From Armatimonadota bacterium (GTDB lineage Bacteria > Sysuimicrobiota > Sysuimicrobiia > Sysuimicrobiales > Humicultoraceae): 32,759 nt of DNA. The position numbers and the translations under genes are program-made. The stretch covers positions 21,124 through 53,882 of the forward strand of contig JAVHMA010000026.1 in assembly GCA_031081715.1 (NCBI GenBank), written 5' to 3'. Positions 1 to 32,759 of the stretch are shown here, one piece after another. Position 1 is the first letter of the stretch; the number at the start of each line of letters is the position of its first letter. The notes beneath the pieces were generated by a model. It did not search any database. It saw only the letters and a list, made by a program, of their open reading frames with translations, and was not told where the DNA came from.

Positions 1-866
1 CAGTCGCCGGCGCCCAGGTCGCGGAACGTCCGGCCGGCCACCGGGAGGAACTCCCACTCGTACCGGCCGATCCCGAGGGTCAGCTTCAGCACGCCGTAGG
101 TATCGTTCCGGCGCACCTCGCTGCCCGCGGAGACACTTCTAAAGGGGTAGAGGCTGCGCCCGCCGGTGCCGACCACGAACGACCGCATGCCGCGCGGATC
201 GGGACGCCCCGCGGCGTCCAGAGGAGCGAAGCGCTCGTAGGTGTGGTCGTGGCCGGCGACCACCACGTCGGCGCCGGCCGCGTGGAGCGTCTCCCAGATC
301 GGCGCCATCTCTCCGGTACCGCCGTGCAGGCCCGAGCTGAAGCGCGGGTGGTGCCAGTACGCCACCGTGCACTGAGCGCGGCTCGACGCGAGTTCCCTGC
401 GCAACCACTCGAGCTGCGGGGAGCCCGGCCCGCACCCGCCGACGAACCGACAGTTGCTGTTGAGCGCGATGACCTGCCAGCCGGCGATCTCGTAGCTGTA
501 GTAGCCCGCCCCGGGCTCGCCGGCGGCCTCGCCGAAGTACCGGAAGTAGCCGGCGGCGCCCGGGGTCCCGTAGTCGTGGTTGCCCGCCGACGGCCGGGTC
601 CGCGCGCGGTGGCGCCCCCACGTCGGGTGGTAGCACTCGGCGAACTCGCGGTCGGTGCCGCGTTCGTACGCGTTGTCGCCGGCGGTGAACACGGTGCCGG
701 GCGTGGCGTCGAGGATACGGGCGGTCGCCTCGTCGCCGTCGCTGTCGCACGAGGCGATATCACCGGCGCCCACGAGCACGGCGGGCGCCTGCGCGCCCGG
801 GGCCGCCAGCAGCGCGCTGGCCGGCACTGCGGTGAGCAGCGCGGCCAGCGCGAGCAGGCATCGCAT
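1..866 (-). CDS. Secreted metallophosphoesterase (purple acid phosphatase-like), 3' end missing
   Basis: This calcineurin-like phosphoesterase probably acts outside the membrane on phosphate esters; the substrate is unknown. Reading back from the ATG at 866 gives 288 residues before the window edge cuts the gene. Residues 1-26 form a signal peptide. The metal-binding motifs appear in family order: GDIAS (Asp36), GDNAYE (Asp64), GNHD (Asn96, His97), HHPRF (His172) and GHDHTYER (His206, His208). These are the dinuclear metal ligands of the family. The protein begins 20 bp after the stop of the upstream cupredoxin gene, so the two probably share a transcript. No stop codon is visible, so the C-terminus is unknown. 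The fold assignment is firm; the role beside copper proteins is inference. Confidence 0.9.
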   Translation of the reverse strand, partial: MRCLLALAALLTAVPASALLAAPGAQAPAVLVGAGDIASCDSDGDEATARILDATPGTVFTAGDNAYERGTDREFAECYHPTWGRHRARTRPSAGNHDYGTPGAAGYFRYFGEAAGEPGAGYYSYEIAGWQVIALNSNCRFVGGCGPGSPQLEWLRRELASSRAQCTVAYWHHPRFSSGLHGGTGEMAPIWETLHAAGADVVVAGHDHTYERFAPLDAAGRPDPRGMRSFVVGTGGRSLYPFRSVSAGSEVRRNDTYGVLKLTLGIGRYEWEFLPVAGRTFRDLGAGD

Positions 867-886
867 CCCAGCGGGTACCCGGCCGC

Positions 887-1255
887 CTACCGCACGACCA
901 GGACCTGCCCGCCGATGTGCGCGGGGTGCACGTGGCAGTAGTAGCGCAGGACCCCCTCGGTCCTGTGGCTGAAGGTAACGGTCTTCGTCTGCCCAGGCTG
1001 GACGATTTCCTGGATGCGCGCCTCGTCGATGGCGAACCCGTGATCGGCCGGTGAAACGTTCCGGAGCGTAAGCGTCACGCGCTCACCGCGCCGGACGATG
1101 AGCGCGGACGGCAACCAGACGTTGGCGACATTGTCGCCCTGACCAGAGAGCACGGTGACCACGGTGAACGAGCGCGCCTGCTGCGCGAACACGGGCGGTA
1201 CGGCCAGCGTGGCCACAGCCAAAACCAGCACCATCAGTGCCCTGACGACGGCCAT
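887..1255 (-). CDS. Secreted cupredoxin with a Cys-x2-His-x2-His copper loop
   Basis: This is a small exported blue-copper-type protein of 122 residues, probably an electron carrier or copper binder. Residues 1-25 are a signal peptide ending VFAQ. The cupredoxin ligands are His72 (in PADHGF), Cys107 and His110. The C-terminal loop reads YYCHVHPAHIGG. It matches the amicyanin loop C-x2-H-x2-M, except that the axial Met position is His113; there is also an extra His108. The start at 1255 is preferred over an in-frame ATG at 1276 because a strong purine-rich ribosome site (GGGAGGGGGAGGGAG) lies just before it. It is divergent from the MarR gene and followed 20 bp later by the phosphoesterase. 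Copper binding is inferred from the motif. A red- or green-copper site like nitrosocyanin is an alternative. Confidence 0.85.
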   Translation of the reverse strand: MAVVRALMVLVLAVATLAVPPVFAQQARSFTVVTVLSGQGDNVANVWLPSALIVRRGERVTLTLRNVSPADHGFAIDEARIQEIVQPGQTKTVTFSHRTEGVLRYYCHVHPAHIGGQVLVVR

Positions 1256-1398
1256 CAGACTCCCTCCCCCTCCCATGACGTGAGATCAGCAGAACCGCAG
1301 CTGCCCCGTGGGCGGTATGCGACGCGCACAACCGCGGTCCTCCTTGGAGGTGTCGGTTCGGGAGGAACGCGGCGTCCGTTGTCGAATCTGGGGTTCAC

Positions 1399-1417
1399 TA
1401 GTTAGGACCCTTAACTA
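1399..1417. promoter_or_regulatory. Palindromic operator candidate for the MarR-type regulator
   Basis: The sequence TAGTTAGGACCCTTAACTA is an inverted repeat, with TAGTTA/TAACTA arms and 7 of 8 pairs matching when extended one step inward. It is AT-rich in a very GC-rich neighbourhood and ends 2 bp before the MarR ATG at 1420. It also lies in the divergent intergenic region shared with the minus-strand cupredoxin gene. MarR proteins commonly bind palindromes of this size and autoregulate. That this one is bound by the adjacent regulator is inference. Confidence 0.6.
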
Positions 1418-1419
1418 TC

Positions 1420-2091
1420 ATGGCTCCTGCGTCGCACCCCACGCCATTCATGGCCGGCGGCGGCCCCGTGCGTCATCGCATCACCGCTGGCCTCACCAGG
1501 ATCGCCCTGGCGCTCCGGCAGGCCTCGTGGCGCAGTGCCGGGGGGCACGGCCTCACGCCCACCCAGGGATTGATCCTCTCGATCCTGCGCCGCCATCCGC
1601 GTGGCCAGCGCCTCTCCGCCGTGGCCGCCGCGCTCGGCGTGACACGGGCAAGCGCCAGCCAGGCGGTGACGACCCTGGCGCGCAAGGGGTTCGTCGCCAA
1701 GCACGCCGTCGGCGGGGATGGCCGAGGCCGGCTCATCGCCCTGACGCCCGCGGGGCGCCGCGAAGCGGGTCGGGTATCGCGCTGGGGCGAGGCCGTGCAC
1801 GCCGCGGTCGATACGCTCGGGGCAGCCGAGCAGGCCGCCTTGCTCCGTGCCCTGGTGAAGGTGATCCGGGCGCTTCAGGAGGCGGGGCAGATCGCGCCGA
1901 ACCGGATGTGCGTCACCTGCCGGTACTTCCGGCCGCACGTGCACGTCGATCCCGTCCGTCCGCATCACTGTGTGTTCGTGAATGCCGCGTTCGGCGACGG
2001 CGGACTGCGGATCGACTGCGCCGATCATGCGCCCGCGTCCGACGCGGAGGCAGCCAGAGCGTGGGCGACGTTTGTCCGAGCGGCGAGCTGA
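1420..2091 (+). CDS. MarR-family regulator with a Cys/His-rich C-terminal tail
   Basis: This is a winged-helix transcription regulator of 223 residues. The helix-turn-helix region spans about residues 45-110 (TPTQGLILSIL, then the recognition helix around TRASASQAV and a Gly-rich wing). Beyond the usual MarR length is a tail with Cys164-x2-Cys167, His173, His175, His182-His183-Cys184, Cys200 and His203. This looks like a metal-binding knuckle. It is the first gene of the plus-strand copper set, so metal-responsive control is plausible but unproven. The ATG at 1420 directly abuts the palindrome and has no Shine-Dalgarno sequence. The mRNA may be leaderless, or the start may lie at the ATG at 1450 or the GTG at 1468. 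Family assignment is strong; the ligand is unknown. Confidence 0.85.
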   Translation: MAPASHPTPFMAGGGPVRHRITAGLTRIALALRQASWRSAGGHGLTPTQGLILSILRRHPRGQRLSAVAAALGVTRASASQAVTTLARKGFVAKHAVGGDGRGRLIALTPAGRREAGRVSRWGEAVHAAVDTLGAAEQAALLRALVKVIRALQEAGQIAPNRMCVTCRYFRPHVHVDPVRPHHCVFVNAAFGDGGLRIDCADHAPASDAEAARAWATFVRAAS

Positions 2092-2157
2092 GTCATGCGC
2101 CTGCCACAGGGGCACGCTGCCAGACCGCACGATCAATCGACGAACGGGGGTGTCGTC

Positions 2158-3675
2158 ATGCCGACGGCAAGAAGAGCCCTGATGGTTCTCGCCATAGCGG
2201 CCATGGTGATCGTCGGGCCGGCCGGGGTGGCGCGCTCCGCGCCCGACGCCCCGGGCGGCGCGTCGCCCGCCCTGCCGAAGAATGCCGTGGTCGTCAGCGA
2301 GTTCGCGCCGTGGTTCTTCCCGCAGACGCTGCGCGTGGAGCCAGGCGACGAGGTCGTCTGGTCGTTCTCCGATGCCCGCACGCTGCACACCATCACCTTC
2401 CTCACCGGCTTCGACGAGCCGGCCAAGACCATCACCATCGTCGGCCGCAAAGGCACGGCGCGCCAGCAGTTCACCAAGCCTGGTGTCTACGTCTACGTGT
2501 GCGCCATTCACCCCTACATGGATGGGCAGATCGCGGTCGGGGCGAACCCGCTACCGCAGTTCATCAAGGCGTGGCCGCCGACCAGCCCCACGGGTCTCGT
2601 CGCGCCGCAGGTACGGGGCCGCGGCGAGGTGTGGGTGGATACGCAGTTCCAGACCCGACCCAACCGCGAGGCGCCGGGCACCATCACGGTCGTGGATGCC
2701 GCCACGATGAGGGTGAAAGCGGTGATCGACGGGGACTTCAACAACCCCCACAACGCCATGGTTTCCTGGGACGAGCGCTACGTCGTGCAGACCAACTGGC
2801 ACCAGAACTACCTGACCATCATCGACGCCGCGACCCGGCGCATCGTCAAGAACCGCATCCCGGTCGGCGAGTCGCCCGCGCACACCCACACCACCCCGCG
2901 GGGCAAGGTCGTGGTGACCATCAACGCCGCGAACCGGATCGCCGTGCTCGACCTGGCGAAGGCGGTGGACCCCGCGGTACCGGCCGCCCAGGTGCCGGTG
3001 CGCTACATCGAGGTGCCGCTCGGGCCGCACGGCGGCTGGATCTCGCCCGACGGCAAGACCATGGTCGTGGCGAATGCGCTGTCGGGCCAGATGTCGATCA
3101 TCGACCTCGACGCGGAGAAGGTGCTGACCACGGTGGACCTGTCGAAGATGACCGATCTCGACGGGAAGGCCTTCGGCGCCAACCTGCCGCTGTACGCGGC
3201 GATCTCACCCAACAAGCGCTACGCGGCGACCACCACCGTGCTGTTGACCCACGACAAGCTCCTCCAGGGCCGTGTGGTGTTCCAGGACCTGCGCGATCCG
3301 GCGAACCCGAAGGTCGTCAAGATCGTGCGGGTGGGGGCCGTCCCGATCCAGTCCCCGTTCAGCCCGGACGGCCGCTACGTCGTCGTGGCCAACACCGGGT
3401 CGGCGAACGCGAGCGTGATCGCGGTCAACTACGACGACCCGGCCAAGATCCGGGTCGTCAGCGAGGTCGCCGCCTACAAGGGCGCGCATGGGGTCGCCTA
3501 CGGTTTCAAGCAGGGCGGCGGGTTCCTGGCCTACGTGACCAACAAGTACGCGCCAGTGCTCACCGTGGTCGACCTGTCCACCTCACCGCCGCGAAAGGCG
3601 GGGGACGTCCACCTCGGACCGGACGCGTGGGGTGGCAACGGGGTCCTCGTCATCAAGCCGCGACCGGCGCACTGA
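2158..3675 (+). CDS. Secreted fusion of an N-terminal cupredoxin and a YVTN-type beta-propeller
   Basis: This exported protein of 505 residues joins a copper domain to a propeller. A signal peptide covers about residues 1-28. The cupredoxin domain (about 42-128) has a full type 1 set: His77, Cys115, His118 and Met121 in an amicyanin-like C-x2-H-x2-M loop. Residues about 155-500 form YVTN/cytochrome d1-like propeller repeats, with SPDG-type turns and VVVAN strands. Histidines at matching blade positions (His198, His242, His244, His291, His444) could line the propeller face. The start at 2158 is chosen for the signal peptide and the GGGGGT ribosome site; the frame stays open upstream to 2095. 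A plastocyanin-like gene and Sco follow closely. The domain order is the reverse of nitrous oxide reductase. An electron-transfer or oxidoreductase role is inference. Confidence 0.85.
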   Translation: MPTARRALMVLAIAAMVIVGPAGVARSAPDAPGGASPALPKNAVVVSEFAPWFFPQTLRVEPGDEVVWSFSDARTLHTITFLTGFDEPAKTITIVGRKGTARQQFTKPGVYVYVCAIHPYMDGQIAVGANPLPQFIKAWPPTSPTGLVAPQVRGRGEVWVDTQFQTRPNREAPGTITVVDAATMRVKAVIDGDFNNPHNAMVSWDERYVVQTNWHQNYLTIIDAATRRIVKNRIPVGESPAHTHTTPRGKVVVTINAANRIAVLDLAKAVDPAVPAAQVPVRYIEVPLGPHGGWISPDGKTMVVANALSGQMSIIDLDAEKVLTTVDLSKMTDLDGKAFGANLPLYAAISPNKRYAATTTVLLTHDKLLQGRVVFQDLRDPANPKVVKIVRVGAVPIQSPFSPDGRYVVVANTGSANASVIAVNYDDPAKIRVVSEVAAYKGAHGVAYGFKQGGGFLAYVTNKYAPVLTVVDLSTSPPRKAGDVHLGPDAWGGNGVLVIKPRPAH

Positions 3676-3703
3676 CGGCGCGGGCAGACCGGAGGGGTCC
3701 AGC

Positions 3704-4087
3704 ATGTCTATCGCACGTCGGGTCGGAATCGTGCTGACGGTGCTGGCGATCACCGCGGTGCACACACCATCGGCGGCGCCGGCACCGCCGCCCGCTACGC
3801 CCTCCCTGTCGCTGACCGTCGTTGCCCGGGAGTTCGTCTACGAACCCAAGGACCTGCTGGCGAAGGCCGGCGAGGTCACGTTCACGGTACGGAACACCGG
3901 AGCCATCGAGCACGACTTCGTCGTGGAGAACGCGGCCAAGAAGATGGTCGCAGAAGCCAGACCGTTCCCTGCTGGCAAGACCGTGCAGGTCAAGGCCCGG
4001 CTGGCGCCGGGAGCCTACGTGGTGTACTGCAGCATCCCCGGGCACCGGGAGGCCGGGATGCAGGCGACGCTCCGCGTGGTCCCTTGA
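3704..4087 (+). CDS. Secreted plastocyanin-like cupredoxin
   Basis: This is a small periplasmic or extracytoplasmic blue copper protein of 127 residues and a likely one-electron carrier. Residues 1-25 are a signal peptide followed by a Pro/Ala linker. All four type 1 ligands are present: His70 (in IEHDF), Cys109, His114 and Met119, with the plastocyanin-type C-x4-H-x4-M spacing. The ATG at 3704 has GGAGGGG eight bases upstream. It follows the propeller fusion by 28 bp, and sco begins 1 bp after its stop, so all three are probably co-transcribed. It could accept electrons from, or donate them to, the propeller protein or a terminal oxidase encoded elsewhere. Confidence 0.9.
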   Translation: MSIARRVGIVLTVLAITAVHTPSAAPAPPPATPSLSLTVVAREFVYEPKDLLAKAGEVTFTVRNTGAIEHDFVVENAAKKMVAEARPFPAGKTVQVKARLAPGAYVVYCSIPGHREAGMQATLRVVP

Positions 4088-4088
4088 G

Positions 4089-4679
4089 ATGCACGGGATC
4101 AGGACTGTCGCGGCCGTCGGACTCGCTCTGGCGGGTGGGGCCTGCCTGCGCGCGGCCCCACCCGCCTTTCACGGCCTGCCGGTTCGTGAACCGTTCCCGG
4201 TAGCGATCACCCTGCTCGACCACCACCGTCGCCCGTTCTCGCTCGACGCGCTGCGGGGCACGGTGGTCCTCCTCGCGTTCGGCTACACGCTCTGCCCCGA
4301 CGTCTGCCCGACGACGCTGGTCACCCTTAGACAGGCGCGGGCGTTGCTGGGCGCGGACGCGACGAAGGTGGTGGTGCTCTTCGTGACCACCGATCCGGAT
4401 CGCGACACGCCCGAGCGACTGCAGTGGTACGTCTCGATCTTCCACCCGGACTTCATCGGCCTCACCGGCGCACCAGGGGCCCTGGCACGCCTCTATCGGG
4501 CCTTCAACGTCTATCCCGTGCCCTACGCGGCGGCCGGGTCGGGCGAGGACGCCCGCATCGGCCATGCCACGGCAATCTACCTCATCGACCGGCGCGGGAC
4601 GATCCGGTTCTCGTACCCGTGGGGTGTCCTCGCCGCGGACCTGGCGGCGGACGCACGGGCGGTGCTCGCGGAGCGCTGA
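4089..4679 (+). CDS. SCO1/SenC-family copper chaperone
   Basis: This thioredoxin-fold protein of 196 residues normally delivers copper to the CuA site of cytochrome oxidase or acts as a thiol reductant. The copper ligands are Cys69 and Cys73 in CPDVC, and His159 in the IGHATAIYLID segment. The TTDPDRDTPERL segment typical of the family is also present. The N-terminus is a signal sequence with Cys19, which could be lipidated, although the preceding residues (GGA) are not a classic lipobox. The ATG lies 1 bp after the plastocyanin stop, which suggests translational coupling. No cytochrome oxidase genes are in the window, so the client could be the local cupredoxins or an oxidase elsewhere. Confidence 0.93.
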   Translation: MHGIRTVAAVGLALAGGACLRAAPPAFHGLPVREPFPVAITLLDHHRRPFSLDALRGTVVLLAFGYTLCPDVCPTTLVTLRQARALLGADATKVVVLFVTTDPDRDTPERLQWYVSIFHPDFIGLTGAPGALARLYRAFNVYPVPYAAAGSGEDARIGHATAIYLIDRRGTIRFSYPWGVLAADLAADARAVLAER

Positions 4680-4910
4680 AGGACGGCGGACCTGGACCGA
4701 AAGCTGGCAGCGGCCGGGCCGGGGAAGGCAGATGGGGATGCGACGGTGCGCCTCAGTTGCCCGCTGGGCGCCGCGGGAAGTACCGTGTCGTCGCCTGATT
4801 CGCCAGCCGCCGTGCCGGATTCGACGACCGACGAGGTCTCCCCCGAGTCCCGGCCGCGCCATCTCGAACCGCAAGGAACTGACGCGGCGCCGGATCCGAC
4901 GGGCATCCCC

Positions 4911-4947
4911 GAAGAAACAAGACGCGAGTGCGCGGAAGCACTCGCGT
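4911..4947 (-). terminator. Intrinsic terminator forming the riboswitch expression platform
   Basis: On the minus strand a perfect 10-bp stem (ACGCGAGTGC / GCACTCGCGT, hexanucleotide loop TTCCGC, 4922-4947) is followed by CTTGTTTCTT, a U-rich tail at about 4911-4921. The U-tract is only on the minus side, so it terminates minus-strand transcription. An alternative 8-bp stem, GGAAGCAC (4953-4960) with GTGCTTCC (4934-4941), would use part of the terminator's 5' arm. It is therefore a candidate antiterminator. Its first two bases overlap the 3' edge of the aptamer. Confidence 0.85.
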
Positions 4948-4958
4948 AGCCGGTGCTT

Positions 4959-5040
4959 CCTCTTCGGCAACCCAGCCGGCCCCTGTGCTGGCCCTGTGGC
5001 TTTGCGTCCCCGGATCGCTCCGGGTTTGCCCGTTCGGAGG
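4959..5040 (-). promoter_or_regulatory. Cyclic di-GMP-I (GEMM-I) riboswitch aptamer
   Basis: The minus strand carries the hallmark GEMM-I blocks in order. First is GGGCAAACC, then a hairpin CCCGGA-GCGA-TCCGGG closed by a GNRA tetraloop. Next is GGGACGCAAAGCC, a variable P2-type helix, then GGGTTGCCG. The tetraloop and conserved GCAAAGCC match the known architecture. By alignment to the Vibrio Vc2 aptamer, the G that contacts one guanine of the ligand (G20) is present, which favours c-di-GMP over cGAMP. It lies just after the stop of the 58-residue membrane protein and before the intrinsic terminator. A short CCTC/GAGG pairing may close P1. Which gene it controls is unclear. The + strand 4680-4910 beyond it holds no gene I can support. 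Confidence 0.85.
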
Positions 5041-5050
5041 TGCGCGCTAT

Positions 5051-5227
5051 TCAGTTACCCCGAATGTTACCCCGGCCGGGCGGTTTTGGCAAGGGGGAAG
5101 ATGGCCGCCGGCGCCGGGCCCGTACCTCCACGGCCAGGATGTAGGCGGCCGCGGCCAGAGCGAGGCCGAAGACCGCCACCGCCACGACCTCGTCCCAGAC
5201 GCCATACGCGCCGTGCAGGAGGTTCAT
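5051..5227 (-). CDS. Small single-span membrane protein (58 aa), last gene of the copper operon
   Basis: This 58-residue protein has one hydrophobic segment (about residues 14-33, VVAVAVFGLALAAAAYILAV) followed by a basic Arg/Pro-rich tail. Its ATG overlaps the TGA of the TolB-like gene (ATGA), a strong sign that it is translated as part of the operon. I do not recognise a family. Small basic single-span proteins of this kind occur beside cytochrome and haem-handling genes, but no function can be assigned from sequence. The stop codon is followed within about 10 bases by the GEMM riboswitch. Confidence 0.65.
   Translation of the reverse strand: MNLLHGAYGVWDEVVAVAVFGLALAAAAYILAVEVRARRRRPSSPLPKPPGRGNIRGN
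5064..5092 (-). promoter_or_regulatory. Candidate sigma70-type promoter for the riboswitch RNA
   Basis: On the minus strand TTGCCA (5087-5092) and TAACAT (5064-5069) are separated by 17 bp. They match the consensus at 5/6 and 4/6 positions. The predicted start near 5056 is about 15 bases before the aptamer. Terminated RNA would be about 145 nt. The promoter lies inside the end of the 58-residue membrane protein gene, so the riboswitch may be transcribed both alone and as the 3' UTR of the copper operon. Confidence 0.45.
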
Positions 5228-6276
5228 CGGACCAGCCAGTCGAGCCCGCCTCCGGCGCCGTCCTCGACCAGAAGCCGCAGGACACCGCGCGCCGGGTCGA
5301 GCAGGTAGAGGCCGCGGGCGCCGATCAATGCGATCCACCGGCCGTCCGCGGACCAGGCCGGGGTGGCGTCATCCTCGCCCACCATGGTTAGCTGCCGAAG
5401 CCCGCTGCCGTCGACGTCCACGATCCACAGGTCCATGGGCAGACCATGCGCCCAGGCGGGCTGGGGGCCTGCAAGCGCGTGGCGCCACCCGCCCGGCAGC
5501 CGTGAGCGCCGCTGCGGGTCGCGCGGCGGACCGCCGACCGCGGGGAACGCGATCCGGCGCGCATTCGGCGAGAAGCGCGGGATACCAAACCCCAGGAACG
5601 CCGGATCTTGAACGAGCGCGCGGGCGCCCGTGCCGTCCGCGCGGGCGAGCCACAGCGACGGCGCATAGGTCGCCGGGTCCACCCGCACGTACGCCAGGTC
5701 CCCGCGGGCAGAAACCGCGGGTGCCACGGCGTCGCGCACCAGCACCTGCGGTCTCGGAAGGTCCACGCTCGCGCGCTCGATCTGGGTCTTTCCATCGCGC
5801 GAGACGCGGGCATAGACGAGCGCCCTGCCGTCCGGCGTCCAGGTCACGTCCACCAGCGACGAACCCGGCACGTCGTGGGCGAGCGCGGTGCGCCGGCCGC
5901 GGCCGGCAGCGTCCATCACGTCGATGTCCACCCCGCCCGGTTCGAGGCTGGGCGGCGGCGCCGGCCGGTAGACGCTGAACGCGATGCGCCGGCCGTCGCG
6001 CGAAGCCGCGGGCGAGGCCGCGTAGACGCCCCCCGGAAATGTCGCCAGGTCCGTGGTCACACCGGTGGCGATTGCGTAGGTCCGCAGGACCGAGCGCGCG
6101 TCGGCGGTGTAGGCCGCGTAGACGAGCCTGCCCGGCACCCCCGCCACAGGGCCGGTCGCGCGCTCGGGTGTCTGGCCGCCGGCTGGCGGCAACGCCAGCC
6201 AGGCGGCCAGCGCCAGCAGCGTCGCGACCGCCACCGCCGCGGCACGCGGGAAGGCGTGAGCCGGCCAGGCGGTCAC
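5224..6276 (-). CDS. TolB/PD40-type beta-propeller protein, exported
   Basis: This is a protein of 350 residues with an N-terminal hydrophobic anchor or signal (about residues 11-32). Repeated PD40 (TolB-like) blades follow, with SRDGRRIAFS, TPDGRALVYAR, SPNARRIAFP and SADGRWIALI motifs. Such propellers usually act in the periplasm or on the cell surface as binding scaffolds. The GTG start at 6276 overlaps the TGA of the CopD-cytochrome gene; the frame is open far upstream but there it is only a shadow of copD. It sits between copD-cyt c and the 58-residue membrane protein in one operon. No catalytic motif is visible, so the role beside copper and haem proteins is unknown. Confidence 0.85.
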   Translation of the reverse strand: MTAWPAHAFPRAAAVAVATLLALAAWLALPPAGGQTPERATGPVAGVPGRLVYAAYTADARSVLRTYAIATGVTTDLATFPGGVYAASPAASRDGRRIAFSVYRPAPPPSLEPGGVDIDVMDAAGRGRRTALAHDVPGSSLVDVTWTPDGRALVYARVSRDGKTQIERASVDLPRPQVLVRDAVAPAVSARGDLAYVRVDPATYAPSLWLARADGTGARALVQDPAFLGFGIPRFSPNARRIAFPAVGGPPRDPQRRSRLPGGWRHALAGPQPAWAHGLPMDLWIVDVDGSGLRQLTMVGEDDATPAWSADGRWIALIGARGLYLLDPARGVLRLLVEDGAGGGLDWLVR

Positions 6277-7970
6277 CGGTCGGCAAGCGCCAGGGTGCGG
6301 AGGAAGTTGAGCACGTGCCAGCGCTCCTCCTCGGAGAGCGTGTCGCGAAACGCCGGCATCGCGGTGCCCGGAAAGCCCTCGGTGATCCAGTAGAAGAGCT
6401 GGCCGTCGGTGTGGCCGGCGGCCATGTGCACGCGCAGGTCCGAGGGCCGCGGTCGCAACATCGCGGCCGCGGGCCCGTCCCCGGCGCCCGCGACGCCGTG
6501 ACAGGACTGGCAGTGCTGCCGGTAGAGGCGCTCGCCCGTGGCGACCGAGGGCGGTGTCGCGGGGATGGGGTTCGTCCGGTCGAACAGCCCCGGCGCGTCC
6601 GAGGCAGCGGCCAGCGCGCGCAGCCCGAGCGCCGCGCTCAGGACCACGAGCGCCGACGCCGCGGCCAGCAGGGGCGCCGCGACCGCGGCCTGCGCGGCGA
6701 GCCGGCGCAGCGCGTAGACGCCGGCGAGCGCGCCGGCGAGCACGCCGGCCAGGGCGGGCAGGCCGCGGTCCCACCCGCCGCGCGGGACGTCGAGCCCGGG
6801 CCGCGCCTGCACCGGCACACGCGCGACGCCACCCGGCACCTCGATCGCGACCTGCCAGGTGCCCGCCATCACCAGTGGCACGGTCGCCCGGTACGCGCCG
6901 CGGCCGAGCCGCGTGGCCACCACCTGCACCGGCGCCATCTCGTGGTCGAGCATGGTCAAGACGAGCCGCACCCGCACGTCGTCCGCGGGCGGCGCGCCGC
7001 GCTCGTCCAGCACGCTCATCTCCAGGTCGAATCCCTCGGCCCCGCGCGGGCTGAGGCTTCCGCGAACGATCCATGGGCCAGCGGTCTCGCGAAACGACGT
7101 GACCTGCGCGAGCGTCACCGGGGTCTGGGGAAGCGGCCGCGTCGTGAGGACCCCGGTGGCAACCAGCACGCCGACCAGCAGCAAGGCTTCGACGCGCACC
7201 AGCCGGCCGAAGGCCGCGAGCACCCGCGGGCGCGCAGCGGCGGGCAGGAGCACCCAGCGGTTGGCCCCGGCCACGGCGAGCACGACCGCAAAGAGCGCGA
7301 CCTTTACCAGTAGCGCGTGCCCGTAGGCGGTGCGCACCAGTGCCGGCGGACCCCACAGGTGCCCGGCGGCCGCGAGCACACCGGTCGCGAGGAGGACGAC
7401 AACCGCAAGCAACCCGAGCGACGAGACGCGCCACAGTGCTCGGGACAGGCCCGCGGTGGCCGCACGCGGCGGCCAGAGGGGCAGCCACGCCAGGTACAGC
7501 AGCGTCCCTGCCCAGGCCGCCATCGCGACCAAGTGCACCAGGTCGACCGCAATCAGGAACAGACGACCGGTGCCGGCGGCGTGGCTGGTGAGGCTGAACG
7601 TCGCCAGCAGCATCGTCGCGACCACGACGAACGCCGGCCGGTCGATCACGGGTCGGTCCGCGCCGGCCGGGCCAAGCGCGACGAGGACGAGCGCAAGCCC
7701 CACCCGCGCCATGACCGCGTTGCCGTGCGTCGTGTCCAGGAGGTAGCCGGACAGGCGGGTGACGTCGAGCACCCCGAGTGCGCGCGTGATGGCGCCAGCG
7801 GCCTCGGCCACCGTGCTGAGAACGAGCAGCACCAAACCCGCGGCCCAGCCCGCGGCCAGCCGCCGGGACGCGGCGTCTTCGAGCGGAGGGCCGGTCCACC
7901 GCCCGAAGATGCCGGCACCGACACACAACACCGCGCCCAGGTAGAGCCCGGCCTTGACCGCCACGTCCAC
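6273..7970 (-). CDS. CopD copper-resistance/uptake membrane protein fused to cytochrome c
   Basis: This is a 565-residue fusion. The N-terminal half (about 1-295) is a polytopic CopD domain with conserved His segments (TSHAAGTG, VHLVAMAAWAG, YGHALLVKV). The middle (about 300-410) resembles a YtkA/FixH-like beta domain (LDHEMAPVQ, AGTWQVAIEV), followed by two or three more membrane helices. The C-terminus (about 465-565) is a class I cytochrome c with CQSCH at 487-491 and a likely axial Met538 in GTAMPAF. The GTG start has an excellent GGAGCGGAGGAA ribosome site. It lies 18 bp after copC. Covalent haem next to a copper transporter suggests copper-coupled redox chemistry or electron exit from copper proteins; that coupling is inference. 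Confidence 0.9.
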   Translation of the reverse strand: MDVAVKAGLYLGAVLCVGAGIFGRWTGPPLEDAASRRLAAGWAAGLVLLVLSTVAEAAGAITRALGVLDVTRLSGYLLDTTHGNAVMARVGLALVLVALGPAGADRPVIDRPAFVVVATMLLATFSLTSHAAGTGRLFLIAVDLVHLVAMAAWAGTLLYLAWLPLWPPRAATAGLSRALWRVSSLGLLAVVVLLATGVLAAAGHLWGPPALVRTAYGHALLVKVALFAVVLAVAGANRWVLLPAAARPRVLAAFGRLVRVEALLLVGVLVATGVLTTRPLPQTPVTLAQVTSFRETAGPWIVRGSLSPRGAEGFDLEMSVLDERGAPPADDVRVRLVLTMLDHEMAPVQVVATRLGRGAYRATVPLVMAGTWQVAIEVPGGVARVPVQARPGLDVPRGGWDRGLPALAGVLAGALAGVYALRRLAAQAAVAAPLLAAASALVVLSAALGLRALAAASDAPGLFDRTNPIPATPPSVATGERLYRQHCQSCHGVAGAGDGPAAAMLRPRPSDLRVHMAAGHTDGQLFYWITEGFPGTAMPAFRDTLSEEERWHVLNFLRTLALADR

Positions 7971-7988
7971 GCGGTTCCTCCGCTCCGT

Positions 7989-8384
7989 CTACCGGGCCAC
8001 CGTGAACCGGAACGACCCGCGGGCGACGTACCCGTCGTCGGCGGACACCGCCGTCCACCGCACCGTGTACGTGCCCGGCCCGATGGACCGGAGCCGGGCG
8101 AGCATGGAGCGGCGGTCGAGGTCCTCCAGGTCCACCCCGCCTTTTCCATCGTCCACGCGGGCGCCCTTCGCGTCGACAACGGTGATCGCGCTGCGGCGGG
8201 GATCGAGCTCGTCGTCGAACCACGCGCGCACGACGCGCGGCGCCGACCGCGCGGTACTACCCGGCCGAGGCTCCGCCCGCACGAGCTTCGCGTGCGCGTC
8301 GAGCGACCCCGCCGAGGCCGCCAGCCCCATGGCCGCCAGGACGACCGCCAGCAGCAGCCGGGCCGTCGTCGAGCCCGCGCTCAT
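7989..8384 (-). CDS. CopC-domain protein, second copy, lacking the C-terminal His ligand
   Basis: This is an exported CopC-like copper-binding protein of 131 residues. After the signal peptide, mature chain HAKLVRAEPRPGS (His31) matches the N-terminal His of CopC. The C-terminal motif, normally SADGHPxxG, is here SADDGYVARG (Asp116, Asp117), so the second His ligand is absent and copper affinity may be changed. The ATG overlaps the TGA of the preceding copC (ATGA), and copD follows after 18 bp. The pair probably arose by tandem duplication followed by divergence. Confidence 0.87.
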   Translation of the reverse strand: MSAGSTTARLLLAVVLAAMGLAASAGSLDAHAKLVRAEPRPGSTARSAPRVVRAWFDDELDPRRSAITVVDAKGARVDDGKGGVDLEDLDRRSMLARLRSIGPGTYTVRWTAVSADDGYVARGSFRFTVAR

Positions 8385-8857
8385 GGGCGCGCCCCCCGGG
8401 CCGCGCCGCGTGCGACGCTGAAGACGTAGAACCCCTGCGTGGTGTGCGTGTCGATCGACAGCACGCGCCACATCACCACATAGGCGCCGGGTCCCAGGCC
8501 CGGCTTCAACCGGATGACGACCTCATTCGTCGTGCGCGCGGTCGTGGCCAAGCCGTCGTCGGCCCGCACCCCCTCGTCGTCGGTGCGGCGCAGGACGTTC
8601 GAGACGATGGCCCCGGCTGCGGCATTGAGCCGGCGACGGTCCCACCCGGGCTCGGACGGCACCGGGTAGACCTTGAAGGTACTGAACCGCACCTCCACCG
8701 GCTCGGTGAACTGGAGGCGCACCTCAGAGGGCACCGAGGTCACCGTGCTGTCCTCGGCCGGCGAGGATGCGCGGAGATAGGCGTGGGCCGCGGCCGTCCC
8801 GGCGGCAAACACCGTCAGGACGGCCGCGCCCGCGATCACCCGCAGGGCGATGTTCAT
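8381..8857 (-). CDS. CopC-domain periplasmic copper-binding protein, first copy
   Basis: This exported protein has 158 residues. The signal peptide ends at TAAA and the mature protein starts with His25 (HAYLRASSPAEDS), the classic CopC N-terminus. The C-terminal ligand region keeps Asp136 and His138 (SIDTHTTQG), so a Cu(II) site of the H...D-H type can be built. A longer than usual insertion spans about residues 63-108. It overlaps the previous gene by ATGA and the following copC by ATGA. It is expected to hand copper to the CopD part of the downstream fusion protein. Confidence 0.9.
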   Translation of the reverse strand: MNIALRVIAGAAVLTVFAAGTAAAHAYLRASSPAEDSTVTSVPSEVRLQFTEPVEVRFSTFKVYPVPSEPGWDRRRLNAAAGAIVSNVLRRTDDEGVRADDGLATTARTTNEVVIRLKPGLGPGAYVVMWRVLSIDTHTTQGFYVFSVARGAARGARP

Positions 8858-9279
8858 GGGAAGCGGAGCTCGTCGATGGCCCGTACCTCGTGCGACTGGA
8901 ACGTCTCGTCGAACGTGACGTCCTCGATGACCCCGAAGATGCGGAACCGGTAGACGCCGGGCCGCGTCAGGATGAAGTCGTCGGTGTAGTAGCCCGGCCG
9001 GCCGAACTGCGGTCGGATCTTGAGCGGACGCGCAGTGCGCCCATCGGGCGCGATGAGCACCGCCGAGACGCTCCGCTCCAGGTTCTCGACGGGCGCGTTG
9101 TTGTCCGCGCGGCGCACGATCAAGTCGAGCCCGTTGCGTTCGTTGGTGAACGCCGGTTCACGCACCATACCCACGATCACGCGAAACTTGCCTCCGACGG
9201 TCTTGGTCTCGTGTCCCGTTGCCGGCAGCGCGGCCAGGGCGAGCACCAGCGCCGCGGCGAGCCATCCCGCATGTCTCAT
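8854..9279 (-). CDS. Exported conserved-looking protein of unknown function in the copper operon
   Basis: This is an exported protein of 141 residues with a signal peptide (about 1-22, ending PATGHE). The rest is predicted beta-rich, with IVGMVREPAFTNERNGLDLIVRR and a GxYRFRIFG segment. This resembles immunoglobulin-like domains of the YtkA/FixH or CopC type, without a strong copper motif; only His23 near the mature N-terminus stands out. The ATG at 9279 is preferred over an in-frame GTG at 9288 because GGGGGTGG precedes it by five bases. Its stop overlaps the copC start. It may be a carrier or assembly partner of the CopC/CopD proteins. Confidence 0.75.
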   Translation of the reverse strand: MRHAGWLAAALVLALAALPATGHETKTVGGKFRVIVGMVREPAFTNERNGLDLIVRRADNNAPVENLERSVSAVLIAPDGRTARPLKIRPQFGRPGYYTDDFILTRPGVYRFRIFGVIEDVTFDETFQSHEVRAIDELRFP

Positions 9280-9355
9280 CTCATCCACCCCCGATTGTGG
9301 TCATGGCTGCCGGCGGCGCGCATGCGCACCAGGCCCGCACAGCCAGCATCGCAGG

Positions 9356-9937
9356 CTACGATGCCCGCGGGGGTGGGTCGAGCGCAGTCGGCGGGGTATC
9401 GTGAACCGGCGCCCAGGGCGGTACGACGGTGCCGATGAGCGGCCGGGGGGCGGGCAGACGCGGCCAGCTCGACGCCATGATCGCGCCGCCGCCCGCGCCG
9501 AACACGGCCGGGCCCACGGGTCCGCCCGCGCGCAGCACGAGCACGCGGGCCCTGGCCTCCCCATCCCCGTCGAGCCCCCCTACCACCGGCCGCTCCGCGC
9601 CCAAGGGCCAACCGCCGGCCGGCGCCGGGCCGGACCCGCGTGGCACCGCATGGCCGGCGTGCAGGTCGGGCAGAGGCGGGTGACCGACCATGGCGCGGGT
9701 GTGCGCTGCGAGTGCGCGCGCCCGCTCGGCAGCTGTGCCGCCGATGACCACGTGCTCGTGGTACGGCGTCCGTCGCGCGGCGCCCGGGTCTGCGGCGGCC
9801 ACGAGGACGAACCCGAGGATCGCCCACGCGCACGCGGCCCGGAGCGCGCACATCGCGGAGGCCGCGCAGAAAATCCACAACGGCGTCCCGGAGGGTCGCC
9901 GCCGGGTGTGGTGGACCATTGCGCGGCTGGCCGTCAT
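9356..9937 (-). CDS. Hypothetical membrane-anchored protein, first gene of the copC-copD operon
   Basis: This protein of about 193 residues has a hydrophobic stretch near the N-terminus (about residues 20-48). A His-containing segment follows (YHEHVVIGG, HTRAMVGHP, LHAGHAV), then a long Gly/Pro/Ala-rich tail. Codon third positions are strongly G/C, as in neighbouring genes, which supports coding. The start is uncertain: the ATG at 9937 has no clear ribosome site, but a TATAAT box lies about 30 bp upstream. No family was recognised. Position at the head of the copper operon and the histidines suggest metal binding, but this is weak. Confidence 0.55.
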   Translation of the reverse strand: MTASRAMVHHTRRRPSGTPLWIFCAASAMCALRAACAWAILGFVLVAAADPGAARRTPYHEHVVIGGTAAERARALAAHTRAMVGHPPLPDLHAGHAVPRGSGPAPAGGWPLGAERPVVGGLDGDGEARARVLVLRAGGPVGPAVFGAGGGAIMASSWPRLPAPRPLIGTVVPPWAPVHDTPPTALDPPPRAS

Positions 9938-9967
9938 GTAAGCAGGAGGTCTCCGCCTGGTGACAGG

Positions 9968-9973
9968 ATTATA
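9968..9973 (-). promoter_or_regulatory. -10 box (TATAAT) for the copper operon
   Basis: A perfect TATAAT on the minus strand lies about 31 bp before the ATG at 9937, in the 75-bp gap to the divergent YibE/F-like gene. No good -35 is visible at 16-18 bp, so an activator or an alternative factor may be needed. Its placement fits a start near 9961. Confidence 0.5.
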
Positions 9974-10012
9974 CCGCGCCGCCGAGTCTGTGCATGGATT
10001 GGAGGAGCGAAC

Positions 10013-11194
10013 GTGCCCCACATCCCCGCAAGCATCCGGTTCACCCGCCGCCCGGCCGGAGGCGTGGCGTTCCTCCTGACCCTTACGCTGCTCGCGGCGG
10101 TCGCGTTCGGCGGCCCGCTGGTCGCCTCCCCGGCCCCATCCGATCCATCGGCACCTTTCGAGGAGTTCTCCCGTGGCGTCGTCGCCGAGGTCACGCGCGA
10201 GGCCCGGCAGGACCTGGGGTGGACGGTCCAGGTCACCCAGTCGCTGCGCGTGCGCCTACGCAGCGGCGACGGTCGCGGCCGCACCGTCGAGGCCACCTAC
10301 GCGCCGCCCGAGCACGCCGCGCCGCTGCGTCCCGGCGACGCGGTGCTGCTGATCCGGGGCACGGCCCCGGGCGGGCCGGCCTACGAGGTCGTGGACCGCG
10401 ACCGCCTCGTACCGTTAGCCGCGGCGTTCGCGCTGTTTGTCGCCGCCGCGCTCGCCTTCAGCCGGTGGCAGGGCGCCACCGCGCTGCTGGGTCTGGGCAT
10501 CAGCCTGCTGGTGCTTGCGCGCTTCGTCGTGCCGCGCATCCTGGCGGGCGAGCACCCGCTCGGCGTGACGCTTGCCGGCGCCGTGATGATCGCCCTGACC
10601 TCGATCTACCTGGCGCACGGCGCCAACCGGCGAACGACGGTGGCCCTCGCCGGCCTGCTGGTCACGCTGGCCGCGGCCGCAGGCCTCGCGATCCTGTTTG
10701 TGAGCCTAGCCCGGCTCTCGGGCGCGGGGAGCGAGGAGGCGGTGCTGCTCCAGGTGGGCCACCTGGCCGGGGTCAACCTACGCGGGCTGCTGCTCGGCGG
10801 CATCCTGCTCGGGGCGCTCGGTGTGCTCGACGACATCACGACCGCCCAGGCAGCCGCGGTCGAAGAGATCAGCCGGGCAAACCCGAGCCTGGGACCGACC
10901 GAACTCTACCGCCGCGGCCTGTCGGTCGGTCGCGAGCACATCACGGCGCTGGTCAACACGCTTGTGCTGGCGTACGCGGGCGCCTCGCTACCGCTGTTCC
11001 TCCTGTTCACGATCAATCCCGACCAGCCGCTGTGGGTCACCCTCAACACGGAGTTCGTGGCCGAGGAGATCGTGCGCACGTTGGTCGGGAGCATCGCCCT
11101 GGTGCTGGCCGTGCCGGTGACCACCCTGCTCGCCGCGCGGTTCCTGCGCGGGCCCAGCGGTCCGGGGCAACCGGTTCCTGGGCATAGCCACTGA
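10013..11194 (+). CDS. YibE/F-family multi-span membrane protein
   Basis: This integral membrane protein of 393 residues belongs to the YibE/F family, whose function is not established. An N-terminal membrane segment or signal (about 15-40) is followed by an extracytoplasmic domain of about 90 residues. About seven hydrophobic helices come next (from FALFVAAALAF onward). The family hallmark GVLDDITTAQAAAVEEI occurs around residue 270, and a second motif GREHITALVNTLVLAYAGAS follows. The GTG start has GGAGGAG five bases upstream; the frame is open for nearly 1 kb before it, but that part is noncoding. The MmpS-like lipoprotein gene starts 13 bp downstream, so they are probably co-transcribed. 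Confidence 0.88.
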   Translation: MPHIPASIRFTRRPAGGVAFLLTLTLLAAVAFGGPLVASPAPSDPSAPFEEFSRGVVAEVTREARQDLGWTVQVTQSLRVRLRSGDGRGRTVEATYAPPEHAAPLRPGDAVLLIRGTAPGGPAYEVVDRDRLVPLAAAFALFVAAALAFSRWQGATALLGLGISLLVLARFVVPRILAGEHPLGVTLAGAVMIALTSIYLAHGANRRTTVALAGLLVTLAAAAGLAILFVSLARLSGAGSEEAVLLQVGHLAGVNLRGLLLGGILLGALGVLDDITTAQAAAVEEISRANPSLGPTELYRRGLSVGREHITALVNTLVLAYAGASLPLFLLFTINPDQPLWVTLNTEFVAEEIVRTLVGSIALVLAVPVTTLLAARFLRGPSGPGQPVPGHSH

Positions 11195-11207
11195 GGGAGG
11201 AACCGCC

Positions 11208-11630
11208 GTGCGTCGATGCGAACCCGCTCGTACCGTGACTCGCGTTCCGGCTGCCGCGGTGGTGCTCGTGGCCGCCGTGCTCGGCACCGCCTGCCTGGGG
11301 AGTGCACCCGCGCGCCGTCCCGCCGCCGGCCCCCCGATCGCGATGCCCAGCCCGGGCCGTCCGGTCGCCGTCACCATCGAGGTCTTCGGCACCACCGGCA
11401 CCCGGTTCGGCGGCTCGTACGGCGACTACACCGCGCCCAGGACGGTCGAGGGCACTGTCCCGGCCCGCTTCACGTTCGAGGCGCGACAGGGCTTCACGGT
11501 GGCGCTGCAGAAGCGCGCCGCCGCCGGGGAGCTGGGCATGGAGATCACCGTGGACGGTCGCCGGGTCAAGCGCGTCGCCACCACGCGACCATACGGAGCG
11601 CTGACCCACCGCCAGGCCGCCGGCCGCTAG
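11208..11630 (+). CDS. Probable lipoprotein with an MmpS-like beta-sandwich
   Basis: This exported protein has 140 residues. The N-terminus is a hydrophobic signal ending VLGTAC, so Cys29 is a possible lipidation site, although the box is not classic. The mature part reads like an MmpS/immunoglobulin-like domain: VTIEVFGTTG, a turn with SYGDYTAP, a VPARFTFEA strand and GELGMEITVDGRRVKR near the end. This matches the GxITCxIxVDGxV pattern of MmpS proteins in layout, though not their Cys pair. The GTG start has GGGAGGAA upstream. It follows the YibE/F gene by 13 bp and precedes nadE by 2 bp. Confidence 0.7.
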   Translation: MRRCEPARTVTRVPAAAVVLVAAVLGTACLGSAPARRPAAGPPIAMPSPGRPVAVTIEVFGTTGTRFGGSYGDYTAPRTVEGTVPARFTFEARQGFTVALQKRAAAGELGMEITVDGRRVKRVATTRPYGALTHRQAAGR

Positions 11631-11632
11631 GC

Positions 11633-12370
11633 ATGCGGCCAGCGCCCGCCCGCACCGCCGAGCACCTGGTGCGGTGGCTGCGCGCGCGCGCCGACGAGAC
11701 CGGCGCCGTGGGCGCGGTGGTCGCGGTCTCAGGCGGGGTGGACTCGGCCACGGTCGCCGCGCTCTGCGCCCGCGCGTTTCCCCAGACCACGCTCGGCGTG
11801 CTGCTGCCGTGCCACAGCGCCCCGCACGACCGCGCCGACGCCGAGCGCGTGTGCGCGGCGCTCGGCATCCCGTCGACGACCGTCGTGCTCGACGGCGTCT
11901 ACGACGCGCTGGTCGCGGCGCTGCGGGCGTCCCCGCAGTTTGCCGACCACCCGATCGCGCTCGCCAACCTCAAGCCGCGGCTGCGCATGGCGACGCTGTA
12001 CTACTTTGCGAACCGGCTGAACCGGCTCGTGGTCGGCACCGGCAACCGCAGCGAGGCCCACGTCGGCTACTTCACCAAGTACGGCGACGGCGGGGTGGAC
12101 CTGCTGCCGCTCGGCCTGCTCGTGAAGGACGAGGTGCGCGCGCTCGCCGCCCACCTGGGCGTGCCGCAGGACATCGTGACGCGCACGCCCAGTGCCGGGC
12201 TGTGGCCCGGCCAGACCGACGAGGACGAGTTGGGCCTCACCTACGAGGTGCTCGACCACTACCTGCTGACCGGCGAGGCCCCGGACGGCGCCCGCCGGCG
12301 CATCGAGCAGCTCCACGTCGCCAGCGCCCACAAGCGCCGCCCACCCCCGATTGCCGACCTCCCGGACTGA
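11633..12370 (+). CDS. nadE: NH3-dependent NAD+ synthetase
   Basis: This enzyme of 245 residues adenylates nicotinic acid adenine dinucleotide and amidates it with ammonia (EC 6.3.1.5), the last step of NAD synthesis. The PP-loop SGGVDS is at residues 33-38. TGNRSEAHVGYFTKYGDGG, which binds the deamido-NAD substrate, begins near residue 136. KDEVRALAAHLGVP and the P-loop-facing PSAGLWPGQTDEDELG follow. There is no glutaminase domain, so free ammonia is the expected nitrogen donor. The length is normal for the short form. It starts 2 bp after the lipoprotein stop, and its 3' end overlaps the MFS gene by 20 bp. Confidence 0.95.
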   Translation: MRPAPARTAEHLVRWLRARADETGAVGAVVAVSGGVDSATVAALCARAFPQTTLGVLLPCHSAPHDRADAERVCAALGIPSTTVVLDGVYDALVAALRASPQFADHPIALANLKPRLRMATLYYFANRLNRLVVGTGNRSEAHVGYFTKYGDGGVDLLPLGLLVKDEVRALAAHLGVPQDIVTRTPSAGLWPGQTDEDELGLTYEVLDHYLLTGEAPDGARRRIEQLHVASAHKRRPPPIADLPD

Positions 12371-13562
12371 TCCCGGCGCGCCGGCACGGTGGCTGCTGGC
12401 GCTCTGTGCGGTTGAGGTCGCCACCATGCTGCCGTTCGTCAACTTCTCGGCGGCGCTGCCGGTGGCGCGCGCGGCGTGGGGGCTGAGCGCATCGCAGGCC
12501 GGCGTGGTCTTCGCCGCACAGCAGATCGGCTATACCCTCGCGGTGCTCGTGCTCTCGAGCCTGACCGACCGCGTCGGGGTGCGCCGCATCTACCTGGCCT
12601 CCGCCGCTCTCAATGGGTTTGGCGCGCTCGCGTTCGCGCTCTGGGCACACGACCTGTGGAGCGCGGTGGCCACGCGCGCGGTGATCGGGGCCGGGCTCGC
12701 GGGCACCTACGTGCCGGGCATGCGGCTCGTGGTCGAGCGTACCCCGACTGGCCGGCGCGGAGCTGCCATGGGTGTCTATATCGCGGCCTTCAGCGTGGGG
12801 ACCGCGGTCTCGCTATTCCTGACCGGGATGTTGCTCCCCTCGGGGCTGCGCGTGGCATTCACCGTGACCGCGCTCGGCCCGCTGGTGGCGGCCGCCGTCG
12901 CCGCGCCGCTACTGGGCGGGCCCGCCCGCGTCGCCCGCGCACCAGCCCCACCGGTGCTCTCGGTGCTGCGCAACGCGCCCGCCATGCGGTTCATCCTGGC
13001 CTACGCCGCGCACAACTGGGAGCTGTTCGGGATGCGTACCTGGATGCCGGCGTTCCTGGCGGCCGCCTGGCAGGCCGGCGGCCGGCCACTGCAGGACGCC
13101 GCGGTGCTCGGCGCGACCGTGAGCGGCGTTATGCTGATGGGCAGCGCGCTCTCGAACGCGACCGGCGGGTGGCTCTCGGACCGGCTCGGCCGCTCGCGGA
13201 CGATCCGCGTCTTCCTCACGGCATCCGCGTGCTGCTCGTTCGCGCTGGGCTGGCTGCTGCCGTACGGTGTCGCGGTGGTGGTGGCGGTGGCAATGCTCTA
13301 CGGGATCGTCGTGACCGCGGACTCCTCCACGCTCTCGACCGCGGTCGCGGAGTCGGCCGCGCCCGGGGCGCTGGGCCGCACGCTCGCGGTGCAGTCATCG
13401 CTGGGGTTCGTGGTGACCGCAGCCTCGCCGGCGCTGTTCGGCCTCATCCTCGACCGAAGCGGCACCTGGGGGTGGGCGTTTGGGTCACTGGGCGCGGCGG
13501 CGCTGGCGGGGGTGGCGGTGACGCCGGGGACTGCCGTGGCGCGAGCAAGCGCCGGCTCCTAA
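12351..13562 (+). CDS. Major facilitator superfamily transporter
   Basis: This is a protein of 403 residues with about 12 hydrophobic segments in two six-helix halves. A loop motif between helices 2 and 3 reads LTDRVGVRRIY and its second-half counterpart reads LSDRLGRSRTIR; both are the classic MFS G-x3-D-R-x-G-R-R signature variants. The substrate cannot be told from sequence. The start is a TTG at 12351, needed to include helix 1 in full; no ATG or GTG serves, and the first internal ATG (12426) would cut helix 1. It overlaps nadE by 20 bp, suggesting coupled translation. Confidence 0.85.
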   Translation: MPTSRTDPGAPARWLLALCAVEVATMLPFVNFSAALPVARAAWGLSASQAGVVFAAQQIGYTLAVLVLSSLTDRVGVRRIYLASAALNGFGALAFALWAHDLWSAVATRAVIGAGLAGTYVPGMRLVVERTPTGRRGAAMGVYIAAFSVGTAVSLFLTGMLLPSGLRVAFTVTALGPLVAAAVAAPLLGGPARVARAPAPPVLSVLRNAPAMRFILAYAAHNWELFGMRTWMPAFLAAAWQAGGRPLQDAAVLGATVSGVMLMGSALSNATGGWLSDRLGRSRTIRVFLTASACCSFALGWLLPYGVAVVVAVAMLYGIVVTADSSTLSTAVAESAAPGALGRTLAVQSSLGFVVTAASPALFGLILDRSGTWGWAFGSLGAAALAGVAVTPGTAVARASAGS

Positions 13563-13564
13563 CG

Positions 13565-13600
13565 ATACGACATATTGCCCTATAGAGCAATTTGACGTAT
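13565..13600. repeat. 36-bp imperfect inverted repeat at the AbiE promoter, likely antitoxin operator
   Basis: Two 14-bp arms (ATACGACATATTGC and GCAATTTGACGTAT, 12 of 14 pairs matching) flank an 8-bp centre that is itself near-palindromic (CTATAG). The stretch is strikingly AT-rich against the surrounding DNA and starts 3 bp after the MFS stop. AbiEi antitoxins bind inverted repeats at their own promoter, so this is a likely operator. That assignment is inference. Confidence 0.6.
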
Positions 13601-13603
13601 TAG
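13575..13603 (+). promoter_or_regulatory. Candidate promoter of the AbiE-type locus
   Basis: TTGCCC (13575-13580) and TATTAG (13598-13603) are separated by exactly 17 bp and lie within the inverted repeat. The start would fall near 13610, about 30 bp before the toxin ATG at 13641. Overlap with the repeat fits autorepression by the antitoxin. Confidence 0.5.
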
Positions 13604-13640
13604 TGGTGCGCGGATCATCGGCCGCCTCTCGATCGTCCAG

Positions 13641-14263
13641 ATGACCGAGTTCTTCCACCCCGCGTTCCTCGAGGTCCTCAGCGTCAGGGTGGATCAGTCG
13701 CGGTACGTCCTGAAGGACTGCGCCAACTGCGGTTCTTCTACGGGAGTCCTCGGTATTCCGAGGACATGGACTTCGACGCCTCTGGCATCGAGCACTGGAG
13801 ACTGCAGGAGAGAGTCGACGGCGTCCTGACCTCAAGGGCGCTCACACAGCTCCTTCGCACCCAGGGACTCGCCGTTCGGGACTCCACGACGCCCAAACAA
13901 ACCGCGACGACCCAACATCGTCGATCCGTACGGGCTTCGCGCTGTGGGCGTGAATCACTACCTGCCTGACGCCACGATCGAACAGCAGGTCATTGCCCTG
14001 GCAGAACGCTCGGAGACTCAGGCTCGCGACGTCTTCGACCTCGAGCTGCTCCTCCGCCGCTGGCCAGAAGCCGTCCGCCACGGCAGCATGCCGCCGGACC
14101 GAATCGAGGCCGCGATCGACCGCGCGCGGGCGCTCCCCCCGAGAGCTTTCAGACGCTCGTCGTCCGGTTCCTCGACCCGGAGGTTCGCGAGCTGTACGCA
14201 CGACCGGGGACCTGGGAGCAGCTGCAGGCATCGGTGGTCGAGCGGCTCTCGAGGCTGACGTGA
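13641..14263 (+). pseudogene. Broken AbiEii-type nucleotidyltransferase toxin
   Basis: Piecing three frames together recovers a recognisable AbiEii/AbiGii toxin, a nucleotidyltransferase-like protein. Frame one gives MTEFFHPAFLEVLSVRVDQ...YVLKDCAN. A one-base loss near 13726 shifts to frame two, LRFFYGSPRYSEDMDFD, holding the GS...DxD active-site motif, and on to PKQTATTQ. Near 13915 a frame change and an apparent loss of about 25-30 codons lead to NIVDPYGLRAVGV...ALAERSETQARDVFDLELLL. A further shift in a C6 run at 14135-14140 leads to ESFQTLVVRFLDPEVREL...RLSRLT and a TGA at 14261-14263. With three shifts and an internal deletion it cannot make normal toxin. Its stop overlaps the antitoxin GTG. 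Confidence 0.85.
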
Positions 14264-14898
14264 GAACCACTCAGGCCTACGCGCATCTGCTCGCGATGGG
14301 TCGGCCCGTCGTGACGAGCCGTGAAGCGGCAGCCCGCCTGCGCGTCCCGGCGCACGTCGCTGTCAAGATCCTCAATCGCCTAGCACGCGACGGCGTGACC
14401 ATAAAGGTCAGCCACGGCGTGTGGGCGTTGTCTGGGGCCATCGACCCCTGGCTGCTGCCCGAACACCTCACGGCGCCGTACCCGAGCTACGTGTCGACGT
14501 GGTCCGCGCTCTACAGGCATGGCATGATCGATCAAATCCCCCGGGAAGTGTACGTCGTGTCGCTGGACCGCTCGAAGCGGGTCAAGACGGCCGTCGGGAC
14601 GTTTGTCGTGCAGCACGTGCACCCCAGGCTCTTCGGGGGATTCCTGATCGCCGACGGCGCCAAGGTCGCCACGCCGGAGAAGGCGCTGTTGGACACCGTC
14701 TACCTCGCCGGCGCGCGGGGACGCCGGTTCATGCGGCTGCCCGAACTGGAGCTCCCGCCGCGATTCCGCGATGGCGCCGTCCTGACGTGGGTTCGTCGCA
14801 TCCCCTCACGCCGGCTGCGCACCCTTGTGGGCGACCGGCTCCAAAGCCTCCTGGCCGGCGCGACGCGGGAGCGGCGAGGCGGGTCGCTGGAATTGTAG
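14260..14898 (+). CDS. AbiEi-family antitoxin / transcription regulator, intact
   Basis: This protein of 212 residues has an N-terminal winged helix (PVVTSREAAARLRVPAHVAVKILNRLARDG, about residues 15-45). The AbiEi C-terminal domain follows: PYPSYVSTWSALYRHGMIDQIPREVYVVS, FGGFLIADGAKVATPEKALLDTVYLA and LPELELPPRF. In AbiE type IV systems this protein represses its own operon and counters the toxin. The GTG start overlaps the toxin stop (GTGA). The toxin comes first here, opposite to the classic lactococcal order. Its partner is broken, so this is an orphan antitoxin that may survive as a DNA-binding regulator. Confidence 0.88.
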   Translation: MRTTQAYAHLLAMGRPVVTSREAAARLRVPAHVAVKILNRLARDGVTIKVSHGVWALSGAIDPWLLPEHLTAPYPSYVSTWSALYRHGMIDQIPREVYVVSLDRSKRVKTAVGTFVVQHVHPRLFGGFLIADGAKVATPEKALLDTVYLAGARGRRFMRLPELELPPRFRDGAVLTWVRRIPSRRLRTLVGDRLQSLLAGATRERRGGSLEL

Positions 14899-14945
14899 GC
14901 ATGGGCGTGTGTGGCCTCGGGATACCCCCACGGATCCTCCCGCGA

Positions 14946-14951
14946 TACAAT
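14946..14951 (+). promoter_or_regulatory. -10 box (TACAAT) for the mfd cluster
   Basis: TACAAT lies in a short AT-rich patch 28 bp before the mfd ATG at 14980. It would start transcription near 14958. No good -35 is seen. It helps choose 14980 over the upstream GTG at 14911, which would lie before the transcription start. Confidence 0.5.
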
Positions 14952-14979
14952 AAAGGTTACAGCGTTTCACCTACCAGCC

Positions 14980-17900
14980 ATGTTCACCGGTCTGCTCGCC
15001 CTCATGCGCGCGACCCCCGCGTACCGCGCGGCCGCCGACAGCCTGCGCCGCGGGGCGCCGCCGTGCGTGCTGGGGCCAACCGACAGCGCCGCGGCCGCGA
15101 TCCTGGCCGCGCTGGTCGCGGATCAGGCCCTGGCCGTTGGCCCGGTCCTGACCGTGGCGCCGACGGCCGAGGCCGCGGCGCGCCTCGCCGACGACCTGCG
15201 GGCCCTGCTCGCCGGCACGGGCCGCCAGGTCGCGCTCTATCCCGACGCCCCGGCCGCGCGCGATCGCCTTGGGGTGCTCGACGCCCTGGGGACGCAAGCG
15301 GCCGTGGTCGTGGCGCCAGCCGCCGCGTGCGTGGAGCCCTTGCCTGCGCCGGAGGCACTGGCCGGGGCCACGCGCGAGATCCGCGTGGGGCGGCCGTGCC
15401 CGCGCGACCGGCTCGTGGCCGACCTGCAGGCGGGCGGCTACGAGCGCGCCGGGCTGGTCGCCGCGCCGGGCGAGTTCTCGGTGCGCGGCGGGATCGTGGA
15501 CCTCTACCCGCCGGACGCGCCGGGGCCGGTGCGCGTGGAGCTGTGGGGCGACGATGTGGACGCGATCCGGCGTCTGGACCCGCTCTCGCAGCGCGCGCTC
15601 GAGTCGCTGGGGGCGGTCGTCGTGCGGCCCGTGCGGCTGGAGCCCGCGAACGGCGCGCCGGCCGGGCTGGCGGCCTATCTCGGGGGGGGCGGCCTGCTGG
15701 CGCTCGTCGAGGGCGCCGAGGGCGAGGCCGCCGCGCGCGCGGCCCAGGAACGTGCGCAGCGGACCGGTGAGGCACCGGGCCTGTCCTGGACGCGCGCGAC
15801 CGAGGGCCCACCCGGCACGCGGCGGCTGGCGGTCGCCGCGGCGCGCACGCCGGGCGGCAGCTGGACCGAGGTGCGCCTGCCGGCTGCCGGCATCGAGGCC
15901 CACGGCGGGCAGACCCACCTGCTGGCGCAGATGCTCGGCGCGCTGGCGGCCGAGGGCCTGCGGGTGGTCGTTGCCTCGGCCCAGGCGCAGCGACTCGCCG
16001 GCATCCTCCGCGAAGCGGGGCTCGCGGTGCAACCGCCCGACGCGCTGGCGGCACCGCCGGAGCCAGGCCGCGTCGTGCTGGTGCCGGCGGCCCTGGCCCG
16101 CGGCTTCCGGCTGGAGGCCGCGGGCGTGGCCGTGGTCACCGACGCCGAGATCGTCGGCTGGCGGCGGCGAAGACCGCGGATGCGGTTCCTGCGCGACGGC
16201 GAGCGCCTTGCGTCGTGGGTGGACCTGGCCGACGGCGACCTGGTGGTGCACCTCCACCACGGCATCGGCCGCTACCGGGGCCTGGTCCGCGTAGCGACCG
16301 ACGGCGCCGAGCGCGAGTACCTGTTGCTCGAGTACGCGGGAGCGGACCGGCTCTACGTCCCCACCGACCAGATCCACCTGGTCCAACGGTACATCGGCGC
16401 CGAGGGCGCGCGGCCGGTCATCCACCGACTCGGCGGCGCGGACTGGGAGCGCGAGAAGCGCCGCGTCAAGGAGGCGGCGCGCGAGATGGCCGCCTCGTTG
16501 CTCGCGCTCTACGCCGCGCGGGCCTCGACCCCGGGCCACGCCTTCGGCCCGGACACGCCGTGGCAACAGGAGATGGAGGCGCTGTTCCCCTACCAGGAAA
16601 CGCCGCACCAGCGTCGGGCGATTGAAGAGGTCAAGCGCGACATGGAGGCGGCCACCCCGATGGACCGCCTGGTGGCCGGCGACGTCGGCTACGGCAAGAC
16701 CGAGGTCGCGCTGCGGGCGGCGTTCAAGGCGGTCATGGACGGCAAGCAGGTGGCCGTGGTCGTGCCGACCACGGTGCTGGCCCAGCAGCACTTCAACGTG
16801 TTCAGCGAGCGCTTCGCCCAATTCCCGGTCACGGTCGAGCTCGTCAGCCGGTTCCGTTCGCCGGCCGAGATCAAGGACGTGCTGGCCCGCGTGGCGGCCG
16901 GCGCGGTGGACGTGCTGGTCGGCACGCACCGGATCCTCAGCCGCGACGTGACCTTCCGCGACCTGGGGCTGGTCATCATCGACGAGGAACAGCGGTTCGG
17001 CGTGGCGCACAAGGAACACCTCAAGCAGCTCCGCAAGACCGTGGACGTGCTCACGCTCACGGCGACGCCGATCCCGCGCACGCTCCACATGTCGCTCGCC
17101 GGCCTGCGCGACATGACCGTGATGGAGACCCCGCCGGAGGCCCGGCTGCCGATCCACACCGAGATCCGGCCGGAGAGCGACGAGCTGATCCGCTCGGCCA
17201 TTCTGCGCGAGCGCGCGCGCGGGGGTCAGACCTACGTGGTGCACAACCGCGTCGAGTCGATCGAGCGCGCGGCACGCCGGCTGCGTGCGCTGGTCCCGGA
17301 GGTGCGCGTGGGCGTGGCCCACGGGCAGATGCCCGAGGCGCGGCTCGAGCGGGTCATGCTCGACTTCCTGGGCGGCCGCACCGACGTGCTGGTCTGCACG
17401 ACGATCGTGGAGATCGGGCTGGACATCCCGCAGGTGAACACCATCGTCATCCAGGACGCGCACCTGATGGGCCTGGCGCAGCTCTATCAGCTCCGCGGCC
17501 GCGTGGGCCGTGCCGACCGGCAGGCGTACTGCTACCTGCTCTACCCGCCCGGGGAGCCGCTCTCGCCCGAGGCCGAGCAGCGCCTGCGCGCGATGGCCGA
17601 GTTCGTCGAGCTCGGCTCGGGGTTGGGCCTGGCGATGCGCGACCTGGAGATCCGCGGCGCGGGCAACATCCTAGGGCCGGAACAGCACGGGCACGTCGCG
17701 GCGGTGGGGTTCGATCTCTATTGCCGGTTGCTCGACGAGGCGATCCGCGAGGCGCGCGGCGAGATCGTTGAGGAGCCGCGCGACCCGACGCTCGAGCTCG
17801 GCGTGAACGCCCTGATCCCGCCCGCGTATATCACGGACGAGCGGGAACGGATGGCGGCGTACCGGCGGCTGGCCGCCGCGCGCGCGCCGGACGAGGTCGA

Positions 17901-18225
17901 GGCGGCGGCGGCCGACCTGGCCGAGCACTACGGACCGCGGCCCCCGGAGGTCGAGGCACTGCTCGACGCGGTGCGCCTCCGGCTGGCCGCGCGGCAGGTC
18001 GGCGTGACCGCGATCACCCGCCAGAACGGCCGGTTCGTCGTGCGGTTCGGCGAGGGCGTCGCCTTCGACGACGACCTGCAACGCCGGCTGCGCGCGGCGC
18101 TCGGAAGCCGCGCGCAGGTGAGCGCGGCGGCGCTGGTGGTGCGCGCGACCGGGGAGACCTTCGCCGACCAGGCGGCAGCGCTCGGCGAGACGCTGGCACG
18201 GGTCGCCCGGCTGCGCTATGCTTGA
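14980..18225 (+). CDS. mfd: Transcription-repair coupling factor
   Basis: This DNA translocase of 1081 residues removes stalled RNA polymerase and recruits UvrA. UvrB-like domains cover about 1-400. The RNA polymerase-interacting domain (LVVHLHHGIGRYRGLV) starts near 418. The helicase core has GDVGYGKT (567-574), a DEEQ box (668-671), TATPIPRTLHMSLAGLRDM and the QLRGRVGRADRQAYCYLLY motif VI. A TRCF C-terminal domain follows from about 940. Length is slightly below the usual 1150. The ATG at 14980 fits a -10 box at 14946 and the normal N-terminus. The gene heads the cluster shared with Bacillus (mfd to yabR). Confidence 0.96.
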   Translation: MFTGLLALMRATPAYRAAADSLRRGAPPCVLGPTDSAAAAILAALVADQALAVGPVLTVAPTAEAAARLADDLRALLAGTGRQVALYPDAPAARDRLGVLDALGTQAAVVVAPAAACVEPLPAPEALAGATREIRVGRPCPRDRLVADLQAGGYERAGLVAAPGEFSVRGGIVDLYPPDAPGPVRVELWGDDVDAIRRLDPLSQRALESLGAVVVRPVRLEPANGAPAGLAAYLGGGGLLALVEGAEGEAAARAAQERAQRTGEAPGLSWTRATEGPPGTRRLAVAAARTPGGSWTEVRLPAAGIEAHGGQTHLLAQMLGALAAEGLRVVVASAQAQRLAGILREAGLAVQPPDALAAPPEPGRVVLVPAALARGFRLEAAGVAVVTDAEIVGWRRRRPRMRFLRDGERLASWVDLADGDLVVHLHHGIGRYRGLVRVATDGAEREYLLLEYAGADRLYVPTDQIHLVQRYIGAEGARPVIHRLGGADWEREKRRVKEAAREMAASLLALYAARASTPGHAFGPDTPWQQEMEALFPYQETPHQRRAIEEVKRDMEAATPMDRLVAGDVGYGKTEVALRAAFKAVMDGKQVAVVVPTTVLAQQHFNVFSERFAQFPVTVELVSRFRSPAEIKDVLARVAAGAVDVLVGTHRILSRDVTFRDLGLVIIDEEQRFGVAHKEHLKQLRKTVDVLTLTATPIPRTLHMSLAGLRDMTVMETPPEARLPIHTEIRPESDELIRSAILRERARGGQTYVVHNRVESIERAARRLRALVPEVRVGVAHGQMPEARLERVMLDFLGGRTDVLVCTTIVEIGLDIPQVNTIVIQDAHLMGLAQLYQLRGRVGRADRQAYCYLLYPPGEPLSPEAEQRLRAMAEFVELGSGLGLAMRDLEIRGAGNILGPEQHGHVAAVGFDLYCRLLDEAIREARGEIVEEPRDPTLELGVNALIPPAYITDERERMAAYRRLAAARAPDEVEAAAADLAEHYGPRPPEVEALLDAVRLRLAARQVGVTAITRQNGRFVVRFGEGVAFDDDLQRRLRAALGSRAQVSAAALVVRATGETFADQAAALGETLARVARLRYA

Positions 18226-18252
18226 CGCGTTCTGACGCAGGGAGGGAGTGCT

Positions 18253-19233
18253 GTGACCACGATGCGCAAGATCGTGCTGGCCGCGGCGGTGGCCGTAATC
18301 GTGGCGGCCGCGGGCGCCGGCGCCTGGGTGCTCCAGGGCAACGCGCGGCGCGCCACCGCGGTGGCGGCGACCGTGAACGGCGATGCGATCCTGTGGTCGC
18401 AGGTCGACGCGGAGATCGCCCGGGCGGCCGCCCAGTTCGGCATCGACACGAAGAGCGCGGACTTCGCCCGGCAGCGCGAGGAGATCACCAAGGCCGTGCT
18501 GGACCAGTTGATCGCCGGGCGGCTGATCCTGCAGGAAGCGCGCCGCCGGAACCTCGTCGCGGCGGAGCGCGACGTCGAGGAGCAGTTCCAGGCGATCAAG
18601 CGCCGCTTCGCCACCGAGGCGGAGTTTGCGACCGCGCTCGGCCGCACCGGGTTCACCCCCGCGTCGCTACGCGAGGTGCTCCAGCTCTCGCTGACGCAGC
18701 GCCGCGTGGCCGAGGTCGTCGCCCCGGTCCGGGTCACCGACGCCGAGGTGCGGCGGCAGTTCGACGCGAACCGCGCGCAGTACGACCAGCCGGCGCAGAT
18801 CCGCGTCAGCCACATCCTCTTCCGCGTCGGCGAGGGCGCGAGCGAGGCGGTCGCCCGGGCGAAGGCGCGGATCGTCCAGGCCCGGCTCGCGGACGGCGGG
18901 AAGTTCGAGGACCTGGCGCGCCAGTACTCCGACGACCCGGGCAGCGCGGAGCGCGGCGGCGATTTGGGCTTCGTGAGCAAGGGCACCCTGGTGAAGGAGT
19001 TCGAGGACGTCGCCTGGTCGCTCCGGCCGGGCCAGACGAGCGGCCTCGTGAAAACGCAGTACGGCCTCCACATTATCCGCGTCCATGAGGTCAAGGAGGC
19101 CGCGAGGGCGGAGTTCGACAAGGTCAAGGAGCAGATCCGCGAGCAGCTCCTGGCCGGCCAGCGGGAGAAGGCGTTCGCGGAGTGGCTGGAGGGCCAGCGC
19201 AAGGCAGCCCGGATCGAGCGGTTCCCGCGCTAG
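18253..19233 (+). CDS. PpiC-type peptidyl-prolyl isomerase / foldase (SurA or PrsA-like)
   Basis: This is a foldase of 326 residues anchored by an N-terminal hydrophobic segment (about 5-28) and acting outside the membrane. A SurA-N-like helical chaperone domain (about 38-175) contains VNGDAILWSQVDAEI. A parvulin domain follows from about 188 to 285: IRVSHILFRV, FEDLARQYSDDPGSAERGGDLGFV, YGLHIIRVHEV. No Cys follows the signal, so it is membrane-anchored rather than a lipoprotein. The GTG at 18253 has GGAGGGAG four bases upstream; the ATG at 18262 is an alternative. It takes the place of spoVT/yabM in the Bacillus gene order. Confidence 0.93.
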   Translation: MTTMRKIVLAAAVAVIVAAAGAGAWVLQGNARRATAVAATVNGDAILWSQVDAEIARAAAQFGIDTKSADFARQREEITKAVLDQLIAGRLILQEARRRNLVAAERDVEEQFQAIKRRFATEAEFATALGRTGFTPASLREVLQLSLTQRRVAEVVAPVRVTDAEVRRQFDANRAQYDQPAQIRVSHILFRVGEGASEAVARAKARIVQARLADGGKFEDLARQYSDDPGSAERGGDLGFVSKGTLVKEFEDVAWSLRPGQTSGLVKTQYGLHIIRVHEVKEAARAEFDKVKEQIREQLLAGQREKAFAEWLEGQRKAARIERFPR

Positions 19234-19246
19234 GCGCGGGGCGGGT

Positions 19247-19954
19247 GTGGTGCGTTTCACCTTCGACGACCTCATCGCGGTCATGGCCCGGCTGCGCGGC
19301 CCCGGGGGCTGCCCGTGGGACCGCGAGCAGACGCATGCCTCCCTGCTCCCCTACCTGCTCGAGGAGACCCACGAGGTCATCGACGCCGTGGACCGCAACG
19401 ACGCCGTCGCGCTGCGCGAGGAGCTCGGCGACCTCCTGCTCCAGGTGGTCTTCCATGCCCAGATGGCGGCGGAGGCCGGCGGGTTCACCGCCGGCGACGT
19501 GGTGGACGGCCTGATCCGCAAGCTGCTCGAGCGCCATCCGCACGTCTTCGGCGACGCGCGTCTGGGCACGCCGGGCGAGGTGCTGGCGCGATGGCACGAA
19601 CTCAAGCAGCGCGAGGCGCCACATCGTGGGGCGTTCGAGGGCATCCCCGCGACGCTCCCGGCGCTGGCGCGGGCGCAGAAGCTGGTCGAGCGCGCGGCGG
19701 TGGGCGCCGCCGAGGCGACCCGCGCGGCCGGCACCGTGGCCGGGGCGCGGCCGGCGACCGAGGCGGCCGCGGCCGAGGTCCGGCGGCGCCTGGACCGGCT
19801 GGCCGACACCGCGGGTGCGGACGCGGCCCGCGAGCGGTTGGGCGACCTGCTGCTCGCGGTGGTCGCGCTGGCCAGCGCGGCAGGGGTGGACGCCGAGTCG
19901 GCCCTGCGCGAGGCCGGCGAGCGGTTCGTCGCGGCCCACGAGGCCGCGCGATGA
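19247..19954 (+). CDS. mazG: Nucleoside triphosphate pyrophosphohydrolase
   Basis: This enzyme of 235 residues hydrolyses (d)NTPs to monophosphates and clears non-canonical or excess nucleotides. The N-terminal MazG domain holds GPGGCPWDREQTHASLLPYLLEETHEVIDAV and EELGDLLLQVVFHAQMA, with the EExxE...ExxD metal-binding helices. A degenerate second repeat follows, including AARERLGDLLLAVVALA. Two adjacent GTG codons (19247 and 19250) could start it; the ribosome site is weak (GGGGCGGG). It lies between ppiC and the S4 gene, as in Bacillus yabN-yabO. Confidence 0.93.
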   Translation: MVRFTFDDLIAVMARLRGPGGCPWDREQTHASLLPYLLEETHEVIDAVDRNDAVALREELGDLLLQVVFHAQMAAEAGGFTAGDVVDGLIRKLLERHPHVFGDARLGTPGEVLARWHELKQREAPHRGAFEGIPATLPALARAQKLVERAAVGAAEATRAAGTVAGARPATEAAAAEVRRRLDRLADTAGADAARERLGDLLLAVVALASAAGVDAESALREAGERFVAAHEAAR

Positions 19955-21538
<1,584 letters not shown>

Positions 21539-21627
21539 GCCCCGCGCGGAAGGAGATCGCCGCGGCGCCGCGAAACGCCGCGGTGGGATCGTCTGCAGGC
21601 GTCGTACCCGTCGTCGCAGCCGTCATC

Positions 21628-22044
21628 ATGCCCACCGTCGCCGCGCGCCGCGTCGCCCTCCCGCCCCGTCCCGTCCGCCGTCCCGTCCCGCGATGGGCCC
21701 TCCTGCTGGCGCTGGCGGTGGCGGTGGTCGTGGTGCTGGCGGGTTTCAGCGCCGCGGCGTGGCAGGGCTACCTGCTCCGGCGCGAGGCCGCCTCGCTCGA
21801 GCGCGAGCGCGAGGCGTTACGGCGCCAGAACGCCGCGCTGCGCGAGGAGATCCGGCTGCTGCAGCAGCCGGAGTACGTCGAGCGCCTGGCGCGGGAGCAG
21901 CTGGGGCTCGTCCGGCCGGACGAGATCGCGATCATCCTGGTCGCGCCCACGCCGCCGCCCGCGCACCCGGTTCCGCGGGAGGCGACGCGCCCGGCGCCGC
22001 CGCGCGACGCGTGGCCGTGGTGGACGCGCCTGTGGCAGCGGTAG
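21628..22044 (+). CDS. FtsB/DivIC-family cell division protein
   Basis: This is a bitopic protein of 138 residues. A basic, Pro-rich cytoplasmic tail (1-22) precedes one membrane helix (about 23-45). A coiled coil follows (RREAASLEREREALRRQNAALREEIRLLQ), then the family signature EYVERLAREQLGLVRPDEI. A Pro-rich tail ends the protein. It joins the divisome with FtsL/FtsQ-type partners. The ATG at 21628 lacks a clear ribosome site; a good GGAAGGAG sits at about 21548 with no start codon close by. Placement between eno and the S1 gene mirrors divIC-yabR in Bacillus. Confidence 0.85.
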   Translation: MPTVAARRVALPPRPVRRPVPRWALLLALAVAVVVVLAGFSAAAWQGYLLRREAASLEREREALRRQNAALREEIRLLQQPEYVERLAREQLGLVRPDEIAIILVAPTPPPAHPVPREATRPAPPRDAWPWWTRLWQR

Positions 22045-22062
22045 CCGCGGGTGACGGCCTGA

Positions 22063-22092
22063 TTGACACCCTTCGAAAGGCGCACGTATAAT
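22063..22092 (+). promoter_or_regulatory. Consensus sigma70/sigmaA promoter for the S1 gene
   Basis: TTGACA (22063-22068) and TATAAT (22087-22092), both perfect, are separated by 18 bp. It is the strongest promoter in the window and starts transcription near 22099. That leaves a leader of about 35 bases before the S1 ATG, so this gene is expressed apart from the mfd-ftsB cluster. Confidence 0.9.
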
Positions 22093-22125
22093 CCGAACGC
22101 CCGGATACACGGAAGGAGCGTGGCA

Positions 22126-22143
22126 GTGTCCGAATGGATGTGA
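22126..22143 (+). CDS. Five-codon leader reading frame overlapping the S1 start
   Basis: GTG at 22126 sits seven bases after GGAAGGAG (22111-22118), the ideal distance. It encodes (M)SEWM, then TGA at 22141-22143. It overlaps the S1 ATG at 22134 in another frame. It may couple translation to the S1 gene, or be the original start followed by a small indel. Confidence 0.35.
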   Translation: MSEWM

Positions 22144-22508
22144 CTCCCGGCACCATCGTCGAGGGGACCGTGGTCAAGATCACGCACTACGGGGCGTTTG
22201 TCGAGCTCCCCGACGGCAAGAGCGGCCTCGTCCACATCTCCGAGATCGCCGACACCTACGTCAAGGACGTCAAGGACTACCTCAAGGAGCGCGAGAAGGT
22301 CAAGGTCAAGATCCTCGGCCTGAACGACAAGGGCAAGCTCGACCTGTCGGTCAAGCAGGCGCTCTCGCCCGAGGAGCGCCAGGCCCGCGCCCGTGCCAAG
22401 GCCACCTTCGAAGAGAAGCTCAAGGCGTTCATGAAGGAGAGCGAGGAGCGGCTGCTCGACCTCAAGCGCAACACGGAGGCCAAGCGAGGCGGCCGCCGCC
22501 GCAAGTAG
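22134..22508 (+). CDS. S1-domain RNA-binding protein (YabR-like general stress protein 13 family)
   Basis: This protein of 124 residues starts with one S1 domain (1-77): GTIVEGTVVKITHYGAFVELPDGKSGLVHISEIADTYVKDV...VKVKILGLNDKGKLDLSVKQA. A charged helical tail ends in RGGRRRK. Small S1 proteins of this type bind RNA and associate with ribosomes. The ATG at 22134 is 15 bases from the strong GGAAGGAG, farther than usual; a five-codon frame fits that site better. Driven by the consensus promoter at 22063. It corresponds by position to yabR in Bacillus. Confidence 0.92.
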   Translation: MDVTPGTIVEGTVVKITHYGAFVELPDGKSGLVHISEIADTYVKDVKDYLKEREKVKVKILGLNDKGKLDLSVKQALSPEERQARARAKATFEEKLKAFMKESEERLLDLKRNTEAKRGGRRRK

Positions 22509-22522
22509 CCCCGGCGGCTACT
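22504..22522. terminator. Hairpin spanning the convergent stop codons, possible bidirectional terminator
   Basis: AGTAGCC and GGCTACT pair perfectly over 7 bp around a CCGGC loop. The stem contains the stop codons of both the S1 gene and the convergent minus-strand gene. No U-tract follows on either strand, so any termination would be Rho-dependent or weak. Confidence 0.4.
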
Positions 22523-22868
22523 CAATCCCCAGCAGCCAGACCACCTCTTCGAACGTCCGCCAGGTGATGTCGTCGCGCTCGAGCTGGCGCGAGCGCTCGG
22601 AGATGTCCTCCCGCGCGTCCAGCTCGCGAATCTGCTCGTCCATGCGCTCCAGCCGGCCCCGCACGCCGGCGATCTCAGCCACCACCGTGGCCTCGGGCAG
22701 CGCCGCCCGGATTCGCTCCAGCGCGTCCCGCTCCACCTGGCGCGCCAGTCGGTCCATCTCCTGCGCGTCCATGCGCGAGTAGATGACCAGGCCGCGGCGC
22801 TCCTCGAGCGCGGCGATGGCGATCTCGCGACACTGCTTGAGCAGCGGTCCTGTGGCCTCAGCCCCCAC
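22518..22868 (-). CDS. Small charged helical protein of unknown function, coupled to the ABC exporter
   Basis: This protein of 116 residues is predicted mostly alpha-helical and strongly charged, with heptad-like stretches (MDRLARQVERDALERIRAA, RLERMDEQIRELDARED) and ending TFEEVVWLLGIE. It has no signal peptide or membrane span. I recognise no family. The GTG start overlaps the end of the ABC gene by 11 bp and has GGAGGAGAGG upstream, so it is translated with the exporter. It could regulate or assemble the transporter, but there is no direct evidence. Confidence 0.7.
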   Translation of the reverse strand: MGAEATGPLLKQCREIAIAALEERRGLVIYSRMDAQEMDRLARQVERDALERIRAALPEATVVAEIAGVRGRLERMDEQIRELDAREDISERSRQLERDDITWRTFEEVVWLLGIE

Positions 22869-24689
22869 GCCGTCCCTCTCCTCCCCCGCCCGCCACCGTG
22901 CCCGCCGCCGGCCGCCGCTCCTGGTCGCGGTACTGGAGCTGGTAGAGCGTGGTATACACCCCGCCGCGGGCCAGCAGCTCGCGGTGTGTACCCTCCTCGA
23001 CCAGGCGACCCCGGTGGATCACCAGGATCCGGTCCACGTGCTGGATGGTCGAAAGCCGGTGAGCGATGATGAGCGACGTCCGGCCACGCATCACTCGCCG
23101 CAGCGCCTCCTGGATCAGCATCTCGGTCTCGGTGTCGACGCTGCTCGTGGCCTCGTCGAGCACCAGCAGCACGTCCGGGTTGTGCGCGATCGCCCGCGCG
23201 AACGCCACGAGCTGCTTCTGGCCGACCGACAGGGTGGCGCCGCGCTCGTGCACGACCGTCCGATAGCCGTTGGCCAGGCGCTCGACGAACGCGTGGGCGT
23301 TGACGAACTCGGCGGCGCGCCGAACCTGCGCGTCGGTGATGCCCGGCGTGCCCAGACGGATGTTGTCCTCGACGGTCCCCGAGAACAGAAAGACGTCCTG
23401 GAGCACCAGGCCGATGTGCCGCCGCAGGTCACGCTGGTCCCACCGGCGGACGTCCACCCCGTCGACCAGCACCTGGCCGCGCTGCGGGTCGTGGAAGCGC
23501 ATGATGAGGTTGATGATCGAAGACTTGCCGGCCCCCGTGTGCCCTACCAGGGCGACGCTCTCTCCCGGCGCGATGCGGAACGAGACGCCGCGCAGCACCC
23601 AGTCGTCCGCGTCGTAGGCGAACCACACGTCGCGAAACTCGATCTCGCCGCGCACGCGTGCGGCACGGACGGGGTCGGGCGGGTCGGCCACCTCCACGGG
23701 CTCGTCCAGGATGCGGAAGATGCGCTCCGAGGACGCCATCGCCGCCTGGAGGATATTGTACTTCTCGGCCAGGTCCTCGATCGGCTCGAAGAACCGCTGC
23801 GCGTACTGGATGAACGCCACGACCAGCCCGACGCTCACCGCGCCGCGCAGGGCCTGGAGGCCGCCGTACCCGATGATGATCGCCACCGCGACGGCGCTGG
23901 CCACGCCCACCGCGGGCATGAACGTCGCGAACGAGCGGAGCGCCCCCAGGCTGGCCGCCAGGTGGTCGCGGTTGAGCGCGTCGAAGCGGGTGAACTCGCG
24001 GGCCTCGCGGCCGAAGAGCTGCACGACCCCCATGCCCATGATGTGCTCGTTGAGGAAGGCGTTAAGCCGGGCCAGCCGGACGCGGACCGCCCGGTACGAC
24101 GCGCGGGCCCGCGTCGAGAACCGTGCGGTGGCGACCGCGATCGCCGGGAGCACGGCCATGGTGGCGAGCGCCAGCCGCCAGTCCATGGACAGCATGATGC
24201 CGACGATGAGCACGAGCGTGAACAGGTCGCCGAAGATCGCCACGACGCCCTGGGTGATCATCTCGTTGAGGGCGTCGATGTCGTTGGTCACGCGCGTGAC
24301 CAGGCGGCCCACCGGCTGACGCGTGTAGAACGCCACGGACAGCCGCTGCAGGTGGTGGAACAGCTCGACCCGCAGGGTGGTGGTGACCCGGTGGCCCACC
24401 CACTGCATGACGTAGGACTGCCCGTAGCGGAACAGGAACGCCGCGACGAGCGCGCCCACGTACGCCGCGACCACCAGGCCGAGCCCCTCCAGCCGCGCCG
24501 GGGCGATGTGCCGGTCGATCGCGATGCGCACCAGGTAGGGTCCGGCCAGCCCCGCGCCCGAGGTGAGCAGCAGCAGCACCACCGCCAGGGCCACCTGCGG
24601 GCGGTAGGGCCGCACGTACCCCAGCAGCCGGCGCATCAGGCGCGGGTCGTACGCGCGCCCCGCGATCTCGTCTTCCTGGAAGAAGGTGC

Positions 24690-24693
<4 letters not shown>
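22858..24693 (-). CDS. ABC exporter subunit with canonical catalytic Glu and altered signature (LSVGQ)
   Basis: This half-transporter of 611 residues has six membrane helices in the first about 330 residues, then an ATPase domain. The Walker A GHTGAGKSS lies near 382, the signature LSVGQKQ near 487 (the canonical second Gly is Val), and the Walker B VLLVLDEATSSVD near 508 with the catalytic Glu present. Its GTG overlaps the TGA of the partner gene. With that partner it should form a heterodimeric exporter of the TM287/288 or TmrAB kind: it provides the catalytic Walker B of the good site and the defective signature of the poor site. The substrate is unknown; drugs, lipids or peptides are all possible. 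Confidence 0.93.
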
Positions 24694-26435
<1,742 letters not shown>

Positions 26436-26464
26436 GACAGGCTCCGCAGGCGACGAACCCGTAG

Positions 26465-26473
26465 ATTATAGCA
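26465..26473 (-). promoter_or_regulatory. Extended -10 promoter (TGCTATAAT) for the ABC exporter operon
   Basis: On the minus strand TGCTATAAT combines a TG extension with a perfect TATAAT. It lies about 30 bp before the GTG at 26435 and just after the pxpA stop. The predicted start is near 26458. No strong -35 is seen, which is normal for extended -10 promoters. Confidence 0.6.
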
Positions 26474-26492
26474 CCCGCCGCGCGGGAGAACG

Positions 26493-27260
26493 CTACCCGT
26501 GCGCGTGCGGGGGACCCACGCGGACGCCGGCCGCCTCGAGCGCGGCCCGGGCCGCGGCGGCCAGGCGGGCCGCGCCGGGCGTATCGCTGTGGATGCACAG
26601 CGTCCGGGGCCGCACGGTGATGGTGACGCCGTCGGCGGTCGTCACGGTGCCGAGCCTCACCGCCTCCACCGCGCGCGCGGCGGCCGCGGCCGGGTCGGTG
26701 ATCAGCGCGCCCGCCTCGGCCCGCGAGACCAGCGTACCGTCCCGCCGGTAGGCGCGGTCGAGAAACGCCTCGCACGCCACCGGCACGCCGCGCGCGGCGG
26801 CCGCGGCGGCCATGGCCGAACCGCGCGGCGCGTACAGCGCAACACCGCCGAACGCTGCCACCGCCTCGGCGATCGCGCCGGCCAGCGCGTTGTCGGCGAC
26901 CGCCAGGTTGTAGAGCGCGCCGTGCGGCTTGACGTGCCGCAGCGGCACGCCCTCGGCGGACGCGAGCGCCGCCACCGCGCCGATCTGGTAGACGAGCATC
27001 GCCGCCAGGTCCGCCGGTGCGATCTGCATCGGCCGCCGGCCGAACCCCTGGAGGTCCGGGAATCCCGGGTGCGCGCCCACGGCGACGCCCGCCGCCGCGG
27101 CCGCGCGCACGGTGCGGCGGATGGTCGGCGGGTCGCCGCCGTGGAAGCCGCAAGCGACGTTGATCGACGAGACGACCCGCAGCAGCGCGGCGTCGTCGCC
27201 GATCTCATAGGCGCCGAAGCCCTCGCCGCCGTCGGCGTTCAGGTCGATCCACGCGGTCAT
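26493..27260 (-). CDS. pxpA: 5-oxoprolinase subunit A (LamB/YcsF family)
   Basis: This protein of 255 residues is the LamB/YcsF component of ATP-dependent 5-oxoprolinase, which opens pyroglutamate to glutamate together with PxpB and PxpC. The family motifs are clear: IDLNADGGEGFGAYEIGDDAAL, INVACGFHGGDPPTIRRTV, GAHPGFPDLQGFGRR, RHVKPHGALYN and CIHSDTPGA near the end. The ATG overlaps the stop of the alpha/beta hydrolase gene (ATGA). No pxpB or pxpC is nearby, so the partners must be elsewhere or the role has shifted. Confidence 0.93.
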   Translation of the reverse strand: MTAWIDLNADGGEGFGAYEIGDDAALLRVVSSINVACGFHGGDPPTIRRTVRAAAAAGVAVGAHPGFPDLQGFGRRPMQIAPADLAAMLVYQIGAVAALASAEGVPLRHVKPHGALYNLAVADNALAGAIAEAVAAFGGVALYAPRGSAMAAAAAARGVPVACEAFLDRAYRRDGTLVSRAEAGALITDPAAAAARAVEAVRLGTVTTADGVTITVRPRTLCIHSDTPGAARLAAAARAALEAAGVRVGPPHAHG

Positions 27261-27979
27261 GCCTCCGCCTCCTCGACGCCGGGCGCGACGAGACGCGCGA
27301 GCCACACGCGGATCGCCGCCGTGGTCTCGCGCGGCCGCTCCAGCATCACCATGTGCCCGGCGCCCTCGATCACGACGAGCTCGGCGGCCGGCAGCGCGTC
27401 CGAGAGCGCCCGTGCGCGCTCTACCGGGACCAGCCGGTCCGCGGCGCCGACGATGACCAGGGCCGGCGCGCACACGCGGCCCAGCTCCTCGCGCACGTCG
27501 AAGGCGTCGGCCGCCCGCAGGTCGGCGAGCAGGACCTCGCGGGGTGTCGCCCGCAGCAGGGCCAGCGACTTCTCGCGCAGCCGCACATCCGCCGAAGGGC
27601 CGAACCAGCACGCGCCAAACGCCTCCACCGCCTCCGGGTCCCCCCGCGCGATGCCGTCGAGCCACGCCGGGGTGACGCGCATCTTGCCGCTCGCGCCGAG
27701 GACGATCAGCCCGCGCACCTCCTCGGGGAACCGCAGCGCCCACCGCAGGGCGATCGCACCGCCCAGCGAGTGCCCGGCCACGACGCGCGCGGCAGGCGGC
27801 AGGGCCGCGCGAAGGGCGTCGAGGTAGCCGTCGACGCCCTCGGGAGCGCCGCCGGCGCGGCCGGGAAGCTCCGGGGCCCGGGCGCGCGGGAACGCGAGGA
27901 GCTGCGGCTGCCAGACCAGGGGGGTGCCGCCGGCCCCGTGCAGGAACACCAGACCCTCGCCGTCGGCGAGATGGAACAC
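27257..27979 (-). CDS. Alpha/beta-fold hydrolase
   Basis: This protein of 240 residues has a complete catalytic triad. The nucleophile Ser lies in GHSLGG (about residue 70), the acid Asp in GAADRLVP (about 180) and the base His in GAGHMVML (about 208). The oxyanion region FLHGAGG is at the N-terminus. The fold matches esterase/lipase or C-C hydrolase relatives such as the MhpC group; the substrate cannot be told. The GTG start has no strong ribosome site, but it is 14 bp after the metallohydrolase stop. It overlaps pxpA by ATGA. Confidence 0.9.
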   Translation of the reverse strand: MFHLADGEGLVFLHGAGGTPLVWQPQLLAFPRARAPELPGRAGGAPEGVDGYLDALRAALPPAARVVAGHSLGGAIALRWALRFPEEVRGLIVLGASGKMRVTPAWLDGIARGDPEAVEAFGACWFGPSADVRLREKSLALLRATPREVLLADLRAADAFDVREELGRVCAPALVIVGAADRLVPVERARALSDALPAAELVVIEGAGHMVMLERPRETTAAIRVWLARLVAPGVEEAEA

Positions 27980-27993
27980 GGCGCGGCCGGGGC

Positions 27994-28638
27994 CTATCCG
28001 GCCGCCGGCGCCAGGCCGGCCAGAAACGGGTTCGTGCGGCGCTCGCGGCCGACCGTGGTCGCCGGCCCGTGGCCGTTGTAGAGCACCGTCTCGTCAGGCA
28101 GCGGCAGGATGTGCATCGCGATCGACCGGAGCAGCGCGTCCAGGTCGCCACCGGGCAGGTCGGTCCGACCGATGCTGCCCTGGAACACGACGTCGCCGAC
28201 GAAGGCGACCCCCTCGCCGATCAGGCAGATGTGGCCCGGGCTGTGGCCCGGCGTGTGCACCACCGCGAAACGCAGGCCGCCGACCGTCAGCACGTCGCCC
28301 GCGCGCAGCAGGCGGTCGGGCGGCGGGGGCGGCGGGATCGCGATCCCGAAGAGCAGCATCGCCCGCTCCGCCGCCACCTCCAGGGCCGGCCGCTCGTGCT
28401 CGCCGGCGAGGAACGGCGCGCCGGTGGCGCCGACCAGGTCGCGGACCGCGCCGACGTGGTCGAAGTGCGCGTGCGTGGCCACGATCGCCACGGGGCGCAG
28501 GTGCCGGCGCTCGAGCGCGGCCAGGACTCGCGGGGCATCGCCGCCCGGGTCGATCACCGCGGCTTCGCCCGTACCGTCGTCGCCGACGATGAAGCCGTTG
28601 GTGCCGACCGGGCCTAGCTGGAGGGTCTCGACGATCAT
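27994..28638 (-). CDS. Metallo-beta-lactamase-fold hydrolase, glyoxalase II-like
   Basis: This cytosolic enzyme of 214 residues has THAHFDH at 55-61 (His56, His58, Asp60, His61) and a third metal His in HTPGHSPGH. A bridging Asp lies in GDVVFQGSIGRTDLPGGD and a last His in YNGHGPATT. The layout is that of the small bacterial glyoxalase II-like group (YcbL), which hydrolyses thioesters such as S-lactoylglutathione or related substrates; the real substrate is unproven. It lies 12 bp after the small unknown gene and 14 bp before the hydrolase, within one minus-strand operon ending at pxpA. Confidence 0.92.
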   Translation of the reverse strand: MIVETLQLGPVGTNGFIVGDDGTGEAAVIDPGGDAPRVLAALERRHLRPVAIVATHAHFDHVGAVRDLVGATGAPFLAGEHERPALEVAAERAMLLFGIAIPPPPPPDRLLRAGDVLTVGGLRFAVVHTPGHSPGHICLIGEGVAFVGDVVFQGSIGRTDLPGGDLDALLRSIAMHILPLPDETVLYNGHGPATTVGRERRTNPFLAGLAPAAG

Positions 28639-28650
28639 CGCGGGAATAGA

Positions 28651-28917
28651 TCAGCGCGCAGGACGGGGGAAGACGCGCAGGTAGCGGTGCGCGGCCTCCA
28701 TCCGTGCGGGCAGGCGGTCCTCCCAGCCCGGCCCGGCGATGTCGGGCTCGGGCATGAAGAGCACGGCGCGTGCGCCCTGAAGGACGAGACCGTAGGAGAC
28801 ACCGGGCAGCGGCGCCTCCCGCCAGTGCACCGACGGTCGGTCGACGGTGAGCGCGGGATCGACGGCGCGGGCGGCGTCCGCCAGGCGCCGGTAGGCCTCG
28901 GCCGCGGAGAGCGTCAT
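28651..28917 (-). CDS. Small hypothetical protein, 88 aa
   Basis: This protein of 88 residues is helical at the N-terminus (AAEAYRRLADAARAVD). A short strand-rich centre follows (SVHWREAPLPGVSYGLVLQGARAVLFMPE), then an Arg-rich helical end. It has no signal or membrane span. No family was recognised. It is the first gene of the minus-strand operon. A TACAAT box ends only about 10 bp before the ATG, so the mRNA is probably leaderless or nearly so. Confidence 0.65.
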   Translation of the reverse strand: MTLSAAEAYRRLADAARAVDPALTVDRPSVHWREAPLPGVSYGLVLQGARAVLFMPEPDIAGPGWEDRLPARMEAAHRYLRVFPRPAR

Positions 28918-28926
28918 CGGTTACGT

Positions 28927-28932
28927 ATTGTA
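28927..28932 (-). promoter_or_regulatory. -10 box (TACAAT) of a divergent promoter region
   Basis: TACAAT on the minus strand puts the start near 28920, about three bases before the ATG at 28917. The complementary plus strand reads TATTGT at almost the same place and could serve the divergent thioredoxin gene at 28952. A direct repeat CGTATTG (twice, 3 bp apart, at about 28924-28940) covers the site and might bind a regulator. Confidence 0.45.
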
Positions 28933-28951
28933 CCGTATTGAGAAGTGAGAG

Positions 28952-29512
28952 ATGAACTGGAGCGAGACGTGGACGCAGGCGCTGCCCTACGGGGAGTTCC
29001 TGGCCCGGCACGGCGAGCCGCGGCATCAGGAGCGGTGGCAACGCATCTATGACCAGGTCGCCCTCACCGACGCCCAGCGCGGCTTGCTCGCGAGCTTCAC
29101 CCGCCGCATGCACCTGCTCTGCGTCGCCGGCGCCTGGTGCGGTGACTGCGTGCTCCAGGGTCCGGTGCTGCAGCATCTGGCCGAAGCATCGCCGGCCGTG
29201 GCGCTGCGCTTCGTGGACCGCGACGCGCATGCCGCGGTGCAGGACGCGCTGATGCTCAACGCGGGCCGGCGCGTCCCCGTGGTCGTGTTCCTCAGCGAGG
29301 ACTTCCAGGAGTGCGGGCGCTACGGCGACCGGACGATCTCCATGTACCGGCGGATGGCGCAGGAACGGCTCGGGGCGGCCTGCACGACCGGCATCGTGCC
29401 GCCCGCCGACGGCTACGTCGCCGCGGTGACCGACGACTGGGTGACCGAGGTCGAGCGCGTGCAGTTGATGCTGCGGCTCTCGCCGCGGCTCCGGGCCCTC
29501 CACGGCGACTGA
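28952..29512 (+). CDS. Thioredoxin-fold protein with a CGDC active site
   Basis: This cytosolic protein of 186 residues has WCGDC at 62-66 (Cys63 and Cys66) after a strand MHLLCVAGAWCGDC. The cis-Pro region VPVVVFLSEDF follows. It resembles the thioredoxin-family group with an N-terminal helical extension (Thioredoxin_9 type). It could reduce disulfides or act as a thiol sensor; the client is unknown. ATG with GAAGTGAGAG upstream. It is divergent from the 88-residue gene, and the peptidoglycan-binding gene follows directly. Confidence 0.88.
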   Translation: MNWSETWTQALPYGEFLARHGEPRHQERWQRIYDQVALTDAQRGLLASFTRRMHLLCVAGAWCGDCVLQGPVLQHLAEASPAVALRFVDRDAHAAVQDALMLNAGRRVPVVVFLSEDFQECGRYGDRTISMYRRMAQERLGAACTTGIVPPADGYVAAVTDDWVTEVERVQLMLRLSPRLRALHGD

Positions 29513-29585
29513 CGCGCGCCGCCGGGCCCCGACCGCGCGCCTGCTGGACAGCGCCGGCGCCGGCCCCGGTGACCGCGGGCCGGTC

Positions 29586-30446
29586 GTGCTGGCCCTGCAG
29601 CGCGCGCTGCGGCGGCTCGGATACTACGGGGCCCGGTTCGCGCTCGACGGGGACTACGGTCCGAACACGCTGGGCGCGGTGCTGGCGTGCAAGTACGACC
29701 TGATCGCGGTGCACGGTTTCGGCCGCCGCGACCTAGGGTACGCCCCGGTCGCCGGCGAGGGGCCCAGCCTGCGCGCGAGCGGTCGCATCACCCGAACCTT
29801 CGCCCGTGGTCTAGCAGCGCTGCTCGCGGGTGAGCGACTGGGCGGGCAGGACCCCTGGCTCGTGCCCGCGCGGGCGCAGGTCGCCGACGCCGACCTCGAC
29901 GTGCGCGCGTTCCTTGCCCGCGAGGCCGCCCGCGCGCCGTTTCCCGCTCCGCTCCTGTGGGAGGTGCTGGCGGTCGAGAGCGGCGCGAACCACTTCGACG
30001 CGCTGGGGTACGTGAAGTACGGGGTGGACTGGCGCGGAGCGAGCTACTCGCAAACCGTGACCTTCACGCCCGCGGCCTCCAGCGAACCGTGGGTGCGCTC
30101 GCGCGGCTGGGGGCTCGCGCAGTACACGCCCGCCAACGAGCCGGCGCTCCCGCGGCCCATGCCGGCCTACATCACGTCGGTGGCCGCCAACGTTCGCACC
30201 GCGATCGCCCTCTTCCGCCACAAGTTCCAGGCGTTCTCCCGGCGCCACCCCTGCTCGTACCCGTCGCGCGAGGCGCCGGCCTACGACTGCCGGGCCTGTC
30301 TGCGCGGCAGGCACTTCGACCCCGTCACCTACAGCGAGGCGACCCAGGAGCCGTGCTCGTGGCTGCGCGCGGTCTGGGCGTACAACGGGCTGAGCCCCGC
30401 CGGCCGGAGGTACATGGAGCGTGTCGCGCGCAACGTCATGGCCTGA
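29586..30446 (+). CDS. Peptidoglycan-binding and lytic transglycosylase-like protein, start uncertain
   Basis: From the GTG at 29586 this is a 286-residue protein. The reading frame, however, shows a peptidoglycan-binding domain (LLDSAGAGPGDRGPVVLALQRALRRLGYYG) beginning upstream, near 29541. No ATG, GTG or TTG occurs between the in-frame stop at 29466 and 29586, so a CTG at 29541 or 29544 may be the real start, or the 5' end was lost. The C-terminal part is lysozyme-like: VLAVESGANHFDALG, then RSRGWGLAQYTP, with the first Glu as the likely acid. Four Cys (HPCSYPS, YDCRACLRG, QEPCSW) may form disulfides. No signal peptide is visible. It may act on cell-wall glycan; activity is inferred. Confidence 0.75.
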   Translation: MLALQRALRRLGYYGARFALDGDYGPNTLGAVLACKYDLIAVHGFGRRDLGYAPVAGEGPSLRASGRITRTFARGLAALLAGERLGGQDPWLVPARAQVADADLDVRAFLAREAARAPFPAPLLWEVLAVESGANHFDALGYVKYGVDWRGASYSQTVTFTPAASSEPWVRSRGWGLAQYTPANEPALPRPMPAYITSVAANVRTAIALFRHKFQAFSRRHPCSYPSREAPAYDCRACLRGRHFDPVTYSEATQEPCSWLRAVWAYNGLSPAGRRYMERVARNVMA

Positions 30447-31326
30447 GGACCTGCCGGTGGGGGTCTGCGCGTGGATCTACGGCGACGCGCCGCTGGACGA
30501 CACGCTGCGCCGCATCGCGGCCGCGGGCTACCGGGCGGTCGAGCTACCTGGCGAACCGGACCGCTGGCCGGCCGCGGACGTGCGCCGATGGCTGGCGGCC
30601 GCGGGCCTCAGGCCGGTGGCGCTGACCGCGTCGTGCATGTACCCGCAGACGCCGCGCGACCTGGCCAACCCCGACCCTGACGTGCGCCGGCTGGCGGTGG
30701 GCTACCTCCGCGACTGCCTGCGGTTCGCGGCCGAGGTCGGCGTGCCGCTCGTGCAGATGCTCCCCTCCGGCGAGACCCGGCTGGCGCCCGCGGCCGCGCG
30801 CGACGACGAGTGGCGCTGGTCCGTCGACGGGATGCGCGAGGCGGCCTCCGACGCGCAGCGCCTGGGCGTGCGCATCGCCGTCGAGCCGCTCAACCGGTAC
30901 GAGGCGTACCTGGTCACCACGGTGGCCGACGCCCTGGCCTACCTTGCCGACGTCGGCTCGCCCTGGGTCGGGATGACGGTGGACGCATTCCACGCGAATA
31001 TCGAGGAGCCCGACGTCGCCGGCGCGATCCGCCGCGCCGGCGCGGCGCTGTGGCACCTGCACCTGGCCGACACAAACCGACAGGCGCTGGGCCGCGGGCA
31101 CCTGGATCTCGACGCGGTCGCCTCCGCGGTGCGCGCCGTCGGCTATCGCGGGGCCGCGGTGCTCGAGGTCACGCCGCCGGGGCCCGACCCGTTCCGGTCG
31201 ATCAAGGACGCCGGCTCGGCCGCGGTGCTGGACGCCTACCTGGTCGAGTCGCTGGCGCGGCTGCGCAGGACCGGCGGCCGCCTTCGCGGAAGCGGCAGCC
31301 GGAGCCGAACGACGCGCTCGAGGTGA
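30421..31326 (+). CDS. Sugar phosphate isomerase/epimerase-type TIM barrel
   Basis: This protein of 301 residues belongs to the xylose isomerase-like AP endonuclease 2 fold, close to D-tagatose 3-epimerase and inosose dehydratase relatives. Likely metal ligands are Glu155 (VEPLNRYE), Asp188 (VDAFHANIEEPD), His214 (WHLHLADTNR) and Glu249 (VLEVTPPG). The substrate is a ketose or cyclitol, unproven. The GTG at 30421 overlaps the previous gene by 26 bp; the GTG at 30457, with GAGG eight bases upstream, is a good alternative and would start the barrel at GVCAWIYG. The last 25 residues are Arg/Ser-rich and probably disordered. Confidence 0.9.
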   Translation: MSRATSWPEDLPVGVCAWIYGDAPLDDTLRRIAAAGYRAVELPGEPDRWPAADVRRWLAAAGLRPVALTASCMYPQTPRDLANPDPDVRRLAVGYLRDCLRFAAEVGVPLVQMLPSGETRLAPAAARDDEWRWSVDGMREAASDAQRLGVRIAVEPLNRYEAYLVTTVADALAYLADVGSPWVGMTVDAFHANIEEPDVAGAIRRAGAALWHLHLADTNRQALGRGHLDLDAVASAVRAVGYRGAAVLEVTPPGPDPFRSIKDAGSAAVLDAYLVESLARLRRTGGRLRGSGSRSRTTRSR

Positions 31327-31330
31327 ACGC

Positions 31331-31501
31331 ATGCGCACCTGGCTTGCGGGGTCGCTGGTCCTGATCGTCACCGTCGCGCTCGCCCCGGCCGCCGGCGCGC
31401 CGCCGCCGATCGGCGAGTGCCGACCGCTGGGCACCGGGGAACGGCCCAGCCAGACGGCCGACGACATCGTCCACTGTGTCGTGACGTACTGGCTGACCTG
31501 A
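31331..31501 (+). CDS. Tiny exported protein of unknown function, 56 aa
   Basis: The ATG at 31331 has GAGGTGAA six bases upstream and encodes 56 residues. The first about 23 are a signal peptide (MRTWLAGSLVLIVTVALAPA...AGA). A mature part of about 33 residues follows, with two Cys (GECRP and HCVVTYW) that could form a disulfide. No family is recognisable. It starts 4 bp after the epimerase stop, so co-translation is likely. Confidence 0.6.
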   Translation: MRTWLAGSLVLIVTVALAPAAGAPPPIGECRPLGTGERPSQTADDIVHCVVTYWLT

Positions 31502-31570
31502 GCGGCTGGCAGGGCAGGAACGCGCCGGACCAGCAGGAATCAACCCGCAGTCCGGCTGGAGGTGAGTGGC

Positions 31571-32005
31571 GTGCCGTTGTGGCGCTCGAAGTCCGGCAAG
31601 GTCGACCTGCTCCGCAGGGTCCCACTGTTCGACGGGCTCTCGCAGCGGCAACTCGAGCAGATCGCCGGACTGGCCGACGAAATCGAGGTGGCCGCGGGCC
31701 GGCGCCTGGCGGTGGCGGGCGAGACTGGGCACGAGCTGTTCATCATCGTGGACGGCCAGGCGCAGGTGCGTCTCCGCAACGGCCGCGCGACGCGGCTGGG
31801 ACCGGGCGAGTTTTTCGGTGAGATGAGCCTGATAGACGGCGGGCCCCGCTCCGCGACCGTGGAAGCCCGCACGCCGATGCGGCTGCTCGTCGTGGGGCAC
31901 CGGGAGTTCTGGTCGCTGCTGGCCGCGGCGCCGCAGCTCGGTGGCAAGATCATGCGCACCCTCTCCCGGCGTCTGCGGGAGGCCGAGGGCGCACCGACCG
32001 CCTAA
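31571..32005 (+). CDS. Stand-alone cyclic nucleotide-binding domain protein
   Basis: This protein of 144 residues is one CNB (Crp-type) domain without any helix-turn-helix. The beta-roll ends with the phosphate-binding cassette PGEFFGEMSLIDGGPRSATV (Glu84, Arg93), whose conserved Glu and Arg bind cAMP or cGMP in relatives. The C-terminus is a short helix with no DNA-binding domain, so it may act by protein-protein contacts. The GTG at 31571 is preferred over the one at 31562 because GGAGGTGA ends five bases before it. Confidence 0.88.
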   Translation: MPLWRSKSGKVDLLRRVPLFDGLSQRQLEQIAGLADEIEVAAGRRLAVAGETGHELFIIVDGQAQVRLRNGRATRLGPGEFFGEMSLIDGGPRSATVEARTPMRLLVVGHREFWSLLAAAPQLGGKIMRTLSRRLREAEGAPTA

Positions 32006-32013
32006 CCGCGCAC

Positions 32014-32759
32014 ATGCGCATCTATCTCTCGGTGGACATGGAAGGCATCACCGGCGTCGCGGCGGGCAAGCACGTGCAGAGCACCGAGAAGGACTACGAG
32101 CGGTTCCGCCGCCTGATGACCCGGGACACCAACGCCGCCATCGAAGGCGCGCTCGCCGGGGGCGCCGCCGAGGTGGTCGTCAGCGACGGCCACGGGCCCA
32201 TGACCAACGTGCTCATCGAGGAGCTCCATCCGGCCGCGCGGCTGATGAGCGGCAGCAACAAGCTGCTCGGTCAAATGGAGGGCATCGACGGCGGCTTCGA
32301 CGCCGCCTTCTTCGTCGGCTACCACCAGCGCGAGGGCGGGGGCGATGGCATCCTGAACCACACGTTCATCGGCCGCATCGTCTACGAGGTGCGGGTGAAC
32401 GGCGAGCCCGCCGACGAGACCGTGGTCAACGCGGGCCTGGCGGGCGCGTTCGGCGTGCCGGTGGCGCTGGTCACCGGCGACAGCGCGGTCTGCGCGGACG
32501 CCGAGCGCCGTCTGCCGGGCGTGCTGACCGCGCCGGTGAAGGACGCGATCGACCGCTTCGTGGGTCTCAGCCTGAGCCCCGAGCGCGCGCACGCGCTCAT
32601 CCGCGACCGCGCCGCGCAGGCGGTGCGGGCGGTGGCCGCGGGCACGATCGCGCCCTACCGACCGGCGCTGCCCGTGACGATCGAGGTGGACTTCAAGCGC
32701 ACCGCGCCCGCGCGCATGGCGACGCTATTCCCCGGAGTCGAGCGCCGCGGACCGCGGAC
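32014..32759 (+). CDS. D-aminopeptidase, DppA/M55 family, 3' end missing
   Basis: 248 residues are visible before the window ends. This zinc peptidase family releases D-amino acids from D-Ala-containing peptides, for example recycled cell-wall peptides. The ligands lie at the family positions: Asp8 and Glu10 (SVDMEG), His60 (SDGHGPM) and His104 (GYHQREG). A further Glu in ADETVVNAGLAG (residue 135) is equivalent to the last ligand region. The ATG is 8 bp after the CNB gene. The C-terminal domain is incomplete. Proximity to the lytic transglycosylase-like gene fits cell-wall turnover, by inference. Confidence 0.92.
   Translation, partial: MRIYLSVDMEGITGVAAGKHVQSTEKDYERFRRLMTRDTNAAIEGALAGGAAEVVVSDGHGPMTNVLIEELHPAARLMSGSNKLLGQMEGIDGGFDAAFFVGYHQREGGGDGILNHTFIGRIVYEVRVNGEPADETVVNAGLAGAFGVPVALVTGDSAVCADAERRLPGVLTAPVKDAIDRFVGLSLSPERAHALIRDRAAQAVRAVAAGTIAPYRPALPVTIEVDFKRTAPARMATLFPGVERRGPR

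Follow-up and report, generated by a model that had tools for sequence, protein, structure and literature searches.

A c-di-GMP-I riboswitch on the minus strand of the window (the whole stretch of DNA analysed here, 32,759 nucleotides long) is likely to head a stand-alone transcription unit in which it controls a structured non-coding RNA. The unit, made up of a promoter, the aptamer, an expression platform and a structured domain (Table 1), is present in four more genomes from the same family (G002, G003, G005 and G008), spanning four genera in total, with flanking DNA that diverges on both sides. An earlier note on this DNA had called the riboswitch an orphan with no gene behind it. This is right for proteins, as the 109-aa ORF that follows has no Pfam match and its frame is not conserved, and wrong once RNA genes are counted, as a conserved structured domain follows at 4862-4706.

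Table 1. Features of the riboswitch-ncRNA unit (window coordinates)
Feature	Positions	Strand	Basis or remark
Promoter TTGCCA-17-TAACAT	5064..5092	-	sole promoter-like site in the region
c-di-GMP-I (GEMM-I) aptamer	4962..5040	-	RF03167 and RF01051 above thresholds; P2 capped by GNRA loop GCGA
Antiterminator hairpin GGAAGCAC...GTGCTTCC	4934..4960	-	arms 4960-4953 and 4941-4934
Intrinsic terminator	4912..4947	-	10-bp stem 4947-4922 and T-rich tail CTTGTTTCTT
10-mer GCCCGTCGGA	4895..4904	-	directly after the terminator; complementary to aptamer 5' strand TCCGAACGGGC
Conserved structured ncRNA domain, 157 nt	4706..4862	-	covariance model matches in five genomes, fold z-scores, pair counts
Closing helix, 5' strand	4838..4860	-	21 pairs with 4727-4706
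Closing helix, 3' strand	4706..4727	-	pair counts
Hairpin P2 of the ncRNA	4800..4834	-	loop motif GA[AC]TCCGGCAC
Core block GCGGGCAACTGaGGCGCACCGTCGCATCCCC	4734..4764	-	common to window, G003 and G005; absent from G002 and G008

The aptamer is the single RNA match returned by cmscan against Rfam for the whole window (4962-5039, minus strand). The GEMM-I aptamer recognised in the earlier note, which proposed a check with Infernal against RF01051, is genuine: RF01051 (c-di-GMP-I, GEMM-I) matches at 4963-5040 (-) with 60.8 bits (cut-off 35), and RF03167 (c-di-GMP-I-GGC) scores 61.2 bits (cut-off 59, E 2.7e-12). The ligand-contact residues of c-di-GMP-I aptamers, which we take to be G20, A47 and C92 in Vc2 numbering, all have their equivalents in the window, as read from the RF03167 alignment and the sequences of the copies: a G immediately 5' of P2 (CGG-GC), an A within ACGCAAAG and a C within UUGCCGAAG. 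The RF03167 consensus carries a G at the A47 position (ACGCGAAG), and from the name and consensus of that family we read this G as the defining residue of the variant. The window passes the RF03167 score but reads ACGCAAAG rather than ACGCGAAG, and the GGC label looks like an effect of overall similarity, the contact residues being those of an ordinary c-di-GMP-I aptamer. Specificity for cGAMP was rejected, as position 20, presumably an A in cGAMP riboswitches (GEMM-Ib), is G in the window and in five related copies.

Every one of the 43 genomes of the phylum that were examined has at least one GEMM-I aptamer, and the window genome has 11. The ORFs behind its other aptamers include an HD domain, a sigma-70 region 2, two pilin-type N-termini, a CAP domain and a periplasmic binding protein, and these targets are conventional. 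Same-strand GEMM-I aptamers lying ~110-1200 nt apart form candidate tandem riboswitches in other genomes (G039:C4, G025:C57, G036:C4 and G035:C93).

The promoter, aptamer and overlapping antiterminator and terminator that had been proposed for the minus strand are confirmed at 4911-5092. The promoter is the one promoter-like site in the 2.8 kb between 3600 and 6400 (0.2 expected by shuffling), and its TTG[CT]CA element and 17-nt spacer are conserved in all five genomes. It falls inside the 3' end of a 58-aa ORF (5051-5227, minus strand) that has a hydrophobic segment and no Pfam match and overlaps the stop of the TolB-like gene. The terminator stem has 7 GC pairs and a 6-nt loop, and its counterpart is present in the relatives. 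The antiterminator was found in 6/6 related copies, namely the five linked to the ncRNA and one in G003 that precedes a protein gene. In all six, the P1 strand GAGG (4959-4962 in the window, where it has GG in common with the antiterminator 5' arm GGAAGCAC) overlaps the antiterminator arm, and the antiterminator overlaps the terminator. The G003 copy belongs to a second riboswitch (L149, G003:C133:12659-12739, minus strand) with the same antiterminator platform, and its Cys-rich protein gene has an AGGAGG ribosome-binding site, so that the platform can serve a protein gene too.

Folding of the six copies places the two states close together (gap ~0.2-3.0 kcal/mol between the P1 and antiterminator states). 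In each of them the antiterminator is the preferred fold as soon as its own 3' arm has been transcribed: as long as the terminator lacks its 3' arm, it has an advantage of 0.3-2.8 kcal/mol over the P1 state. When the terminator arm has been made too, the P1-plus-terminator state is within ~3 kcal/mol of the antiterminated state, and in the window and G003 it is the more favourable of the two. The energy of the ligand could therefore decide the balance, which suggests that c-di-GMP acts as an OFF signal; the OFF switch proposed in the earlier note is thus supported by the shared GG and by near-equal energies in six copies. For the full-length window RNA the terminated fold is the more stable (-56.2 vs -52.3 kcal/mol), so that read-through would need kinetic control. 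By sequence and folding, a terminator predicted to be ligand-linked precedes a non-coding RNA. Directly behind this terminator lies GCCCGTCGGA, whose counterparts are found 56-77 nt past the aptamer in 6/6 copies (statistical support is weak), and which might, from its complementarity, be an anti-aptamer lock holding the read-through RNA unbound.

The mechanism that we propose runs as follows. Transcription would start just 3' of the conserved promoter, at about 5057. With c-di-GMP bound, P1 (CCUC/GAGG) would hold the GG required by the antiterminator, the terminator would form, and an RNA of ~145 nt would be released. Without ligand, the antiterminator would form and the polymerase would read through, giving a transcript no shorter than ~350 nt that carries the 157-nt structured domain. 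This domain would be the product under selection, and it would most likely work in trans, with RNA as its target or as a decoy that binds protein. The direction of the switch, the ligand, the action in trans and the target are the parts that we infer; on comparison of the sequences, the promoter, aptamer, platform and domain are conserved, and a protein frame is not. The suggestion that the ~145-nt RNA is itself a small RNA holds as regards a small-RNA role, but not for the terminated RNA as main product, since the conserved domain points to the read-through RNA.

The domain begins ~100 nt beyond the aptamer. Its closing helix has 94% of cells paired, with two pairs altered on both sides, and pair probabilities of 0.95-1.00 inside the folded read-through RNA; the P2 loop GA[AC]TCCGGCAC is invariant in the five genomes bar one A/C. 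A stretch of 65-69 nt that includes the core block is 88-91% identical to G005 and G003. All five copies are more stable than their shuffles (z -2.9, -4.0, -3.2, -4.6 and -6.3). In the model alignment, which was in part fitted to a pair structure itself derived partly from the same five sequences, 92.8% of cells pair, against 39-47% with the partners slid. Changes on both sides of a pair affect 8 cells (2.9 in shuffles, none of 500 reaching 8) or six pairs (2.7 in shuffles), in a sample of five copies and few events from one family (11 genomes examined). The orientation of the domain is given by the G-U pairs: 205 of 221 cells pair when the aptamer strand is read, against 188 when the other strand is. 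Taken as statistics for an RNA, these figures are good but not overwhelming. Rfam has no family for the domain, with only chance matches even at E 10, and a known RNA behind the switch was rejected; no clear intrinsic terminator was found 3' of the domain.

That the region past the terminator encodes instead a small, conventionally controlled protein (ORF 4906-4577, minus strand) is scarcely credible. There is an open frame of 109 aa, it has a 44% identity match behind the G005 aptamer, and in G003 the second platform copy is indeed followed by a protein gene that has a ribosome-binding site. However, the frame has no Pfam match, is not conserved and gives way to no other that is common to the five genomes, a 1-nt indel in the best-conserved block breaks any reading frame, and the structure statistics favour RNA. 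The indels and the absence of a common frame led us to reject a small protein, and no conserved coding gene, which the earlier note had named as a refutation, stands behind the homologous terminators. The covarying closing helix, the better pairing on the aptamer strand and the frameshifting indels together argue that the domain is RNA and not protein.

It was this weak downstream ORF, used as a query, that matched G005 directly behind another aptamer, and alignment of the window with G005 and G003 shows that conservation takes in the promoter, the aptamer and the platform as well as another domain of ~150 nt. Identity to the relatives is 87-92% over the aptamer (four relatives), 80-86% over the platform, 50% over the spacer and 56-74% over the domain, falling to 35-42% upstream of the unit and 25-41% downstream of the domain. 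A covariance model of the domain built from these three copies (R1) detected two more, in G002 (E 7.5e-9) and G008 (E 1.1e-8), both ~100 nt behind aptamers that had already been detected separately; as R1 holds no aptamer information, this placement is an independent check. The five-sequence model (R2) found no sixth copy in the phylum, nor was there any copy beyond the five in 386 genomes at E <= 0.01, where the fast filters scored few candidates per genome. The other aptamers of family f1 yielded no further domain member at useful E-values, and four f1 genomes carry a zur-like gene or znuA, yet no copy of the unit was detected in them. The exact core pattern matched G003 alone among 84,980 species genomes and nothing in viral contigs; when a fixed N is built into the pattern, G003 and G005 escape it, as both have a 1-nt deletion.

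The genetic context of the unit differs between the window and the relatives. In G002, G005 and G008 the unit has nadE on one side and zur-znuACB on the other; the G003 contig starts inside the lipoprotein gene neighbouring nadE, and zur follows the unit. In the window genome, the lipoprotein gene and nadE are at window positions 11331-12079 (+), and zur-znuACB sits on the minus strand of the same contig, at ~14.1-11.5 kb. There the copper genes separate nadE from the unit, and zur is ~12 kb away from the unit, with sco and other genes in the interval. As the nadE-unit-zur order is kept with copper and sco genes interposed, the copper/sco neighbourhood looks incidental. The copper context is probably a later insertion; the reverse order of events at this locus is possible. 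The link to the copper operon drawn in the earlier note is not supported, and a switch in the 3' UTR of that operon was rejected as a conserved role, since no copper operon adjoins the unit in the relatives. With the TolB-like protein that the copper operon encodes as query, one 39% relative was found, in G004, and the downstream stretch examined there has CopC-like genes and lacks a GEMM match; the same query had no match in the genome contig collection. Elsewhere in the window, a single ORF (6273-7970, minus strand) unites CopD, YtkA-like and cytochrome c domains, and the window genome has a distant second ZnuA-like gene between the zur-znu and sco genes (G000:C49:18181-18993, plus strand).

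The same comparison bears on an antisense action, in which read-through RNA or polymerase collision would repress the convergent sco-plastocyanin operon. The layout is indeed convergent (sco stops at 4679), and no other riboswitch family is as enriched for antisense placement as that of c-di-GMP (PMC9943018). However, the four relatives have the unit beside zur-znuACB, sco adjoins it in the window genome only (a sco-like match in G005 is far from the unit and has no GEMM match nearby), and the conserved domain stops short of sco. The riboswitches of PMC9943018 are likewise directed against a convergent gene, whereas here that gene is not conserved and the downstream RNA domain is. The convergent target not being kept in relatives, control of sco was rejected as a conserved role, and we regard the antisense reading in general as very improbable.

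Less improbable, though still unlikely, is that switch and domain together make up a long 5' leader of zur-znuACB acting in cis, the window copy being a remnant cut off by inserted genes. The order nadE-unit-zur in one direction in all four relatives speaks for such a leader, and in three of them zur follows within roughly 100-300 nt. Against it, zur is separated from the domain by a promoter-like site with a Zur/Fur-like box in G002, G003 and G005, a HicB-like gene is interposed in G008, and the window copy, with zur ~12 kb away, shows no less conservation than the copies still linked to zur. A contribution in cis to zur is possible in the three relatives where zur is that close. The gene interposed in G008 (locus L115; HicB-like/UPF0150, 0.2-0.5 kb downstream of the ncRNA) separates ncRNA and zur in no other genome. 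The case for a stand-alone RNA rests chiefly on the persistence of the unit where its link with zur is broken, in the window genome and in G008.

Riboswitches that govern a non-coding RNA in place of a protein gene are rare. In Rli55 of Listeria an ncRNA is under the control of a vitamin B12 riboswitch (PMC8079631), and its likeness to our unit, as predicted from sequence and folding, is that a ligand-controlled terminator decides on a longer ncRNA with a functional 3' structured element, the short RNA being made on ligand binding. The two differ in that Rli55 senses vitamin B12 and the aptamer here is of the c-di-GMP class, and in that the 3' element of Rli55 is an ANTAR site binding EutV, whereas the domain here has no Rfam match. 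The merRNA of Bdellovibrio, which also has a c-di-GMP aptamer but has been proposed to be an RNA of another kind, is, in the part of the source consulted, a massively expressed RNA of 445 nt, proposed as a c-di-GMP store and not found outside Bdellovibrio (PMC3627812). As described there, it shares with the unit a c-di-GMP riboswitch in an ncRNA with no conserved ORF behind it, a precedent for a sponge or reservoir in which the aptamer would be the function and the 3' domain would stabilise the transcript. We consider this decidedly improbable, if a little less so than the antisense reading, as a reservoir needs neither a conserved terminator and antiterminator nor a conserved domain beyond them, and that part of the source describes no terminator-gated conserved 3' domain for merRNA. 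By analogy, the unit resembles Rli55 more than merRNA. In C. difficile, a c-di-GMP-II aptamer is coupled to a group I ribozyme (PMC9481103); there too a c-di-GMP aptamer is joined to a second structured RNA, but the aptamer is of another class, the ribozyme serves an mRNA as its expression platform, and the domain here has no Rfam ribozyme match.

The unit suggests that a riboswitch which looks like an orphan, or like an antisense element, can hide an unannotated RNA gene, and the covariance models of the domain (152-156 positions) are a ready search tool for others. More tentatively, and with somewhat more doubt than confidence, the unit may represent a new family of trans-acting structured ncRNAs, confined to one family of an uncultured phylum, probably Sysuimicrobiota/CSP1-3, turned off by c-di-GMP through a dedicated riboswitch and carrying an anti-aptamer lock on the read-through RNA. 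A c-di-GMP-gated ncRNA retained across four genera would let the second messenger act through regulatory RNA.
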